Of a stretch of 64,000 nucleotides of DNA, positions 1 to 64,000 are shown piece after piece; position 1 is the first letter of the stretch, and every line of letters starts with the position of its first letter. The notes beneath the pieces are model-generated. The model was not told where the DNA came from. It was given only the letters and a program-made list of their open reading frames with translations, and did not search any database. This stretch comes from Amycolatopsis sp. NBC_01480 (lineage in GTDB: Bacteria; Actinomycetota; Actinomycetes; Mycobacteriales; Pseudonocardiaceae): NCBI RefSeq assembly GCF_036227205.1, contig NZ_CP109442.1:5828001-5892000 (forward strand), read 5' to 3'. The position numbers and the translations under genes were made by a program.

Positions 1-636
1 ATTCCGTTGCGCGGCAACGCGTCCGCGCTGCGGTCGTTCGCCGACCGGGCGCTGCGGCGCCAGCGCACCTGCTCCTCCCTGGTCGGCCCGTCCGAGCAGG
101 TGCTCGGGCTGTGGGAGGAGCTGTCCGACGAGTGGGGCCCGGCCCGCGAGATCCGCGGCGACCAGCCGCTGATGGCTCTCGACGGCTCCCCGCTGGTGCC
201 CGCCGACCCCCGGGTCCGCGCGGTGCGCCCCGACGAGCTCGACCGGTACCTGCCCGCGGCCGTCGCGATGTTCATCGAGGAGGTCGGCGTCGACCCGCGC
301 AGCGGCGACGGCGGCGCCAGCTACCGCGCCCGGGTCAGCGAGCTGATCTCCACCGGCCGCGCGTTCGCCCGGTTCGAGGACGGCGAGGTCGTGTTCAAGG
401 CCGAGATCGGCGCCATGTCCGCGAGCGTCGGCCAGATCCAGGGCGTCTGGGTGCACCCGGACCGCCGCAGCGAGGGGCTCGGCACGGCCGGCACCGCCGC
501 GGTCGTCAACCGGCTGGTCCACGGGCTGGGCCGCACCGCGAGCCTGTACGTGAACGGCTACAACGGGCCCGCCCTCGCGGCCTACCGCCGGGTCGGGTTC
601 CAGCAGGTCGGGCAGTACGCGACCGTGCTTTTCTGA
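1..636 (+). CDS. GNAT-family acetyltransferase, 5' end outside the window
   Basis: The frame is open from the first base to the TGA at 634-636, so the start lies upstream and at least 211 codons are present. The visible part is the C-terminal portion of a GNAT acetyltransferase. The acetyl-CoA-binding loop region reads WVHPDRRSEGLGTAG, and the closing segment YNGPALAAYRRVGF is the usual family ending. Before it lies a region resembling the DUF4081 domain found in front of GNAT in actinobacteria. The substrate cannot be read from the sequence. From memory, mycobacteria have a GNAT gene (Rv2867c type) just ahead of a penicillin-binding lipoprotein and mapB, the same order as here, so orthology is likely. 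The family is sure; the specific role is unknown. Confidence 0.85.
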   Translation: MPLRGNASALRSFADRALRRQRTCSSLVGPSEQVLGLWEELSDEWGPAREIRGDQPLMALDGSPLVPADPRVRAVRPDELDRYLPAAVAMFIEEVGVDPRSGDGGASYRARVSELISTGRAFARFEDGEVVFKAEIGAMSASVGQIQGVWVHPDRRSEGLGTAGTAAVVNRLVHGLGRTASLYVNGYNGPALAAYRRVGFQQVGQYATVLF

Positions 637-709
637 GCGGTACGGGCCACTCTTCCGGGTCGGCGTTGCAACCGGCGAGCCGCCGTCTCCGGCTGGTTCG
701 ATCGGTCCC

Positions 710-2515
710 ATGGCTTCTGGTCGACGTCATGCGGCTCTGGCCGCCGTGCTGGTGACCGTGCTCCCGCTGGCCGGCTGCGGCCTGTTCGGCTCGGACGGGC
801 CGCAGGAGGCGCTCGGCGCGTTCCTGACCGCCGTCACCTCGGGTGACATCGCCGGCGCGGCCGCCCGCACGGACTCGCCGGCCGCCGCGAAGACCTTGCT
901 CACGCAGGTCCGCACCGCGCTGCACCCGGATTCCGTCGAGGCGCTGGACGAGACCGTGAAGCAGTCCGGCGACACCGCCACTGGCGGCTACCGGCTCACC
1001 TGGCACCTGCCGCGCGGGCGCACCTGGTCCTACACCGCCGACGCGCAGCTGCGCTCGGCCGAGGACGGCTGGCAGGTGCACTGGCAGCCGACCGTCGTGC
1101 ACCCGCAGCTGGCCGAGCAGCAGAGCATCGCGATGGTCGCCGCCCCCGCCCAGCCCGCGCCGATGTTCGACCGCGACGGCCTCCCGCTGCTGACCCCGCA
1201 GACCGTGGTCGGCGTGGTCGTCGACCCGGCCCGCGCCGGGGACGCCACCACGGTCGCGCGCACGCTGGGCAAGGCGCTGCACCGGTTCGAGCCGACGGTG
1301 ACCGGGACCTCGGTGCTCGACGGCATCAAGGCCACCAAGCCCGGCGGCGCGTACTCCGTGCTGTCCCTGCGCGCGGCCGACTACCAGCAGGTCAAATCCG
1401 TGATCCACGATCTGCCCGGGGTCCGGTTCACCAGCCAGGAGCGGCTGCTGCCGCCCGACCGCGACACCGGCCGCCAGGTGCTGCCCGCGTTGCGCTCGCT
1501 GGTGGAGCAGCAGGCAGCGAGCGCGGCGGGTTGGCGGATCGTCACGCTCGACGTCACCGGCAGCGAGGCGAGCGAGCTGTACGCGGTCCAGCCCAAGGAC
1601 CTGCCCACGGTGACGAGCACGCTCAGCACCCACGTCCAGACGGCCGCGGAGAAGGCGCTGTCCACGGTGCCGAACGCCGCCGCGCTGGTCGCCCTCCAGC
1701 CGTCGACCGGGGAGCTGCTCGCCGTCGCGCAGAACGAGCCCGCGGACGAGCAGGGGCCGCTCGCGCTCACCGGCCGGTTCCCGCCCGGGTCGACGTTCAA
1801 GATCATCACCGCCGCGGCCGCGCTGTCGGCCGGGAAGGTCACCGCCGCCTCGCCCGTCGCCTGCCCCGGCACGGTGACGTTCTCCGGCCGCGTGGTGCCG
1901 AACGAGGGCCGCTTCGACCTCGGCACCGTGCCGCTTTCGACGGCGTTCGCGCGCTCCTGCAACACCACGTTCGCGCAGCTTTCGGCCGACCTCTCGCCGA
2001 CGGCGCTGACCGACGCGGGGCACTCGCTGGGCATCGGCGCCGACTACTCCGTGCCCGGCCTGACCACGGTCACCGGCTCGGTGCCGAAGGCCGATTCGGT
2101 GGTGCAGCGCGCGGAAAACGGCTTCGGCCAGGGCACGGTGGTCACCAGCCCGTTCGGGATGGCGCTGGCCGCGGCGGCCGTCCAGGCCGGGAAGGTGCCG
2201 GTGCCGACGCTGGTGCGCGGCCAGCCGTCGAAGGCCACCGACGTCGGCCCGCCGCTGCGGCCGGACGTGCTGGACGCGTTGCGCTCGATGATGCGCGACG
2301 TGGTCACCGACGGCACCGCCACCGGCCTGCGCGACCGGCCTGACGTCCGCGGCAAGACCGGCACCGCGCAGTTCGGCGACGGCACGCATTCGCACGGCTG
2401 GTTCGTCGGCTACCAGGGCGACCTGGCGTTCGCCGTGCTGCTCACCGACGCGGGCTCGTCGAAACCCGCGGTCGAAGCGGCGGACCGGTTCCTCGCCGAC
2501 GTCGCCGGGAAGTGA
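710..2515 (+). CDS. Penicillin-binding lipoprotein (transpeptidase)
   Basis: A 601-residue peptidoglycan transpeptidase anchored outside the membrane. A lipoprotein signal peptide ends in LPLAGC, with the lipidated cysteine at residue 23. An NTF2-like (MecA_N-type) domain follows at about 30-150, then a dimerisation region, then the penicillin-binding transpeptidase domain from about 320. All three catalytic motifs are visible: STFK with nucleophile Ser361, SCN at 416-418 and KTG at 549-551. The protein cross-links stem peptides of nascent peptidoglycan and should be a beta-lactam target. There is no transglycosylase domain, so it is a class B type enzyme. It corresponds to the Rv2864c-type protein of mycobacteria. 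The ATG at 710 is directly followed by the signal peptide, and the aminopeptidase gene starts 17 bases after its stop. Confidence 0.95.
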   Translation: MASGRRHAALAAVLVTVLPLAGCGLFGSDGPQEALGAFLTAVTSGDIAGAAARTDSPAAAKTLLTQVRTALHPDSVEALDETVKQSGDTATGGYRLTWHLPRGRTWSYTADAQLRSAEDGWQVHWQPTVVHPQLAEQQSIAMVAAPAQPAPMFDRDGLPLLTPQTVVGVVVDPARAGDATTVARTLGKALHRFEPTVTGTSVLDGIKATKPGGAYSVLSLRAADYQQVKSVIHDLPGVRFTSQERLLPPDRDTGRQVLPALRSLVEQQAASAAGWRIVTLDVTGSEASELYAVQPKDLPTVTSTLSTHVQTAAEKALSTVPNAAALVALQPSTGELLAVAQNEPADEQGPLALTGRFPPGSTFKIITAAAALSAGKVTAASPVACPGTVTFSGRVVPNEGRFDLGTVPLSTAFARSCNTTFAQLSADLSPTALTDAGHSLGIGADYSVPGLTTVTGSVPKADSVVQRAENGFGQGTVVTSPFGMALAAAAVQAGKVPVPTLVRGQPSKATDVGPPLRPDVLDALRSMMRDVVTDGTATGLRDRPDVRGKTGTAQFGDGTHSHGWFVGYQGDLAFAVLLTDAGSSKPAVEAADRFLADVAGK

Positions 2516-2532
2516 CGTCGTAGGCTGGTCGC

Positions 2533-3390
2533 ATGTCCGTTCGTGCCCCCTTGAAGCCCGGCGTCCAGACGCCGCGCCGCGCCGTCCCCGCCGACATCGC
2601 CCGCCCCGAGTACGTGGACCGGCCGGCGCCGAAACGGGACACCGGCAACGGGGTCCGCACGCCCGAGGTCATCGAGGCCATGCGCGTCGCGTCGAAGATC
2701 GCCGCGCAGGCGCTTGAGGAGGGCGGCAAGGCCGTCAAGCCCGGCGCCACCACCGAGGACATCGACAAGGTGGTGCACGAGTTCCTGCTCGACCACCACG
2801 CCTACCCCTCGACGCTCGGCTACCGCTCGTTCCCGAAGTCGTGCTGCACCTCGCTGAACGAGGTCATCTGCCACGGCATCCCGGACTCGACCGTGATCGA
2901 GGACGGCGACATCTGCAACATCGACGTCACCGCCTTCATCGGCGGCGTGCACGGCGACACCAACGCGACCTTCCTCGCGGGCGACGTCTCCGAGGAGGCG
3001 CGGCTGCTGGTCGAGCGCACCCGCGAGGCGACGGCGCGCGCGATCAAGGCAGTGCGCCCCGGCCGCCAGCTGAACGTGATCGGCCGCGTGATCGAGGCGT
3101 ACGCGAAGCGCTTCGGCTACGGCGTGGTCCGCGACTTCACCGGCCACGGCGTCGGCCCGGCCTTCCACACCGCGCCGACGGTGCTGCACTACGAGGAGCC
3201 CTCGGTGCACACGATGATCGAGGAGGGCATGACCTTCACGATCGAGCCGATGATCACCCTCGGCACCATCGACTACGACATCTGGCCCGACAACTGGACC
3301 GTCACCACGAAGGACAAGAAGTGGACCGCCCAGTTCGAGCACACCCTCGTGGTGACGGCGGACGGCGCGGAAATCCTCACCCTGCCGTAG
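2533..3390 (+). CDS. map: Type I methionine aminopeptidase
   Basis: This cytosolic metalloenzyme (285 residues) removes the initiator methionine from new proteins. The five metal ligands of the pita-bread fold are all present: Asp131 (NIDVT), Asp142 (HGDTNATF), His205 (GHGVG), Glu238 (TIEPM) and Glu269 (QFEHT), with the substrate-side His114 in EVICHGIPD. The N-terminal extension of about 40 residues carries a PxxPxR-like stretch typical of the longer actinobacterial form (MapB of mycobacteria). It lies 17 bases after the penicillin-binding protein gene and is probably co-transcribed with it. Transcription most likely ends in the palindrome just after the stop codon. The identification is secure. 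Confidence 0.97.
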
Positions 3391-3394
3391 CCCC

Positions 3395-3440
3395 CTCGTG
3401 AGTGTTTATGACGGTTCTAACCGTCATAAACACTCACGAG
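3395..3440. repeat. Palindromic intergenic repeat, family A copy 1 (bidirectional terminator-like)
   Basis: A perfect inverted repeat of two 22-base arms (3395-3416 and 3419-3440) separated by CT; the arms begin CTCGTGAGTGTTTATG. It fills the gap between two convergent stop codons, ending at 3390 and starting at 3445. A near-identical 46-base element lies at 7051-7096, again between convergent genes. The placement fits a shared bidirectional terminator, although neither flank has a T-run. Confidence 0.85.
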
Positions 3441-3444
3441 TAGT

Positions 3445-4416
3445 TCAGTGGATTCCGGCGGTGCGGGCCATGTCGCGGACCTGGCCGCTGCTGGCGGCGT
3501 CGCGGGCGGCGGGCGCGTGGCCGGTGCTCGAGCCCACGCCCAGCGCCTTCGCGATCAGCGACGCTTCGGCCTCCATCCCCGCGCGCAGCGGGTGGTAGGC
3601 GGCCGCGACCAGCAGGTTGGTCGACTGCCCGTTGACCCAGGCCGCGTCGCCGGCGCAGGCGTCGTGGCCGAGGCTGGGGCCGTAGGTATCGACGTAACGG
3701 GCGCCCTGATTCCGTGCCGCGGTGGCGATCGCGTTGTTCAGCTGGCGCTCGACGCTGTCGGCCCAGCCGTAGTCGCCGTCGGCGAAGGGGAGCACGCTGG
3801 GGCAGTAGCCGCTCGGCGGCGCCAGCCGCGGGTAGCCGACCATCACGATCGTCGCGGCGGGGGAGTGTTCCCGCACCCCGCGGACGACGCCCTCCAGGTT
3901 CTGCTCGGTGTTCTTCAGCGCGGCCGCGACGGTGTCGACGCCGTTGACGGTGAAGTGGTCGCGGCAGGGCGAGCCGGTCGGGTCGCTCGCGCGCAGGGTC
4001 GGGCAGGTGCCGACGAGGCTGCCGAAGACGCTGTAGTCGTTGCCGCCGATCCCGACGGTCACCAGATCCGTGTCCAGCGACAGCGAGTCGAACTGCCCGG
4101 GCTGCGTGGACAGCGGAATGCTCGGCGACGGCGTGACCTGCGAATGGGTCATGTTCGTGGTGTCGGCTGACGAGCAGCTGGCATCGGTGAACGCGCCGGC
4201 GGTGTCGTAGAGCCCGAGCCGCGTGGCCAGCCAGGACGGGTAGTTGTTGTTGGAGCGGAAGCACCAGCTCGCCTGCTGCCAGGGAATGAGCGGCCCCGCG
4301 GTGTACGAGTCGCCGAGCGCGACGTACTTGTGGAACGACGGCGCCGCGGACGCGCTGGTCGCCCCGGCGACCAGGCCCACGATCACGAGCAGGACAGCGA
4401 GTGGTGAACGGCGCAC
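3445..4416 (-). CDS. Secreted SGNH/GDSL-family hydrolase (esterase/lipase-like)
   Basis: A secreted serine esterase of the SGNH fold, about 323 residues. The GTG at 4414-4416 was chosen because a good ribosome-binding site (GAGGGAGAG) precedes it and it leads straight into a signal peptide, RRSPLAVLLVIVGLVAG, ending near ASA|AP at residue 25. Block I is LGDSYTAG with nucleophile Ser37, block III is GGND (124-127), and the catalytic His275 lies in AAAYHPLRAG. The usual Asp three residues before the histidine is replaced by Ala, as happens in some secreted actinomycete members. Six or more cysteines suggest disulfides, as in Streptomyces lipases. An upstream in-frame ATG at 4449 is possible but has no clear ribosome-binding site. 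The substrate (lipid or carbohydrate ester) cannot be told. Confidence 0.9.
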   Translation of the reverse strand: MRRSPLAVLLVIVGLVAGATSASAAPSFHKYVALGDSYTAGPLIPWQQASWCFRSNNNYPSWLATRLGLYDTAGAFTDASCSSADTTNMTHSQVTPSPSIPLSTQPGQFDSLSLDTDLVTVGIGGNDYSVFGSLVGTCPTLRASDPTGSPCRDHFTVNGVDTVAAALKNTEQNLEGVVRGVREHSPAATIVMVGYPRLAPPSGYCPSVLPFADGDYGWADSVERQLNNAIATAARNQGARYVDTYGPSLGHDACAGDAAWVNGQSTNLLVAAAYHPLRAGMEAEASLIAKALGVGSSTGHAPAARDAASSGQVRDMARTAGIH

Positions 4417-4499
4417 GGTCTCTCCCTCGGGACGGGGTGTTCCCCGCACTCTCGCATGATCCGGACCGGATGTGAGAGTCTTTCACGTTCAAGTGTCCT

Positions 4500-5046
4500 G
4501 CACGCGGGTGACGAGGAAGGTCGCGTTTCGCGAGGATTCCGGACGGCCGGGGGTGGGATTGCCCGGATTCCGGGCTTGGCGCGGTTGCTGCCGTGCGCCG
4601 GTCCGGGCATGTTGGCCATGGCTGGTCGCCGGGTCGGCCCGGGTTGGTTACTGGGTCTGCCTGCGAGGACTGGTCACCGGATCGGCCAGAACTGGGCGGC
4701 GGGTCGGCCGGCCAACGCCGATCGCGGTAGGCCGATCAAGTCGGCCAGGGCTGGGCCGTCGGACAGCCAGCCAGAGCTGGGTCGCCGGGTAGGTCAGTCT
4801 CCTCGGTGAGGGTCGGTCGCCGGGTTCGGCCAGCCAGAGTTGGGCGTCGGTCAGGTTGGCCGGGGCCGGGCACAGGGTTGGCCAGCCAGGGGGTGGCCGA
4901 TCAGGGTCGGTCGGAGCCGGTCGCGGCTGAACCGAGCGGGTCGGGCAGGGCTGGTCGGTGGGTGAGCCGGGTTGGGTCGATCGGCTCTGCGGTCGGCGAA
5001 TCAGGCAGATCAGTCGGCGAATCAGCTGGCAAAGTCAGGCAGCAAA
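4500..5046. repeat. Gene-free low-complexity block of degenerate short repeats
   Basis: About 550 bases without a credible gene between the SGNH hydrolase (transcribed leftward) and the 3' end of the GntR gene. The DNA is built of degenerate units around GTCGGCCAGCCAGAG and TTGGGTCGCCGGGT on the plus strand. Close to the GntR stop the spacing becomes short, with TCAG and AATCAG motifs repeated every 13-20 bases (4990-5050). The open frames crossing it are unbroken only because stop codons are rare at this GC content; none shows protein-like composition. The promoter of the hydrolase gene should lie near 4420-4500, but I recognise no clear boxes. Confidence 0.6.
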
Positions 5047-5730
5047 TCAGCCAGCCGCAGGCGCGTCCGTCCGGGCCAGCAGCTCGTCAAGGAAACCCGC
5101 GGCTTCCGCAGCCGCACGACCAGGGTCGCCGGCTTCGATGGCGTCGACCAGGCCGTCGTGTTTGATGTCCTCCGCGTGTTCCGGGTCGTCGGAGGTTGAG
5201 GCGACGCTGGCGGTGATGGCTTCCATCAGGCCGCGGTACAGCTCGAACAGCAGGCTGTTGTGTCCACATCGGACAACCTCGAGGTGGAACTCCGCGTCGT
5301 AGCGGATGAAGTCGTCGAGGCTGCCTTCGCCTTGTTCGGCGTCGCGGCGGTCCAGGAGGTCGCGGAGGGTGGCCAGGTCCTCGGTGGTGCGGGCGGTGGC
5401 GGCCAGGCGCGCGCCCTCGACCTCCAGCGTGCGGCGGACCTGGAGTACCTCGCGCAGCTCGGTCCCGCACAGCCGCCGGATCGCGCCGGAGACTTCGCTC
5501 GTCGCGCGCACGTACGTGCCGTCGCCCTGGCGGACCTCGAGGATGCCGGTGTGCGCGAGCGCCCGCACGGCCTCCCGCACCGTGTTACGGCCGACGCCGA
5601 GTTCCGCGGTCAGCGCCGCCTCGGTCGGGATGCGCTGCCCGAGCGGCCATTCCCCGCGGGTAACCGCGTCCCGGATCTGGTCGATGACCTGGTCGACCAA
5701 GCCGGCGCGGCGTGTGGTGGCCAAAGGCAC
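5047..5730 (-). CDS. GntR-family (FadR subfamily) transcriptional regulator
   Basis: A 227-residue cytosolic repressor or activator. The N-terminal winged helix-turn-helix (about 8-75) contains IPTEAALTAELGVGRNTVRE. The C-terminal all-alpha FCD ligand-binding domain (about 90-215) keeps the metal and ligand residues in YDAEFH and in IKHDGLVDAI. The start is GTG at 5728-5730, preceded by GAGGGG. It is divergent from the CynX-type transporter, with about 48 bases between the two start codons, so it most likely controls that transporter and itself from the shared gap. The FCD domain suggests a carboxylic-acid ligand, but which one is not visible. Confidence 0.92.
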   Translation of the reverse strand: MPLATTRRAGLVDQVIDQIRDAVTRGEWPLGQRIPTEAALTAELGVGRNTVREAVRALAHTGILEVRQGDGTYVRATSEVSGAIRRLCGTELREVLQVRRTLEVEGARLAATARTTEDLATLRDLLDRRDAEQGEGSLDDFIRYDAEFHLEVVRCGHNSLLFELYRGLMEAITASVASTSDDPEHAEDIKHDGLVDAIEAGDPGRAAAEAAGFLDELLARTDAPAAG

Positions 5731-5778
5731 AGGTTTATCCCCTCATCCAATCATCCTACGTATGCGATAGTAGCCGAC
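5731..5778. promoter_or_regulatory. Divergent promoter/operator gap between gntR-type gene and transporter
   Basis: Only 48 bases separate the two divergent start codons. The stretch is much richer in A and T than its surroundings (ATCATCCTACGTATGCGATA around 5748-5767), as expected for overlapping promoters. I see no perfect palindrome beyond the central TACGTA. Operator function is inferred from the layout alone. Confidence 0.4.
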
Positions 5779-7050
5779 GTGTCCGTCGATTCCAGGGAAC
5801 CTGCCCCACGCCCCGCCGCCTCGTACTCCGACCGCCTCGAACTCGAACTCGAGGGCACCCTGGAACAGGAGGCCGGCGGCCGTCGTCCCGGGGTGATCGC
5901 CGGCGGTGTCCTGCTCGCCATCGCCGTGGTGCTCACGGCCATGAACCTGCGGCCCGCCATCACCAGCGTCGGCCCGCTGCTCGCGGAGATGCGGGCCGAC
6001 CTGGGCGCGTCCGCGCTGTGGGCGAGCCTGCTGACCACGCTGCCCGGCCTCTGCTTCGCGGGCGCCGGCCTCGCCGCGCCGCTGCTCTCCCGCCGGTTCG
6101 GCATCGGCGCGGCCATCTCGTTCGCGCTCGCGGTGCTCACCGTGGGCCTCGTGCTGCGCGTGGTCGACGGCCCGCTGGTGGTGCTCGGCGGCACGCTCGT
6201 CGCGACGGCCGGGATCGCCCTGGTCAACGTCCTCATCCCGGTGGTCATCAAGGACTCCTTCCCGGCCCGCGTCGGCATGATGACCGGCGTCTACACCGCG
6301 GCGCTGCAGGGCGGCGGCGCGCTCGGCTCGTCGGTCAGCCCGCCGATGGAGGGCGTGCTGGGCGGCTGGCGCCCGGCGCTGGGCGGCTGGGCCGTGCTGG
6401 CCGCCATCGCGCTGGTGGCGTGGCTGCTCGCCTCGCGCGGCACCGGCCGGGCCGCTCGTGCCACAGGTGAAGGCGGGGCCGGGCGTTCGCTGATGCGCAA
6501 CCGGCTGGCCTGGATCGTCACGATTTTCTTCGGGCTACAGGCTTTCATCGCGTACGTCGTGATGGGCTGGCTGCCGCAGGTCTTCATCGACGCGGGGGTG
6601 TCCAAGGGCGACGCCGGGCTGCTGCTCGGCCTGATGTCCGTGATCGCCGTGCCGATCAGCCTGGTGATCCCGCCGATCGCCGCGCGCCAGGGCAGCCAGA
6701 GCCTGTGGATCCTCGGCATGGGCCTGTGCGGTTTCGCCGGCATGTTCGGCCTGCTGTTCGCGCCCGCCGCGTCGCCGCTGCTGTGGAGCATCCTGATCGG
6801 CATCGGGATGAGCGTGTTCTCCTTGGCCTTGACCGTGATCGCGCTGCGTGCGCGTACGGGCGCCGAGACCGCGCGGCTTTCGGGTATGGCTCAGGGGTTC
6901 GGGTACTTGCTGGCGGCGGTGGGGCCGTTTGTGTTCGGGCTGCTGCACGACGCGACCGGCGGGTGGACGGTGTCGTTGATCGTGCTGATCGTGGTGATGT
7001 GCGCGCAGATGGCCTTCGGTGTGCTCGCCGGACGCCGCCGCTTCGTCTGA
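5779..7050 (+). CDS. MFS transporter of the CynX/NimT type
   Basis: An integral membrane transporter of about 423 residues with roughly twelve hydrophobic segments starting near residue 45. The signature AMNLRPAITSVGPLL at the end of the first membrane helix is characteristic of the cyanate/2-nitroimidazole (CynX/NimT) branch of the major facilitator superfamily. The central loop carries a polar stretch (RGTGRAARATGEGG). The GTG at 5779 gives a 45-residue polar N-terminus rich in Glu and Pro; a later internal start cannot be excluded because no strong ribosome-binding site is seen. The divergent FCD-type regulator suggests a small acid or anion as substrate. There is no cyanase or carbonic anhydrase gene nearby, so cyanate transport is not supported by context. 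Confidence 0.85.
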   Translation: MSVDSREPAPRPAASYSDRLELELEGTLEQEAGGRRPGVIAGGVLLAIAVVLTAMNLRPAITSVGPLLAEMRADLGASALWASLLTTLPGLCFAGAGLAAPLLSRRFGIGAAISFALAVLTVGLVLRVVDGPLVVLGGTLVATAGIALVNVLIPVVIKDSFPARVGMMTGVYTAALQGGGALGSSVSPPMEGVLGGWRPALGGWAVLAAIALVAWLLASRGTGRAARATGEGGAGRSLMRNRLAWIVTIFFGLQAFIAYVVMGWLPQVFIDAGVSKGDAGLLLGLMSVIAVPISLVIPPIAARQGSQSLWILGMGLCGFAGMFGLLFAPAASPLLWSILIGIGMSVFSLALTVIALRARTGAETARLSGMAQGFGYLLAAVGPFVFGLLHDATGGWTVSLIVLIVVMCAQMAFGVLAGRRRFV

Positions 7051-7096
7051 CTCGTGAGTGTCTATGCCGGTTAGAACCGTCATAGACACTCACGAG
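7051..7096. repeat. Palindromic intergenic repeat, family A copy 2 (bidirectional terminator-like)
   Basis: This 46-base inverted repeat has the same length and nearly the same sequence as the one at 3395-3440. The arms are 7051-7072 and 7075-7096 around AG, with one mismatch. It begins on the base after the transporter's stop codon and ends five bases before the stop of the mycothione reductase gene. The T at position 12 of copy 1 is C here, and the partner arm carries the compensating change, so pairing is maintained. Confidence 0.85.
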
Positions 7097-7101
7097 GGGC
7101 G

Positions 7102-8496
7102 TCAGTCGAGCGGCAGGTTCAGCAGCGCGTTTTCGATCAGCTCCGGCATCGCCGGGTGGATCCAGTACTGGCCGCGCGCCATGGCCCGCGCGTCGAGGCC
7201 GAAGCTCATCGCCTGGATCAGCGGCTGGATCACCGAAGACGCCTGCGGGCCGATGATGTGCGCGCCGAGCAGCTGCCCGGTGGCCGGGTCCGCGAGCAGC
7301 TTGGCGAAGCCGGTGGTGTCCTCCATCGCCCAGCCGTACGCGATGCCCGCGTAGTCCTGCTTGCCGACCACATAGGACACACCCTTGGCGCGCGCCTTCT
7401 GCTCGGTCAGCCCCACCGACGCCACCTGCGGCGCGGTGAACACCGCGTGCGGGACGAACCGGTGGTCGGCCTCGACGCGCTCGTCCGGGTGCAGCAGATT
7501 GTGCTGCACCACACGGGATTCGTGGTTCGCGACGTGCTTCAGCTCGTGCGGCGAGGACAGGTCGCCGAGCGCGTAGATGCCCTCCACCACGGTCTGCTGG
7601 TAGTCGTCCACCACCACGTGCCCACTGTCCATTGTGGTCACCCCGGTGGCGGCGACGTCGAGCCGGTCAGAGTTCGGCGTGCGGCCGGTGGCGACCAGGA
7701 TCAGGTCGGCCTCGACCGTTTCGGCGCCCTGCGGGCCTTCGAGGTCCAGCGCGACGCCCGACGCGGTCTTGCGCGCCCGCGTGGTCTTGCGGTCCAGCCG
7801 CACGTCGTAGCGCTCCGCGGCCAGCTCGGTGAACCGGGCGCTGACCTCTTCGTCCTCCGAGCGCAGCAGCGCGCCGGACCGGCCGACGATCGTCACCTCG
7901 ACCCCGAAGGACGCGAAGACGTGCGCGAACTCGGCCGCGATGTAGCCGCCGCCGATGATCACGATGCGCCGCGGCAGCTCGTCGAGCCGCATCACGGTGT
8001 CGGAGGTGTGGTAGCCGGTCTCTTCGAGGCCCGGGACGTCCGGGATCACCGGGCGCCCGCCGGCGGCGAGCACAAAACGGTCGGCGGTCAGCACCTCGTC
8101 GGGCCGCCCGTCGGCGAAGCTGACGCGCAGCTCCTTCATGCCGGTGAAGCGGCCTTCGCCGGTGTAGACGTCGACGTTCTTGTTGTCCTCGTGGTGCTTC
8201 CGGTACTCCGCGCCGCCCGCGGCGATGGGGTCGATCCGGCCGAAGATGCGGTCCCGGACGTCCGGCCAGCGCACGCCCTTCAGCTCTTCGTCGACGCCGT
8301 AGCGCGAGCTGTGCGAAGGCGTCGCGGCGACGTCCGCGGCGTAGACAAACATCTTGGTCGGGATGCAGCCGACGTTCAGGCAGGTGCCGCCGAAGGTGCC
8401 CTTCTCCACGATCGCCGTCTTCCAGTCGGCGAACTGCGGGCCGAGGATCGAGTTCCCCGATCCGGTCCCGACGATCACCAGGTCGTAGTGCGGCAC
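7102..8496 (-). CDS. mtr: Mycothione reductase
   Basis: A 464-residue homodimeric FAD/NADPH disulfide reductase that regenerates mycothiol from mycothione, keeping the actinobacterial cytosol reduced. The FAD site is VIVGTGSGNS at 8-17. The redox pair is Cys39/Cys44 in GGTCLNVGCIPTK. The NADPH fold is IIGGGYIAAEFAHVF, and the C-terminal IHPAMPELIE provides the catalytic His (about 447) and Glu (about 452). The IHPAMPE signature and the TGSGNSI start separate Mtr from lipoamide dehydrogenases. The start is GTG at 8494-8496, with GGAGGAAG just upstream. It is transcribed alone and shares a palindromic terminator with the convergent transporter. This gene is the clearest sign that the organism is a mycothiol-producing actinomycete. 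Confidence 0.96.
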   Translation of the reverse strand: MPHYDLVIVGTGSGNSILGPQFADWKTAIVEKGTFGGTCLNVGCIPTKMFVYAADVAATPSHSSRYGVDEELKGVRWPDVRDRIFGRIDPIAAGGAEYRKHHEDNKNVDVYTGEGRFTGMKELRVSFADGRPDEVLTADRFVLAAGGRPVIPDVPGLEETGYHTSDTVMRLDELPRRIVIIGGGYIAAEFAHVFASFGVEVTIVGRSGALLRSEDEEVSARFTELAAERYDVRLDRKTTRARKTASGVALDLEGPQGAETVEADLILVATGRTPNSDRLDVAATGVTTMDSGHVVVDDYQQTVVEGIYALGDLSSPHELKHVANHESRVVQHNLLHPDERVEADHRFVPHAVFTAPQVASVGLTEQKARAKGVSYVVGKQDYAGIAYGWAMEDTTGFAKLLADPATGQLLGAHIIGPQASSVIQPLIQAMSFGLDARAMARGQYWIHPAMPELIENALLNLPLD

Positions 8497-8582
8497 AGTC
8501 TTCCTCCGAAAGCCGGTCAGGCGGGTGTTCCCCACCCTAGCCAACCGGTTCGCCCGACCGGGTGTTCCCGCTGAGCCGCCCG

Positions 8583-9443
8583 TCACTGCCCGGTGGCGGT
8601 GAAGTGCATCCGGTCCGTCGGCGAGGTCCAGGCGCCGCCCCAGCTCCAGCCCACCGCGGCGAAGTCGCGCACCACTTCGCTGCCCGCGAGCGCCATGCCC
8701 GGCCGTACCCGCGAACGGTCGACATACGCCGACGCCAGCTCCGGCAGCACCAGATCGCCCTTGGTGTAGGGGTTGCAGAACGGGTTCACGTCCACGGCCA
8801 GCCCGTACGCGTGCGCGGACCAGTTCGCCTGCCCGCGCACCGGGCGGCAGACGAACGCGCTGGTGTCGTTGCCGTCGCCGGTGGGCGGCGCGTCCAGCTC
8901 GGCCGGCGCGGTCACGCGCATCTCCTCGATCGGGAAGCGGGCGGCGAAAAGCTGCGCGAAGACCTGTGTCATCGCCTGCGCGCCGGTGCGGTTCACCAGC
9001 AGCTCGCCGGTGTGCGCGCGGTTGTCGAAGCCCCAGAAGGACACCGTGACGTAGCGCAGGTCGGACGCTTGGACCGGGCAGGCGGGCTGCCAGGTGCTGC
9101 GGGCGAGGACGTCCGCGGGCACCGAGCTGATCTGGGCGGCGAACGTGTTCCCGGCCGGCGGCGGCAGGAAGTCGCGGGTCGGCAGGGACCGGTTCACCAG
9201 TTCGGGTGGGGTCGGCTCGATCTCGCCGAAGCCGTCCGGGCGGCGGGGGAGCGGGTGGGCACCCACCTGCCAGGTGACGGCCGGGGCGCTCGACGGCGCC
9301 GGAGATGTCGGAGATGCCGGGGTTATCACGCTTCGTGACGGCGGAACCGGGCTCGCCGACTGCGTGGCCGGGTTGTAAGTCGTACAACCGACCAGCAGGA
9401 ACGCCATCAGCGCGCCTGCCGCCACCATCGCTGTCCGTCGCAT
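8583..9443 (-). CDS. M15-family peptidase lipoprotein (D-Ala-D-Ala carboxypeptidase-like)
   Basis: An exported lipoprotein of about 286 residues. The signal peptide MRRTAMVAAGALMAFLLVGC ends at the lipidated Cys20, followed by a Ser/Pro-rich linker of about 50 residues. The C-terminal domain belongs to the VanY/peptidase M15 group: SAHAYGLAVDVNP supplies the first zinc His and Asp, and TDRMHFTATGQ the last His near the C-terminus. Such enzymes cleave peptide bonds in peptidoglycan stem peptides. The ATG at 9441-9443 was preferred over an in-frame start at 9503 because it opens directly with the signal peptide. The family is well supported; the exact bond cut is not known. Confidence 0.9.
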   Translation of the reverse strand: MRRTAMVAAGALMAFLLVGCTTYNPATQSASPVPPSRSVITPASPTSPAPSSAPAVTWQVGAHPLPRRPDGFGEIEPTPPELVNRSLPTRDFLPPPAGNTFAAQISSVPADVLARSTWQPACPVQASDLRYVTVSFWGFDNRAHTGELLVNRTGAQAMTQVFAQLFAARFPIEEMRVTAPAELDAPPTGDGNDTSAFVCRPVRGQANWSAHAYGLAVDVNPFCNPYTKGDLVLPELASAYVDRSRVRPGMALAGSEVVRDFAAVGWSWGGAWTSPTDRMHFTATGQ

Positions 9444-9631
9444 GGACCCAGCTAAACAAACGCGCTCGGTGAGCACGCAGTCCACCCGTTCCAGTGACAC
9501 CATTTCGGGCCTGCTCCGTTTAGGGTAACCGGGGTCGTCCGTTCACGCGCCGGAGTCGAACAGTCTCAGCCGGTTGACTCCCGAGCGCGCGGACCGAACC
9601 GCGCCGCTGTCCGATCGTGAAGGGGAACCCC

Positions 9632-10459
9632 ATGCCCGCCAAGTATCGCCGTCCCCTGCTGCTCGTGGCGGGAGCGCTGCTCGTGACCGCGGCGGCGGTG
9701 CCGATCGCGGTCGGCTCGGCCTCGGCGCAGGACGAGCCCAGCGGCCCGTCCTCCGGCGCGCAGCCGCGGATCGTCGGCGGCGACGAGGCTTCGCTGTCCG
9801 ACCACCCGTACGCGGTGTACCTCACCGATTCCGGCGGCAACCAGTACTGCGGCGCGGTGATCGTCAGCTCCTCGGCGGTCGCGACGGCGGCGCACTGCGC
9901 GAAGGCCATCGCGGCGTCCGACACCCGCGTGGTCGCGGGGCGCGAGGACAAGCGCACCGACGACGGCATCGTGCTCGCGGTGTCGAAGGTGTGGATCGAC
10001 CCGGACTTCTCCGACCCGACCAAGGGCGACGACATCGCGGTGCTGACCGTGCGCGGCCAGCTGCCGTACCGCCCGGCGAAGGTCGCGGACTCGAGCGACC
10101 GCTCCTCGTACGACACCGGCACGCAGGCCACCGTGCTCGGCTGGGGCCGGCTGTCCGACGGCGGCGCGCGCTCCGACACCCTGCGCAGCGTGGTGGTCCC
10201 GGTGGTCAGCGACTCCGCGTGCAAGGCGGCCTACGACACGTACGACCCGGCGAGCATGGTCTGCGCGGGCTACCCGGACGGCGGCAAGGACGCCTGCCAG
10301 GGCGACTCCGGCGGCCCGCTGGTCGTCGGCGACACGCTGATCGGCGTCGTCTCCTTCGGCGACGGCTGCGCGAAGGCCGGCAAGCCGGGTGTGTACACGC
10401 GGGTGTCGGCGTTCTCGGACGAGATCGCGCAGCAGTCCCAGGGTCGCATCCTCGGCTGA
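9632..10459 (+). CDS. Secreted trypsin-like serine protease (S1 family)
   Basis: A secreted 275-residue chymotrypsin-fold protease made as a zymogen. The signal peptide runs to ASA|QD near residue 32. A short pro-segment of about 14 residues leads to the activation site RIVGG (46-50). The triad is His88 (TAAHC), Asp134 (GDDIAVL) and Ser226 (GDSGGP). Asp220, six residues before the serine, lies at the base of the S1 pocket, giving Arg/Lys specificity. Cysteine pairs are placed as in Streptomyces trypsins. The ATG at 9632 has AAGGGG before it; a GTG at 9617 is possible but lies inside that site. It is likely an extracellular nutrient protease. No inhibitor gene is adjacent. Confidence 0.95.
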   Translation: MPAKYRRPLLLVAGALLVTAAAVPIAVGSASAQDEPSGPSSGAQPRIVGGDEASLSDHPYAVYLTDSGGNQYCGAVIVSSSAVATAAHCAKAIAASDTRVVAGREDKRTDDGIVLAVSKVWIDPDFSDPTKGDDIAVLTVRGQLPYRPAKVADSSDRSSYDTGTQATVLGWGRLSDGGARSDTLRSVVVPVVSDSACKAAYDTYDPASMVCAGYPDGGKDACQGDSGGPLVVGDTLIGVVSFGDGCAKAGKPGVYTRVSAFSDEIAQQSQGRILG

Positions 10460-10496
10460 CGCTGGACTCTCCTGACTGAACTGGTATGCAGGGGTC

Positions 10497-10940
10497 GTGA
10501 GCACCCTGTTTTCCGCGGCCGGTCCCGACCTCACCGCCGCCCAGCTGTACGCCGTCCTCCGCCTGCGCTGCGACGTGTTCGTGGTCGAGCAGGAATGCGC
10601 GTACCCCGAGGTGGACGGCCGTGACCTGCTGCCCGGCACCCGGCATCTGTGGATCTCCGACAGCGACGACGGTGTGGACGCGTACCTGCGGGTCCTCGCC
10701 GAGCCCGGCGGCGTCGGCCGGATCGGGCGGGTGGTGACGGCGAAGTCCGCCCGCAGCCGTGGCCTCGCGGGCGAGCTGATGGCCGCCGCGCTCGACGGCG
10801 CTCCCGGCGAGTTCGTGCTGGACGCCCAGACGTACGCCCAAGGCCTGTACGCCCGCTTCGGTTTTGTGGCCGAGGGCGAGGAATTCCTCGACGACGGCAT
10901 CCCGCACATCACCATGCGCCGCCCCGCAGAAGTCGGGTAG
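10497..10940 (+). CDS. ElaA-type GNAT acetyltransferase
   Basis: A small single-domain acetyltransferase of 147 residues. LYAVLRLRCDVFVVEQECAY near the start is the ElaA signature, and GRIGRVVTAKSARSRGLAGE is the acetyl-CoA loop. ElaA proteins are widespread, and their physiological substrate is unsettled. From memory, an equivalent GNAT gene sits a few genes from mtr in mycobacteria, which agrees with the context here. The GTG at 10497 starts 37 bases after the protease stop, so co-transcription is possible. A hairpin just after the stop ends transcription against the convergent bioF. Confidence 0.88.
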   Translation: MSTLFSAAGPDLTAAQLYAVLRLRCDVFVVEQECAYPEVDGRDLLPGTRHLWISDSDDGVDAYLRVLAEPGGVGRIGRVVTAKSARSRGLAGELMAAALDGAPGEFVLDAQTYAQGLYARFGFVAEGEEFLDDGIPHITMRRPAEVG

Positions 10941-10948
10941 ACCCCCCG

Positions 10949-10973
10949 GATTTCCTTGCGGCGAAAGGAAATC
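10949..10973. terminator. Hairpin between convergent elaA-like gene and bioF
   Basis: Perfect 9-base arms GATTTCCTT (10949-10957) and AAGGAAATC (10965-10973) enclose a 7-base loop in the 31-base gap between two convergent genes. The right arm overlaps the bioF stop codon. It is probably bidirectional. Confidence 0.65.
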
Positions 10974-12147
10974 AGGCCGTGGCGCCGCGCGGGGCCGACG
11001 CCGTGATCACCTTCACCGCGCGGTCCAGGTCGGCCTCGGTGAGGTCGGCGCGGGCGGTCAGGCGCAGCCGCGAGATGCCGTCCGGCACCGACGGCGGGCG
11101 GAAGCAGCCGACGCGGATTCCGTGCTCCGCACAGGATTCCGCCCAGGCGACGGCGGCTTCGGCGGAAGGCGCCTGCACCGAGATCACCGCGGCGTCCGGC
11201 AGGCTCGCCCGCAGGCCCGCGGCCTTCAGCTGCATCGCGAGGTTCCCGGCGTTCTCCACGACCTTGCCCGGCAGGTCCGGCTCGGACTTCAGCACGCCCA
11301 GCGCCGAAAGCGCGGCCGCGGCGCTGGCCGGCGCGAGGGCGGTGTCGAAGATGAAGCTGCGAGCGGTGTCCACGAGGTGCTTGATCACCCGCCGCGGGCC
11401 GATGACGGCGCCGCCCTGGGCGCCGAGGGCCTTCGAAAGCGTCACGGTCGTCACGACGTCGGGGGCGCTGGACAGCCCGGCCGCGTGCACCGCGCCACGG
11501 CCGCCTTCGCCAAGGACGCCGAAGCCGTGCGCGTCGTCCACCAGCAGGGCCGCGTTGTTCTCGCGGCAGATCCCGGCGAGCTCACCGAGCGGGGCGAGGT
11601 CGCCGTCCACCGAGAAGACCGAGTCCGTGATGACCAGCGCTCGCGGCTTGCGGCGCGTGGAGAGTGCGTGCTGGATCGCCGACGGCGTGCTGTGCGCGAC
11701 GGCCGCGACGTCGGCGCGCGAGAGCCGGCAGCCTTCGATCAGCGACGCGTGGATGTACTTGTCCGTGACGATCGCGGACTCGGCGCCGGACAGCGCCGTC
11801 ACCGCGCCGAGGTTGGCCGCGAAACCCGAGGAGAACACCAAAGCCGCCTGCGCGCCGCAGAACCGCGCGAGTTCCAGCTCCAGCTCGGTGTGCAGCTCCA
11901 GCGAGCCGGTGACGAGCCGGGAGCCGGTGGACCCGGAGCCCCAGCGCAGCGCGGCCGCCGCCGCGGCCCCGGCGACCCGCTTGTCGCGGGCCAGGCCGAG
12001 GTAGTCGTTGCCCGCCAGGTCGAGTTCGTCCGGCTGCGCGGGCCGGGGCCTCAGCCGCCGTACGAGCCCCGCGGCTGCCCGCTTCTCCGCCTCGGCGTCG
12101 AGCCAGTCGAAGACGTTTTCAGGCGGCAGCTGGGGGGATTCGGTCAC
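10972..12147 (-). CDS. bioF: 8-amino-7-oxononanoate synthase
   Basis: A PLP-dependent alpha-oxoamine synthase of 391 residues that condenses pimeloyl thioester with L-alanine in biotin synthesis. The Schiff-base lysine is Lys239 in TLSKALGAQGG. The PLP ring-stacking and phosphate residues lie in VFSSGFAANLGAV and VDDAHGFGVLG (Asp204-His207). Length and motifs match BioF better than Kbl or HemA, because the N-terminus RRLRPRPAQPDELDLAGNDYLGL is BioF-like. The start is GTG at 12145-12147. The gene stands alone here: bioA, bioB and bioD are not in the window, so a related acyl-CoA:amino-acid condensation is a minor alternative. Confidence 0.9.
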   Translation of the reverse strand: MTESPQLPPENVFDWLDAEAEKRAAAGLVRRLRPRPAQPDELDLAGNDYLGLARDKRVAGAAAAAALRWGSGSTGSRLVTGSLELHTELELELARFCGAQAALVFSSGFAANLGAVTALSGAESAIVTDKYIHASLIEGCRLSRADVAAVAHSTPSAIQHALSTRRKPRALVITDSVFSVDGDLAPLGELAGICRENNAALLVDDAHGFGVLGEGGRGAVHAAGLSSAPDVVTTVTLSKALGAQGGAVIGPRRVIKHLVDTARSFIFDTALAPASAAAALSALGVLKSEPDLPGKVVENAGNLAMQLKAAGLRASLPDAAVISVQAPSAEAAVAWAESCAEHGIRVGCFRPPSVPDGISRLRLTARADLTEADLDRAVKVITASAPRGATA

Positions 12148-12199
12148 GTTCGCAGTCTCCCACCCGGGCCCGCGCCGCAGATGTGCACCCCGTCACGGC

Positions 12200-12235
12200 A
12201 GAAGCCCCGCCCGGCGGCTGCCGGACGGGGCTTCT
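12200..12235 (-). terminator. Terminator hairpin downstream of the DEAD-box helicase
   Basis: The arms AGAAGCCCCG/CGGGGCTTCT continue into CCGGC/GCCGG with one internal mismatch (12200-12215 and 12220-12235) around a GGCT loop. It lies 16 bases past the helicase stop on the minus strand and reads as a strong intrinsic terminator stem. Confidence 0.75.
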
Positions 12236-12250
12236 CCTGGTGACTCGGAC

Positions 12251-13786
12251 TCAGCTGTCGTAGCTGCGACGCGGGCCGCGGCCCGGACGCTGCGGACGGC
12301 CCGCGCCGGTGCCGGTACGGCTGCGACCGGCGTAACCGGGACGGCCGCCTTCACGCGAGCCCTGGCCGTAACCGCCGCCGCGGCTCTCGCCGTAGCTGCG
12401 GTCGCCACGCTCACGACCGCCGCCGTAACCGCGGCCGCTGCCGCCGCTGCGGCGCGGCGACTCACGACGACGCTCGATGACCGGCTCGCCGCTCGGCGCC
12501 TGGGCACCGGTGATGCGCGAGAGCTCGTCGTCGCCCGGGCGGACCATCGTGGTCTCGGCGCGCACGCCGGCCCGATCGGTCATCCGGCGGACGGTGCGAC
12601 GCTGGTCGTGCGTCACCAGCGTGACCACGACACCGGACGCCCCGGCGCGCGCGGTGCGGCCCGCGCGGTGCAGGTAGTCCTTGTGGTCCGCGGCCGGGTC
12701 CACGTGCAGCACCAGCGAGATGTTGTCCACGTGGATACCGCGCGCGGCGACGTCGGTGGCGACCAGCACCGGGGTGTGGCCTTCCTTGAAGTCGGCCAGG
12801 ACCCGGTTGCGCTGGCCCTGCGTCTTGCCGCCGTGCAGCGCCGCGGCGTGCACACCCTGCTCGCGCAGCCGCTCGGTCAGGCGGTCGACGTGGTGCTTGG
12901 TCCGCACGAACATGATCGTGCGGCCCTCGCGGGCGCCGATCTGCGTGATGATGTCCTGCTTGTCCTGGTGCGAAACCTGGAGCACGTGGTGGTCCATGGT
13001 GTCGACGCTCGCAGTGGACGGCGCCACCGAGTGCGTGACCGGGTCGGTCAGGTACTGCTTGACCAGCCGGTTGACGTCACCGTCGAGCGTCGCCGAGAAC
13101 AGCAGGCGCTGCCCGCCCGGCGGGGTGAGGTCGAGGATCTCCCGGACCTGCGGCATGAAGCCCATGTCCGCCATCTGGTCGGCCTCGTCGAGGGCGATGA
13201 AGTTGCAGTCGCCCAGCGAAGCGGTGCCCTGTCGGACGTGGTCCGACAGCCGGCCCGGGGTCGCGATGAGCAGGTCGACGCCGCGGGAAAGCGCGTCGGC
13301 CTGGCGGGTGAAGGCCATGCCGCCGACGGCCGTGCGGCACCACAGGCCGAGCGACTTGGCCAGCGGGGTCAGCGAGTCCGCCACCTGCATGGCGAGCTCA
13401 CGGGTGGGCACCAGCACCAGCGCGCGGGGGCGCTTGGGCCGGGCCCGGCCGCCGTTGAGCCGGGCCAGCATGGCCAGGCCGAACGCCAGCGTCTTGCCCG
13501 AACCGGTCTGGGCGCGGCCCAGCACGTCGCGGCCCGCGAGCGCGTCCGGGATGGTGGCCGACTGGATCGGGAACGGCGAGTTGATGCCCGCCTCGGCCAA
13601 CGCGCGCAGCAGCTCCTCGGGGAGCCCCAGCTGGGCGAAGGTCTTGGTGGCCACTGTCTCGACGGCGTCGTCGCGCAGCATGCCCTCGCCGCCACCGCCG
13701 GTGGCGGGACGCTGGCGCGGCTTGCGGTCGGGACGGCCGGCGTGTGCGGACGTCGATGAGTGACCGGAGTTGAACGTGACTGTCAC
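12251..13786 (-). CDS. DEAD-box RNA helicase
   Basis: An ATP-dependent RNA helicase of 511 residues. The order of motifs is complete: Q-motif FPIQSATIPDALAG, Walker A AQTGSGKT, PTRELAMQ, ATPGRL, the DEAD box in ALDEADQM, SAT in LLFSATLDG, then the second RecA domain with FVRTKHHVDRL, VATDVAARGIHV and HRAGRTARAG. The C-terminal tail (about 90 residues) is Arg/Gly/Ser/Tyr-rich with RGYGGG-type repeats, an RGG-like RNA-binding tail. The GTG at 13784-13786 (VTVTFNSGHS) was chosen because GAGAGG precedes it; the frame stays open upstream but with unlikely composition. Such helicases act in ribosome assembly, cold adaptation and RNA turnover. The RIO kinase gene lies upstream on the same strand. 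Confidence 0.94.
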   Translation of the reverse strand: MTVTFNSGHSSTSAHAGRPDRKPRQRPATGGGGEGMLRDDAVETVATKTFAQLGLPEELLRALAEAGINSPFPIQSATIPDALAGRDVLGRAQTGSGKTLAFGLAMLARLNGGRARPKRPRALVLVPTRELAMQVADSLTPLAKSLGLWCRTAVGGMAFTRQADALSRGVDLLIATPGRLSDHVRQGTASLGDCNFIALDEADQMADMGFMPQVREILDLTPPGGQRLLFSATLDGDVNRLVKQYLTDPVTHSVAPSTASVDTMDHHVLQVSHQDKQDIITQIGAREGRTIMFVRTKHHVDRLTERLREQGVHAAALHGGKTQGQRNRVLADFKEGHTPVLVATDVAARGIHVDNISLVLHVDPAADHKDYLHRAGRTARAGASGVVVTLVTHDQRRTVRRMTDRAGVRAETTMVRPGDDELSRITGAQAPSGEPVIERRRESPRRSGGSGRGYGGGRERGDRSYGESRGGGYGQGSREGGRPGYAGRSRTGTGAGRPQRPGRGPRRSYDS

Positions 13787-14131
13787 AAATGCCTCTCGGA
13801 CGTGGTACGTCGCAAGGGAGGCCCGGGCTGCCCGCGCGCAGGCAGGGCAAGATGGTGTGCGATGGGCTTTCACAGGGACGGACCCCGGCACACCATGTCG
13901 TGACCGACATCGAGCGCCGATGGATAGAGCTTCGGATTCACCGCGAACCCGCTGGGGGTTTATCGATACTTCGGGCTTTGGAGGCGACGGACACCAACTC
14001 ATCCACGCCGCCGGTTGCGGTCTGTACACACTGTACCGGAGCCGGGCCTTCGACTTCGCACCCAGGTCCACGGTTGTGGGCGGCGTCGCAGGGGTGTTGT
14101 GCGCCACAGTCCCCGCGACGCCGCCCCGAGG
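13787..14131 (-). promoter_or_regulatory. 345-base leader/promoter region of the helicase gene
   Basis: No gene is evident between the RIO kinase stop and the helicase start. The inverted repeat GTACA-CAC-TGTAC (14024-14036) and a run of sequence richer in A and T (13920-14040) suggest the promoter lies here, which would leave a leader of roughly 200 bases or more. Long regulated leaders are common for cold-inducible DEAD-box genes; whether this one folds into a defined structure I cannot tell. Confidence 0.4.
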
Positions 14132-15091
14132 TCAGCCGAGCCCCGCGGCGAAGGTCAGCGCTTCGACCAGATCGTCGGCCGCCGTGAGGTGTTCCGGCAG
14201 GCCACGGGCATGGAACCAGCCGGCCAGATTGCGCACGTCGCGGGTCAGGAACTCACGCCCGCCGGGGTTCGCCACGAGGTCCACCACCTGGGGCAGATCG
14301 ATCACCATCAGGTGGCCCTCGTGCACCAGCAGGTTGTACGCCGAAAGGTCACCGTGTGCGACGCCCTGGACGGCCAGCAGCTCCAGCGCGGCGGTCGCCT
14401 GGGCCCAGAGGTCGGCCAGCTCGTCCGGCTCCGGGCGGAGCTGGGCGAGCCGGGGCGCCGCCGTGCCGTCGTCGTCACCCAGGAACTCGAGCAGCAGCTC
14501 GGTCCCGTTGCGCTGCACCGGGTACGGCACCGGCGCACCGATCGTCCACAAGCGACTCAACGCGGCGAACTCGGCCACCGCCCACTGCTCCGCGATCAGG
14601 TTGCGGCCGAACGAGCTGCGGTTGGACATCGCGCGCATCTCGCGGGAGCGGCGCATCCGCCTGCCCTCGAGATACCCGGCGTCACGGTGGAACAGCTTGT
14701 GCTCGTCGCTGCGGTAGCGCTTCGCGGCGAGCAGCACGCCGTCCGTGGCGGGCACATTCCGGCGCAGCAGGTGGACGTCGGCCTCCTTGCCGGTCTTGAG
14801 CACGCCGAGCTCGGTGTCGACCGCGCCGAGGTCGGTGACGACCCAGTCCGGCCTCGGGTGCGGGCCCTGCTCGGCGCTGTCCCAGGTGGTCCGGCGATCG
14901 GCGCCGTCCGGCAGCTCGGGCTCGGCGTAGGCCTCTTCGCGCAACTGGGCGAGGCGGACGCGCTCGCCCTCGGTGAGGCGGCCTCGGCGGGCCGGCCCGG
15001 GCTGGCCCTCGAACCGGCGCTCACGGCGGACCGGACCGTCGTCGAAAGAGTCGGAAAAGTCTTGCAAGTCTTCGAAATCGTGCTGACGCAC
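14132..15091 (-). CDS. RIO-type serine protein kinase
   Basis: An atypical protein kinase of 319 residues. The N-terminal 60 residues are acidic/basic and probably flexible. The RIO core shows VLKTGKEADVHLL as the nucleotide loop, the ATP-anchoring Lys124 in LAAKRYR, the catalytic loop AHGDLSAYNLL with Asp248 and Asn253, and the metal-binding Asp265 in VIDLPQVV. Bacterial RIO kinases are common in actinobacteria and of unclear target; the archaeal and eukaryotic relatives act in small-subunit ribosome maturation. The next gene downstream is an RNA helicase, which is compatible with a ribosome or RNA role, but that is only suggestive. The GTG start at 15089-15091 follows AGGAG. Confidence 0.92.
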   Translation of the reverse strand: MRQHDFEDLQDFSDSFDDGPVRRERRFEGQPGPARRGRLTEGERVRLAQLREEAYAEPELPDGADRRTTWDSAEQGPHPRPDWVVTDLGAVDTELGVLKTGKEADVHLLRRNVPATDGVLLAAKRYRSDEHKLFHRDAGYLEGRRMRRSREMRAMSNRSSFGRNLIAEQWAVAEFAALSRLWTIGAPVPYPVQRNGTELLLEFLGDDDGTAAPRLAQLRPEPDELADLWAQATAALELLAVQGVAHGDLSAYNLLVHEGHLMVIDLPQVVDLVANPGGREFLTRDVRNLAGWFHARGLPEHLTAADDLVEALTFAAGLG

Positions 15092-15302
15092 TGGTGGGTT
15101 CTCCTAGATCAGGGGGTGCCCCACCGGGCGAGCGCGAAGCTCTAGCCGCGAGGGGCGGGCGGAAGTGGGCAGGACTGCGCCCGGACGTTCTCCACGACGC
15201 ACCTCCTTGACCTCGGCTCCGCCGGCTCCCTGGCCGGTCCCGGGAAGTCTGGCGGGTGCCCGGGGCTCGCGCAACCGAATTACCGGGACCTAGCCTTCGG
15301 CC

Positions 15303-16823
15303 ATGGATTACGACGCGGTGATCGTGGGCGGCGGACACAACGGCCTGGTGGCGGCGGCTTATCTGGCACGAGCGGGCCGCTCGGTCCTGGTGCTGGAGCG
15401 GCGGGCCGAGACGGGCGGCGCGGCGGTGTCGTTCCGCGCGTTCGAGGGCGTGGACGTGCGGCTGTCCCGGTATTCGTACCTGGTCAGCCTGCTGCCGCGG
15501 AAGATCGTCGAGGACCTGGGGCTCGACATCGAGCTGCGGCGGCGCCGGATGTCGTCCTACACCCCGGCTGGCAATTCGGGTCTCCTTGTCGACACGGGGG
15601 ACGAGGCGCGCACGGCGGCGGCGTTCCGCGCCGTCACGGGATCCACAAAGGACTTCGACGCCTGGCGCCGGTTCTACGCGCTGGCCGGGAAGGTCGCGGC
15701 GACGACGTTCGACACGCTCACCTCGCCGTTGCCCAGCCGCGCCGAGCTGAGGCAGCGGATCGGCGACGACGAGGCGTGGTCGATGTTCTTCGAGCGGCCG
15801 ATCGGGGAGACGCTCACCGGGCTGTTCGACGACGACACCGTGCGCGGCGTGGTGCTCACCGACGCGCTGATCGGGACTTTCGCCCCGGCGTCGGATGAAG
15901 AACTGCGGCAGAACCGCTGCCTGCTGTATCACCTGATCGGCAACGGCACGGGTGACTGGGACGTGCCGGTCGGCGGGATGGGCGCGGTCACCGGCGCGCT
16001 GGCGGACGCCGCGCGACGGGCGGGCGCCACGCTTGTCACCGGCGCCGAGGTGCAATCGGTGACGCCTGACGGTTCGGTGCGCTACACGCTCGAAGGCGCG
16101 TCACGGGTCGTCTCGGCTGGGCATGTGCTGGCGAACGTCGCGCCGCGCACGCTCGCGCGGTTACTCGGTGAGGAGCCAGGCGAGGCTCCGGAGGGCGCGC
16201 AACTGAAGGTCAACATGGTGCTTTCGCGGCTGCCCCGCCTGCGCGACACGACCGTCGACCCGCGCGACGCGTTCGGCGGCACTTTCCACGTCAACGAGAC
16301 GTTCTCGCAGCTGGAGACCGCGTACGCCGAGGCCGCCGCGGGGCGGATCCCGTCGCTGCCGCCGTGCGAGATCTACTGCCACTCGCTCACGGACCCGTCG
16401 ATCCTGGGCCCGGCGGAGCGCGCGGCGGGCGTCCAGACGCTCACGCTTTTCGGCCTGCACATGCCGGCGCGCCTGTTCGAGGCGAACAACGACGTGGCCC
16501 GGGCCGAAGCCCTGCGCGCGACGCTGGCGTCCCTGAACACCGTCCTGGCCGAGCCGATCGAGGATTGTTTGCTGCGGGATGAGGCCGGGCGCCCGTGCGT
16601 CGAGGCGAAGACGCCGCTGGACCTGGAGGCGGAGCTGGGGCTGCCGCGCGGGCACATCTTTCACCGGGATCTGTCGTGGCCGTTCTCGGATTCGGCCGCC
16701 GGGACTTGGGGCGTCGAGACGGCGTATCCGCGGGTGTTGCTGTGCGGTGCGGGTGCCGTTCGGGGTGGTGGGGTGAGCGGGATTCCTGGCCACAACGCGG
16801 CGATGGCGGTGCTGGCTGGTTGA
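15303..16823 (+). CDS. FAD-dependent oxidoreductase, phytoene-desaturase/PYROXD2-like
   Basis: A flavoprotein of 506 residues. The N-terminal dinucleotide fold is AVIVGGGHNGLVAAAYLARA (4-23), followed by VLVLERRAETGGAAVS. Near the C-terminus VLLCGAGAVRGGGVSGIPGH is the second FAD-contact motif of the CrtI/amine-oxidase superfamily. Overall it matches the NAD(P)/FAD oxidoreductase group that includes vertebrate PYROXD2. No phytoene synthase or other carotenoid gene lies nearby, so carotenoid desaturation is not supported. The ATG at 15303 is followed at once by the FAD fold. The gene's last 90 bases are repeated three more times downstream (see 16842-17170). The substrate is unknown. Confidence 0.88.
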   Translation: MDYDAVIVGGGHNGLVAAAYLARAGRSVLVLERRAETGGAAVSFRAFEGVDVRLSRYSYLVSLLPRKIVEDLGLDIELRRRRMSSYTPAGNSGLLVDTGDEARTAAAFRAVTGSTKDFDAWRRFYALAGKVAATTFDTLTSPLPSRAELRQRIGDDEAWSMFFERPIGETLTGLFDDDTVRGVVLTDALIGTFAPASDEELRQNRCLLYHLIGNGTGDWDVPVGGMGAVTGALADAARRAGATLVTGAEVQSVTPDGSVRYTLEGASRVVSAGHVLANVAPRTLARLLGEEPGEAPEGAQLKVNMVLSRLPRLRDTTVDPRDAFGGTFHVNETFSQLETAYAEAAAGRIPSLPPCEIYCHSLTDPSILGPAERAAGVQTLTLFGLHMPARLFEANNDVARAEALRATLASLNTVLAEPIEDCLLRDEAGRPCVEAKTPLDLEAELGLPRGHIFHRDLSWPFSDSAAGTWGVETAYPRVLLCGAGAVRGGGVSGIPGHNAAMAVLAG

Positions 16824-16841
16824 GCGGTGGCTGGGTCGGAT

Positions 16842-17170
16842 CGGGTGTTGCTGTGCGGTGCGGGTGTCGTCCGGAGCGCCGGGGTGAGCGGGATTCCCGG
16901 CCGTGCCGCGGCGAGGGGTGTTGACTGGCTGAGCGCCTGTTGGTGGCGTCGGCTGGTGGTGTCAGCTGGACCGGATCGGGTGCTGTTGTGTGGTGCGGGC
17001 GCTGCCCGGGCGCAGTGGGGTGAGCGGGATCTCTGGCCATAAAGCGGCGATGGCAGTGCTGGCCGGTTGAGCGGCGGTTGGTGCTGTTGTGCGGTGCGGG
17101 TGCAGTCCGGAGTGGCGGGGTGAGCGGGATCCCTGGCCGTAGTGCGGCGATGGCGGCGTTGGCCAGTTGA
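16842..17170 (+). repeat. Three degenerate tandem copies of the 3' end of the preceding gene
   Basis: The last about 93 bases of the oxidoreductase gene (16731-16823, coding VLLCGAGAVRGGGVSGIPGH through the stop) recur at 16842-16933, 16977-17070 and about 17079-17170. Each copy keeps GGTGAGCGGGAT and a terminal TGA, and each is partly diverged. In two copies the same peptide can still be read (VLLCGAGVVRSAGVSGIPG). They sit in the gap before the next oxidoreductase gene. No separate gene is supported here, and the spacer bases between copies are of the same GGTTGG-rich type. The promoter of the downstream gene must lie within or just after this block. Confidence 0.85.
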
Positions 17171-17260
17171 GTGTCGGCCGGTGGCTTCGGCTGGTGCTGT
17201 CGGCCGTGCCGTGTCGGGTAAAGGTCGACGGCGCGGTGCGGAGCGGGCAATGTGGAGACC

Positions 17261-18505
17261 ATGCGCGTGATCGTGATCGGCAGTGGGATCGGCGGAGCGG
17301 CGACGGCGTACCAGCTCGCCGCGCGGGGTGCGGAGGTCGTGGCGGTGGACGCGCCCCGGCCGGGGGTGGCCACCGAGGCGGGCGCCGGGATCGTCAGCCC
17401 GTGGACCTCTCGCTGGGACAATCAGATCTACCCGCTGGCGGCCGCCGCGGGGGCGTACTACCCGGAGCTGGCTGCGGCGCTGGCGGAGCAGGGGCAGCAG
17501 ACGTCGTACGAGGTCGTCGGCGGCATGGTGGTTTCGGAGTCGGCGGCCGAGCTGGACGAGGCCGAGGCGTTGCTGCTCTCGCGTGTCGCGGAGGCGCCCG
17601 GAGCGGGCAAGGTCAGCCGCCTCGATCCGGACCAGGCGCGCTCGCTGTTCCCGTTGCTCGCTCCGGATCTCGGCGCCGTCCACCTCTCCGGCGCGGGCCG
17701 CGTCGACGGCCGCCGGATCCGCCGGGCCCTGATCGCCGCAGCGAAACAGCGCGGCGCCCGTTTCGTGCGGGCGATGGCCTCCCTGCTGCCGAACGTTCCC
17801 GCCATCGTCGGGACGGGCACGGCCGGGCCGGTCGGCGGAACGGGCACAGCCAGGTCGGTCGCTGGGCCGGTTGCCGGGCGAGGCGCGGCCGGGCCGGTCG
17901 GCGGGCCGGGCTCGGGTGCTCCGCTCACCACCGCGAACGGCCGATGGCGCGTCACCGCCGGCAGCGAGGAACTGACCGCCGACGCCGTGGTGCTCGCAGC
18001 GGGCGCTTGGTCGGCCGCGGTGGCTGAGCGGCTGGGGCTGGTCGTCCCAGTGGCGCCGCAGCGGGGGCAGATCACCCACTTCGAGCTGCCGGGCACCGAT
18101 ACCGCCGCGTGGCCGGTTGTGCTGCCGCGGTCGAGTCATTACCTGCTGTCGTTCCCGGGTGGCCACGTCGTCGCCGGGGCCACCCGCGAGACCGGCTCCG
18201 GCTTCGACCACCGCGTGACGGCAGCCGGCCAGCGCGAGGTACTCGACCACGCCCTCGCCGTGGCCCCGGGCCTCGCCGACAGCACCCTCGCCGAAACCCG
18301 CATCGGCTTCCGCCCCGCAACCCCCGACACCCTGCCCCTGCTCGGCGCCGTCGACGCCCACCCCGGCCTGTGGCTCGCGACCGGCTTCGGCCCAGCAGGG
18401 CTCACCCTCGCGCCATACGCCGGCAAGCTGATCGCCGACCTCGTCCTCGGCGGCGATGTCCCGGCGGACCTGCTCGCGCCTTGCTCGCCTGCCCGCTTCG
18501 GCTGA
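17261..18505 (+). CDS. FAD-dependent amino-acid oxidase/dehydrogenase (DAO fold)
   Basis: A flavoprotein of 414 residues of the D-amino-acid oxidase/DadA/glycine oxidase group. VIVIGSGIGGAATAYQLAAR is the FAD fold at the N-terminus, GAGIVSPW follows, ADAVVLAAGAWS is the mid-chain motif, and RPATPDTLPLLGAVD with GFGPAGLTLAPYAG close the FAD domain as in DadA. Residues about 184-222 are an Ala/Gly/Pro-rich insert absent from normal family members, coded by repeats of GGGCCGGTCGGCGG type. The ATG at 17261 begins the FAD fold; a GTG at 17252 is an alternative. The gene's final 48 bases are the first unit of a 50-base tandem array beyond the stop. The amino-acid substrate cannot be named. Confidence 0.86.
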   Translation: MRVIVIGSGIGGAATAYQLAARGAEVVAVDAPRPGVATEAGAGIVSPWTSRWDNQIYPLAAAAGAYYPELAAALAEQGQQTSYEVVGGMVVSESAAELDEAEALLLSRVAEAPGAGKVSRLDPDQARSLFPLLAPDLGAVHLSGAGRVDGRRIRRALIAAAKQRGARFVRAMASLLPNVPAIVGTGTAGPVGGTGTARSVAGPVAGRGAAGPVGGPGSGAPLTTANGRWRVTAGSEELTADAVVLAAGAWSAAVAERLGLVVPVAPQRGQITHFELPGTDTAAWPVVLPRSSHYLLSFPGGHVVAGATRETGSGFDHRVTAAGQREVLDHALAVAPGLADSTLAETRIGFRPATPDTLPLLGAVDAHPGLWLATGFGPAGLTLAPYAGKLIADLVLGGDVPADLLAPCSPARFG

Positions 18506-18510
18506 CCTCG

Positions 18511-18856
18511 GCCGGTTGGCCTGTTCGCGCCGTGCCGCCCGGCCGGTTCGGTTGAACTCGGCTGGTTGAGCTGGTTGAGCCGTGTTTGCCCGCCCGGTTC
18601 GGTTGAAGCGGGCTGGTGGCCTGGTTGAGCCGTGCTTGCCTGCCTGGTTAGGTTGAACCTCTGATCTGGCCGCGCCGTGCTTGCCTGCCCGGTCCGGCTG
18701 AACTCGGCCGGGTGGCCTGGCTGCAGCGTGCTTGCCTGCCGGTTTGGCTGAACCTGGCTTGGTGGCTTGGTTGCGGGTTCTCGCCCGGCCGGTTCAGCTC
18801 GACTCGGCCGGTTGGCCTGCGTGCACCGTGCTCGCTCGCCGGTTCAGTTGAACTCG
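18511..18856 (+). repeat. Seven-unit ~50-base tandem array derived from the 3' end of the preceding gene
   Basis: Units lie at 18511-18560, 18561-18610, 18611-18660, 18661-18706 (46 bases), 18707-18756, 18757-18806 and 18807-18856. Shared features are GGTTGGCCTG near the start, GTGCTTGCCTGCC in the middle and GGTTGAACTCG at the end. The last 48 bases of the gene with its stop (18463-18510, ending TTCGGCTGACCTCG) align as unit zero. The array fades out by about 18900. No gene is supported from 18506 to 18997. Confidence 0.88.
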
Positions 18857-18997
18857 GCCGGGTTGACCGGAGTTTGGAGGCGGGCTGGCCGTTCGCCGGT
18901 GATGGCCCGGGTTTCGAGGCGGGCCGCTAGCTGGTGATCGGTCGGGGTGTTGGGGTGGGTCGGCCTCGCGCTGGTGATTGGCCGGGGTGTCGGGCGG

Positions 18998-19741
18998 TCA
19001 GCCGGTGAGGAGTTCCAGGCTGTGGTCGCCGGTGCGCTCGACCGTGAGGCCCGCCTTGGTGATCACCTTCACCAGCTGGTCCACAGTGGACGGTTCGGCC
19101 CGGGTGGTGGCCAGGACCGCGGCCAGCCGGCCCTTGTAGGCCTTGTTGAAGTGGCTGACCGTGGTGCGGTTGCCGTGGGCGTCTTCCGTCACTACGCGGA
19201 CGGTCACCGCGTCCGGGCGCAGTCGTGCGAAGGCCGCGTACGTGCCCGAGCGCAGGTCGACCACCAGGCCGTCGATGCCTTGCAGCACCGGCTCCAGCAC
19301 TGGCTTCCACAGTCCGCGGACGGTGCCCAGCGCGGGCACGGAGTTGCTGCCCGAAAGCCGGTACGCGGGGATCGGGTCGGTCGCGGAGACCACGCCGAAC
19401 AGCGCCGACGTCAGGGCCAGGCGGCGCTGCGCCTTTTCCAGGCCTGCGCGGGTGAAGCTCTTCATGTCGAGCGCGTCGTAGAGCACGCCGGTGTAGCGGC
19501 GCAGCGCGGGCAGCGTCGGGGAGGTCCAGAGCTGCGCGTTGCGGGTGACCTCGTCGCGCTGGCGTTCGGAGATGCCGAGGGTGGCGAGGCTGGCCGGGAC
19601 GTCGCGGGCCAGCTCGACGAGCGCGTCCGCGAGCTTGGCCCGCACGGGGTTCAGCTCGGGGAAGGACAGCGCGCCGTGGTCGAGGGGCGGGCCGTCGCCG
19701 CCGTCGGCTTTGGTCTCGGAAGGGGGAAGCAGCACCAGCAC
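18998..19741 (-). CDS. yaaA: YaaA-family peroxide-stress protein
   Basis: A DUF328/UPF0246 protein of 247 residues. The diagnostic start is LVLLPPSETK, and family motifs YTGVLYDALD, RRLALTSALFGVV, DPIPAYRLS and SHFNKAYKGRL (with the conserved Asn-Lys-Ala) are all present. In Escherichia coli YaaA limits free iron and DNA damage during hydrogen peroxide stress, and the fold binds DNA; a role in this organism is inferred from that. The start is GTG at 19739-19741, with 66 bases to the divergent acetyltransferase gene. Downstream lies the gene-free repeat block. The family identification is secure. Confidence 0.93.
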   Translation of the reverse strand: MLVLLPPSETKADGGDGPPLDHGALSFPELNPVRAKLADALVELARDVPASLATLGISERQRDEVTRNAQLWTSPTLPALRRYTGVLYDALDMKSFTRAGLEKAQRRLALTSALFGVVSATDPIPAYRLSGSNSVPALGTVRGLWKPVLEPVLQGIDGLVVDLRSGTYAAFARLRPDAVTVRVVTEDAHGNRTTVSHFNKAYKGRLAAVLATTRAEPSTVDQLVKVITKAGLTVERTGDHSLELLTG

Positions 19742-19807
19742 GAACGCAGCCTAACCGCGGCCCAATCCGGATGCGGCGGCCGCTTCCCCCGGCCTACGCT
19801 GCGCCGC

Positions 19808-20767
19808 ATGGACCTCACCTGGCGCCCGCTGACGCTTGACGATTCGGAGCAGCTCGCGGGCCTGTTCGCCGCTGCCCAGGACGTCGACCGGACCGGCGAG
19901 CACTACAGCGTCGAAGACCTGCGTGAGGAGCTCGACGCGCCGAACATCGACCTGCCGACCGGCTCGGCCGGCGCGTGGGCGGGGGACCGGCTGGTCAGCT
20001 ACGCCGCGGTCGGCCGCCGCGACCTCGCCGACCCGGTCGACATGCCGCGCGTCGAGACGCTGACGCACCCGGACTTCCGCACCCGCGAGATCGCGGATCA
20101 CCTCATGACCTGGTTGCTCGACGCGGGCAAGCACGTGCACGAGCAGTTCTTCCCGCAAGCGCCGCTGGAACTGCACGCGACCGTGCACGAGAACGAGCAC
20201 TGGTACGCCGGGGCGCTCACCCGCGCGGGTTACCGGCGCGCTCGCACGTTCGTCGAGATGCGCGCCGACCTCGCCGAGCTGCCGTCGATGAAGCCGCTTC
20301 CGGAGGGCTACGAAGTGGTGGGCTTCGAGGACCGTTATGACGCCCTCACCCTCGAAGCGCGCAACGAGACCTTCGCCGAGCATTGGGGCAGCGCGCTCCT
20401 GTCGCCCGAAGCCTGGCGGCACCGCGTGACGGGTTCGAAAGACTTCCGGGCTGACCTGTCGTACTTGGTCCTCACTCCGTCTCGCGATCGGGTGCTGGCG
20501 TTTGTCTTGAGCGCCTTCATCGCTTCCGAAGCCGCGGCCACGGGCGTGCGCGAGCTGTACGTGGAGTACGTCGGTACGCGCGCCGAGCTGCGGGGGCTGG
20601 GCATCGCGTCGGCGTTGCTGGGCCACACCCTGGTGCAGGCGCGCGCGAAGGGTTTCGAGAAGTCGGCTCTTTCGGTGGACACGAGCAACTCCGCGCTCGG
20701 CGTCTACGAACGGTGCGGCTATCGGGTCGCCGACACCCGCTACGGGTACGTGCTGCCGGTCGGCTGA
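19808..20767 (+). CDS. Two-domain GNAT acetyltransferase
   Basis: A 319-residue protein with two GNAT halves. The N-terminal half (about 1-150) is degenerate, with a weak acetyl-CoA loop near THPDFRTREIADHLM. The C-terminal half (about 155-315) has a proper one, VGTRAELRGLGIASALLGHT, followed by LSVDTSNSALGVYERCGYRV. Tandem GNAT proteins of this kind include mycothiol synthase MshD, but the residues here do not let me call it MshD, and the mycothiol genes are not adjacent. Other tandem members modify antibiotics or amines. The ATG at 19808 is close to the divergent yaaA start, so the two promoters share 66 bases. Confidence 0.87.
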   Translation: MDLTWRPLTLDDSEQLAGLFAAAQDVDRTGEHYSVEDLREELDAPNIDLPTGSAGAWAGDRLVSYAAVGRRDLADPVDMPRVETLTHPDFRTREIADHLMTWLLDAGKHVHEQFFPQAPLELHATVHENEHWYAGALTRAGYRRARTFVEMRADLAELPSMKPLPEGYEVVGFEDRYDALTLEARNETFAEHWGSALLSPEAWRHRVTGSKDFRADLSYLVLTPSRDRVLAFVLSAFIASEAAATGVRELYVEYVGTRAELRGLGIASALLGHTLVQARAKGFEKSALSVDTSNSALGVYERCGYRVADTRYGYVLPVG

Positions 20768-20810
20768 CGGGCTCGCTTGTGGTGGTGCGCCGGGTTTTCG
20801 TGCTGTGTCG

Positions 20811-21710
20811 TCAGTTGACCAGGTTGAGCAGTGGGGTGCCGGTGGCGAAGCGGTGGAGCTGGTCGGCCACCAGTTTCTTGGCGCGGGGGTAGAACGAGGC
20901 CGAGCCGCCCGCGATGTGCGGGGTCAGGATCACCCCGTGCACAGTCCACAGTGGATGGTCGGCGGGGAGCGGCTCGGGGTCGACGACGTCGAGGGCCGCG
21001 CGCAGGCGTCCGGCGGAGGTCTCGGCGAGCAGGGCGCCGGTGTCGATCGCGGTGCCGCGGCCGACGTTGACGACCAGGGCGTCGTCCGGCAGCGCGGCGA
21101 GTTCGGGCGTGCCGATCAGGCCGCGGGTGGCCGGGGTGTCGGGCAGGACGAGCACCACGATGTCGGCCTCGGGCAGCAGCGCGGGCAGCTCGCTGATGCC
21201 GTGCACGTCCTCGTCAGGTCGCGGTCGGCTCGCGACGCGCGTGACCACGGCTTCGGCCGCGACCAGCTGCCGCTCGATCGCGCGGCCGATCGAGCCGTAC
21301 CCGACCAGCAGCACGCGGCTGTCGGCGAGGGAACGGGTGTGCTCACGCTCCCAGGTGCCCGTCGCCTGCTGCGCGAACCACCGGGGCAAATCCCGCTGCG
21401 ACGCGTGGATCAGCGCCAACGTGTGCTCGGCGACGCTCAGGTCGTGCAGCCCCCGCCCATTCGCCAGGCGGACGCCCTCGGGCAGCAGAGGCAGCAAGGT
21501 CTCGACGCCTGCCGACAACGACTGCACCACCTGCAACGACGGCAGCCGGCCGATCAGCTTCGCGGGCTCCGTACCGCTGTCGTAGGGAAGCACGTAGAAC
21601 TCGACCTCGCTGAGGTCGTCGTCAGGCAGCGCCCCACCTCCGTACCAGGCGGCGGCGAGGCCTTCGGGCACCTCGATGTCGGTCCAGGGCAGCAACACAC
21701 GCGCAGTCAC
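20811..21710 (-). CDS. D-2-hydroxyacid dehydrogenase (NAD-dependent)
   Basis: A 299-residue dehydrogenase of the phosphoglycerate/formate dehydrogenase family. The nucleotide fold is VLLVGYGSIGRAIERQL. The catalytic Arg lies in VNVGRGTAIDTGAL, the catalytic Glu in LDVVDPEPLPADHPLW and the catalytic His in TPHIAGGS, so the enzyme should be active. It is shorter than phosphoglycerate dehydrogenase and lacks the ACT domain, so serine synthesis is not indicated; glyoxylate/hydroxypyruvate or another 2-keto acid is more likely. The start is GTG at 21708-21710. It converges with the acetyltransferase gene over a 43-base gap in which I see no obvious hairpin. Confidence 0.9.
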   Translation of the reverse strand: MTARVLLPWTDIEVPEGLAAAWYGGGALPDDDLSEVEFYVLPYDSGTEPAKLIGRLPSLQVVQSLSAGVETLLPLLPEGVRLANGRGLHDLSVAEHTLALIHASQRDLPRWFAQQATGTWEREHTRSLADSRVLLVGYGSIGRAIERQLVAAEAVVTRVASRPRPDEDVHGISELPALLPEADIVVLVLPDTPATRGLIGTPELAALPDDALVVNVGRGTAIDTGALLAETSAGRLRAALDVVDPEPLPADHPLWTVHGVILTPHIAGGSASFYPRAKKLVADQLHRFATGTPLLNLVN

Positions 21711-21856
21711 ACCCCCACGCTAATCCGCGACGACTCTCCTACGCGCCAGGGCCTCGCGACCGGCGACGACTTCGGCCACGCCGGGCGGGTTCCGCCAGCG
21801 TCGTGGCACACCTCGCCGCCATTCCTCGCTGCCGCCGTCGGCAGCGGGAATGCGCT

Positions 21857-21901
21857 CCAATGCGGCGTTCGGTGCGCTCAACGCAACCAACGCCGCATTG
21901 G
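21857..21901. repeat. Palindromic intergenic repeat, family C copy 1
   Basis: A stem of two 20-base arms (21857-21876 and 21882-21901) with two mismatches around CTCAA; the left arm starts CCAATGCGGCGTTCGGTGCG. The same hairpin recurs at 48237-48336 and 56493-56539. It lies 50 bases past the 3' end of the VOC gene on the minus strand, where a terminator would be expected. The rest of 21711-21951 holds no gene that I can support. Confidence 0.8.
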
Positions 21902-21951
21902 GGCGGAACCCGGGCCGGAGCAGCGGACCCCGGCTGGACTCGCGACCAAGA

Positions 21952-22308
21952 TCAATGCCCTCCAGCCTCTGCCACGCAGAACTCGTTGCCCTCAGGATCC
22001 GCCAGCACCGTCCACGCCACCCCGGGCTGACGGTGCCGGGCCTGTTCCTCCGCGCCCAAAGCGACCAGACGCCGCACCTCGGCCTCAGGGTCGGCAGTGC
22101 TGAAGTCCACGTGCACCCGGTTCTTGCCCGTCCGCGGCTCCGGGACCTGTTGGAACGCCAGCGCTGGCCCACCTCCCGAAGGGCGCGCCAGGATGACGAA
22201 CGTCCCGTAATCGCCCGCGACGGTGACGTCGAGGGCTGCCGTCCAGAACCCGGCGAGTTCCTGGGGGTTGGTGCAGTCGATGGTGATCATGCCCAGCTCA
22301 AGTGCCAT
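21952..22308 (-). CDS. VOC-superfamily (glyoxalase/bleomycin-resistance-like) protein
   Basis: A single-domain protein of 118 residues with two beta-alpha-beta-beta-beta modules. LGMITIDCTNPQELAGFWTA begins the first, VHVDFSTADPEAEVRRLVAL the second, and WTVLADPEGNEFCV is the closing strand with the metal-position Glu. This variant (often called glyoxalase_6) is abundant in actinomycetes and mostly of unknown substrate. The ATG at 22306-22308 was chosen over an in-frame start at 22467 because the family begins at this methionine. It is divergent from proS, with about 124 bases between. Confidence 0.87.
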   Translation of the reverse strand: MALELGMITIDCTNPQELAGFWTAALDVTVAGDYGTFVILARPSGGGPALAFQQVPEPRTGKNRVHVDFSTADPEAEVRRLVALGAEEQARHRQPGVAWTVLADPEGNEFCVAEAGGH

Positions 22309-22432
22309 GCCTGCGAAGCTAGCCCCCACCACCGACAAAACCGGGGGCCGCGGATAACCCGTTGGAAGGTGGCCATGGGGGTTGACTACGCTGTGCCAAA
22401 CGTCTAGGCCCGCCCAGCGCAGGGAGTTCTCA

Positions 22433-24181
22433 GTGATCACCAGGATGTCGTCGTTGTTCCTCCGCACCCTGCGTGAGGACCCGGCGGACGCCGAGGTACC
22501 CAGCCACCGGCTGCTGGTACGCGCCGGCTACGTCCGCCGGGTCGCCCCGGGTGGTTACACGTGGCTGCCGCTCGGGTTGCGGGTGCTGCGCCGCATCGAG
22601 CACGTGGTGCGCGAAGAGATGAACCAGATGGGCGCGCAGGAGATCCAGTTCCCCGCGCTGCTGCCGAAGGAGCCCTACGAGGCCACCGGCCGCTGGACCG
22701 AGTACGGCGACAACCTGTTCCGCCTCAAGGACCGCAAGGGTGCCGACTACCTGCTCGGCCCCACGCACGAGGAGCTGTTCGCGCTCACTGTGAAGGGCGA
22801 GTACACCTCCTACAAGGACTATCCCGTCACGCTCTACCAGATCCAGACCAAGTACCGCGACGAGGCGCGCCCCCGCGCCGGGATCCTGCGCGGGCGCGAG
22901 TTCGTCATGAAGGACTCCTACTCCTTCGACCTCGACGACGACGGCCTGGCGCGCTCGTACCAGGCGCACCGCGACGCCTACACCCGGCTGTTCGACCGCC
23001 TCGGCCTCGAGTACGTCATCGTGGCGGCGACCTCGGGCGCCATGGGCGGTTCGGCGTCGGAGGAGTTCCTGGCCGTCGCGGAGACGGGTGAGGACACCTA
23101 CGTCCGCAGCACGGAATCCGGGTACGCGGCCAATGTCGAGGCCGTCGTCACGCCCGCGCCCCCCGCGAAGCCGATCGAGGGCCTGCCCGCCGCGCAGGTG
23201 CACCACACGCCGAACACGCCGACCATCGAGTCGCTCGTGGCGTTTTTCAACGCCGCCGGCCTCGGGCGCGAGTTCACCGCCGCGGACACGCTGAAGAACG
23301 TCATGCTCAAGACGCGCCAGCCCGGCGCGAAGGAGTGGGAGCTGCTCGGCGTCGGCCTGCCGGGCGACCGCGAGGTGGACATGAAGCGCCTCGAAGCGTC
23401 GCTGGAGCCCGCCGAGGTCGAGCTGCTCGACGAGGCGGACTTCAAGAAGAACCCGTTCCTCACCAAGGGATACATCGGGCCGAAGTCGCTGAAGGAGAAC
23501 GGCGTCCGCTACCTCGTCGACCCCCGCGTGGTCGAGGGCACGGCCTGGCTGACCGGCGCCGACCAGGCCGACCACCACGTGCTCGACCTGGTGATGGGCC
23601 GCGACTTCACCGCCGACGGCACCATCGAGGCCGCCGAGGTCCGCGAGGGCGACGCCTCGCCCGACGGCCACGGCACCCTGGTCGCTGCGCGCGGCATCGA
23701 GATCGGCCACATCTTCCAGCTGGGCCGCAAGTACACCGACACGTTCAGCCTCGACGCGCTCGGCCCCGACTCCAAGCCGATCCGCATCACGATGGGCTCG
23801 TACGGGCTGGGCGTCTCGCGCCTCGTCGCGGTGCTCGCCGAGCAGAACTTCGACAAGGACGGCCTGGTCTGGCCGCGCGAGGTGTCGCCGTTCGACGTGC
23901 ACGTGGTCATCGCGGGCAAGGACGAGACGATCGCGGCCGGCGCGGAGAAGCTGGCTGCCGACCTGGACGCCGCCGGCATCGAGGTGCTGCTCGACGACCG
24001 CAAGTCCTCGCCGGGCGTGAAGTTCGCCGACGCCGAGCTGGTCGGCGTGCCGACCATCCTGGTGGTCGGGCGCGGGCTGGCCAACGGACTGGTCGAGGTG
24101 AAGGACCGCCGCACCGGCGAGCGCGAGGAGATCGCGGTCGACTCGGTGGTCGACCACCTGGTCAAGCTCGTCCGCTCCTGA
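22433..24181 (+). CDS. proS: Prolyl-tRNA synthetase
   Basis: A 582-residue class II aminoacyl-tRNA synthetase charging tRNA-Pro. It is of the long bacterial type, with the INS editing domain between motifs 2 and 3. [20 protein letters not shown] opens the protein. Motif 2 is [20 protein letters not shown] (20 residues), the editing insert spans about 225-405, motif 3 lies in [15 protein letters not shown], and the anticodon-binding domain covers about 480-575. The GTG at 22433 was chosen for its AGGGAG seven bases upstream and for agreement with mycobacterial ProS; an ATG at 22445 is the next option. The gene following it starts 13 bases after the stop and may be read through. Confidence 0.97.
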
Positions 24182-24194
24182 CCGGGCGCCGCCG

Positions 24195-25466
24195 GTGTTC
24201 GGCCGCGACCGCAAGCGCCGGGACGGCGGCTACCAGGACAACGCCGCCCTGACCGGCTTCGGCGGCTACGAGCCGTCGGACACACCGACAACCGGGTACG
24301 GCGAGGTTCGGCCCGAGGCCACGCGGCCAGGCGGGACGGCTTCGGGTGTCGCCGAGCCTTTCGGGCCAGGCGGGACGGCTTCGGGTGTCGCCCAGCCTTT
24401 CGGGTCGGGCGGAACGGCTTCGGGTGTCGCCGAACCGTCTGGGCCTGGCGGGACGGCTTCGGGTGTCGCGGAGCCTTTCGGGCCAGGCGGAGCGGCTTCG
24501 GGCGCCGAACCTTCCGGGCTGGGCGGAACGGCTTCGGGTGTCGAGCCTTTCGGGCCGGGCGGGACGACTTCGGGCGCCGAACCGTTGCGCGGCAAGGGAT
24601 TCGGGACGCGCACCGACCCGGCGGGCCGCGCGAATCCCGGCTCGGCCCAGGGTTCTTGGCCCAGCGCCGCGTCGTCCGCCGGGCCTGGCGTCCGGGCCGA
24701 GCCCCAGCGGATCCGCCCGCCCGCGAAGCCAGGCCGCAAACGCCGGGGCTCGCGGGTCGCGTGGGTGGTGGTCGTGGTGCTCGGGCTGGGTGCGGCGGCG
24801 CTGAACGTCTTCAGCACCGGCAACCACCGCTCCACGCCAAACCGTCCGCCGGTCGGTTACACACCCGAGCCACGGGTGACCGTTCCCGCCGTGGTGGCCG
24901 GGTGGCAATCCGTGCCGGGCCGCGATGGCTCGTACGCCTACGACGTGCCGCCGAGCTGGACACCCAAGCCCGGCACGGTGCACGGCTGGGACAAAACCGC
25001 CACCGCGCCCGGGATCACGCTCAGCACCAGCGCCTTTGTCGACGAGGGTTTCTGCCCCGGCGTCAGCGGCAGCCGCCGCGGCGGGGCCGGGGTGACGACG
25101 GAGCCGACCGGTGACGCGGAGCAGGCCGTCCGCAAGGCCGTCGACGACCTGGCCGTGAGCGCGTACGGCCCCGAATCCGCAAAGACGCCGGAGCCGGCAG
25201 AAGACGCCACCCTCCAAATCGGCCAAGCACAAAAGCCGACCCGCATGGTCTTCGCCGACGTCGCGCCAAAGGACGATGACCCGTGCACCTCGAAGCACGT
25301 GCTGGTCGGCGCGATCGCCATTTCCGGCCCGGCCTCGTCCGCCGTGCTGGTGGCGTACGCCGACCAGGAAGTGCCGGGAGCCCGCGAGGACCTGACGCGC
25401 ATCCTGCGCAGCTACCGCGGCGTGCTCGCCTCCGACCGGGCCACCTCGACGCCCGCCACCCGCTGA
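24195..25466 (+). CDS. Single-pass membrane protein with repeat-rich cytoplasmic region, function unknown
   Basis: A 423-residue protein I do not recognise by name. Residues 1-45 are polar (FGRDRKRRDGGYQ). Residues 45-132 are seven copies of a 12-13-residue Gly/Ala/Ser/Pro repeat (consensus GGTASGVAEPFGP). A basic stretch RPPAKPGRKRRGSR precedes one membrane helix, VAWVVVVVLGLGAAALNVF (about 193-211). The outer domain (about 225-415) has a compact look, with AVVAGWQSVPGRDGSYAYDV and two Cys (GFCPGVSG, DDPCTSKH) that could form a disulfide. Orientation by the positive-inside rule puts the C-terminus outside. It may be co-transcribed with proS, and its 3' end overlaps the convergent gene by 55 bases. 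Confidence 0.75.
   Translation: MFGRDRKRRDGGYQDNAALTGFGGYEPSDTPTTGYGEVRPEATRPGGTASGVAEPFGPGGTASGVAQPFGSGGTASGVAEPSGPGGTASGVAEPFGPGGAASGAEPSGLGGTASGVEPFGPGGTTSGAEPLRGKGFGTRTDPAGRANPGSAQGSWPSAASSAGPGVRAEPQRIRPPAKPGRKRRGSRVAWVVVVVLGLGAAALNVFSTGNHRSTPNRPPVGYTPEPRVTVPAVVAGWQSVPGRDGSYAYDVPPSWTPKPGTVHGWDKTATAPGITLSTSAFVDEGFCPGVSGSRRGGAGVTTEPTGDAEQAVRKAVDDLAVSAYGPESAKTPEPAEDATLQIGQAQKPTRMVFADVAPKDDDPCTSKHVLVGAIAISGPASSAVLVAYADQEVPGAREDLTRILRSYRGVLASDRATSTPATR
24327..24590 (+). repeat. Seven in-frame 36-39-base coding repeats
   Basis: Seven tandem units, four of 39 and three of 36 bases, each containing GGCGG[GA]ACGGCTTCGGG, encode the Gly/Ala-rich repeat of the membrane protein at 24195-25466. Length changes are whole codons, so the frame is kept, as expected if the peptide is expressed and tolerated. 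Confidence 0.9.
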
Positions 25467-27616
25467 CGTTTGAGGGCCAGCTTCGCGAAGTCCTTCAGCC
25501 CGGCATTCGGCAGGTAGGCGCGGCCGAGCGCGATGCCGATCCGCGGCAGGTCCGCCTCGTCGCGGAACGCGAGGTACATCGGCTCGTGGCGGGGCTGGAA
25601 CTTCGCCTTGAACGCGTGCAGCGAACGGAATCCGTAGTACGGCTCCATCTTCTCGCCCAGCGCGTCGAGCACCCGCTCCACCGCGCGCGCCGGCCCGGTG
25701 TCGCGGCTGCGCGCCAGCGGGGCGCCCGAAAGCGACACGAACCGCGCGCCCTCCTCACGGAAGGCGAGGCAGGCCGAAGCGATCAGGAACTCCATCACCG
25801 GCCGGAAACCGCAAGCACGGCGGCGCATCACGTCGAGCGTCCAGCCGCCGACCGTGCCGGCCCCGGTGTGCACCGGCAGCCACGAGGTGACGCCGTGCAC
25901 CGTGCCGTCGGCGCCGATCGCCAGCCCGACCCGGGTGGCCGGGTCCATCGCCTGGTCCAGCCCGCCGAGCGTGAACCCCATCTCCGGCATGCCCTTGTCA
26001 CCGATCCACTCCTCGGACAGCGCGCGCACCTGGGCGCGGACCGAGCGCGGCTGCTCGGCCAGGCGGACCAGCCGGAATTCGATCCCGTCCTTGCCCGCCT
26101 TGTTGAGCGCCGAACGAACGTCCTGCCACGCCTTGCCGCGGAACTCCAGGTGCTCCAGGTCGACCAGGGTGTCCTCGGCGACCTGCACGTGCTGCCAGCC
26201 CAGCTCGCGGGTGACGGCCACGGTGGTCGCCGTCGCGGAGAAGACACACGGCACCAGGCCGGTGTTCTCACACATTTCGGTGAACTCCGTGACGGTGCGG
26301 GCGGCCGAGTCGTCCGGCGCGACCGGGTCGCCGAGCGCGACCGCGACGCCCGCGTGCCGCTGGTAGGCGAGGTAGGAACTGCCGTCGGAGGCGACGAAGT
26401 AGGCGTTCTGCGGCCAGGTGGTCATCCACGAGATGGTGCTGCCTCCGTTGCGCCCCAGCAGCATCCGCGCGAACGCCGGGTCCGGGCCGCCGTGGCCGAG
26501 CTTGCGGCAGCGGCGCCGGGACGGCACGCGGAACGCGCCGCGCGCGACGATCAGCAGGATCAGCTCGACCGTCCACAAGAGATTGTCCACGAAGAACAGC
26601 GAGAGGCCGTGGGCGTCGTAGCCCGTGCGCACCAGCCTGGCCACGGCCACCACCCCGCCGAGGATGAGCACCTGCGACATCGCGAACGCGCACAGCGCCA
26701 CCGCCCAGCGCCAGGCCGTGCGGCTGCCGCGGCGCAGGCCGTTCATCATCGGCACCACGATCGCGCACAGGATCAGGATTTCGGCCGGCGACAGGGAAAC
26801 CGCGTCGGACGGGCCGAACGGGCCGTCGCCGGGAATCAGCCACATCACCACCTCGGCGCCGGCGAGCAGCAACAGGCCCGCGCACGCCATCAGGCGCAGC
26901 TCGCGCTGGCCCGGCCGGCCGGCCTCCTTGATCCGCGCGGCCCCGACGAGCCGGTGCCCGAGCGGCAGGCCGATCAGGAGCGCGAAGAAGTGCACCAGGT
27001 CGGCGAGCGATCCGACGTACACGATGGCAACGCACGCGTACACGCACAGCCCGGCGCGAAGCCGAAGCCGCCACGGCGGGCGCAACGCGGCGCTGGCCAC
27101 GGCGATGGCCGCGAGCGTGCCGCCGGAGAAGCCGACATCCAGGGTGCCCGCGATGCGTCCCGCCCAGATCCAGCCGGAATTGCGGCACAGCTCGAGGAAC
27201 TGGATCGCGGCGATCGTGGAGACCAGCTGCCCGCCGACGGTCACGGCGATCGCGCGCCGCGTGCCGAGCTGCCACTCCGCGAAGCCCGCGAGCAGCGCGA
27301 AAGTCCCCACCATCGGCAGGTAGAACAGCGGCCGCAGCGCGAAGAACGGGCCGGTGGCCAGCGTCCACCAGCGCCCGTGCTGCATCGAGGGCAGGCCGTA
27401 GGCGTAGTTGTGGAAGCTGGCCTGATGTTCGGCCGCGTGCCACAGGGTCCCGCTCGCGATCGCCACGACGAGCATGGCGAGCACCACCGTGGTCGTGAAC
27501 GGGAGCCGGTGCCAGAGCACAGCGAACCGGCCGCGCGGCGGCTCCTCTGCCGCCCGTCCGCGTCCCCCCGTGCCGGCACCGTCGGCGGTGTCCGCCGCCG
27601 GCGCTGCTGTTGTCAT
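25412..27616 (-). CDS. Rhomboid-like membrane domain fused to a DUF2156 (MprF-type) lysyl-phosphatidylglycerol synthase-like domain
   Basis: A 734-residue membrane protein. The N-terminal part (about 35-235) has rhomboid features: HGRWWTLATGPFFAL (80-94) matches the L1-loop motif, GFSG (162-165) carries a serine at 164, and VHFFALLIGLPLGH (208-221) places His209 with the GxxxG spacing of the last catalytic helix. Further helices follow to about 375. The C-terminal part (about 385-700) is a DUF2156 GNAT-like domain as in MprF/LysX: NAYFVASDGSSYLAYQRHAG, LGDPVAP, ALNKAGKDG, YYGFRSLHAFKAKFQP. The C-terminal domain probably transfers an aminoacyl group to phosphatidylglycerol or acts on a related substrate. 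No lysyl-tRNA synthetase domain is attached. The family name for the C-terminal half is sure; proteolysis by the N-terminal half is inference. Confidence 0.85.
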   Translation of the reverse strand: MTTAAPAADTADGAGTGGRGRAAEEPPRGRFAVLWHRLPFTTTVVLAMLVVAIASGTLWHAAEHQASFHNYAYGLPSMQHGRWWTLATGPFFALRPLFYLPMVGTFALLAGFAEWQLGTRRAIAVTVGGQLVSTIAAIQFLELCRNSGWIWAGRIAGTLDVGFSGGTLAAIAVASAALRPPWRLRLRAGLCVYACVAIVYVGSLADLVHFFALLIGLPLGHRLVGAARIKEAGRPGQRELRLMACAGLLLLAGAEVVMWLIPGDGPFGPSDAVSLSPAEILILCAIVVPMMNGLRRGSRTAWRWAVALCAFAMSQVLILGGVVAVARLVRTGYDAHGLSLFFVDNLLWTVELILLIVARGAFRVPSRRRCRKLGHGGPDPAFARMLLGRNGGSTISWMTTWPQNAYFVASDGSSYLAYQRHAGVAVALGDPVAPDDSAARTVTEFTEMCENTGLVPCVFSATATTVAVTRELGWQHVQVAEDTLVDLEHLEFRGKAWQDVRSALNKAGKDGIEFRLVRLAEQPRSVRAQVRALSEEWIGDKGMPEMGFTLGGLDQAMDPATRVGLAIGADGTVHGVTSWLPVHTGAGTVGGWTLDVMRRRACGFRPVMEFLIASACLAFREEGARFVSLSGAPLARSRDTGPARAVERVLDALGEKMEPYYGFRSLHAFKAKFQPRHEPMYLAFRDEADLPRIGIALGRAYLPNAGLKDFAKLALKRQRVAGVEVARSEASTPR

Positions 27617-27816
27617 GAGCTGAGTCTGGCCCGCGGACCTAAAGCGGGCATCCCTCGTCGGGCGGACTTCTCCCCCTAAGGGACTGCTACCCCAGAGGGA
27701 CCCGACCCTGACCTAAGGGGGGATGCGGGCTCAGTGCCGTCGCGGTGACCAGTGCGTATGCGTGCCGGAAGGGCCGTGGAGGGCGCTGTTGAGCGAAAAC
27801 AGGGGTTGACGCGCAT

Positions 27817-28521
27817 TCAGCCCAGCACGGCCTTGCGCACCGAGTCAAGATCGCTCAGATCGGCCAGCACGGTGTGGGCGCCGGCGTCCCGGAGCTCCTC
27901 CGCGCGGTAACGCCCGGTGGCGACGGCCACCGCGACGGCCCCGTTGTCGAGCGCAGCACGGACGTCTTCGGGAGTGTCGCCGATGATCACCACGGCTTCG
28001 GGGGCGAAGGTGACGTCGTGCTTGGCCGCCGCGGCGGAAACGGCGTGCGGCACGAGGTCCGGACGGTGCGCAGAGAGCGAACCGTAACCGCCGATCGCCA
28101 GGTCCAGGTGCTCGTCGAGGCCGAACGCCGCGAGCTTGTGCCCGGAGATCTCCGGCAGGTTGCCGGTGACGAGCGTCTGCACCACGCCGCCGTGTCCCGC
28201 CATGGCCTCCAACGCGGCGGCGGCACCGTCGAGGGCGCGGCCGGATTCGTGCAGCGTGGCGCTCTCCCGCTCGGAGACGGCGATCAGCTCGGCCCACAGC
28301 CGCTGGATCGTCTCCTCGTCCGGCTCGATCCCGTGGAGGGTCAGCAGGCTGCTGCTGATCGCGCGCTCGGTGTTGCCGCCGAAGTCCGGGTGCACGCTCA
28401 GCTCGGTGCCGGTGGCCGCGAGCAGCGCCTCGGTGTACCAGCGGAGGCCGACGCCGCTCAAGTCCACGAGGGTGTGGTCGATGTCCCAGAGCACCAGCCG
28501 GTGCGCGCGTGTCGTCGTCAC
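27817..28521 (-). CDS. HAD-superfamily hydrolase (phosphoglycolate phosphatase-like)
   Basis: A 234-residue phosphatase. Motif I is LWDIDHTLVD (nucleophile Asp13 and acid/base Asp15), motif II is TLVTGNL, motif III has a Lys near SAAAAKHD, and motif IV is VVIIGDTPEDVRAA. The alpha-helical cap between motifs I and II places it among the beta-phosphoglucomutase/phosphoglycolate phosphatase class. Trp-Asp in WDIDHTL is a small departure from the usual FDxDGTL. The substrate is unknown. The GTG start is at 28519-28521. It is the last gene of a leftward set with yjbQ (32 bases upstream); 200 bases separate it from the DUF2156 gene, long enough for an independent promoter. Confidence 0.88.
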   Translation of the reverse strand: MTTTRAHRLVLWDIDHTLVDLSGVGLRWYTEALLAATGTELSVHPDFGGNTERAISSSLLTLHGIEPDEETIQRLWAELIAVSERESATLHESGRALDGAAAALEAMAGHGGVVQTLVTGNLPEISGHKLAAFGLDEHLDLAIGGYGSLSAHRPDLVPHAVSAAAAKHDVTFAPEAVVIIGDTPEDVRAALDNGAVAVAVATGRYRAEELRDAGAHTVLADLSDLDSVRKAVLG

Positions 28522-28553
28522 GCTCGCGAGGCTACCGGGGCGGTCCGGCGAAA

Positions 28554-28964
28554 TCAGCCCGCGAGCAGGCTGAACCGCACCCGCCGGACCGGGTTGTCCA
28601 CATTCGTGTCCACCAGGCAGATCGACTGCCAGGTGCCCAGCAGCAGCACCCCGCCCAGCACCGGGATGGTCGCGTACGGCGGCACCAGCGCGGGCAGCAC
28701 GTGGTCACGGCCGTGGCCGGCGCTGCCGTGCCGGTGGCGCCAGCGCTCGTCGCGGGGGAGCAGCTCGTCGAGCGCGGCGAGCAGGTCGTCGTCGCTGCCG
28801 GCGCCGGTCTCCAGCACCGCGAGCCCGGCGGTGGCGTGCGGCACCCAGACGTGCAGCAGGCCGTCGGTGCAGTCGGCGTCGCGCAGGAACGTCTCGGCCT
28901 CGCGGGTCAGGTCGTACACCACGGCGCTGTCGCCGGTGTGCACCTCGATCTCGGTGGAGTACAT
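28554..28964 (-). CDS. YjbQ/UPF0047-family protein
   Basis: A compact 136-residue protein of the secondary thiamine-phosphate synthase enzyme family. The signature residues are present: LHVWVPHATAGLAVLE with the conserved His and Thr, the acidic loop GSDDDLLAALDELLPR, HGRDHVLPALVPP with its two His, and GTWQSICLVDTNVD near the end. Some family members have weak thiamine phosphate synthase activity; the true role is unsettled. The ATG at 28962-28964 follows 21 bases after the response-regulator stop, and the HAD gene starts 32 bases on, so these small genes may be one transcript with the two-component system. Confidence 0.9.
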   Translation of the reverse strand: MYSTEIEVHTGDSAVVYDLTREAETFLRDADCTDGLLHVWVPHATAGLAVLETGAGSDDDLLAALDELLPRDERWRHRHGSAGHGRDHVLPALVPPYATIPVLGGVLLLGTWQSICLVDTNVDNPVRRVRFSLLAG

Positions 28965-28985
28965 GCCCGCCAGCGTAGGTCGGGC

Positions 28986-29630
28986 TCAGGAGCCGAGGTA
29001 CCGGAGCACGGCCAGGACCCGCCGGTTGTCGCCGTCGGACGGCGACAGGCCGAGCTTGCCGAAGATGCTCGTCACGTACTTCTCCACCGAGCCGGCCGAG
29101 AGGAACAGGGCGGCGGCGATCGCGGAGTTCGACCGGCCCTCGGCCATCAGGCCCAGCACCTCCCGTTCGCGCGCGGTCAGCTCCGAAAGCGCGTCCGAGC
29201 GGCGGGTGACGCTGAAGAGCTGGCTCACCACCTCGGGGTCCAGCACCGTCTCGCCGCCGGCCACCCGGCGCAGCGCGTCGAGGAAGTCCGAAACCTCCGC
29301 GACGCGGTCCTTGAGCAGGTAGCCGACGCCGCCGGCGCGGTCGGCCAGCAGCTGCGCCGCGTACTTCGTCTCGACGTACTGCGAGAACAGCAGGATCGCC
29401 CGCCCGGGCCGCTCGCCGCGCAGCGCGATCGCCGCGCGCAGGCCCTCGTCGGTGTGCGTCGGCGGCATCCGGACGTCCACAATGGACACGTCCGGCTCGT
29501 GTTCGAGCACTGCGGCGCGCAATGCCACGGCGTCCTTCACCGCGGCCGCGACCTCGTGCCCGCGCAGCGTGAGCAGCTCGACGAGCCCGTGGCGCAGGAT
29601 GGTCGAATCCTCCGCGATGACGATCCGCAC
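28986..29630 (-). CDS. NarL/LuxR-type response regulator
   Basis: A DNA-binding response regulator of 214 residues. The receiver domain (about 1-120) has acidic residues in VIAEDS, the phosphoacceptor Asp52 in IVDVRMPP, a Thr/Ser position near ILLFSQY and the Lys in YLLKDR. The LuxR-type helix-turn-helix is at about 148-205: LTAREREVLGLMAEGRSNSA, then SVEKYVTSIFGKLGL. The start is GTG at 29628-29630 after AAGGGGG. It starts 26 bases beyond the stop of the upstream histidine kinase gene, its evident partner. The regulated genes cannot be told, although the downstream yjbQ/HAD pair is a candidate. Confidence 0.94.
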   Translation of the reverse strand: MRIVIAEDSTILRHGLVELLTLRGHEVAAAVKDAVALRAAVLEHEPDVSIVDVRMPPTHTDEGLRAAIALRGERPGRAILLFSQYVETKYAAQLLADRAGGVGYLLKDRVAEVSDFLDALRRVAGGETVLDPEVVSQLFSVTRRSDALSELTAREREVLGLMAEGRSNSAIAAALFLSAGSVEKYVTSIFGKLGLSPSDGDNRRVLAVLRYLGS

Positions 29631-29656
29631 GCGTCCCCCTTCTCCGCGGCCCGACT

Positions 29657-30922
29657 CTAGCGAGGCAATGGCACCGCGGCGGTGACCGTGGTCGGCCCGC
29701 CGGGCGGGCTGGTCACGGACAGCTCGCCGTCGACCGTGCGCAGCCGGTCCGCGAGCCCGGCGAGGCCGCCGCCCGGGACCACGGCGGCGCCGCCCGCGCC
29801 GGTGTCGGCGACGACCAGCCGCAGCACGCCGCCGTCCTCCGACAGCGCCAGCCGGACCGGGGAACTGGTGTGTTTCGCGGCGTTCGTGAGCAATTCGGCC
29901 GCGCTGAAGTAGACGATCGTCTCCACCGAAGGCGGCGGACGGCGCGGCAGGTCGACCTCGACCCGGACATCGACCCCGGATCTCGCGACCAAAGTGGACA
30001 GTGCCACGTCCAGGCCGGCGTCGAGCGCGGCCGGGTGGATGCCGCGGGCGAGGTCGCGCAGCTCGGTGAGCGCCTGCTTGGCGTTGGCGTGCGCGGTGGT
30101 CACCAGGTCGCGGACCTGGCCGAGGTCCACCGTCTCGGCGCCCAGCTCCTCCTTCGCCAGCCCCAGCCGCATGGCGAGCGCGACCAGCTGGGCCTGCGCG
30201 CCGTCGTGGAGGTCCCGCTCGATCCGGCGCAGCCGCAGCGCCGCGTCCTCGACGGCGGTCGCGCGGCTCTCCTCGAGGTCGCGCACCCGCTCGCTGAGCA
30301 CGGGCTGGCCCAGCAGGCCGGCCACGAACCCGCGGTCGACCGTGGTCAGCGCGTGGATCAGCCGCGGCAGCACGGCCAGCACGGCGATCCCGGACGCCGC
30401 CCAGAGCAGCGTGCCCGCCCAGGCGCCGCTGTGGATGCCGAACACCGGCATCGTCGCGCCGTGCAAGGGAAACCACAGCACGAGGTAGCTGATCGAGGCG
30501 CCGGCGTAGAGCACCAGCAGGCCGGCCAGGAACAGGCTGATCAACGTCCACGGCAGCCGCACCAGCAGGTACGCCACGGCCCGCCAGGCGACCGGGTCGC
30601 CGATCCGCAGCTTGAGCCAGCGCCACAGCCCCGGCTTCAGCACCACCGGGCGCGGGGCGGGCACCCGCTCGCCGAGCAGCGCGCCCGCCAGCCGCCGGTG
30701 CCCGGCCCCGAGCGCCCGGGCCCCGTCCAGCACCGCCGCGAGCACCGCCGGCCCGACGATCAGCGGGAACAGCGCCACGCCGACCACCACTCCGGCCAGC
30801 ACGGCGAACCAGGCGACCAGGGAGAACGGGCCGGCGAGCACCAGCCACGCCGTCTCCCGCGCGGTGTCACGCGGCGGCACCGGCCGCAGCAGCCGGCGCA
30901 GCGCACTCGGATTCCTGGTCAC
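29657..30922 (-). CDS. NarL-class sensor histidine kinase
   Basis: A 421-residue membrane sensor. Two hydrophobic regions (about 25-68 and 112-190, four helices in all) frame a cytoplasmic segment, with hardly any extracellular part, as in sensors that detect membrane state. The HisKA_3 dimerisation motif RRIERDLHDGAQAQLVALAM carries the phosphorylated His239, and the ATPase domain has the N-box AAELLTNAAKHT and the G-box GGGLAGLADRL. This layout (DUF-type sensor membrane domain, HisKA_3, HATPase) is common in actinomycete cell-envelope stress systems such as the LiaS/VraS type. The GTG start is at 30920-30922. It forms a two-gene operon with the regulator downstream. Confidence 0.93.
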   Translation of the reverse strand: MTRNPSALRRLLRPVPPRDTARETAWLVLAGPFSLVAWFAVLAGVVVGVALFPLIVGPAVLAAVLDGARALGAGHRRLAGALLGERVPAPRPVVLKPGLWRWLKLRIGDPVAWRAVAYLLVRLPWTLISLFLAGLLVLYAGASISYLVLWFPLHGATMPVFGIHSGAWAGTLLWAASGIAVLAVLPRLIHALTTVDRGFVAGLLGQPVLSERVRDLEESRATAVEDAALRLRRIERDLHDGAQAQLVALAMRLGLAKEELGAETVDLGQVRDLVTTAHANAKQALTELRDLARGIHPAALDAGLDVALSTLVARSGVDVRVEVDLPRRPPPSVETIVYFSAAELLTNAAKHTSSPVRLALSEDGGVLRLVVADTGAGGAAVVPGGGLAGLADRLRTVDGELSVTSPPGGPTTVTAAVPLPR

Positions 30923-31002
30923 CCGGCCGAGTCTGCCGCGCGGGGCACCCGCCCGCCCATCCGGTTTTCCCTACTCCCGGGGGCCTGGCCGGAGTCCGTC
31001 AA

Positions 31003-31104
31003 GGACTCCTTGCCCGCGTGGGACGCCGCGAGGGAGTCCTTGCCCGCGTGGGACGCCGCGAGGGAGTCCTTGCCCGCGTGGGACGCGGTGAAGGAGTCCT
31101 TCAC
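31003..31104. repeat. 30-base tandem repeat ending in a perfect hairpin, family B
   Basis: Three near-identical 30-base units lie at 31003-31032, 31033-31062 and 31063-31092, sharing TCCTTGCCCGCGTGGGACGC. A fourth, partial unit changes into GTGAAGG-AGT-CCTTCAC (31088-31104), a perfect 7-base-arm hairpin. The block lies between the histidine kinase start and the 3' end of the 85-residue gene, both on the minus strand, so it may terminate the desaturase-side transcript. The rest of 30923-31114 shows no gene. Confidence 0.85.
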
Positions 31105-31114
31105 GGCGTCGGGG

Positions 31115-31372
31115 TCACCACTCGGAGTCTGGCCGCTTGGCGTCCGGCTGTTCGGAGTCCGGCTGCTCGGCCCGCTGGAGGCGCTCCTCGTCGGCCTGGG
31201 CCTTCCCGGCCGCCTCCCGCATCTCGATCAGGTCGGTCATCCAGTCGCCGGTCTCGCGCGCGATGTCCCGCACGGCGCCGGTGATGATCGTCGCGATGGC
31301 CCCGATGTGAGTGGCCGCGGATTCCGTGAGCTCCTGGACCGTGTCCTTGCCGCTTTCGAACTGACCCACCAT
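31115..31372 (-). CDS. Small hypothetical protein, probably amphipathic helical
   Basis: An 85-residue protein I cannot assign. Residues 1-65 look like a continuous helix or two (GQFESGKDTVQELTESAATH, then IGAIATIITGAVRDIARETG). The weakly hydrophobic middle AIATIITGAV is too short for a sure membrane span. The tail is a Pro/Asp/Ser repeat (EQPDSEQPDAKRPDSEW) whose DNA resembles the repeat block just after the gene. The ATG at 31370-31372 has AGGGAA seven bases before it. It lies 9 bases past the desaturase stop, so it is probably the last gene of the desaturase operon. A helper role for the membrane desaturase is possible but unproven. Confidence 0.7.
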   Translation of the reverse strand: MVGQFESGKDTVQELTESAATHIGAIATIITGAVRDIARETGDWMTDLIEMREAAGKAQADEERLQRAEQPDSEQPDAKRPDSEW

Positions 31373-31381
31373 GAGAGTTCC

Positions 31382-32503
31382 CTAAGCTGCTCGGAGTCGC
31401 TTGTCGTGCTCCAGGCTATCCGCCGGCGGGGCGGGCTGCCCGAGCTTGTCCGGCAGCGCCAGCTTCACGATCTTCTTCGCCACCGACCAGAGCTGCCGGT
31501 GCAGCGGCCCGGTGTGGTACGGCAGGCCGTAGCGCTCGCAGATGTCGCGCACCTCGCCGGCGATCTGCGGGTAGCGCCGCGCCGGGATGTCGGGGAACAG
31601 GTGGTGCTCGATCTGGTGCGAGAGGTTGCCGGACAGCAGGTGGAACAGCGGGCCGCCGCTGATGTTGGCCGAGCCGAGGATCTGGCGCAGGTACCACTGG
31701 CCGCGCGACTCGTCCTCGGTCTCCTCCTCGGTGAAGCTCTCGACGTCGGCGGGGAAGTGGCCGCAGAAGATGATCGAGAACGCCCAGAGGTTGCGGACCA
31801 GGTTCGCGCTCGCGTTGCCCAGAAGAGTCAACGGCGCGAGCGGCCCGGTCAGCGCCGGGAACAGCAGGTAGTCCTTGCCGACCTGGCGGGCCGCCTTGCG
31901 CACGATCTTGCGCAGCACCGGCACGTTCTCGGCCCAGCTCCGCTCACCCTTCACGACCCGCTCGATCTCGAGGTCGTGCAGCATCACGCCCCACTGGAAG
32001 AACAGCGCGAGCAGCGTGGCGTACACCGGGTTGCCCAGGTAGTACGGGTGCCACTTCTGCGCGGTGTCCATCCGCAGCACGCCGTAGCCGACGTCGCGGT
32101 CCTTGTCGACGATGTTCGTGAACGTGTGGTGGATGTAGTTGTGGGAGTGCCGCCAGTTCTCGGCCGGCGCCACGGTGTCCCATTCGAACCGCTGCGAGCT
32201 CAGCTCCGGGATGCGCGTCCAGTCGTACTGGCCGTGCATCACGTTGTGGCCGATCTCCATGTTGTCCAGGATCTTGGCCAGCGACAGCGCGGCGACGCCG
32301 GCCAGCCACGCGGGCGGCAGGAACCCGGCGAACAGCAGCCCGCGGCCGGTGACCTCGAGCGCGCGCTGGGTCTTGATGATGTTCCGGATGTACTCGACGT
32401 CGGCTTCGCCGAGGTCGTCGACGATCCGCTGGCGCAGGGCGTCGAGCTCGCGGCCGAACTCCTCGACCTGTTCCGGGGTCAGGCGGTCCTGAAGACCGGT
32501 CAT
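31382..32503 (-). CDS. Membrane fatty-acid (acyl-CoA) desaturase
   Basis: A 373-residue integral membrane di-iron desaturase. All three histidine boxes are present: HNVMH (86-90), HSHNYIHH (119-126) and HQIEHH (296-301). Hydrophobic segments lie at about 55-85, 158-180 and 215-250. It introduces a cis double bond into long acyl chains using electrons from the neighbouring flavin/iron-sulfur reductase, 19 bases upstream in the same operon. The pair corresponds to the DesA3/Rv3230c system of mycobacteria, which makes oleate from stearoyl-CoA; orthology is inferred from the motif set and the gene pair. Regulation is probably by the divergent TetR protein through the palindrome at 33629-33650. 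Confidence 0.93.
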   Translation of the reverse strand: MTGLQDRLTPEQVEEFGRELDALRQRIVDDLGEADVEYIRNIIKTQRALEVTGRGLLFAGFLPPAWLAGVAALSLAKILDNMEIGHNVMHGQYDWTRIPELSSQRFEWDTVAPAENWRHSHNYIHHTFTNIVDKDRDVGYGVLRMDTAQKWHPYYLGNPVYATLLALFFQWGVMLHDLEIERVVKGERSWAENVPVLRKIVRKAARQVGKDYLLFPALTGPLAPLTLLGNASANLVRNLWAFSIIFCGHFPADVESFTEEETEDESRGQWYLRQILGSANISGGPLFHLLSGNLSHQIEHHLFPDIPARRYPQIAGEVRDICERYGLPYHTGPLHRQLWSVAKKIVKLALPDKLGQPAPPADSLEHDKRLRAA

Positions 32504-32522
32504 GAGTTCCTCCTGGTCTGGT

Positions 32523-33611
32523 TTAGGCGTGGATCTCGACGTCCCCGACGGGGACGCTGATGCAGAGCTGGATCTCCTCGTTCTCTTCGCCGGAGATCTC
32601 GCCGGTGCGCGCGTTGCGCACGCGCCCGGCGGTCTTGACCTGGGTGCAGGAGAAGCAGATGCCCATCCGGCAGCCGTGCTCCGGCGTCAGGCCCGCGTCC
32701 TCGGCCTGCTCCAGCAGCGGCTTGCCCGAGTTGTCGCACTCGCGCCCGCTGCGGGCGAAGCGCACCCGGCCCTCGGCAGCCTCCGCGTCGAAGGTCAACG
32801 GCGGGGCCGTGAACTCTTCAGTGTGCAGCCGTTCACTCAATCCCTCGGCGGCGAACTGCTCGCGGACCGAGTCCATCAGCGGCTTCGGGCCGCAGAGGTA
32901 GGTCTCGGCGTCGCGGTACCAGGGCGCGGCGGCGGCGAGGTGCTCCTTCGTGAAGAAGCCGTGCAGGTCCCCGCCGCGACGGCTGTGGGTGTGCGCGTGC
33001 ACCACGCGCAGGCCCGGGTGCTGCGCCGCGAGCGCGTCCAGCTCCTCGCGGTAGAGCACGTCGGACGCGGTGTTGGAGTAGTGCAGGAACACGATCTCGC
33101 CCTGGTGCCCCTCGGCGACGAGCGTGCGCACCATCGCGAGCACCGGCGTGACCCCGCTGCCGCCGCTGACCAAGAGGATCTTCTCCGGCCGCGGCGTCGG
33201 CAGCGTGAACTCACCGTCCGGTTCGGACAGTCCGAAGACCGAGCCGACGCGAGTGGTCTCCTGCAGGTACCGGGAGACCAGGCCGTGCGGGTCGGCTTTC
33301 ACGGTGAACTCGAGGTCACCGCCCTGCGGGCCGCACGGCGAGTAGCAGCGGGTGCGCCGCACGCCGTCGATCTCCACGGTCAGCCGCACGTACTGGCCGG
33401 CGGTGAAGTCCCGCCACGCGCGGCTCGGCCGGACGCTGAACGTGACCGTGTCCGGCGTCTGGCGCCGCACGGCCGTGACCCGCCCGCGGATCTCGCGGCG
33501 GACCAGCATCGGGTCGACGAGTTCCAGGTAGCGGTCGACGCCGTGCGGGGTGAGCAGTGCCTCGGCGAGCGAGGCGAGGCTGCGTACCCGGCGGGGGAGC
33601 AGGGTGGCCAT
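32523..33611 (-). CDS. FAD/2Fe-2S oxidoreductase, electron donor to the desaturase
   Basis: A 362-residue soluble electron-transfer protein with three domains in order. The FAD domain (about 35-130) has RCYSPCGP as its flavin motif. The NAD(P)H domain (about 130-250) has LVSGGSGVTPVLAMVRTL and YLCGPKPLMDSVR. The C-terminal plant-type ferredoxin domain (about 270-360) has the cluster cysteines in GCRMGICFSC plus a distal Cys in IQLCISVPV. It passes electrons from NAD(P)H to the membrane desaturase encoded next. The ATG at 33609-33611 follows GGAGG and was preferred to an in-frame start at 33647, which lies inside the operator palindrome. Confidence 0.94.
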   Translation of the reverse strand: MATLLPRRVRSLASLAEALLTPHGVDRYLELVDPMLVRREIRGRVTAVRRQTPDTVTFSVRPSRAWRDFTAGQYVRLTVEIDGVRRTRCYSPCGPQGGDLEFTVKADPHGLVSRYLQETTRVGSVFGLSEPDGEFTLPTPRPEKILLVSGGSGVTPVLAMVRTLVAEGHQGEIVFLHYSNTASDVLYREELDALAAQHPGLRVVHAHTHSRRGGDLHGFFTKEHLAAAAPWYRDAETYLCGPKPLMDSVREQFAAEGLSERLHTEEFTAPPLTFDAEAAEGRVRFARSGRECDNSGKPLLEQAEDAGLTPEHGCRMGICFSCTQVKTAGRVRNARTGEISGEENEEIQLCISVPVGDVEIHA

Positions 33612-33628
33612 CACGCCCTCCAGAAATT

Positions 33629-33650
33629 TGAGTGCACATCTGTACACTCA
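33629..33650. promoter_or_regulatory. 22-base operator-like palindrome between desaturase operon and tetR gene
   Basis: The 10-base arms TGAGTGCACA and TGTACACTCA are separated by TC, with a single mismatch. It lies 18 bases upstream of the reductase ATG and about 56 bases upstream of the divergent regulator. Size and symmetry fit a TetR-family dimer site. Its position so close to the reductase gene suggests repression of the desaturase operon. Confidence 0.7.
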
Positions 33651-33705
33651 CCAGTGTGGGGGCACGGGCGGGTGTGCTGTCAACGCGAGAGCGAGGTGAT
33701 GTGAC

Positions 33706-34380
33706 GTGTGCCATGACGAAGCCGTCAGTACGCTGCCGGACGTGGTGGGAGTCGAGGAGCCGGTGACCAGGCAGGAGCGCAAGCAGCGGACTCGCCAGGC
33801 GCTGCTCGACGCCGCGCTGGAGCTGCTGGCCGACCGCGGGTTCGCCAGCCTGTCGCTGCGGGAGGTCACCAAGCGCGCGGGCATCGTGCCCACGGCGTTC
33901 TACCGGCATTTCGCGTCGATGGAGGAGCTGGGCGTCGCGCTGGTCGAGGAGGCGACGCGGACCCTGCGCGACATGATCCGCTCCGCCCGGACCGACCGGA
34001 ACAGCTACCGGCGGATGATCCAGGCCTCGGTGCGCACGCTGTACGAGCACGTTCGCGCTCGTGAGGACCACTTCCGGTTCCTCACGCGCGAGCGCTACAG
34101 CGGCACCGGCCCGGTGGCGCGCGCCATCGCCGTCGAGCTGAAGCTGTTCTCCAGCGAGCTGGCGATCGACCTCGCCCGGTTCGACCACCTGCGGGAATGG
34201 CCGTCCGAGGACCTGTACATCCTGGCCGACCTGATCGTCACGGCGATGCTCGCCACGGTCGTCGACCTGCTGGAAACCCGCCCCGGCGACGCGGAGGCGG
34301 ACGCGCGCACGATCGCCGTCGCGGAGAAGCGGCTGCGGCTGATCCTGCTCGGCGTGCCCCGCTGGAAGCCGTCCGCCTGA
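33706..34380 (+). CDS. TetR-family regulator, likely of the desaturase operon
   Basis: A repressor of about 224 residues. The helix-turn-helix domain (about 22-72) reads RQALLDAALELLADRGFASL followed by REVTKRAGIVPTAFYRHFAS. The C-terminal ligand domain is all-alpha. FYRHF and the conserved tail resemble the DesT/FasR group of acyl-CoA-responsive TetR proteins. It is divergent from the desaturase/reductase operon with a 22-base palindrome between them, so sensing of acyl-CoA saturation is a reasonable inference. The start is uncertain: the GTG at 33706 has GAGG nine bases upstream, while shorter starts near 33742 and 33760 would also keep the whole DNA-binding domain. Confidence 0.9.
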   Translation: MCHDEAVSTLPDVVGVEEPVTRQERKQRTRQALLDAALELLADRGFASLSLREVTKRAGIVPTAFYRHFASMEELGVALVEEATRTLRDMIRSARTDRNSYRRMIQASVRTLYEHVRAREDHFRFLTRERYSGTGPVARAIAVELKLFSSELAIDLARFDHLREWPSEDLYILADLIVTAMLATVVDLLETRPGDAEADARTIAVAEKRLRLILLGVPRWKPSA

Positions 34381-34495
34381 CGCGCGGCCGCTCACCCGTC
34401 TGCTGAGGCGAAATGCGTCTCAAGCGGCTAGGGACTCCTCTTCGTACGTGGTAGAAATCGCGGAGATCGATGATCCTCAAGGTCGAGGAGGTCGC

Positions 34496-35602
34496 GTGGC
34501 GGAGAGCGGAAACCGGCTGACGGTCGGGGTGGTCGCGGAGTCCCGGTCCGGGGAGCGCCGGGTCGCGATGGTGCCGAAGCTGGTGGCCCGGCTGGCCCAG
34601 CGCGGCCTGCGGGTGGTGGTCGAACCCGGGGCCGGGGCCGGCGCGCAGCTGGCGGACGACGCGTATGTGCAGGCCGGCGCCGAACTCGGCGACGCCTGGG
34701 CGGCCGACGTCGTGCTGAAGGTCGCCCCGCCGTCCGAAAACGAGGTCGGCAAGCTGAAACCGGGCACCGTCCTGATCGGATTCCTTGATCCACGCGGTGC
34801 TCCCGACGGTATCGAAGAGCTGGAACGGGCCGGCATCCGCGCGTTCGCGATGGAGGCCGTGCCGCGGATTTCGCGGGCGCAGGCGATGGACGCGCTGTCT
34901 TCGCAGAGCAGCGTTTCCGGTTATCGCGCGGTGCTGCTGGCCGCGGAGAAGTTCACCCGGTTCTTCCCGATGCTGACCACCGCGGCCGGCACCGTGCCGC
35001 CGGCGAAGGTGCTGGTGCTCGGCGCCGGCGTCGCGGGCCTGCAGGCGCTCGCCACGGCCAAGCGGCTCGGCGCGCAGACCACCGGCTACGACGTGCGGCC
35101 CGAGGTGGGGGAGCAGGTGCGCTCGATCGGCGCGAAGTTCCTCGACCTCGGCATCGAGGCCGTCGGCGAGGGCGGTTACGCGCGTGAACTGACTGCCGAG
35201 GAGCGTGCCGAGCAGCAACGGCGGCTCACCGAAGCGATCACGAAGTTCGACGTGGTCATCACCACCGCGCTGGTGCCCGGGCGCAAGGCGCCGACCCTGG
35301 TCACCGCCGACGCCGTGAAGGGCATGCCCGCCGGCGGGGTGGTGCTCGACCTGGCCGGCGAGAGCGGCGGCAACTGCGAGCTGAGCCGGCCCGGTGAGGA
35401 CGTCGTCGAGCACGACGTCACGATCAGCGCCCCGCTCAACGTGCCGTCCGGGATGCCGACCCACGCCAGCGAGCTGTACGCCCGCAACGTCACGGAGCTG
35501 CTCGAACTCCTGGTCACCGCCGAGGGCGAGCTGAAACTCGACTTCTCCGACGAGGTCGTCGCCGGGGCCAACGTGGCCGGGCGCGAAGGGAGCGCATCGT
35601 GA
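34496..35602 (+). CDS. pntAA: Proton-translocating NAD(P) transhydrogenase, alpha-1 subunit
   Basis: The soluble NAD(H)-binding domain I of the transhydrogenase, 368 residues. Markers are RVAMVPKLVARL, RISRAQAMDALSSQSSVSGY (20 residues) with the invariant SSQ, the nucleotide fold VLVLGAGVAGLQALATA, GYDVRPEV, and LVPGRKAP near the domain interface. The complex uses the proton gradient to drive hydride transfer from NADH to NADP, supplying NADPH. The GTG at 34496 was chosen for GAGGAGGT just upstream. It is the first gene of a three-gene operon whose genes overlap by four bases each (GTGA). Confidence 0.95.
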   Translation: MAESGNRLTVGVVAESRSGERRVAMVPKLVARLAQRGLRVVVEPGAGAGAQLADDAYVQAGAELGDAWAADVVLKVAPPSENEVGKLKPGTVLIGFLDPRGAPDGIEELERAGIRAFAMEAVPRISRAQAMDALSSQSSVSGYRAVLLAAEKFTRFFPMLTTAAGTVPPAKVLVLGAGVAGLQALATAKRLGAQTTGYDVRPEVGEQVRSIGAKFLDLGIEAVGEGGYARELTAEERAEQQRRLTEAITKFDVVITTALVPGRKAPTLVTADAVKGMPAGGVVLDLAGESGGNCELSRPGEDVVEHDVTISAPLNVPSGMPTHASELYARNVTELLELLVTAEGELKLDFSDEVVAGANVAGREGSAS

Positions 35603-35907
35603 CGCTGGTGGAGAACCTGGCCGTGCTCGTGCTCGCGGGGTTTGTGGGCTTCACGGTGATTTCGAAGGTGCCGAACACCCTGCACACGCCGCTGATGTCC
35701 GGCACCAACGCCATCCACGGCATCGTCCTGCTCGGCGGCCTGGTCGTGCTGGGGCTGGGCGTGGACGGGGTGCTGAACAAGATCCTGCTGGTGATCGCCA
35801 TCGCGTTCGGCACGATCAACGTGGTCGGCGGCTTCCTCGTCACCGACCGGATGCTGGCGATGTTCAAGGCGAAGAAGCCCGCGCCCGGTGAGGAGGACGA
35901 GAAGTGA
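35599..35907 (+). CDS. pntAB: Transhydrogenase alpha-2 subunit (membrane)
   Basis: A 102-residue membrane subunit with three hydrophobic helices (about 5-22, 40-60 and 62-82). VISKVPNTLHTPLMSGTNAI carries the conserved Pro-Leu-Met-Ser-Gly-Thr-Asn-Ala-Ile-His signature of transhydrogenase domain II. It contributes to the proton channel. The tail after the last helix is charged (KAKKPAPGEEDEK). The GTG start overlaps the pntAA stop and its own stop overlaps the pntB start, so translation of the three subunits is likely coupled. The split of alpha into AA and AB is the Rhodospirillum/mycobacterial form, unlike the single PntA of Escherichia coli. Confidence 0.95.
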   Translation: MTLVENLAVLVLAGFVGFTVISKVPNTLHTPLMSGTNAIHGIVLLGGLVVLGLGVDGVLNKILLVIAIAFGTINVVGGFLVTDRMLAMFKAKKPAPGEEDEK

Positions 35908-37292
35908 CCGACCTCATCGCGATCCTCTACATCGTCGCGTTCGCCCTGTTCATCTACGGCCTGATGGGCTTGACCGGCCCGCGCACGGCGGTGCGCGGCA
36001 ACTGGATCGCCGCCGTCGGCATGGGCATCGCGGTGATCGCGACGCTGCTCACCCCCGGCATGGGCAACTGGCTGCTGATCGTCCTCGGCGTCGCGATCGG
36101 CGCGCTGGTCGGCGTGCCGTCCGCGCGCAAGGTCAAGATGACCGCGATGCCGCAGATGGTGGCGCTGTTCAACGGCGTCGGCGGCGGCGCGGTGGCGCTG
36201 ATCGCGTGGGTCGAATTCCGCAGCACCGACGGGTACGCGCACGAGCCACTGTACGTCGCGATCGCCTCGCTCTTCGCCGCGCTGATCGGCTCGATCTCCT
36301 TCTGGGGCTCGATCATCGCGTTCGGCAAGCTGCAGGAGGTGATCACCGGCCGCCCGGTCACGCTCGGGAAGCTCCAGCAGCCGGTGAACGCACTGCTCCT
36401 GCTGATCGCGCTGGTCTGCGCGGTGATCATCCTGGTCGGCGGCGACGCGCAGATCCTGGTGATCGGGCTGCTCCTGGCCGCCGCGATCCTCGGCGTCACG
36501 TCGGTGCTGCCCATCGGCGGCGCCGATATGCCCGTGGTGATCTCGCTGCTGAACGCGTGCACCGGGCTTTCCGCGGCGGCGATGGGCCTGGCGCTGTCCA
36601 ACACGGCGCTGATCGTGGCGGGCATGATCGTCGGCGCGTCCGGCTCGATCCTGACCAACCTGATGGCGAAGGCGATGAACCGGTCGATCCCGGCGATCGT
36701 GGCCGGCGGCTTCGGCGGCGGCACGGCCGTCGCGTCCGCCTCGGGCTCGGGCGAGGTGCGGCCGGTGCGCTCGACCAGCGCGTCGGACACCGCGATCCAG
36801 ATGGCCTACGCGAGCAAGGTGGTCGTGGTGCCGGGCTACGGGATGGCCGTGGCGCAGGCGCAGCACACCGTGCGCGAGATGGCGAAACTGCTGGAGTCCA
36901 AGGGAATCGAGGTCGCCTACGCGATCCACCCGGTGGCCGGCCGGATGCCGGGCCACATGAACGTGCTGCTCGCCGAGGCCGACGTGCCGTACGAGCAGCT
37001 CAAGGAAATGGACGAGATCAACTCCGAGTTCGCCCAGACCGACGTCGCCCTCGTGATCGGCGCGAACGACGTGATCAACCCGGCCGCCGAGACCGACCCC
37101 GGCTCGCCGATCTACGGCATGCCGATCCTGAAGGTCAGCGACAGCCGCTCGGTGATCGTCCTCAAGCGCTCGATGAGCTCGGGCTTCGCCGGCATCGACA
37201 ACGACCTGTTCTACGATGCGAAGACCAGCATGCTCTTCGGCGACGCCAAGTCCTCGGTGGGCGAGATCGTGGAGGAGCTCAAAGCACTGTGA
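35904..37292 (+). CDS. pntB: Transhydrogenase beta subunit
   Basis: A 462-residue subunit with about eight to nine membrane helices (1-265) forming the rest of the proton path. The C-terminal NADP(H)-binding domain III starts at about 290, where VVVVPGYGMAVAQAQHTVRE is the nucleotide motif, followed by HPVAGRMPGHMNVLLAEA and ALVIGANDVINPAA, all diagnostic. LPIGGADMPVVISLLNA is the conserved membrane loop. The protein works with PntAA and PntAB in the cytoplasmic membrane. A 17-base tandem duplication spans its last codons and the start of the next gene. Confidence 0.96.
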   Translation: MTDLIAILYIVAFALFIYGLMGLTGPRTAVRGNWIAAVGMGIAVIATLLTPGMGNWLLIVLGVAIGALVGVPSARKVKMTAMPQMVALFNGVGGGAVALIAWVEFRSTDGYAHEPLYVAIASLFAALIGSISFWGSIIAFGKLQEVITGRPVTLGKLQQPVNALLLLIALVCAVIILVGGDAQILVIGLLLAAAILGVTSVLPIGGADMPVVISLLNACTGLSAAAMGLALSNTALIVAGMIVGASGSILTNLMAKAMNRSIPAIVAGGFGGGTAVASASGSGEVRPVRSTSASDTAIQMAYASKVVVVPGYGMAVAQAQHTVREMAKLLESKGIEVAYAIHPVAGRMPGHMNVLLAEADVPYEQLKEMDEINSEFAQTDVALVIGANDVINPAAETDPGSPIYGMPILKVSDSRSVIVLKRSMSSGFAGIDNDLFYDAKTSMLFGDAKSSVGEIVEELKAL

Positions 37293-37311
37293 ATCTCAAA
37301 GCACTGTGAAC
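37278..37311 (+). repeat. 17-base direct duplication at the pntB/lplA junction
   Basis: CTCAAAGCACTGTGAAT (37278-37294) is followed directly by the same 17 bases with a final C (37295-37311). The first copy holds the pntB stop, and the second supplies the GTG used as the lipoate ligase start. It is probably a small slippage duplication. Confidence 0.9.
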
Positions 37312-38037
37312 GGCGGGTCGGATATACGCGCCGAATTCGCTGAGCCGACCGAGAACCTGGCGTTCGACGAGGCGCTGCTGCGCGTCGAGCCTTCGGCGCC
37401 GGTGTTGTGGCTGTGGCGCAACCCGGTGTGCGTGGTGGTCGGGCGAGGGCAGAAGGTGGCGCGCGAGGTGCGTGTCGCGGAATGCGCGCGGGACGGCGTC
37501 CCGGTCCTGCGCCGTGCGAGCGGCGGCGGCACGGTTTTCCACGACCCGGGGAACCTGAACGTGACTTTGGTGCTGCCAGGCCCGCCGCCGCGGCCGTTGG
37601 AAATGCTGGGGCTGGTCATGTCGGCGGCGGTGGAGAAGCTGGGCCTGACGCCGACCCTGGGCGAGCGCGGCCTGTTCGTGGGCACCCAGAAGCTGTGTGG
37701 CTTCGCGGTCTTCCGCACGAAGGGCGGTCTGCTCGCGCACTCGACGCTGCTGGTCGACACGGATCCTTCGCGCGTCGGCGCGTACCTCACCGGCCCGCCG
37801 CCGGACCCGAAGCCGCTGGACTCGCACCGCAGCCCCGTCGCCTCGCTGTCCGGTCACGGCTTGTCGTTTGGCCCGGGTGAGGTGGAGTCGGTGGTCCGTG
37901 CGGCTGCCGGTTCGCTGCTCGGACCGCTTGAGCCGCGCTCGCCGTCTCCGGTCGAGCTGGACCGTCAGCGCACTTTGCTGCACACCCGTTACCACTACGA
38001 GGCCTGGCACACCGACGGACGGCAACGCCAAGCCTGA
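37306..38037 (+). CDS. lplA: Lipoate-protein ligase A family protein
   Basis: A 243-residue enzyme of the biotin/lipoate protein ligase fold. Family motifs are VLRRASGGGTVFHDPGNLNV (lipoate-binding RRxSGGG and GNLN) and GTQKLCGFAVFRTKGG, whose Lys is the conserved adenylate-stabilising residue. The protein would attach scavenged lipoate to 2-oxoacid dehydrogenase E2 or glycine-cleavage H protein. It lacks the small C-terminal accessory domain of E. coli LplA, so it is either the short (LplA-N) type or needs a partner protein. The GTG at 37306 follows 13 bases after pntB, and co-transcription with the pnt operon is likely. The terminator at 38045-38092 ends the unit. Confidence 0.88.
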   Translation: MNGGSDIRAEFAEPTENLAFDEALLRVEPSAPVLWLWRNPVCVVVGRGQKVAREVRVAECARDGVPVLRRASGGGTVFHDPGNLNVTLVLPGPPPRPLEMLGLVMSAAVEKLGLTPTLGERGLFVGTQKLCGFAVFRTKGGLLAHSTLLVDTDPSRVGAYLTGPPPDPKPLDSHRSPVASLSGHGLSFGPGEVESVVRAAAGSLLGPLEPRSPSPVELDRQRTLLHTRYHYEAWHTDGRQRQA

Positions 38038-38044
38038 CGCCCGG

Positions 38045-38092
38045 CCCGGACACAGCAAGAGCCCCTTTGCGGGAGTTCTTGCTGTGTCCGGG
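38045..38092. terminator. Bidirectional terminator between lplA and the Lsr2-like gene
   Basis: Perfect 16-base arms CCCGGACACAGCAAGA (38045-38060) and its complement (38077-38092) surround a 16-base loop that can itself pair CCC with GGG. It lies between convergent stop codons at 38037 and 38106. Confidence 0.88.
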
Positions 38093-38105
38093 TTTCAGGC
38101 TCGGG

Positions 38106-38798
38106 TCACTCGGTTGCGGAGAACTTGACCGCCGGAACCTTCGCCACCGCGCGACGAGGCTTTGCTGCCGTCTTCGCCGGGACCGCCTTCGGTGCCGGGG
38201 CTGCCTTCGCCGCGGCTGTCTTCGGCGCTGCGGTCTTCGCGGCTGACTTGGCCGGAGCCCTCTTCGCCGCAGCCGCCTTCGTTGCCGAAGTCGTTGCCGG
38301 AGTTGCCTTCGCGGCCGAACGCTTCGCCGTTGCCGCCTTCGCTGGAGCAGCCTTCGGCGCCGGGGCTGCCTTTGCCGGGGCGGCCTTCTTCGTGCGGGTG
38401 GTCTTCGCAGTCGCGGTCTTCACCGCGGCCGCCTTACGCGAGGCGGGCTCCGCCTTCGTCGCGCGCTTACCCGCAACCGGCTTCGCCGCCTGCTTGGCGA
38501 CTGGCTTGGCCGCCGTCTTGCCAGCCGACCGGCCGCCCGGCACCTTCGCCGAAGCGCCCGCTTTCCCTGCCCCAGCAGCAGGCTTCTTCGCCCCCGGCAC
38601 GAAACGCGGCCGCTGCTTCCGCCCGCCGACGCGACGGGCCGCGTCCGCGTACCGGCCGAGGATCTTGCGCAGCGCGGCCGCGTTCGCGGAAGTCAGGTCG
38701 ATCTCGTATTCGACGCCGTCGAGGCCGAATCCGACGGTCTGGGCCGCCGGGCCGCCGGTCAGGTCGTCCAGAACGCGGACAGCAGTGTTCCTGGCCAT
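38106..38798 (-). CDS. Nucleoid-associated chimera: Lsr2-like N-terminus with histone-H1-like Ala/Lys tail
   Basis: A 230-residue, strongly basic protein. Residues 1-60 match the Lsr2 dimerisation domain: VRVLDDLTGGPAAQTVGFGL, DGVEYEIDL, then a helix ending in ARRVGGRK. The Lsr2 C-terminal DNA-binding domain with its RGR AT-hook-like motif is missing. Instead, residues about 70-230 are low-complexity Ala/Lys/Pro/Thr with AKPA, AKKA and APAKAAP repeats, like the tails of mycobacterial HupB and eukaryotic H1. The tail should bind DNA non-specifically and may be acetylated or methylated. The ATG at 38796-38798 follows GGGAGG. The protein is expected to compact or bridge DNA by dimerising through its N-terminus. 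Confidence 0.87.
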   Translation of the reverse strand: MARNTAVRVLDDLTGGPAAQTVGFGLDGVEYEIDLTSANAAALRKILGRYADAARRVGGRKQRPRFVPGAKKPAAGAGKAGASAKVPGGRSAGKTAAKPVAKQAAKPVAGKRATKAEPASRKAAAVKTATAKTTRTKKAAPAKAAPAPKAAPAKAATAKRSAAKATPATTSATKAAAAKRAPAKSAAKTAAPKTAAAKAAPAPKAVPAKTAAKPRRAVAKVPAVKFSATE

Positions 38799-38943
38799 GA
38801 AGCCTCCCGTGCTCGATCGTGGTCATGCGTGCAACCGGCACGGCGACGCCCCGGCTCCCCCCGGTGCCGCCGGTTTCTTGCAGCTGTCTGACGAGAATAG
38901 CCGCTGGCTTGCGCGAAGCCGCGTGGTGGTGTGCGCTGAACCC

Positions 38944-40338
38944 ATGTCAGGACAGACTTTCGACGTTGTGGTGATCGGGGCCGGACCGGTCGGCGAGGTG
39001 GCCGCCGAACGCGCCGCCAAGGACGGGCTGAAGGTGGCGCTCGTCGAGCACGAGTTGTTCGGTGGGGAGTGCTCGTACTGGGCCTGCATTCCGAGCAAGG
39101 CGTTGCTGCGCCCGGGAAACCTGCTCGCCGCGGCGAAGCGGATGCCCGGCGTGCCGGTCGGCGCTGCGCTCGACCCGGCGCAGGTGTTCGCCCGGCGGGA
39201 CTGGTTCACCGGCAAGGGCGACGACGCCGGGCAGGTGGACTGGGCGCGCGGCGCGGGCATCGAGCCGGTGCGCGGCCACGGCCGGATCACCGGCGAGCGC
39301 GAGGTGACGGTGGGCGAGGACCTGGTGCTCACCGCCCGTCACGCGGTGATCGTCTGCACCGGCAGCGTCCCGCGGTCGCCGTCGATCCCGGGGCTCGACA
39401 CGATCCGGCCGTGGGGCTCGCGTGAGGCCACGTCGGCGTCCGCGGTGCCCGCGCGCCTCGGCGTGCTCGGCGGCGGGGTGGTCGGCGTCGAGATGGCGCA
39501 GGCGTGGGCCCGGCTCGGCGCCGAGGTGCACCTGGTGATCTCCGGCGAGCGCCCGCTGCCGAAGCTGCCGGCGTTCGCGGGTGACCTGCTGCTCGGCGGG
39601 CTGCGCGAGGAGGGCGTCTTCGTGCACACCATGTCCGGCATCCGCGAGGTGTCCGCTGTGGACGGCGGTGCGCAGCTCACGCTGGCCGACGGCGAGCAGC
39701 TGGTGGTCGACGAGCTGCTGGTCGCCACCGGCCGGGCCCCGGCGACCGGCGACGTCGGACTCGACGTGCTCGGCCTGCCCACCGACGCCCCGCTCGCCGT
39801 CGACGAGAGCGGCCGGGTGTCCGCCGTGGACGGTGGCTGGCTGTACGGGGCCGGTGATGTCACCGGCCGCGCGCTGCTGACGCACCAGGGCAAGTACGGC
39901 GCGCGGGTCGCCGGCGACAGCGTCGCGGCCCGCGCCCGGGGCGAGGAAATCTCGACCGCGCCGTGGAGCCGTTACAGCGCGACGGCCGATCACCACGCCG
40001 TGCCGCAGGTGGTGTTCACCGACCCGGAGGTGACGTCCGTCGGACTCACCGAGGCGCGCGAGGGCTCGGCCGACCGCGTGGTGGACATCGACATCGCGGT
40101 GGCCGGCTCGTCCCTGCACGCCGACGGGTACAAGGGCAAGGCGCGCATGGTCGTGGACACCGAGCGCGGGGTGGTGCTCGGGGTGACGTTCGTCGGCCCG
40201 GACGTGGCCGAGCTGCTGCACTCGGCGACCATCGCCGTCGTCGGCGAGGTGCCGCTGGACCGGCTGTGGCACGCCGTGCCCGCGTTCCCGACGATCAGCG
40301 AGGTGTGGCTGCGGCTGCTGGAGGCGTACGGGCTCTGA
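38944..40338 (+). CDS. Pyridine nucleotide-disulfide oxidoreductase (lipoamide dehydrogenase-like)
   Basis: A 464-residue FAD flavoprotein. The FAD fold is VVVIGAGPVGEVAAERAA (8-25). The redox pair is Cys43/Cys48 in GGECSYWACIPSK. The NAD(P) fold is LGVLGGGVVGVEMAQAW, with GAGDVTG as the second FAD motif. At the dimer interface, the position of the catalytic His of the family (HPTxSE) holds Phe448 in AFPTISE, so proton relay to a dithiol substrate is altered; this is not a normal lipoamide dehydrogenase. It may use quinones, small thiols or a protein partner. The gene is single, with an ATG at 38944 and a promoter region shared with the divergent Lsr2-like gene. Confidence 0.88.
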   Translation: MSGQTFDVVVIGAGPVGEVAAERAAKDGLKVALVEHELFGGECSYWACIPSKALLRPGNLLAAAKRMPGVPVGAALDPAQVFARRDWFTGKGDDAGQVDWARGAGIEPVRGHGRITGEREVTVGEDLVLTARHAVIVCTGSVPRSPSIPGLDTIRPWGSREATSASAVPARLGVLGGGVVGVEMAQAWARLGAEVHLVISGERPLPKLPAFAGDLLLGGLREEGVFVHTMSGIREVSAVDGGAQLTLADGEQLVVDELLVATGRAPATGDVGLDVLGLPTDAPLAVDESGRVSAVDGGWLYGAGDVTGRALLTHQGKYGARVAGDSVAARARGEEISTAPWSRYSATADHHAVPQVVFTDPEVTSVGLTEAREGSADRVVDIDIAVAGSSLHADGYKGKARMVVDTERGVVLGVTFVGPDVAELLHSATIAVVGEVPLDRLWHAVPAFPTISEVWLRLLEAYGL

Positions 40339-40341
40339 CGC

Positions 40342-42990
40342 TCAGCTCGGCAGCACCAGGTCGAGCGCGCCCTTCGCGGCACGGGCGAGGCCGGGATCGT
40401 CCGAAGTGGACGGTCCCGGCAGCCAGACCGCCTGCACCAGCCGCACACCGTTGCCCTCGATCTTGCTGGTGTAGGCGGCGCCGTCGAACTGCGGGGCCGG
40501 GCCCGGCCACTTGCCGGCCTCGGTGGCGACGTCGATGATGCCGCCACTACCCGGCGTGTCGGCCACCTCTTTGAAGTGCGAGGCCTGCGCGGCATCAGGA
40601 AACGCGACGACGGCCACAGTCACCGCAGCCGCCCGCCCATCGACCTGGGCGGTGTAACTCGCCCGCTGCACTCCGACGCAACTGGTCTGCTGCAAACTCG
40701 CCTGCACATCCCCGAACGCATGCGACGCACACCGCTGATCACCACTGCCGGCCCGTACCTCGAACGTGAGGCTCGGCGCCGCCGGAGCACTGGACACCGG
40801 CGCACTGGACACCGGCGGGGCCACGGCTTGGGAACTCGCGGGCGGCGCCGCGGTCTGCCCACCGTCCCCACCACCCCCGGTCGCCGCGATGATCACCGCG
40901 GTGACCAACAGCACCACCAACAACCCGATAGCCCCGAGCGGCAACCACCGCACAGTCCGCGACTGCTTACCGGAACCCCCACCCGGCGGCGGTGTTGCCC
41001 CCGTGCCTGCTGCTCCCGCGCCTGCCGCCGAGCCCGCGCCTGCTGGCGTTCCGGTACCCGCCGCAGCGCCCGCGCCTACTGCTCCCGCACCTGCTGTCGC
41101 AGTGCGCGCCGCTGCTCCTGCGCCTGCCGCAGGGCCCGCGCCCGCTGCTGTTCCTGTGCCTGCTGCCCCGGTGCCCGCCGCAGTGCCTGTGCCTGCTGCC
41201 GTTCCCATGCGTGCCGCAGCGCCTGTGCCCGCCGGGGTTCCGGCGCCGGTCGCCGCTCCTGCGCTTGGCCTCGTTCCGGTGCCTGCCGCTGTTGCCGCAC
41301 TGGTTGCCGTTCCGGTGCCCGCAGCCGCCGGACGCGGACTGTTCCCGGGCTGCGCCATCGGCCGCGGTTTGGCCAGCGGCTGGGACGCCGCCCCGGCCAC
41401 CCGCGGCGGCGGTGCCATGGCCTCGGTGACCTCTTCACCTTCCGCCGATGGTCCTGCCGTGCTGCCAGTAGAACCGCCCGATGTGGACGGACCCGGCCGC
41501 CCCGGCGAGGCAACGGACTCGGTCGGCTCATCGGCAAGCCCAGCCGAGGTCTCACCGATACCTGCGGCCGCCGAAGTGCCAGCCGCGGGGGAAGACGCGG
41601 CCGACCTGCTGGGTTGCCCCGCCGGTGAAGGCGAGGCGGTGGCACCTGCACCGGGGAAGACCGGCGCCCCACTCCGATCAGTGGGAGAAGCCCCACCCGC
41701 CGACCCGCCCGCAGCGCCGGGGGAAGTGGCGCCGGTTGCAGCCGGATCAGCGAAAGCGGAGCCCGCCGAGCCAGGGGCCGCGGCACCGGCTGCGGCCGGG
41801 CCAGGGACGGCGGAACCCATTGCGCCGGGGGAAGCGGCACCGGCTGTCGTCGCGCCAGGGGAAGTGGCGCCGGTTGCAGCTGGGGCAGGGGAAACCGCAC
41901 CCATCGTGCCGGGGGAAGCGGAATCAGCCGCGCCGGTGCCGGGGGAAGGCGGACTGGCGGCCGGGGCGACGTGCGGGACCGGAGCGAGCGTCGGGAACAC
42001 CGGTGGCGGTGGCGGCACCGAGGTGATCTTCGGGCGGGCCGCGGTGAATCTGTCCGGATGGGACATCGGGACGGTCTGCGGAGTCGCGGCCACCGACGGC
42101 GTCCCGGAGGCCGAGCCCGCTGCGGCGGGCTCCACCGGGCGAGCCCTCGAGGACGCGGCCGGGTTAGGCGCAGCAGAGGTCCCCGAGGACGCGGCCGGGG
42201 GAGCGGCAGCAGGGGACCCCGAGGAAGCAGCCGAGGCGGGCATCGCGGCGGATCGGCCAGTGGAGGGCATTGCGGCGCCCGCCGGAGGCAAGGCAACGGC
42301 ACCAGCCGCAGGCCCAGCCCCTCGCCGGCCCCCACTGCCCACAGAGGACACCCGACTCTCCGGCGGCACCGGCGAATCATCCGTATACCGGACAAAACCC
42401 TCGCCCAGCAGAACATCGTCCGATAACTCCGGAGCATCCGGGGCAAAGGCAGTGATCAGGGCGCGCGCCTGGTCAAGCGAGCGCGGGCGGCGGGCCGTCG
42501 CCAGGGAAACCGTCGCCGCGAGCATGGTGGTGGGGGTCGGGTGCAGGACGCGGACCGGGCCGGCCAGGTCGGCCGGGGGCTGGTCGACGGTTTCCACATA
42601 CGGGCCCACCGCGATGATCGTGCCGACCGGGCCGGTGCCCGGGGCCAGCTCCGCGATCCGGCGCTCGCACTCCTGGGACAGGTCGAGGGCCTCGGTGGCC
42701 GGGTTGACCGCGTCGTCGCCGTGGACCAGGGGCCAGCCGTCGGCCTTCCAGGGGCCGCCGAGGGGGGCCTCGAGGCGCAGGGCCGGGTCGGGCAGGTCGA
42801 CGCCGATCACGATGAGCACGCCCTTCGGCAGCACCACCACCGCTTCCACGGCCCGGTCGCCGCCGACCGGGCGGGCGCCGACCAGTGCGACGCCGCCGAT
42901 CACGGTGCTGCCGCGGCCGAGCGAAGCCAGCGCCGCCCGCACGTCTTCGGCGACGCGCGACGGCTGCTGCCCGAGGCGGACCAGTCGCAC
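40342..42990 (-). CDS. Large Ala/Pro-rich membrane protein of unknown function
   Basis: About 882 residues in three parts. The N-terminal cytoplasmic domain (about 1-185) looks folded, with VAEDVRAALASLGRGSTVIG, WPLVHGDDAVNPATEALDLS and GPVGTIIAVGPYVETV. A very long linker (about 190-690) is Ala, Pro, Gly, Ser and Thr-rich, with runs such as GTGTAAGTGAAGTG. One membrane helix follows, LPLGAIGLLVVLLVTAVIIA, and then an outer domain of about 150 residues with two Cys (DQRCASHAF, QQTSCVGVQ). The helix/outer-domain layout resembles the protein at 24195-25466. The GTG at 42988-42990 has AGGAGG six bases upstream. I do not recognise the family; the cytoplasmic part could bind nucleotides or a partner, but I see no clear motif. 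Confidence 0.75.
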   Translation of the reverse strand: MRLVRLGQQPSRVAEDVRAALASLGRGSTVIGGVALVGARPVGGDRAVEAVVVLPKGVLIVIGVDLPDPALRLEAPLGGPWKADGWPLVHGDDAVNPATEALDLSQECERRIAELAPGTGPVGTIIAVGPYVETVDQPPADLAGPVRVLHPTPTTMLAATVSLATARRPRSLDQARALITAFAPDAPELSDDVLLGEGFVRYTDDSPVPPESRVSSVGSGGRRGAGPAAGAVALPPAGAAMPSTGRSAAMPASAASSGSPAAAPPAASSGTSAAPNPAASSRARPVEPAAAGSASGTPSVAATPQTVPMSHPDRFTAARPKITSVPPPPPVFPTLAPVPHVAPAASPPSPGTGAADSASPGTMGAVSPAPAATGATSPGATTAGAASPGAMGSAVPGPAAAGAAAPGSAGSAFADPAATGATSPGAAGGSAGGASPTDRSGAPVFPGAGATASPSPAGQPSRSAASSPAAGTSAAAGIGETSAGLADEPTESVASPGRPGPSTSGGSTGSTAGPSAEGEEVTEAMAPPPRVAGAASQPLAKPRPMAQPGNSPRPAAAGTGTATSAATAAGTGTRPSAGAATGAGTPAGTGAAARMGTAAGTGTAAGTGAAGTGTAAGAGPAAGAGAAARTATAGAGAVGAGAAAGTGTPAGAGSAAGAGAAGTGATPPPGGGSGKQSRTVRWLPLGAIGLLVVLLVTAVIIAATGGGGDGGQTAAPPASSQAVAPPVSSAPVSSAPAAPSLTFEVRAGSGDQRCASHAFGDVQASLQQTSCVGVQRASYTAQVDGRAAAVTVAVVAFPDAAQASHFKEVADTPGSGGIIDVATEAGKWPGPAPQFDGAAYTSKIEGNGVRLVQAVWLPGPSTSDDPGLARAAKGALDLVLPS

Positions 42991-43264
42991 CGAAACCCTC
43001 CTCACCTCGACCGTTTCCGGGGCACCACGCTAGCGCGCCCGGCCCCGTACGCGGCGCGACACGGGGAAGCGTCGGCGTGCCTCCCTCCTAAAGGGGGTTC
43101 CCGTGCGACTTGTGGGGTTCGTGTGGCCAAACAGCACGGTTGGGGTGCAGAATGTGCTACACAGTGCTGCAAGTCGGGAAGAGACACGGAAAGCGCACAG
43201 AGCCCGTCGCTGGTCGAGAGGTCGTAGGGGAAGACGTCCCTCGTCGAGCAAGCGGAGGTCAGCA

Positions 43265-43768
43265 GTGAGCACCCGTGGCAACACCCGAGGCGTGGTGTAC
43301 GTCCACTCGTCGCCGTCTGCGGTTTGCCCGCACGTCGAGTGGGCTATTTCGGGCACCCTGGGTGCCCGAGTCGAGCTGAAGTGGACGGCGCAGCCCGCCA
43401 GTCCGGGACAGCTCCGCGCCGAATGCGGCTGGCGTGCGCCCGCCGGCAGTGGCGGCAAGCTGGCCGCCGCGCTCAAGGCGTGGCCGATGCTGCGCTTCGA
43501 GGTCACCGAGGAGCCCAGCGCGGGCCTCGACGGCGAGCGGTTCTGCTTCGCGCCCGGCCTCGGCCTGTGGCACGGGCGGACCAGCGCCAACGGCGACATC
43601 GTGGTCGGCGAGGACCAGCTGCGCGCGCTCGTGACCATGACGCGGGGCGGCGAATCCTTGGCGCACAAGCTGGACGAGCTGCTGGCGGCGAGCTGGGACG
43701 AGGCGCTGGAGCCCTACCGGCACGCCGGCGACGGCGCCCCGGTCACCTGGCTGCACCAGGTCGGCTGA
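43265..43768 (+). CDS. DUF3145 domain protein
   Basis: A 167-residue protein of the actinobacteria-specific DUF3145 family. TRGVVYVHSSPSAVCPHVEW, ARVELKWTAQPASPGQLRAE and LRFEVTEEPS are the family's conserved blocks. No catalytic motif or membrane segment is apparent. In Streptomyces the DUF3145 gene lies just beyond fabF of the fatty-acid cluster; here it lies beyond fabF on the opposite strand, with one gene between, so a link to lipid metabolism is suggested by context only. The GTG at 43265 follows GGAGG. It is divergent from the large membrane protein, with about 275 bases of promoter DNA between them. Confidence 0.9.
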   Translation: MSTRGNTRGVVYVHSSPSAVCPHVEWAISGTLGARVELKWTAQPASPGQLRAECGWRAPAGSGGKLAAALKAWPMLRFEVTEEPSAGLDGERFCFAPGLGLWHGRTSANGDIVVGEDQLRALVTMTRGGESLAHKLDELLAASWDEALEPYRHAGDGAPVTWLHQVG

Positions 43769-43799
43769 CCGCCGGGGGCGGGTGGGTACCCTCTCAGGG

Positions 43800-44399
43800 G
43801 TGACCGCCCAACCGCCCGTCCGTTCTCGCCAGCGGTGGCTGGTTCCCGTCCTGGTCGTGGTGCTGTCCCTCACCGTCGGTGGCGGGCTGCTCGCGCGTGA
43901 GCTGTACCAGCGCCCGGAGGCGAAACCCGTCGACGCCGGCACGGTGGCCCCACCAGTCTCGGCGGACCCCGATGGCCGCCCGGGGTCCGGCAACGTCGAA
44001 GTCACCGACGACGTGGCGCATCACCCGGAGGGCGACGCGGTGCGCCCGGTCATCCAGGCCTACTTCGACTCGATCAACAGCCGCGATTACGCGGCCTGGA
44101 AGAAGACGGTCAGCGTCCAGCGGGTGCAGCAGAAGCCCTCGGCCGAGTCCTGGGCGAAGGACTTCCGGTCCACGAAGGACGGCAGCATCCTGATCTACCG
44201 GATCGAGCCCGCCGCGCACGGCTCGCTGCGCGTGCTGCTGGCGTTCACCAGCACGCAGTCGAAGGAAGACGCGCCGGAGAACCTCAAGAGCGGGTGCATC
44301 CACTGGCGGCTGGTGTGGCCGATGGTCTTCCAGAACGGCGGCTTCAAGATCGACACCGTGGACAGCACCGGCCGCTCGCCGGAGGGCGAAGTCTGCTGA
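43800..44399 (+). CDS. Membrane-anchored protein with NTF2-like outer domain, function unknown
   Basis: About 199 residues. A membrane anchor (WLVPVLVVVLSLTVGGGLLA, about 13-32) is followed by a Pro-rich linker and an extracytoplasmic domain (about 80-198). VRPVIQAYFDSINSRDYAAW is typical of the first helices of NTF2-like/Mce-associated proteins, and SGCIHWRLVWPMVFQNGGFK its last strands. Two Cys (SGCIHW and the C-terminal EVC) may pair. The function is unknown. The start is uncertain between the GTG at 43800 and an in-frame GTG at 43782; I chose the former because the family begins near it. The gap to DUF3145 is 31 bases, so the two are probably co-transcribed up to the terminator at 44432. 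Confidence 0.75.
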   Translation: MTAQPPVRSRQRWLVPVLVVVLSLTVGGGLLARELYQRPEAKPVDAGTVAPPVSADPDGRPGSGNVEVTDDVAHHPEGDAVRPVIQAYFDSINSRDYAAWKKTVSVQRVQQKPSAESWAKDFRSTKDGSILIYRIEPAAHGSLRVLLAFTSTQSKEDAPENLKSGCIHWRLVWPMVFQNGGFKIDTVDSTGRSPEGEVC

Positions 44400-44431
44400 G
44401 TCCCCGACCGACGCTGAGTCCCTTACCGACG

Positions 44432-44468
44432 AAAGAGGCCCTCTCCCACGCGGGAGAGGGCCTCTTTT
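44432..44468. terminator. Strong bidirectional intrinsic terminator
   Basis: Perfect 16-base arms AAAGAGGCCCTCTCCC (44432-44447) and complement (44452-44467) enclose an ACGC loop, with T-rich flanks on the right and A-rich on the left. It separates the hypothetical gene from fabF, which converge here. Confidence 0.93.
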
Positions 44469-44483
44469 CGTAGCTTTCGCCGA

Positions 44484-45734
44484 TCAGACGGCGGGGGTGA
44501 ACAGCAGCGCGGTGTTGTGGCCGCCGAAGCCGAACGAGTTGCTGATCGCCGCGGTGATCTCCATCTTGCGGTTCTCACCGGACACCACGTCGAGCTGGAC
44601 CTTCGGGTCCAGGTCGGTGAGGTTCAGCGTCGTCGGCACCACGCCCTCGTACATCGAGAGGATCGTGGCGATGCCCTCCACCGCGCCGGCGCCGCCGACG
44701 AGGTGGCCGAGGGCGCCCTTCGGCGCGGTGACCACCGCGTGGTCGCCGATGGCGGTCCGGATCGCGGCCGCCTCGCCGATGTCACCGACCACAGTGGACG
44801 TGGCGTGCGCGTTCACGTGCTGGATGTCCGCCGGGGACAGCCGGGCCATGTCCATCGCGGCCCGCATGGCCGCGATCTGCCCGATGCCGTCCGGGTGGTT
44901 GCCCGTGATGTGGTAGGCATCGGATGTGATCCCGTAGCCGGCGAGCGTCGCGTAGATCCGCGCGCCGCGGGCCTTGGCGAGGTCGGCCCGCTCCAGCACC
45001 ACGACGCCCGAGCCCTCACCGAGGACGAAGCCGTCGCGGCTGACGTCGAACGGCCGGGACGCGGCCGACGGGTCGTCGTTGCGGGTCGACACCGTGCGCG
45101 CCTGGGCGAAGCCGGCCAGCGTGATCGGGTGGATGCACGCCTCGGTGCCGCCCGCGACCACGACGTCGGCCCGGCCGGACCGGATCATCTCGTAGCCGGT
45201 GGCGATGCCCTCGGCGCCGGAAGCGCACGCCGAGGCCGGGGAGTGCACGCCCGCCCGGGCCTTCAGGTCGATGCTCACGTGCGCGGCCGGGCCGTTGGGC
45301 ATCAGCATCGGCACGGTGAGCGGGGAGACCTTGCGAAGACCCTGCTGGTGCAGCAGGTCGTTCTGGCTCAGCAGCGTCACCGGGCCGCCGACGCCGGTGC
45401 CGATGGACACGCCGAGGCGCTCCGGCACGACGTCGGTGTGCTCGTCGGTCTGCTCGGTGAAGCCGGCATCGGCCCAGGCCTGGCGCGCGGCGATGATCGC
45501 CACCTGCTCGCACCGGTCCAGCCGCCGGGCCTGGACGCGCGGCAGCACCTCGCTGGGCTCGACGGCCAGCGTTCCGCCGATCTTCACGGGCAGGCCGAGT
45601 TCTTCGACCCAGTCCGCGGTCAATGGGCGGACGCCGCTGCGGCCGGCCAGCAGGCCGTCCCAAGTGGACGCGACGTCTCCGCCGAGCGGGGTGGTGGCCC
45701 CCATGCCGGTGATGACGACGTCGATGTTGCTCAT
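44484..45734 (-). CDS. fabF: 3-oxoacyl-ACP synthase II (KAS II)
   Basis: A 416-residue condensing enzyme that elongates acyl-ACP with malonyl-ACP. The triad is Cys170 (SPASACASGAEG), His310 (VNAHATSTVVGD) and His344 (GALGHLVGGAGAVEG), with Lys339 in PKGAL. The C-terminal SFGFGGHN is the usual gatekeeping loop. It is the last gene of the fabD-fabH-acpP-fabF cluster and starts 64 bases after acpP. The start is ATG at 45732-45734. The downstream terminator at 44432-44468 ends the operon. Confidence 0.96.
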   Translation of the reverse strand: MSNIDVVITGMGATTPLGGDVASTWDGLLAGRSGVRPLTADWVEELGLPVKIGGTLAVEPSEVLPRVQARRLDRCEQVAIIAARQAWADAGFTEQTDEHTDVVPERLGVSIGTGVGGPVTLLSQNDLLHQQGLRKVSPLTVPMLMPNGPAAHVSIDLKARAGVHSPASACASGAEGIATGYEMIRSGRADVVVAGGTEACIHPITLAGFAQARTVSTRNDDPSAASRPFDVSRDGFVLGEGSGVVVLERADLAKARGARIYATLAGYGITSDAYHITGNHPDGIGQIAAMRAAMDMARLSPADIQHVNAHATSTVVGDIGEAAAIRTAIGDHAVVTAPKGALGHLVGGAGAVEGIATILSMYEGVVPTTLNLTDLDPKVQLDVVSGENRKMEITAAISNSFGFGGHNTALLFTPAV

Positions 45735-45798
45735 GCGTTCACCTCGTTGGCGGTCGGTGTGGCCTGAGCCGGACTCCCGGCCCGGGTACGAAGAGGAC

Positions 45799-46044
45799 CT
45801 AGTTCTGGTTGGCGGAGACGTAGTTCACCGCGTCGCCGACGGTCTTGAGGTTGGCCAGCTCGTCGTCCGGGATCTTGACGCCGAACTTGTCCTCGGCCTG
45901 CACGGCGATCTCGACCATCGACAGCGAGTCGATGTCCAGGTCGTCCACGAACGACTTCTCGGCGGTGACGTCGTCCTGAGCCACACCGGCCACCTCTTCG
46001 ACGATCTCGGCGAGGCCGGCGAGGATCTCAGCGTTGTCAGCCAT
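45799..46044 (-). CDS. acpP: Acyl carrier protein
   Basis: An acidic 81-residue carrier for growing acyl chains. The phosphopantetheine attachment serine is Ser40 in DDLDIDSLSMVEI. Four helices, net negative charge and overall length match bacterial AcpP; it lacks the C-terminal extension of mycobacterial AcpM. It receives malonate from FabD and is the substrate of FabH and FabF encoded on either side. The ATG at 46042-46044 follows AAGGGAA. High expression is expected. Confidence 0.97.
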   Translation of the reverse strand: MADNAEILAGLAEIVEEVAGVAQDDVTAEKSFVDDLDIDSLSMVEIAVQAEDKFGVKIPDDELANLKTVGDAVNYVSANQN

Positions 46045-46119
46045 GGGGGTTGTTCCCTTCTCGGTTCTTCATTTCGTGTGCTGCCCCGCGGGCACGGCGC
46101 CCGCGCGGCAAGTATTCAC

Positions 46120-47103
46120 TCAGGGGCAGAGGAAAGCCTGCCCGGCATAGGAAAGCCCGGCACCGAAGCCGACCGCCAGCACGACGTCGCCGGACTTCGC
46201 GGTGCCCGCCTTGCGCATGTGGTCCAGCGCCAGCGGGATCGATGCCGACGAGGTGTTGCCGGAGTACTTGATGTCGTCGGCGACGACCAGGTCCTCCCGC
46301 GCGCCCGCGGCCCGCAGCTTCTTGGCGATCGACTCGACGATGCGCAGGTTCGCCTGGTGCGGGATCAGGATGTCCACATCGGACGGCTGCAGGCCCGCGG
46401 CCTCCAGCGCGCGCAGGGCGATCGGCGCGATCTGCGTGGTCGCCCACCGGAAGACCGACTGGCCCTCCTGGTAGATGTACTTCCCGTCGCGCATGTAGAT
46501 CAGGTCGACCAGGTCGCCGGCGCTGCCCCAGACCACCGGGCCGATGCCCGGCTCGTCGGCGCCGCCGACCACCGCGGCGCCCGCGCCGTCGGCGAAGATG
46601 ATCGCGTTCGCGCGGTCGAGCGGGTCGACCGAGTCGGTGAGCTTCTCCGCGCCGATCACCAGGACCTTCTTCGCGGAGCCGGCCCGGATCAGGTCCGAGG
46701 CCACGCCGAGGCCGTAGCAGAAGCCGGCGCACGCGGCGTTGAGGTCGAAGGCGCCGGCGCTCTGGATGCCGATCCGGGTGGCGACCTGGGCGGCCGCGTT
46801 CGGGATCTGCGTCGGCATCGTGCAGTTCGGCAGGATGACCGTGTCCACTTCGGACGGATCGACGCCCGCGTCGGCCAGCGCGGCGGAGCCGGCGGCGACG
46901 GCGAAGTCGACCAGCAGCTCGTCCTTCTCCCCGAAGCGCCGCTCGATGATGCCGACGCGGTCGCGGATCCACTGGTCGTTGGTGTCCATGAGCTGCGACA
47001 GGTCGTCGTTGGTGACGATCTTGTCCGGCTGGTGGCTCCCGGTGCCGAGGATCCGGGTGCTGCTCGGGCCGGTGCTCTGGCGCAGGCTGGGGCGGTCGGT
47101 CAC
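46120..47103 (-). CDS. fabH: 3-oxoacyl-ACP synthase III (KAS III)
   Basis: A 327-residue initiating condensing enzyme that joins an acyl-CoA primer to malonyl-ACP. The catalytic Cys125 lies in NAACAGFCYGL, His249 in IPHQANLRI and Asn283 in YSGNTSSASIP. In actinomycetes FabH accepts branched primers (isobutyryl, isovaleryl, anteiso), which sets the branched fatty-acid profile; that specificity is family knowledge, not read here. The start is a GTG at 47101-47103 that overlaps the fabD stop by four bases, so translation is likely coupled. The N-terminus is about 10 residues longer than in E. coli. Confidence 0.96.
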   Translation of the reverse strand: MTDRPSLRQSTGPSSTRILGTGSHQPDKIVTNDDLSQLMDTNDQWIRDRVGIIERRFGEKDELLVDFAVAAGSAALADAGVDPSEVDTVILPNCTMPTQIPNAAAQVATRIGIQSAGAFDLNAACAGFCYGLGVASDLIRAGSAKKVLVIGAEKLTDSVDPLDRANAIIFADGAGAAVVGGADEPGIGPVVWGSAGDLVDLIYMRDGKYIYQEGQSVFRWATTQIAPIALRALEAAGLQPSDVDILIPHQANLRIVESIAKKLRAAGAREDLVVADDIKYSGNTSSASIPLALDHMRKAGTAKSGDVVLAVGFGAGLSYAGQAFLCP

Positions 47104-48023
47104 TGGGCGTCCTCCTCGCGCAGGTTCGCCAGCTCAGCCGGCGTCTTCAGCGCGATGGTAGTGGTGACGACACCCTTGAGCTGCCGCTTGACCAGGCCGG
47201 TCAGCGTGCCCGCGGGCGCGAGTTCGAATGTGCTGGTCACGCCGAGCGAGACGAGGCCGTCCATGGTCAGGTCCCAGCGCACCGGGCGGGTCACCTGGGC
47301 GACCAGGCGGTCCAGGTACTCGGCGCCGCTGGTGACCACCCGGCCGTCCGCATTGGACAGCAGCGGGCGGACCGGGTCGGCCGGGGTGAGGCCGGCGGCG
47401 TGCTCGCGCAGGGCGGCTTCGGCGGGCGCCATGTACGGCGTGTGGAAGGCGCCGGCCACCTTGAGCGCACGGATCTTCGTGCCCTCGAGCGGTTCGGCGA
47501 CGATCCGTTCGATCGCCTCGGCCGAGCCGGACGCGACGATCTGGCCCGCGCCGTTCCGGTTGGCCGCGGCCAGGCCCTGCTCCTCGAGCCACGCCACGAC
47601 CTGCTCGGGATCGCCGAGCATCACGGCCGCCATCGACGTGGGCTCCAGCGCGCAGGCCTTCGCCATCTCGGCGCCGCGCACGGCGGCGAGCGCCACCGCG
47701 TCGGCCGAGCTGAGCACCCCGGCGATCGCGGCCGCGGCCAGCTCGCCGACCGAGTGCCCGGCCACCGGAGCGTCGGCCGCCACCGGGGCGGCCTGCTGCA
47801 GGTGCTCGAACGAGAGCAGGGAAAGCGCCACGATCAGCGGCTGCGCGACGGCGGTGTCCTGGATCTCCTCGGCGCCGGCCTCGGTGCCGAGCCGGAGCAG
47901 GTCGAGCCCGGCGTGGGCGGACCACTCGGCCACGCGCGCGCGGGCGCCGTCGAGCTCGAGCCACGGGGTGAGCATGCCGGGGGCCTGGGAGCCCTGGCCG
48001 GGAGAGAGGACTGCGACTGTCAC
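47100..48023 (-). CDS. fabD: Malonyl-CoA:ACP transacylase
   Basis: A 307-residue enzyme that loads malonate onto the acyl carrier protein. LSPGQGSQAPGM is the oxyanion motif, the nucleophile is Ser91 in GHSVGELAA, and His194 in GAFHTPYM completes the dyad; the Arg of VALAAVRGAEM binds the malonyl carboxylate. It is first in the operon after a 354-base gap that separates it from fasR. A perfect 17-base palindrome 68 bases upstream (48091-48107) is the likely regulator site. The GTG start is at 48021-48023, and its ribosome-binding site is weak. Confidence 0.96.
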   Translation of the reverse strand: MTVAVLSPGQGSQAPGMLTPWLELDGARARVAEWSAHAGLDLLRLGTEAGAEEIQDTAVAQPLIVALSLLSFEHLQQAAPVAADAPVAGHSVGELAAAAIAGVLSSADAVALAAVRGAEMAKACALEPTSMAAVMLGDPEQVVAWLEEQGLAAANRNGAGQIVASGSAEAIERIVAEPLEGTKIRALKVAGAFHTPYMAPAEAALREHAAGLTPADPVRPLLSNADGRVVTSGAEYLDRLVAQVTRPVRWDLTMDGLVSLGVTSTFELAPAGTLTGLVKRQLKGVVTTTIALKTPAELANLREEDAQ

Positions 48024-48090
48024 CTGTCTATGACACCACGCGGACCCGCTCCGGCCGGATGCGGGCGGTCACCAAGTCCGACCGGCGTAA

Positions 48091-48107
48091 TTGGAGGAAA
48101 CCTCCAA
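48091..48107. promoter_or_regulatory. Perfect 17-base palindrome upstream of fabD, candidate FasR operator
   Basis: TTGGAGGAAACCTCCAA has 7-base perfect arms around AAA. It lies 68 bases upstream of the fabD start, in the only non-coding gap of the fatty-acid operon, directly after the gene for the PucR-type regulator. In Streptomyces the equivalent regulator FasR activates from the fabD promoter. The match of this exact site to the known one is not claimed. Confidence 0.65.
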
Positions 48108-48233
48108 CGGCCCGCCGTGAATCTCCGCCCTTAACCCAGATGCCTTGTGGGATTCAACCATTGCTTGCCGTGAAGTCGGTCACGGAGTGGTGAGGTCGCT
48201 GCCGCGGTGCGAACGGTCCCGCCCGGCCCGATG

Positions 48234-48345
48234 CGCCCCAATGCGGCGTTGGTTGCTCCAGCCCTGCCCCACCACCACCCTCAGCGGAGGCACTCCGTGC
48301 CCAGCCCTGATTCCACGCACCGAACGCCACATTGGGTGCGTTGGG
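48234..48345. repeat. Intergenic repeat, family C copy 2 (long form)
   Basis: Imperfect 20-base arms (48237-48256 and 48317-48336; 17 of 20 paired) enclose a 60-base core containing CCAGCCCTGCCCCACCACCA, shared almost base for base with the copy at 56407-56543. It lies 33 bases past the 3' end of the fasR gene on the minus strand and may separate fasR transcription from fabD. Confidence 0.82.
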
Positions 48346-48377
48346 TCCGGGGCCGGCTGGGGCGGCGCCGGCCGGGG

Positions 48378-49592
48378 TCACCAGAGGCCGCGGGCCCGCG
48401 CCAGGCGGCCGACGGTCAGCGCGATCCGCAGGACCAGCGCGTCGCGGGGCTCGGTGGGGTTGCGGCCGGTCAGCTCGGCCGCCTTGCGCAGCCGGTACCG
48501 CACCGTGTTGGGGTGCACGAACAGGGCCTGCGCGCAGCGTTCGAGCACGCCGCCGGTCTCGAGGTAGGTCTCCACCGTGCGCTGCAGCGCCGGCCCCGCC
48601 TCTTCGAGCGGGCGGGCGACGAGGTCCACCAGCAGCCGCTCGGCCTCCGGGTCGCCGGACAGGGCGCGCTCGGGCAGCAGGTCTTCGGAGCGGACCGGGC
48701 GCGGGGCGCCGGGCCAGCCGACCACCGCGCGCAGCCCGGACAGCGCCTCGGCCGCGCTGTGGTGGGCCTCGGCCAGCGACGGGACGGTCGGGCCGGCCAC
48801 CACCGGGCCGTCGGCGAACACCGCGGACATCCGGGAGAGCGTTTCGCGCTCCTTCGGCCCGCCGTCGGTGGGGCCGCCGATCACGATGACCAGCCGCGAG
48901 CCCTGCACCGACAGCAGCACCGGCCGGCCGACCCGCGCGGCCCGGCTGCGGACCTCGAACACGACCGTCGGCGGGTCTTCCGACGGCGGGTTGCCCACGA
49001 GCACCGTCGCGGCCGAAGCCGGGTCCCAGCCGAGCGCGGCGGCGCGGGAGAGCACCGCTTCCTCGGCGTCGCCGCGGACGATGCCGTCGACGACCAGCGC
49101 CTCCAGCCGCGCGTCCCACGCACCGCGCGCTTCCGCTGCGGCAGCGTAGGAATTGGCCGCGGCGAAGGCGATTTCCCGGCCGTAGCGCAGAATTCCTTCG
49201 ATCAGGGCGGCGCGCTCGGCCTCGTTCGCGGCGAACTCCGGCAGCTGCTCCTCGAACACCTCGATGGCCAGCCGCACCATGCCGACGGCCTGGCGCAGGC
49301 TGACCCAACGCGAAAGCTCGGCGGGCGCGTCGCGGAACGCCTCCGTGGTGAGCTTCAGCGCCTCCTTCGAATCACGCAGCCAGTCGACGAAGCCCGCCGC
49401 GCCGGCCTGCGTGATGAGCAGGACGCTCGCGCGCTGGTCCGCGGGCAGCCGCGCGAACCACACCAGCCGCTGCTCCATCACCGCGACGCTCGCGCTCGCG
49501 AGGCGCCCGGACGCGTGCTCCAGCCCGCGCAGGGTCTTGGCGGACAGCCCGTGGTGCTTGGGCACCTGGCGCCCGGAACTCGTTTCAGCCAT
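48378..49592 (-). CDS. fasR: PucR-type regulator of fatty-acid synthesis
   Basis: A 404-residue transcription factor. The C-terminal PucR helix-turn-helix is typical: ETYLETGGVLERCAQALFVH, then PNTVRYRLRKAAELTGRNP. The middle part (about 160-320) is a GGDEF-like degenerate domain as in the CdaR/PucR family. It lies directly upstream of fabD-fabH-acpP-fabF in the same orientation, the place of FasR in Streptomyces (an activator of the cluster) and of Rv2242 in mycobacteria. The symbol is given on that synteny. The ATG at 49590-49592 (MAETSSGRQ) was taken; the frame stays open upstream to 49703 with an unlikely Arg/Pro-rich extension. Confidence 0.9.
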   Translation of the reverse strand: MAETSSGRQVPKHHGLSAKTLRGLEHASGRLASASVAVMEQRLVWFARLPADQRASVLLITQAGAAGFVDWLRDSKEALKLTTEAFRDAPAELSRWVSLRQAVGMVRLAIEVFEEQLPEFAANEAERAALIEGILRYGREIAFAAANSYAAAAEARGAWDARLEALVVDGIVRGDAEEAVLSRAAALGWDPASAATVLVGNPPSEDPPTVVFEVRSRAARVGRPVLLSVQGSRLVIVIGGPTDGGPKERETLSRMSAVFADGPVVAGPTVPSLAEAHHSAAEALSGLRAVVGWPGAPRPVRSEDLLPERALSGDPEAERLLVDLVARPLEEAGPALQRTVETYLETGGVLERCAQALFVHPNTVRYRLRKAAELTGRNPTEPRDALVLRIALTVGRLARARGLW

Positions 49593-49738
49593 GTCAGGAC
49601 CGATCCTACGGGTGCGCGTACCAGCAACTTTCGACGGCGGACACGCAACCACGGGTGCTAGGAACAGGCGCCGCCCCCTCTCTACGATCGGCCGAGGTGA
49701 CAATCGTCACCGAATACGACGGCAAGGGGGAACGGGCT

Positions 49739-50662
49739 ATGCCAGAGCCCGGATTGGAGATCGACGCGATCTCCAAGCGGTACGGCACCGTGGTCGCGCT
49801 GGAGAAGATGACTTTCGACGTACGGCCGGGGGAGCTTTTCGGTTTCGTCGGCAGCAACGGCGCCGGCAAGACCACCACCATGCGCATCGCCCTCGGCGTG
49901 CTCAGCGCCGACGCCGGCGAGGTGCGCTACGCCGGCGAGCCGGTGAACTACGAGACCCGCCGCCACATCGGGTACATGCCCGAAGAGCGAGGTCTGTACC
50001 CGAAGATGAAGGTCGGCGAGCAGCTGACCTACCTGGCCCGGCTGCACGGGATGTCGGCGTCGGACGCCAAAGCCTCCACGGAACGGTGGACCGAGCGGCT
50101 CGGTGTCGCCGCGCGCCGCGACAGCGAGGTCCAGGCGCTGAGTCTCGGCAACCAGCAGCGCGTGCAGCTCGCCGCCGCGCTGGTGCACGAGCCGCGGATC
50201 CTCGTGCTGGACGAGCCGTTCTCCGGCCTCGACCCGGTCGCGGTGGACGTGATGAGCGCGGTGCTGCGGGAGAAGGCGGCCACGGGGGTGCCCGTCGTGT
50301 TCTCCAGCCACCAGCTCGATCTGGTGGAGCGGCTGTGCGACCGGATCGGGATCGTCCGAAGTGGACGGATGGAGGCGTGTGGTTCCGTGGCGGAGCTGCG
50401 TTCCGGCGGCGCGGTCCGGCTGCTCGTGGACGCGCCGGAGGCCGCGGACGGCTGGGCCGCCGGGCTGCCCGGCGTCACCGTGCTCGGCCGCGAGGGCTCG
50501 GTGACCGAAGTGGAGCTGGGCGACGGCGCGGACGACCAGGCCGTGCTGCGCGCGGCACTGGCGACCGGGCCGGTGCGCGGGTTCTCGCGGAAACTGCCTT
50601 CTCTGACCGATCTTTTCCGCTCCGTCGTGAGCGAACACCACACCCAGGAGACTGCGGCATGA
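49739..50662 (+). CDS. ABC transporter ATP-binding protein (NatA/Yhah type)
   Basis: A 307-residue ATPase. Walker A is GSNGAGKTTT (about 39-48), the Q-loop region is YMPEERGLYPKMKV, the signature is LSLGNQQRVQLAAAL (a LSxGNQQR variant usual for NatA-type exporters), and Walker B is ILVLDEPFSGLDP with the H-loop FSSHQLD. A C-terminal domain of about 90 residues (DUF4162) follows, as in sodium/antibiotic exporter ATPases. The ATG at 49739 has AAGGGGG upstream. It overlaps the permease gene by four bases (ATGA), so one exporter is encoded. What it exports (sodium, a peptide or a drug) cannot be told. Confidence 0.93.
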   Translation: MPEPGLEIDAISKRYGTVVALEKMTFDVRPGELFGFVGSNGAGKTTTMRIALGVLSADAGEVRYAGEPVNYETRRHIGYMPEERGLYPKMKVGEQLTYLARLHGMSASDAKASTERWTERLGVAARRDSEVQALSLGNQQRVQLAAALVHEPRILVLDEPFSGLDPVAVDVMSAVLREKAATGVPVVFSSHQLDLVERLCDRIGIVRSGRMEACGSVAELRSGGAVRLLVDAPEAADGWAAGLPGVTVLGREGSVTEVELGDGADDQAVLRAALATGPVRGFSRKLPSLTDLFRSVVSEHHTQETAA

Positions 50663-51873
50663 GCGAGCCCGACGTCCGGATGAGCCCGCTGTCCGCGGTC
50701 GGCCTGGTGGCCTCGCGCGAGATCGGCACGCGGGTCAAGTCGAAGGCCTACCGGATCAGCACGCTGATCATGCTGATCCTCATCGTCGCCGTCACGGTGG
50801 TGTTCAAGCTCATCGGTGGCAGCAGCGGCCCCGACGCGACCGTCGGCTTCGTGCCCGCGGCCGCCCCGCTCGCGGCGCCGGTGACGGCCACGGCGAAGTC
50901 GATCGGCAAGAACGTCGCCACTGAGCAGGTGCCCGACCAGCAGGCCGGCGTCGCCAAGCTGAACGACGGCTCGATCGACGCGTTGCTGGTGCAGGACGCG
51001 CAGCGGGTGCACGTCCAGGTGAAGAAGACGCTCGACCCGACGCTCAAGAACGTGCTGAACGTGGTGGCCGGGCAAATCGCCCTCGGCGAGCAGATCCGCG
51101 GGCTCGGCGGTGATCCGGCGAAGGTCGGGGCCGCCGTCGCCGGCGCTTCGATCGACGAACTGCCGCCGCTGCAGCAGCCGTACAACTACGACGGCCAGCA
51201 GCTCATTCTCGGTATCATCGCCGGGATCCTCATCTACCTGTCGTTGATGCTGAACGGCCAGAGCGTGGCGCAGGGCGTGGTCGAGGAGAAGACGTCCCGC
51301 GTGGTCGAGCTGCTGCTGTCCACGATCAAGCCGTGGCAGCTGATGGCGGGCAAGGTGCTCGGCATCGGCACGGTGGGGCTGATCCAGATGCTGGCGATCG
51401 GCGTGGTCGGGCTGGCCGCGGGGCTGGGGCTGGGGGTGCTGACCATCTCGGTGTCGGCGGCCATCGGCACCGTGGTGTGGCTGATCGTCTGGTACCTGCT
51501 CGGCTTCTTCATGTACTCGATCGTCTTCGCCGCGCTCGGCGCGCTCGTCTCCCGCCAGGAGGACGTCGGCGGCGCGACGATGCCGGCGCTGATGCTGGTG
51601 ATCGTCGGTTACGTGGTCGGCATCTCGGTGCTGCCCTCGGACCCGTCGAACTCGTTCGCCGAGGTGCTGTCGGTGATCCCGGTCTTCGCGCCGACACTGA
51701 TGCCGATGCGGCTGGCGATGGGCGGGGTGCCGGTGTGGGAGGCCGTGCTTTCGGTGGGGCTGGTGGTACTGCTGATCCCGGCGCTGATCTGGCTGGCCGC
51801 GCGGATCTACCGCAACGCCGTGATGCGCACCGGCGCGAAGGTCAAGCTGCGGGACGCGCTGAGCGCGGCCTGA
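50659..51873 (+). CDS. ABC transporter permease (NatB type)
   Basis: A 404-residue membrane permease of the ABC-2/NatB type. One helix is at about 33-51, followed by a large extracytoplasmic loop (about 55-175), then five to six helices between 180 and 390. The conserved cytoplasmic motif EEKTSRVVELLLSTIKPWQL is diagnostic of NatB-like permeases, and RQEDVGGATMPALMLVIVGY follows. It pairs with the ATPase immediately upstream, with which translation is coupled. A hairpin at 51887-51938 ends the two-gene operon. Confidence 0.93.
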   Translation: MSEPDVRMSPLSAVGLVASREIGTRVKSKAYRISTLIMLILIVAVTVVFKLIGGSSGPDATVGFVPAAAPLAAPVTATAKSIGKNVATEQVPDQQAGVAKLNDGSIDALLVQDAQRVHVQVKKTLDPTLKNVLNVVAGQIALGEQIRGLGGDPAKVGAAVAGASIDELPPLQQPYNYDGQQLILGIIAGILIYLSLMLNGQSVAQGVVEEKTSRVVELLLSTIKPWQLMAGKVLGIGTVGLIQMLAIGVVGLAAGLGLGVLTISVSAAIGTVVWLIVWYLLGFFMYSIVFAALGALVSRQEDVGGATMPALMLVIVGYVVGISVLPSDPSNSFAEVLSVIPVFAPTLMPMRLAMGGVPVWEAVLSVGLVVLLIPALIWLAARIYRNAVMRTGAKVKLRDALSAA

Positions 51874-51886
51874 GTGGTTGGTGGGG

Positions 51887-51938
51887 CACCTGTGGCCACG
51901 AGCGTCCGGGCAGTAGGGGCGTTGCGTGGCCACAGGTG
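51887..51938 (+). terminator. Hairpin after the ABC exporter operon
   Basis: Perfect 14-base arms CACCTGTGGCCACG (51887-51900) and complement (51925-51938) enclose a 24-base loop, 13 bases after the permease stop. It is followed by TTTCC rather than a long T-run. Confidence 0.72.
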
Positions 51939-52467
51939 TTTCCGGGTGGGTGTTTGTGTGGTGCTTGTTAAATCGCGAGCGGACATGTGCGTGTTCACGC
52001 GGTGATTCGCGGTGATGATTGGGCCGAATGGCCGCGGTGTCCTGCCCGCCGGACCGGAGTGGCCGCGCCTATGCCGTCAACTGTGCCGCTTCGTCAGGCT
52101 TCGGTGCGAGTGGCCGCAAACGCGCTGGAGCAGGTGAAGGCGTAACCGCGGTCGACAAGCGCTGTCATCCAGGGAAACCCGAAGCGTATTCGCAGAGCGA
52201 CCGCTCGCGTACGCGCTGATTGCTTCCGGGCTGATTGCTGGGGAAATGCTCGAGGCCGCCCGGCGCTTGCGGTTTTCGCTGCGCCGGACGGCCTCGTCTC
52301 CCCGGTCCCCACCGGTAGTACAAGTATGGCCGTCATTGATCTTCCCGCGCCAGTCGTCTCACTCGATCGTGGTGCACAGCACTCTCGTCCGCTGGGTACC
52401 TGATCATCGAACCGGTGCACAGCGGACGCCGCCGGATTCGAAGCCGACCACGGCGAAGGGAGCCCGC
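51939..52467 (+). promoter_or_regulatory. 530-base gap upstream of the MscS-like gene, with a leader hairpin
   Basis: No gene is supported here. At 52252-52266 and 52281-52295 two 15-base arms starting GAGGCCGCCCGGCGC pair with one mismatch around a 14-base loop, a terminator- or attenuator-like stem about 170 bases before the next start codon. The interval 52300-52440 is richer in A and T (CAAGTATGGCCGTCATTGAT) and is the likelier promoter zone for the membrane protein gene. Confidence 0.45.
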
Positions 52468-53424
52468 GTGGGTGAGCAATTGAAGGACGGACTCGGACAG
52501 GCCTGGAATCTGGTGGCCACGTTCGTCCCGAAACTCGTCGGATTTCTGATCATCCTGTTCATCGGCTGGCTGATCGCGAAAGCCGTGTCCAAAGCACTCG
52601 GACTGGTGCTCGGAAAGCTCGGATTCTCGCGGCTGATCGAGAAGACCGGGCTCACCGGAATGATGAAGCAGGCGAATGTGGACGCCACCGGCATCCTGGT
52701 CAAACTCGTCTACTACTTCATTCTGCTGATCGCCCTGCAGCTGGCGTTCGGCGTGTTCGGCGCGTCGAACCCGGTCAGCCAGCTGCTGAACGAGATCATC
52801 GCGTTCCTGCCGCGGATCCTGGTGGCGCTGGTGCTGATCGTGGTGGCCGCGGCCATCGCCAAGGTGGTGCGTGACGTGGTCACCTCCGCGATGGCGGCGC
52901 GTCCCGCGGGGCGCCTGCTCGGCACCGTCGCCTACTGGCTGATCATGGCGTTCGGCATCATCGCGGCGCTGGGCCAGGTGAACATCGCGACGGCGGTGAC
53001 CGGCCCGGTGCTGATCGCCGTGCTGGCGACCATCGGCGGCGTCATCGTGGTCGGCTTCGGCGGCGGCCTGATCAAACCGGCCCAGGACCGCTGGGGCGGC
53101 TGGCTCTCCAACCTCCAGGGCCAGCTCGGCAGCGGCGACGGTGGTTCGGCGCGTGGGGTCGGGCAGGGTCAGGCTCTGTCAGGTCAGCCTCAGCCGGGTC
53201 AGGCTCAGCGCGGTCAGGCACAGCCGGGCCAGACGGCCCAGGCTCAGACCCAGCCGGGCCGGACTCAGCAGGCCCAGGCCCAGACACAGCAGGCTCAGAC
53301 GCAGCAGGCCCAGGCCCAGCAAACCCGGATGCAGGAGACCCAGTCCGCCCACGCGGGCAACGGCCACCAGCCCGGCTCCGACACCCCGACCCCGCCCGCG
53401 GGATTCGGCCGCGTCGAACGCTGA
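52468..53424 (+). CDS. MscS/CmpX-like membrane protein with Gln-rich tail
   Basis: A 318-residue membrane protein with the conserved TM-helix repeat of the CmpX/MscS-related family. Helices are near 15-40 (VGFLIILFIGWLIAKAVSKA), 70-95, 105-125, 145-165 and 170-190. The segments IEKTGLTGMMKQ and KVVRDVVTSAM are the amphipathic repeats between them, and IGGVIVVGFGGGLIKPAQDR ends the core. The full MscS pore and cytosolic cage domain are absent. Residues about 215-300 are Gln/Ala/Pro-rich repeats (QPGQAQRGQAQPGQTAQ). The GTG at 52468 has AAGGGAG six bases upstream. A role in osmotic or envelope stress is a family-level guess. Confidence 0.82.
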   Translation: MGEQLKDGLGQAWNLVATFVPKLVGFLIILFIGWLIAKAVSKALGLVLGKLGFSRLIEKTGLTGMMKQANVDATGILVKLVYYFILLIALQLAFGVFGASNPVSQLLNEIIAFLPRILVALVLIVVAAAIAKVVRDVVTSAMAARPAGRLLGTVAYWLIMAFGIIAALGQVNIATAVTGPVLIAVLATIGGVIVVGFGGGLIKPAQDRWGGWLSNLQGQLGSGDGGSARGVGQGQALSGQPQPGQAQRGQAQPGQTAQAQTQPGRTQQAQAQTQQAQTQQAQAQQTRMQETQSAHAGNGHQPGSDTPTPPAGFGRVER

Positions 53425-53433
53425 GCTACCCCT

Positions 53434-53476
53434 CGGCGAGGGTCCGGTGCATCGGGTGGGCACCGGACCCTCGCCG
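53434..53476 (+). terminator. Terminator after the MscS-like gene
   Basis: Perfect 17-base arms CGGCGAGGGTCCGGTGC (53434-53450) and complement (53460-53476) enclose a 9-base loop, 10 bases past the stop codon. Confidence 0.88.
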
Positions 53477-54040
53477 TTCCCGTGCGCGATTGGCTGTGCC
53501 CGCTCGGCCAAGCGGCACAGCCATGTCGCGCGGCCACCCTGACGGGGCGCTCTGGCCGGGCCACCTCGCGCAGCCGCCTCGCCCGGCCGCCCAAATGGAT
53601 CGCCTCGTCGAGCCATCTCGCCCAGCCTGCTCGGCGGTGCCCGCTTGACCATCCCGCGCAACTGCTCTGGTCGGCCGCCCTGCCGAGTCATCCCGCCCGG
53701 CCGCCACGCCGCCATCCGACCCGGCCGCCCTGGCGGGTCGCCCGCCGAGCCACCTCGCCTGGCCGCTCTGGCTTCGCCCCGCCGTCTCGCCCGGCGGCCC
53801 GCAGCCGCCATCTAGCCAAGCCGCCCTGGTGGGTGGCCCCGCTCAGACATCGGGCCGCCCCGCGCCGCCGCTCGCGCGGCCGCCCCGCGGTGTCGCGCAG
53901 CCGCCCTGCCCGACCATCGCCCGGCTGCCCCACCCAGCCGTCTCGCTCGGCTGTCTCACGGGGCGGGATGTCTTCCGCCTCACAACGGTGGGGGAATTGC
54001 CCCGCGATGCTGCATGTTGGGAGCGGTAGACCGGAAGGGG
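53477..54040. repeat. Gene-free low-complexity block of GC-rich degenerate repeats
   Basis: About 560 bases of irregular units around CCATCTCGCCCGGCCGCCCTGG, with spacing of roughly 23-40 bases. All frames remain open for long stretches because of the composition, but none gives a plausible protein. It lies between the terminator of the MscS-like gene and pnuC, whose promoter is probably in the last 60 bases (53980-54040), where the composition becomes ordinary. Confidence 0.6.
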
Positions 54041-54047
54041 TGGGGAC

Positions 54048-54683
54048 GTGGACTTCCTGCTGCATCACGGCGTGACCGTGCTGGGCCAGTGGATCTCGAT
54101 CGCGGAGCTGGCGGGCCAGGTGTTCGCGCTGGCTGTCGTGTTCCTGGCCGAGCGGCGGACGCTGTGGACGTGGCCGGTGCAGGTCGGGGCCACCGTGCTG
54201 TTGTTCTCCGTCTACATCTCCGCGCACCTCGGCGGGCTGGCGAGCCGGCAGATCGCCATCCTCGCCATCTCGCTTTACGGCTGGTGGGCGTGGAATCGGC
54301 GCAGCGATCCGGTGTACGGCGTCGTCGTGCGTAAGGGGCGGTGGACCGAGCGGGCCGCGATGCTGGCCGGGTTCGTCGCCGGCACCGTAGTCATGGCGCT
54401 GGTCCTGCAGGCGCTGAACGCGTCGTGGGCGCCGTGGCCGGACGCCGCGATCTTCGTCGGGACGTTGGTGGCCTTCGGGGCCCAGGGGGCCGGTCTGGTG
54501 GAGTTCTGGCTGGTCTGGCTGGTGGTCGACGCGATCGGCGTGCCGCTGCAGATCTCGTCCGGGCTGTACTTCTCCGCGGCGATCTACATCGTTTTCGCCG
54601 CGCTGGTCGTGCACGGCTGGTGGAGCTGGAACCGCACGGCCAAGAACGTTCAGCGGGCGCCGGTCACGGCAGCATCCAGCTGA
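54048..54683 (+). CDS. pnuC: PnuC-type nicotinamide riboside transporter
   Basis: A 211-residue membrane protein with about seven helices. The family motifs are present: LGQWISIAELAGQVFALAVV at the start, ILAISLYGWWAWNRRSDP with the paired Trp, and LVEFWLVWLVVDAIGVPLQI near the end, which contains the conserved WxxxxWxxxD substrate-site pattern. PnuC takes up nicotinamide riboside for NAD synthesis by facilitated diffusion coupled to phosphorylation by a kinase that is not in this window. The GTG start at 54048 follows AAGGGGTGGGG. Its 3' end overlaps the convergent lactate permease gene by 20 bases. Confidence 0.93.
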   Translation: MDFLLHHGVTVLGQWISIAELAGQVFALAVVFLAERRTLWTWPVQVGATVLLFSVYISAHLGGLASRQIAILAISLYGWWAWNRRSDPVYGVVVRKGRWTERAAMLAGFVAGTVVMALVLQALNASWAPWPDAAIFVGTLVAFGAQGAGLVEFWLVWLVVDAIGVPLQISSGLYFSAAIYIVFAALVVHGWWSWNRTAKNVQRAPVTAASS

Positions 54684-56280
54684 GCACCGGCGTGCTCTGA
54701 CCGAACACGATCAGGCACATCACCAGCAGCAGCCCCACGCTCCACGGCAGCACCTTCCGCAGCAGCTTTCCCTCCTCGCCGGGCAGATTCGCCGCCACGC
54801 AGGCGATCGTGAGGTTCTGCGGCGAGACCATCTTGCCCAGTACGCCGCCGGAGCTGTTCGCCGCCGCCAGCAGGTCGGCGGGCAGCCCGGTCTGGTGGGC
54901 GGCCGTCACCTGGAGGGCGCCGAACAGCGCGTTGGCCGAGGTGTCCGAGCCGGAGACGGCGACCCCGAACCAGCCGAGCACCGGCGAAAGGAACGCGAGC
55001 CCGGCGCCCGCCGCCGCGATGAACGTGCCGATGGTGGCGGTCTGCCCGGACAGGTTCATCACGTACGCCAGCGCGAGCACCCCCGCGACCGTGACGATCG
55101 CGAAGCGCAGCTCCTTCACCGTTGCCAGCCATTCCGCGACGGCGCCGCTCGCCGCGACCTTCAGCGCGATCACCGTGATGATCCCGGCCAAGAGCACAAG
55201 CGTGCCGCCGGTGTTGAGGAACGGCAGCGAGAAAGTGTTGCCGGACACCGCTTTCCCATTGGGACTGTGCACGTCGAGGCCGGCCCAGTGGAACTTCCAG
55301 GTGGCCCGGTCGAGCAGGTTCTTCACCGGCGGCACCTGCGCGAGCGAGAAGACCACGATGATCAGCGCGTACGGCAGATAGGCGCGCACGACCTCGCCGC
55401 GCTCGTCCGGCCGGTCGAGCGTCGCGGTGCGGGTGCCGGTGAGGACCCGCGCGCGGACCTCGGCGGACACCGCGCGCCGGGTCATCGGCAACGCGACCAG
55501 CGCCGCCGCCCCGGCGAGCGCGGCGCCGATGTCGGCCAGCTGCGGCGACACGAAGTTGGACGCGAGGAACTGCACCACCCCGAACGCGAGCCCGCAGACC
55601 AGCGCCGGGATCCAGGTCTCCCGCAGGCCGCGGCGGCCGTCGACGATGATCACCAGCAGCAGCGGCACGAACAGCGCGAGCAACGGCGTCTGCCGCCCGA
55701 CGATCGACGACACCTGGTCCAGCGGCAGCCCGGTGACCTGCGCCAGCGTGACCACCGGGGTGCCCATCGCGCCGAACGCCACCGGCGCGGTGTTGGCCAC
55801 CAGCGCGACCACCGCCGCCTTGGCCGGGCCGAAGCCCACGGCCACGAGCATCACCGCGCTGATCGCCACCGGCGCGCCGAACCCGGCCAGCGCCTCCATC
55901 AGCGCCCCGAAGCAGAACGCGATGATCAGCGCCTGGATCCGCGGGTCGTCGGAGACCCGGCCGAACGAGCGGCGCAGCACGTCGAAATGGCCCGTGCGCA
56001 CGGTGACCCGGTAGACCCACAGCGCGTTGACCACGATCCACAGGATGGGGAACAGGCCGAAGGCGGCGCCCTGCAGCGCGCCGGAGATCGCCTGGCCCAC
56101 CGGCATGCCGAACACCACGGTGGCCACGACCAGCGCGACCACCAGCCCGATCAGCGCGGCGTGGTGCGCCTTGGCCCGGACCACGCCGAGCAGCACCAGC
56201 ACCACGGCCAGCGGGATGATCGCGACCAGCGCGGAAACGCCGAGGGAACCGGCCAGCGGAGTGGGATCCTGAACGAACAA
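54664..56280 (-). CDS. lldP: L-lactate permease
   Basis: A 538-residue symporter of the LctP family with about 13-14 helices. Markers are GFGAPVAISAVMLVAVGFGP, ANTAPVAFGAMGTPVVTLA, GVAVSGSDTSANALFGALQV and ANSSGGVLGKMVSPQNLTIA (each up to 20 residues). It imports L-lactate (also glycolate) with protons. The start is most likely the TTG at 56278-56280, because GGAGG lies five bases before it and the protein then begins (M)FVQDPTPLAGSLG as other lactate permeases do; there is no ATG or GTG in a suitable place. An IclR-type palindrome lies 24 bases upstream. lldD and aceE follow on the same strand further upstream. Confidence 0.95.
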   Translation of the reverse strand: MFVQDPTPLAGSLGVSALVAIIPLAVVLVLLGVVRAKAHHAALIGLVVALVVATVVFGMPVGQAISGALQGAAFGLFPILWIVVNALWVYRVTVRTGHFDVLRRSFGRVSDDPRIQALIIAFCFGALMEALAGFGAPVAISAVMLVAVGFGPAKAAVVALVANTAPVAFGAMGTPVVTLAQVTGLPLDQVSSIVGRQTPLLALFVPLLLVIIVDGRRGLRETWIPALVCGLAFGVVQFLASNFVSPQLADIGAALAGAAALVALPMTRRAVSAEVRARVLTGTRTATLDRPDERGEVVRAYLPYALIIVVFSLAQVPPVKNLLDRATWKFHWAGLDVHSPNGKAVSGNTFSLPFLNTGGTLVLLAGIITVIALKVAASGAVAEWLATVKELRFAIVTVAGVLALAYVMNLSGQTATIGTFIAAAGAGLAFLSPVLGWFGVAVSGSDTSANALFGALQVTAAHQTGLPADLLAAANSSGGVLGKMVSPQNLTIACVAANLPGEEGKLLRKVLPWSVGLLLVMCLIVFGQSTPVLSWMLP

Positions 56281-56304
56281 GCCGACCTCCGGGGGGACCG
56301 ATGC

Positions 56305-56319
56305 TTCCGCATAGCGGAA
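56305..56319. promoter_or_regulatory. IclR-type operator-like palindrome upstream of lldP
   Basis: TTCCGCATAGCGGAA has perfect 6-base arms around ATA, 24 bases upstream of the TTG start codon. It has the form of known IclR-family operators in actinomycetes (TTCCRC-core palindromes). No iclR gene lies in the window, so the regulator would act from elsewhere. Confidence 0.65.
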
Positions 56320-56406
56320 ACGGCGTTTCACGAGGTGGCTGAGATAGTGGTCACAACTGCCACGGCCCGTCAAGGCTGTGTCGCACGTCCGGCCCAGTGC
56401 CCGAAG

Positions 56407-56543
56407 CGCCCCAATGTGGCGTTGGTTGCTCCAGCCCTGCCCCACCACCACCCTCAACGGAAGCGCTCCGCGCCCAGCCCCGATTCCACGCACCCAATGT
56501 GGCGTTCGGTGCGTTGGACGCATCGAACGCCACATTGGGGCGC
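56407..56543. repeat. Intergenic repeat, family C copy 3 (long form plus second hairpin)
   Basis: This copy repeats the 60-base core of the copy at 48234-48345 and adds a better hairpin: 21-base arms at 56493-56513 and 56519-56539 with one mismatch around TTGGA. It lies just beyond the 3' end of lldD on the minus strand, in the 297-base gap before lldP. No gene is seen in that gap. Confidence 0.85.
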
Positions 56544-56577
56544 ATTCGGCCCGGGGGTGAGGTGGGGCTGGTGGGGG

Positions 56578-57789
56578 TCAGCGCAGGGTGGCGTGTGATG
56601 GCCGGAGGTCTTCGATCCGCCGGACGCCCAGCAGCTGCATGGTCCGGACCATCTCCGTGCGCAGGATGTCGACGCACCGCTGCACCCCGCGTTCGCCGCC
56701 GGCCATCAGGCCGTACAGGAACGCGCGGCCGATCAGCACGGCGTCCGCGCCGCGGGCGAGTGCGGCCACGATGTCGCCGCCGGACAGGATGCCGGTGTCG
56801 ACCCACACCTCGGCGCTGCCCTGCAGCTCGTCGAGCACGGCGGGCAGCAGCTCGATCGGCGTCGGCGCGCGGTCGAGCTGGCGTCCGCCGTGGTTGGACA
56901 GCACCACCCCGTCGGCGCCGTGTTTCACCACGTCGCGGGCGTCGTCGACGTTCTGGACGCCCTTGATCACCAGCTTGCCCGGCCAGGTGCGGCGCACCCA
57001 GTCGAGGTCGTCGAAGTCGAGCGTGGGGTCGAACAGCTTGTCCAGCAGCTCGGCCACGGTGCCGCCGAAGTGGTTGAGCGAGGCGAAGGTCAGCGGCTCG
57101 GTGGTGAGCAGGTTGATCCACCACGCGGGGTGCATCGCCCCGTCGGCGAACGTCTTGAGCGTGAGCGCCGGCGGGATGGTCAGGCCGTTGCGGACGTCGC
57201 GCAGCCGGGCGCCGGCCACCGGGGTGTCGACGGTCAGCAGCAGCGTGTCGTAGCCGTTCTCCCACGCCCGATTCATCAGATCTTCGCCGGCGCCGTGGTC
57301 GTTCCAGACGTAGAGCTGGAACCACTTGCGCGCGCCCGGCGCGGCTTCGGCGAGGTCCTCGATCGAGGTCGTGCCCATGGTGGACAGGCCCATCGGCATG
57401 CCGTTGCGCTCGGCCACGCGGCCCACCGCGCGCTCGCCCTCGTGCTGCATCATCCGCGTGAACCCGGTGGGCGCGAAGGCGAACGGCAGCTCCGAGCGGC
57501 GGCCGAGGATCTCCTTGCTCGTGTCCACATCGGACACGCCCCGCAGCACGTTGGGGTGGAACTCCACGCTCCGGTAGGCCTGACGGGCGCGGCGGAGGCT
57601 GTCCTCCAGCTCGGCGGCGCCGTCGGTGTAGTCGAACGCGGCGCGCGGGGTGCGCTTGCGCGCGATCATCCGCAGGTCGGCGATCGTGTGCGCGCCGGCG
57701 AGGCGCCGGTCGGTCGGGTTGAGCACGATCGGCTTCGGCCGCAGGATCTGTTTCAGTTCACTCGGCCGCGGCAGGCGACGCTGGGTCAC
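56578..57789 (-). CDS. lldD: L-lactate dehydrogenase (FMN, quinone-linked)
   Basis: A 403-residue FMN-dependent alpha-hydroxyacid dehydrogenase that oxidises L-lactate to pyruvate and passes electrons to the respiratory chain. The active-site base is His300 in LSNHGGRQLDRAP, with Arg303 next to it; Lys276 (LVIKGVQ) binds FMN, and FAFAPTGFTRMMQ and DTGILSGGDIV complete the flavin site. It resembles LldD2 of mycobacteria most closely. The start is at 57787-57789 (GTG). It lies between the lactate permease and pyruvate dehydrogenase genes, which makes lactate the likely true substrate among hydroxyacids. Confidence 0.95.
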   Translation of the reverse strand: MTQRRLPRPSELKQILRPKPIVLNPTDRRLAGAHTIADLRMIARKRTPRAAFDYTDGAAELEDSLRRARQAYRSVEFHPNVLRGVSDVDTSKEILGRRSELPFAFAPTGFTRMMQHEGERAVGRVAERNGMPMGLSTMGTTSIEDLAEAAPGARKWFQLYVWNDHGAGEDLMNRAWENGYDTLLLTVDTPVAGARLRDVRNGLTIPPALTLKTFADGAMHPAWWINLLTTEPLTFASLNHFGGTVAELLDKLFDPTLDFDDLDWVRRTWPGKLVIKGVQNVDDARDVVKHGADGVVLSNHGGRQLDRAPTPIELLPAVLDELQGSAEVWVDTGILSGGDIVAALARGADAVLIGRAFLYGLMAGGERGVQRCVDILRTEMVRTMQLLGVRRIEDLRPSHATLR

Positions 57790-57876
57790 GCTCGATCACC
57801 CTTCCTCAAGCATCCGAAATACATCCGACCTCTACCCTAGAGGCCGGGGTGGCGCAAAAGCATCAGGCCCCACGCG

Positions 57877-57915
57877 AAGGGCCCTCCGGGACATGGTGCG
57901 TCCCGGAGGGCCCTT
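57877..57915 (-). terminator. Terminator of aceE
   Basis: Perfect 16-base arms AAGGGCCCTCCGGGAC (57877-57892) and complement (57900-57915) enclose a 7-base loop, 14 bases after the aceE stop on the minus strand. The lldD promoter must lie between this and 57790. Confidence 0.88.
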
Positions 57916-57929
57916 GCGGCTACGCCTGC

Positions 57930-60725
<2,796 letters not shown>

Positions 60726-61145
60726 GGGGTCTCCTTGTAGCTGGTTGTGCTCTCGGGCGGGAGTGTTCGCCTCATACCCATCGTCGCCCCCGGTCCGTCT
60801 CCTGTCGCCGCTACTGAGCGGTAACAAGGGACGCCCCGGCTGCGCCACTCCCCGCGTGCGGTGTAACGCGCGCGCGTTTTTCTCCTCCAGCCTAGGGGAG
60901 AGGTTTCCGGGACTCCCCGGAGCGGTCGTGGGACACTGGTCGCGGACACCCGTCCCGGGGTCGCGCAACGGCGCCGGGGGCCCCTACGCTGCGACACGAG
61001 TTGTCAAAGATCCGGTGTGGACGGTTGCGCGCAGCGCCGCGCCAGTGTTCGCTATGACAACCGTGTACCCCGAGTGTGGCGGTCCGTCCCGGTCCGAAGG
61101 GCTGAACGAACGCCACGCTCCGTCGTAGTTGGAGGAGTGGAAGCA
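60726..61145. promoter_or_regulatory. 420-base divergent promoter region, aceE / DUF3052
   Basis: No gene is supported. A short inverted repeat CCGCT-ACTG-AGCGG (60808-60821) lies about 85 bases upstream of the aceE start, near GTAACAAGGG. On the other side, GTTCGCTATGACAACCGTG (around 61048-61066) is a possible minus-10 area for the DUF3052 gene. Neither promoter can be fixed with confidence by eye. Confidence 0.4.
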
Positions 61146-61580
61146 GTGGTCGCCGCGGGAGACGCCGGCAGTGCCAGCGTCGCCGAGAGGCTTGGCATCA
61201 AGCCGGACATGGTGGTCCAGGAGATCGGCTGGGACGAGGACGTCGACGAAGACGTTCGCGCCGCCATCGAAGAGGAGATCGGTGGTGAGCTCCTGGACGA
61301 GGACGCCGACGACGTCGTCGAGGTCGTGCTGCTCTGGTGGCGCGAAGACGACGGCGACCTGGGTGACACCCTCATCGAGGTCAGGACCCCGCTGGACGAG
61401 AACGGCGTGATCTGGGTGCTGACCCCGAAGACGGGTCAGCCAGGGCACGTCGAGCCGAGCGAGATCGCCGAAGCCGTGCCGCAAGTCGGCCTGGCGCAGA
61501 CCGCCAACATCAGTGTGAGCGCCGACTGGGTCGGCACGAGGCTGGTGTCGCCGAAGTCCTCGAAGGCCAAACAGCGCTGA
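61146..61580 (+). CDS. DUF3052 domain protein
   Basis: A 144-residue acidic protein of the actinobacterial DUF3052 family (Rv2239c type). ASVAERLGIKPDMVVQEIGW, then a very acidic region DEDVDEDVRAAIEEEIGG, VLLWWREDDGDLGDTLIEV and VGLAQTANISVSADWVGTRL are the conserved blocks. No catalytic residues or membrane segments are apparent. The gene order aceE / DUF3052 / ahpE is the same as in mycobacteria, from memory. The GTG at 61146 was chosen because GGAGG lies 10 bases before it; the nearer GTG at 61137 is too close to that site. Confidence 0.9.
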   Translation: MVAAGDAGSASVAERLGIKPDMVVQEIGWDEDVDEDVRAAIEEEIGGELLDEDADDVVEVVLLWWREDDGDLGDTLIEVRTPLDENGVIWVLTPKTGQPGHVEPSEIAEAVPQVGLAQTANISVSADWVGTRLVSPKSSKAKQR

Positions 61581-61653
61581 GCCCGGGCCTGCGCCGCTGA
61601 CACGATAGGGTTGTCGGCGCAGGCCCGTGTCCGCTCTGGAGAGGAATCGCCGC

Positions 61654-62115
61654 ATGGCCGTCGAGGTCGGCTCACCAGCCCCTGACTTCACGCTCAACGA
61701 CTACAACAAGCAGCCCGTCCAGCTCTCGTCCTTCAAGGGCGAAAAGCCGGTGCTGCTGGTGTTCTTCCCGTTCGCGTTCAGCGGGGTCTGCACCGGGGAG
61801 CTGTGCCAGCTCCGGGACGAGTTCTCGGACTACGACACCAAGGGTGTCCAGGTGCTCGGCATCTCCTGCGACGCGGTCTTCTCGCTGAAGGTCTGGGCCG
61901 AGCAGGAGAACTACCAGTTCCCGCTGCTGTCGGACTTCTGGCCGCACGGCGAGGTGGCTCAGTCCTACGGCGTCTTCAACGACAAGGCCGGCCTCGCGCT
62001 GCGCGGCACCTTCCTGATCGACACCGACGGTGTGGTGCGCTTCGCGGAGGTCAACCAGCCCGGCGAGGCCCGCGACCAGCAGGCCTGGAAGAAGGCCGTG
62101 GCCGAACTGGCCTGA
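61654..62115 (+). CDS. ahpE: AhpE-type peroxiredoxin
   Basis: A 153-residue thiol peroxidase that reduces hydrogen peroxide, peroxynitrite and fatty-acid hydroperoxides. APDFTLNDYNKQPVQLSSFK opens the thioredoxin fold, and the peroxidatic Cys46 lies in FPFAFSGVCTGELCQLRDEF. A second cysteine, Cys51, sits five residues later, the spacing of the resolving Cys in PrxQ/BCP enzymes; mycobacterial AhpE has Asp there and is one-Cys. Arg near LRGTFLIDTDG completes the active site. The physiological reductant in this lineage is mycothiol with mycoredoxin or thioredoxin. The ATG at 61654 follows GGAGAGG. Confidence 0.93.
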   Translation: MAVEVGSPAPDFTLNDYNKQPVQLSSFKGEKPVLLVFFPFAFSGVCTGELCQLRDEFSDYDTKGVQVLGISCDAVFSLKVWAEQENYQFPLLSDFWPHGEVAQSYGVFNDKAGLALRGTFLIDTDGVVRFAEVNQPGEARDQQAWKKAVAELA

Positions 62116-62170
62116 CGATCTTCCCGGCGACGCCCGTGCCCTGCTCCGCGCGGGCGCGGGTGTCGCCACG

Positions 62171-62245
62171 GGGCGCATAGCTCAGCGGAAGAGCACTCGG
62201 TTTACACCCGAGCGGTCGCAGGTTCGAACCCTGCTGCGCCCACCA
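62171..62245 (+). tRNA. tRNA-Val (anticodon UAC), CCA encoded
   Basis: The 75 bases fold into a standard cloverleaf. The acceptor arms are GGGCGCA/TGCGCCC with discriminator A and an encoded CCA end. The D-arm is in TAGCTCAGCGGAAGAGCA, the anticodon stem CTCGG/CCGAG encloses loop TTTACAC with anticodon TAC, and the T-arm GCAGG-TTCGAAC-CCTGC is canonical. It reads GUA valine codons, which are rare in GC-rich genomes. It lies between ahpE and a terminator and is single. Confidence 0.97.
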
Positions 62246-62280
62246 CAGCCGGCCATTCCACGCAGTCCCCGTAAGCAGAA

Positions 62281-62319
62281 GAAGGCCTCCATCCCGGCCG
62301 TCGCCGGGTGGAGGCCTTC
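62281..62319 (+). terminator. Terminator downstream of tRNA-Val
   Basis: The arms GAAGGCCTCCA and TGGAGGCCTTC are continued by CCCGGC/GCCGGG with a one-base bulge (62281-62298 and 62303-62319, loop CGTC), 35 bases after the tRNA. Confidence 0.82.
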
Positions 62320-62445
62320 GTGCTGCTGACGCCTGGTCTGCCGGCGCCGGGTCTGCCCCCTCGACAGGCCCGGCCACCGCGCAGCGCGTCGCGGGTAGCA
62401 CCGTTCAGGAGACCGGCCGGGGGTCGCGAGATACATCCTTGCCTT

Positions 62446-62489
62446 GGGCCGAACGGGTGATCTTCGCTACCGGTTCGGAAGCCCCTTTT
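62446..62489 (+). terminator. Hairpin with T-run in the leader of the secreted-protein gene
   Basis: GGGCCGAACGGGT (62446-62458) pairs with ACCGGTTCGG-AA-GCCC (62469-62484) with one mismatch and a small bulge, followed by CTTTT. It can be a second terminator for the tRNA transcript or an attenuator in the 5' leader of the gene at 62585. The remaining DNA from 62320 to 62445 holds no gene. Confidence 0.55.
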
Positions 62490-62584
62490 CATGGCGCCGG
62501 CGTCACCCGTTTGCCTGCTAACGGAAGGGGCGGAGCCGCCGAAAAGTGATCGGCAGGTTTCGCACTCGGACCAGGGGGAAGTTC

Positions 62585-63472
62585 GTGCAGATTCGCAAGA
62601 TTGCCCAGAGAGCGGCGGCGCTCGTCGTGTTTTCGGCGGCGGCCGCATTGGCCGTCGCGGCGCCGGCGGGGGCGCAGGGCGTCGCGACCGGGACGCTCGC
62701 GTTCAGTGGCGACGCGGGTGACTACATCACCGGCGGCGGCACGTACGCCTACTCCATCGCGGCGAACGACCGGCTCTCGGTGACCGCCGACGAGGCCGGC
62801 CACCACATCTCCGTGGGCCTCACCGGCGCCAACGGCGACTGGTGGAGCCTCGATCTCGCCGCGCCCCAGGGGCAGACCCTGGCGGCCGGCACGTACACCG
62901 ACGCGCACCGCTATCCGTTCCAGGCGCCCCAGCAGCCGGGTCTGGACCTGAGCGGCAACGGCCGCGGCTGCAACCAGAGCACCGACTCGTTCGTGGTGCA
63001 GAACGTCCTGTTCGGCCCGCACGGCTACGTGCAGAACCTCGACGCGACGTTCGAGCAGCACTGCGAGAACGGCGCGACGGCCGCTCGCGGCGAGATCCAC
63101 CTCGCCAACCCGGCCCCGCCTGCGGAGCTGGGCATCGGGCTCAAGGTGGCCACCGACGGAACCGCGAGCACGCTCAACGGCAAGGCCGGGCTGAACGGCT
63201 CGGTCGAGTGCACCGCGCCCGCCACCGTGACGCTCAACGGCTCGGTCACCCAGGTCAAGCACAACGTGATCATCCGCGGCACTTACTCGGTCCAGGTCAA
63301 GTGCACGCCGGGCGCGCCGGTGCCATGGCAGGTGTCCGTCGATCCCGCCGGGACCACGCCGTACCAGAAGGGCCAGGCGGAGGTGGTCACCCAGGCGACC
63401 GCGCTCGACCCGGTCTACAACACCAATGTCTCGGTCGACAACACGACGGTCGTGACGTTGAAGAAGGCCTGA
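62585..63472 (+). CDS. Secreted protein of unknown function, probably beta-rich
   Basis: A 295-residue exported protein. The GTG at 62585 follows AGGGGGAA and opens a signal peptide (MQIRKIAQRAAALVVFSAAA) cleaved near AGA|QG at residue 32. The mature part has two sections. One, about 33-190, has SLDLAAPQGQTLAAGTYTDA, an Arg-Tyr-Pro-Phe motif and two Cys (GRGCNQST, EQHCENGA), as in actinomycete surface proteins with a jelly-roll look. The second, about 200-290, is an immunoglobulin-like strand-rich segment with Cys pair VECTAP and VKCTPG. No catalytic motif or cell-wall anchor is visible. I do not recognise a named family. It is expected to be soluble outside the cell or wall-associated. Confidence 0.82.
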   Translation: MQIRKIAQRAAALVVFSAAAALAVAAPAGAQGVATGTLAFSGDAGDYITGGGTYAYSIAANDRLSVTADEAGHHISVGLTGANGDWWSLDLAAPQGQTLAAGTYTDAHRYPFQAPQQPGLDLSGNGRGCNQSTDSFVVQNVLFGPHGYVQNLDATFEQHCENGATAARGEIHLANPAPPAELGIGLKVATDGTASTLNGKAGLNGSVECTAPATVTLNGSVTQVKHNVIIRGTYSVQVKCTPGAPVPWQVSVDPAGTTPYQKGQAEVVTQATALDPVYNTNVSVDNTTVVTLKKA

Positions 63473-63480
63473 CGAACGCC

Positions 63481-63509
63481 GCGGGGGTGGCGGGTCTCGC
63501 CACCCCCGC
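63481..63509. terminator. Bidirectional terminator between convergent genes
   Basis: Perfect 12-base arms GCGGGGGTGGCG (63481-63492) and complement (63498-63509) enclose a GGTCT loop, 8 bases past the secreted-protein stop and 27 bases from the next convergent stop. Confidence 0.85.
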
Positions 63510-63536
63510 AGTCCGGTCAGGCCAAGTCAGGCTCGG

Positions 63537-64000
63537 TCACGCGCTCCAGGCGTGCTCGGCCAGGCTCGGGTGCAGCGGGGCGGCCACGAGGCGGTTCGCG
63601 AACGTCGACATCGTGTAAGTGCCGATGCCGAGCACCACTTCCAGCGCCTGCTGCGGGGTGTAACCCGCCGCGAGGAACGCGTCCAGGTCCGCCGGCGGCA
63701 CGTCGCCCGTCGTCTCGAGCACCTTCAGGACGAAGGTGCGCAGGGCCTCCAATTCAGGTGACGGCAGCGCGGAGGACGAGCGCAGCGCCGACACCACTTC
63801 GGCCGGCGCGCCCAGCTTCAGCAGCTTCGCGGTGTGCATCGCCACGCAGAAGTGACACTCGTTGCGGGTCGCGATGGTGAGGATCAGTGTCTCGCGCGCC
63901 AGCGGTGCCAGCGTGGTCGTCTCGAAGAGCGCGCTGAGCTTCAGGAAGCCATTCAACAGCTCCGGTGACGTCGCGAGGCGGGCGACGGCGGCGGGTACGT
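63537..64000 (-). CDS. Carboxymuconolactone decarboxylase/AhpD-like protein, 5' end outside the window
   Basis: The stop is at 63537-63539, and the frame remains open to the last base, so the N-terminus lies beyond the window; about 154 codons are visible. The AhpD/CMD core is clear: LARETLILTIATRNECHFCV carries the Cys-x-x-Cys redox pair, followed by AMHTAKLLKLG with the conserved His. PEEL-like SPELLNGFLKLSALFE lies upstream. Such proteins are small helical peroxidases or disulfide reductases rather than true decarboxylases when the CxxC is present. A TTG at 63954-63956 could be a start, but the family's sequence continues upstream of it without a break. Confidence 0.87.
   Translation of the reverse strand, partial: VPAAVARLATSPELLNGFLKLSALFETTTLAPLARETLILTIATRNECHFCVAMHTAKLLKLGAPAEVVSALRSSSALPSPELEALRTFVLKVLETTGDVPPADLDAFLAAGYTPQQALEVVLGIGTYTMSTFANRLVAAPLHPSLAEHAWSA

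Follow-up and report, generated by a model that had tools for sequence, protein, structure and literature searches.

The window analysed here, a 64,000-nt stretch of the Amycolatopsis sp. NBC_01480 genome, contains two adjacent plus-strand genes that are each followed by a tandem array. The second of these, a DAO-family FAD oxidoreductase gene, converges on a YaaA-family gene, and its array lies between the two. The features of the locus are as follows.

15303-16823, plus strand: FAD amine-oxidase-family gene (PF01593), from whose 3' end the first array arose
16731-17171, plus strand: first array, with unit zero at 16731-16823 and copies at about 16868-16952, 16977-17073 and 17080-17171
17252-18505, plus strand: DAO-family FAD oxidoreductase gene (PF01266, E = 2.3e-58), the source of the second array
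18469-18518, plus strand: unit zero, made up of the terminal 37 nt of the gene, including the stop codon TGA (18503-18505), and 13 nt downstream
18519-18567, plus strand: unit 1
18568-18618, plus strand: unit 2
18619-18662, plus strand: unit 3, the shortest (44 nt)
18663-18714, plus strand: unit 4
18715-18762, plus strand: unit 5
18763-18813, plus strand: unit 6, which differs by 22-33% from each other unit
18814-18863, plus strand: unit 7
18864-18997, no strand assigned: remaining inserted spacer, containing three weak matches of 33 nt each at a spacing of 35-40 nt
18998-19741, minus strand: convergent YaaA-family gene (PF03883)

TRF reported the second array at 18469-18863 with a period of 50, 8.0 copies, 72% matches and a score of 293. 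Higher-order periods of 95 and 196 also fit this stretch, the latter with a score of 416. When 18400-18950 was subjected to 1000 dinucleotide shuffles, the best score at a period of at least 20 was 81, and only 16 of the 1000 yielded any row of such a period at the TRF minimum score of 30. The first-pass annotation had described tandem units behind a DAO-type gene, with the gene end as unit zero and seven further units; TRF recovers this arrangement at scores far above those of the shuffles. The count of seven units behind unit zero holds, while the overlap with the coding sequence is 37 nt rather than the 48 bases first given, and units measure 44-52 nt in our tiling of 18469-18863 rather than 46-50. 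The eight units, each of about 50 nt, are arranged head to tail and fall within the size range of minisatellites or VNTRs (about 10-100 nt). Their mean unit-to-unit divergence is 23%.

A unit of about 50 nt beside a stop codon resembles MIRU-type elements (40-100 bp, as described in PMC2734929), and the array might be a MIRU- or REP-like dispersed repeat family that inserted here. However, when 2.4 Mb were searched with a profile of the units, the only hits below E = 0.87 were the eight at this locus. A whole-genome BLAST with 17252-19000 as query did not return the array a second time at E = 0.001, and there was no plasmid match. The many homologous genome copies expected of a MIRU/REP-type repeat did not appear in these searches, and insertion of such a family is hardly credible.

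Gene-end origin and comparison with relatives

The nearest relative compared, G034, is about 95% identical to this genome in DNA. Over the shared stretch of roughly 100 kb, most aligned blocks are 92-96% identical and a few are lower; the median gene difference is 4.7% (89 genes). The DAO protein of G034 has an identical C-terminus, VLGGDVPADLLAPCSPARFG, without an array behind it, and the gap from the DAO end to the YaaA stop is 9 nt in G034 compared with 492 nt here. When aligned to 18515-18997, the G034 gene end scored 314, whereas 114 other windows of the same gene scored at most 142 (mean 36). Therefore, the link between the array and the DAO gene end is not a matter of chance. An equivalent unit zero on the YaaA side was sought in 18864-18997 and rejected, since the YaaA gene end scored 46 there and 63 other YaaA windows scored up to 52.

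Because G034 has the same gene end beside a 9-nt gap, the DAO gene end is ancestral and the array grew beside it; the alternative, that the gene extended into an existing array, does not fit. CCGTG is carried by five of the seven copies, as by the G034 gene end, whereas the DAO gene of this genome has CCTTG. Copying therefore preceded the change from CCGTG to CCTTG in the gene. Inside the DAO gene, a Gly/Ala/Pro-rich tandem-repeat linker (17805-17909) is unaligned in most other relatives and of like length in G034.

A DAO protein match was found in 56 of the 60 genomes searched, with the source genome counted among the 60. The convergent DAO-YaaA order is kept in all 15 relatives examined (G034 and 14 others), with end-to-end distances from about 3 to 510 nt. 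Three of the 14 others have an array in this gap, of other periods, and a scan of gaps of at least 30 nt found no array in the remaining 11. The array after the DAO gene of one relative, G029 (41 nt x 5.0), is real but does not derive from the gene end. The presence of an array thus differs between close relatives, as it does for minisatellites or VNTRs.

The gap in G027, which is next in DNA similarity, is 16-19 nt and too short for an array. With very short gaps in both G034 and G027, a gain in this genome is the simpler reading, and the array most likely grew after this lineage split from that of G034. Alternatively, the array predates the split and was lost cleanly from G034 through collapse or deletion. 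Unit divergence of 23% is high for an array younger than a split of about 5%, which speaks for greater age, but G027 also has a very short gap, and a deletion would need to have stopped exactly at the YaaA stop codon. On balance, we regard an older array as rather unlikely.

A further possibility is that the array is a selected multi-hairpin transcription terminator between the convergent genes. The whole array does fold better than its shuffles (z = -6.5), and a consensus stem exists. Arrays simulated from the G034 gene end averaged z = +0.6 (16 runs), so that the stem must already have been acquired by the unit from which the copies were made. However, single units lie near shuffle level (z from 0.9 to -2.3, with one of eight below -1), and none of the eight consensus pairs shows a compensatory change. 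Neutral arrays simulated from the consensus unit averaged z = -4.5 and -4.7, and in 5 of the 32 z was no higher than -6.3. For the first array z is 0.1, and any array at all is present in this gap in only 3 of the 15 relatives (G034 counted). A stable hairpin in each unit, kept by compensatory change, is therefore not what we observe, and a selected terminator is highly improbable. Our search for terminator-like sites in 16700-19100 returned none, and Rfam matched a single feature of the window, a tRNA at 62171-62242. We found no evidence of function for the DAO array.

The neighbouring array and its C-to-T cluster

The first array, behind the gene at 15303-16823, has units of about 100 nt and is likewise absent from G034, where the gap behind this gene is 78 nt compared with 428 nt here. 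One 91-nt stretch of G034, which includes the end of this gene, aligns here both to that end and to the final copy in the array. Two adjacent genes with the same kind of terminal amplification had been claimed from the sequence, and this is confirmed: both arrays consist of gene-end copies, and G034 has neither. Among 556 three-prime gaps of the discovery sample described below, the DAO gene and the gene at 15303-16823 have the two highest gene-end scores (82 and 43).

The end of the gene at 15303-16823 also differs from G034 in an uneven way. In the stretch 16653-16802, 14 of 18 differences are C-to-T and none is G-to-A, a strand-coordinated pattern and the highest C-to-T count among 1415 coding windows of 150 nt. 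The cluster lies partly upstream of the repeated unit. When changes were assigned to this genome, the last 300 nt of the gene had 15 C-to-T and 0 G-to-A, compared with 8 and 9 in the rest of the gene (P = 0.001). Two further clusters relative to G034 lie at 25165-25314 (12 G-to-A and 1 C-to-T) and 37856-38005 (13 C-to-T and 0 G-to-A).

We considered C-to-T hypermutation beside arrays as a general feature and rejected it. The DAO gene end has no such cluster, and six other array-flanking gene ends together have 10 C-to-T and 23 G-to-A changes, the opposite lean. Individually, these six ends have ratios of 4:5, 1:5, 0:1, 1:5, 1:6 and 3:1 (last 150 nt, gene strand, unpolarised). One could imagine that gene ends, chiefly those at which transcription converges, are copied anew by way of a long single-stranded intermediate, and that this intermediate also gives rise to strand-coordinated C-to-T showers in the neighbouring coding end, so that array birth and local hypermutation would be one event. 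We consider this very unlikely.

Placement of arrays and constraint in gaps

We examined array placement in 2.4 Mb of the 10.1-Mb genome, divided into a 1.6-Mb discovery set (5.4-6.2, 1.0-1.4 and 8.0-8.4 Mb) and a 0.8-Mb hold-out (4.2-5.0 Mb) for which predictions were fixed beforehand. Genes were called by our own codon-model script, which misses repetitive genes. Of the 147 discovery arrays (period at least 15, score at least 60), 82 lie in genes and 50 between them, 14 straddle a stop codon, none straddles a start and one straddles both; the first array of the window was scored here as purely intergenic, as TRF misses diverged unit zeros. The 76 hold-out arrays comprise 42 in genes, 30 between genes, 3 that straddle a stop and 1 that straddles a start. 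Together, 17 arrays straddle a stop, 1 a start and 1 both.

For noncoding arrays, we used a filtered set of 40, which drops 33 possible coding repeats (those with a period divisible by three within an open frame of at least 250 codons), gene-centred arrays and gaps longer than 1500 nt; dropping gene-centred arrays also loses some stop-straddling ones. Convergent gaps hold 19 of the 40 in 19% of gap bases (P = 4e-5), divergent gaps hold 2 in 30% of gap bases (P = 2e-4), and 19 lie in tandem gaps. With the 33 possible coding repeats kept, the 73 arrays divide into 30 convergent, 4 divergent and 39 tandem. In the hold-out alone (period at least 20, score at least 80), 12 of 23 arrays lie in convergent gaps and 2 of 23 in divergent gaps. 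These data indicate that the bias of arrays towards gene 3' ends is real and replicated. A leading-strand G+T bias of the arrays, seen by eye in the discovery set, had mixed signs in the hold-out and was not reproduced.

This bias bears on the possibility that gene 3' ends are copied by a dedicated or transcription-linked process, with renewed copying of the gene end serving to repair breaks or R-loops at sites of transcript termination or convergence. Such copying would fit the 17 stop-straddling arrays against 1 start-straddling array and the two adjacent cases at this locus. It would also fit the unfiltered set, in which 16 of 73 arrays straddle a stop where a rough placement model with random founding expects about 8.6 (P = 0.015), and none straddles a start where it expects 4.5; in gaps of up to 600 nt, 13 of 42 unfiltered arrays straddle a stop against 6.5 expected (P = 0.016). 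Gene-end similarity of at least 36 points the same way, being present in 4 of 556 three-prime and 0 of 803 five-prime gaps of the discovery set and in 1 of 291 and 0 of 401 of the hold-out (combined, 5 of 847 against 0 of 1204, P = 0.012).

However, once possible coding repeats are dropped, 8 of 40 arrays straddle a stop against about 4.6 expected (Poisson P = 0.10, rough placement model), with 0 of 40 at starts against about 1.5 on the same model. For gene-end similarity, the hold-out alone at score 28 gives 3 of 291 three-prime and 1 of 401 five-prime gaps (P = 0.32). Of the 98 arrays outside genes, 80 (50 of 65 plus 30 of 33) have no gene-end overlap, although some unit zeros are too diverged for TRF, and at locus 4545351 the unit matching G034 originates past the stop codon and not in the gene end. 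Convergent gaps are also less constrained, as described below. Gene-end copying is therefore an unlikely explanation. The first-pass annotation had set its proposed copying of gene ends against arrays placed independently of stop codons. Placement in the 2.4-Mb sample is not independent of them, which supports the proposal in part. An excess of founding units at stop codons is possible and modest, at most about twofold over the rough model, and, because the expectation comes from that model, it may be real or an artefact.

To describe constraint, we compared gaps with their counterparts in G034. Divergence is 20.6% over 11 convergent gaps and 15.8% in the 4 of them whose lengths agree within 15 nt (196 nt); an earlier figure of 19.6% took in gaps of unequal length, hence the stricter value. 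Divergent gaps differ by 6.0% (15 gaps; 5.9% in 13 length-matched gaps) and the two tandem orders by 8.4% and 7.4%, compared with 11.6% at fourfold sites. Gaps whose length changed by more than 15 nt number 7 of 11 in the convergent class against 2 of 15 in the divergent class (P = 0.014), and 8 of 19 and 5 of 17 in the two tandem orders. The mean length change per gap is 88.6 nt for convergent, 78.9 and 29.9 nt for the tandem orders and 7.1 nt for divergent gaps. Without the DAO array, the neighbouring array and one mis-called gap, these values are 44.2, 24.8 and 24.6, and 6.6 nt.

Convergent gaps are thus the least constrained, and this relaxed constraint accounts for most of the bias towards stops. 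In this way, repeats in little-constrained DNA can seem to target stop codons. The argument is not universal, since spacers of Buchnera are described as having similar identity for all three gene orders (PMC3164680). The 23% divergence among units lies at or somewhat above the convergent-gap figures, so that the array can date from near the split, although with so small a sample greater age of the array or faster mutation may also account for the figure.

Growth of the array and comparable loci

We conclude that the DAO array is probably a degenerate minisatellite that arose through ordinary repeat growth, founded on a gene end in a little-protected gap. A tandem duplication in the convergent gap, by replication slippage or unequal recombination, would have happened to include the last ~37 nt of the DAO gene and its stop codon. 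The first copy would have kept the whole gene, making the duplication cheap. More units would have been gained through continued slippage or unequal exchange, some of them two or four at a time, and the copies would then have decayed by point mutation without selection. Arrays that straddle stops would survive, because a duplication at a 3' end disrupts neither a promoter nor a ribosome site, whereas those that straddle starts mostly would not. We infer the molecular step, slippage or recombination, and the neutrality of the process from these patterns.

Four observations count against growth of an ordinary minisatellite. Unfiltered stop-straddling arrays are about twice as frequent as random founding predicts. 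Gene-end similarity of at least 36 occurs in 5 of 847 three-prime gaps and in no five-prime gap. The unit divergence is twice the fourfold figure and exceeds the 15.8% of the very small cleanest set of convergent gaps, which would suit an array that is older than the split or faster-mutating. Finally, the sample's two strongest gene-end cases lie next to each other, which minisatellite growth would have to attribute to coincidence. If our conclusion is correct, the locus offers a clean before-and-after case of the birth of a bacterial minisatellite, with a readable founding unit and a close relative that lacks the array.

Slippage and recombination are described mechanisms for such repeats. 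The earlier remark that no described mechanism was known is therefore too strong, all the more so as arrays at gene ends have been reported in Borg elements (PMC9879509). Borg tandem repeats are described there as intergenic or as having a first unit within or partly within gene ends, and they resemble the DAO array in this placement and in being recently formed and locus-specific. In contrast, Borg units are perfect copies and A-rich, whereas the units here are about 23% diverged, GC-rich and on a bacterial chromosome. Arrays that begin inside gene ends are thus already published for Borgs, and the DAO array adds another such case.

The rnc-fpg1 repeats of the Mycobacterium tuberculosis complex (ETR-F/VNTR3239) are also actinobacterial and form an array of hundreds of bp in an otherwise short gap, which is 1-54 bp in the other mycobacteria tabulated (PMC2734929). 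They differ in that the gap runs from stop to start, the array begins 40 bp past the stop and ends at the next start, and repeat length is linked there to expression of fpg1. The bacterial long-unit satellites of PMC6749651, whose table lists Amycolatopsis mediterranei, are tandem arrays that occur in Actinobacteria and are partly intergenic. The term 'stop codon' is absent from the text of that article, in which placement at gene ends is accordingly not treated.

Six further arrays were compared with G034. Four of these (loci 1249463, 4382099, 4545351 and 6157245) have no like array there, although G034 holds a short 15-nt array at 6157245. At 1249463, each edge of the insert matches the last 24 nt of the G034 gene, a pattern that a tandem duplication spanning the end of a gene should produce. 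An array of about 90 nt is present in both genomes at 1099907, with 3.2 copies here and 2.1 in G034, an apparent sign of copy-number change. At 1368156, both genomes have arrays whose periods are different.

Other gaps and repeats of the window also differ from G034. A reverse case lies on contig C20 of G034 (reversed, 32946-33263), where 317 nt separate convergent genes that are 42 nt apart here; TRF reported no array in that 317-nt gap. Behind a minus-strand gene, the gap at 4417-5046 is full of weak G/T-rich repeats, and its G034 counterpart is longer and has three different arrays. A 39-nt x 6.6 repeat at 24325-24574 lies in an open frame adjoining proS and gives a 13-residue protein repeat; another repeat, 30 nt x 3.3, lies at 31003-31101. 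The G034 alignment skips most of each, and both look expanded here. A convergent gap contains a hairpin element at 7051-7101 (CTCGTGAGTGTCTATG...CATAGACACTCACGAG), where the G034 gap is 13 nt, and a similar hairpin lies just outside the window at about -565. Finally, 48024-48377 and 56332-56577 share an element of about 100 nt (GCACTCCGTGCCCAGCCC / GCGCTCCGCGCCCAGCCC and CGAACGCCACATTGGG), which G034 lacks wholly or for the most part and which looks like a small dispersed repeat.
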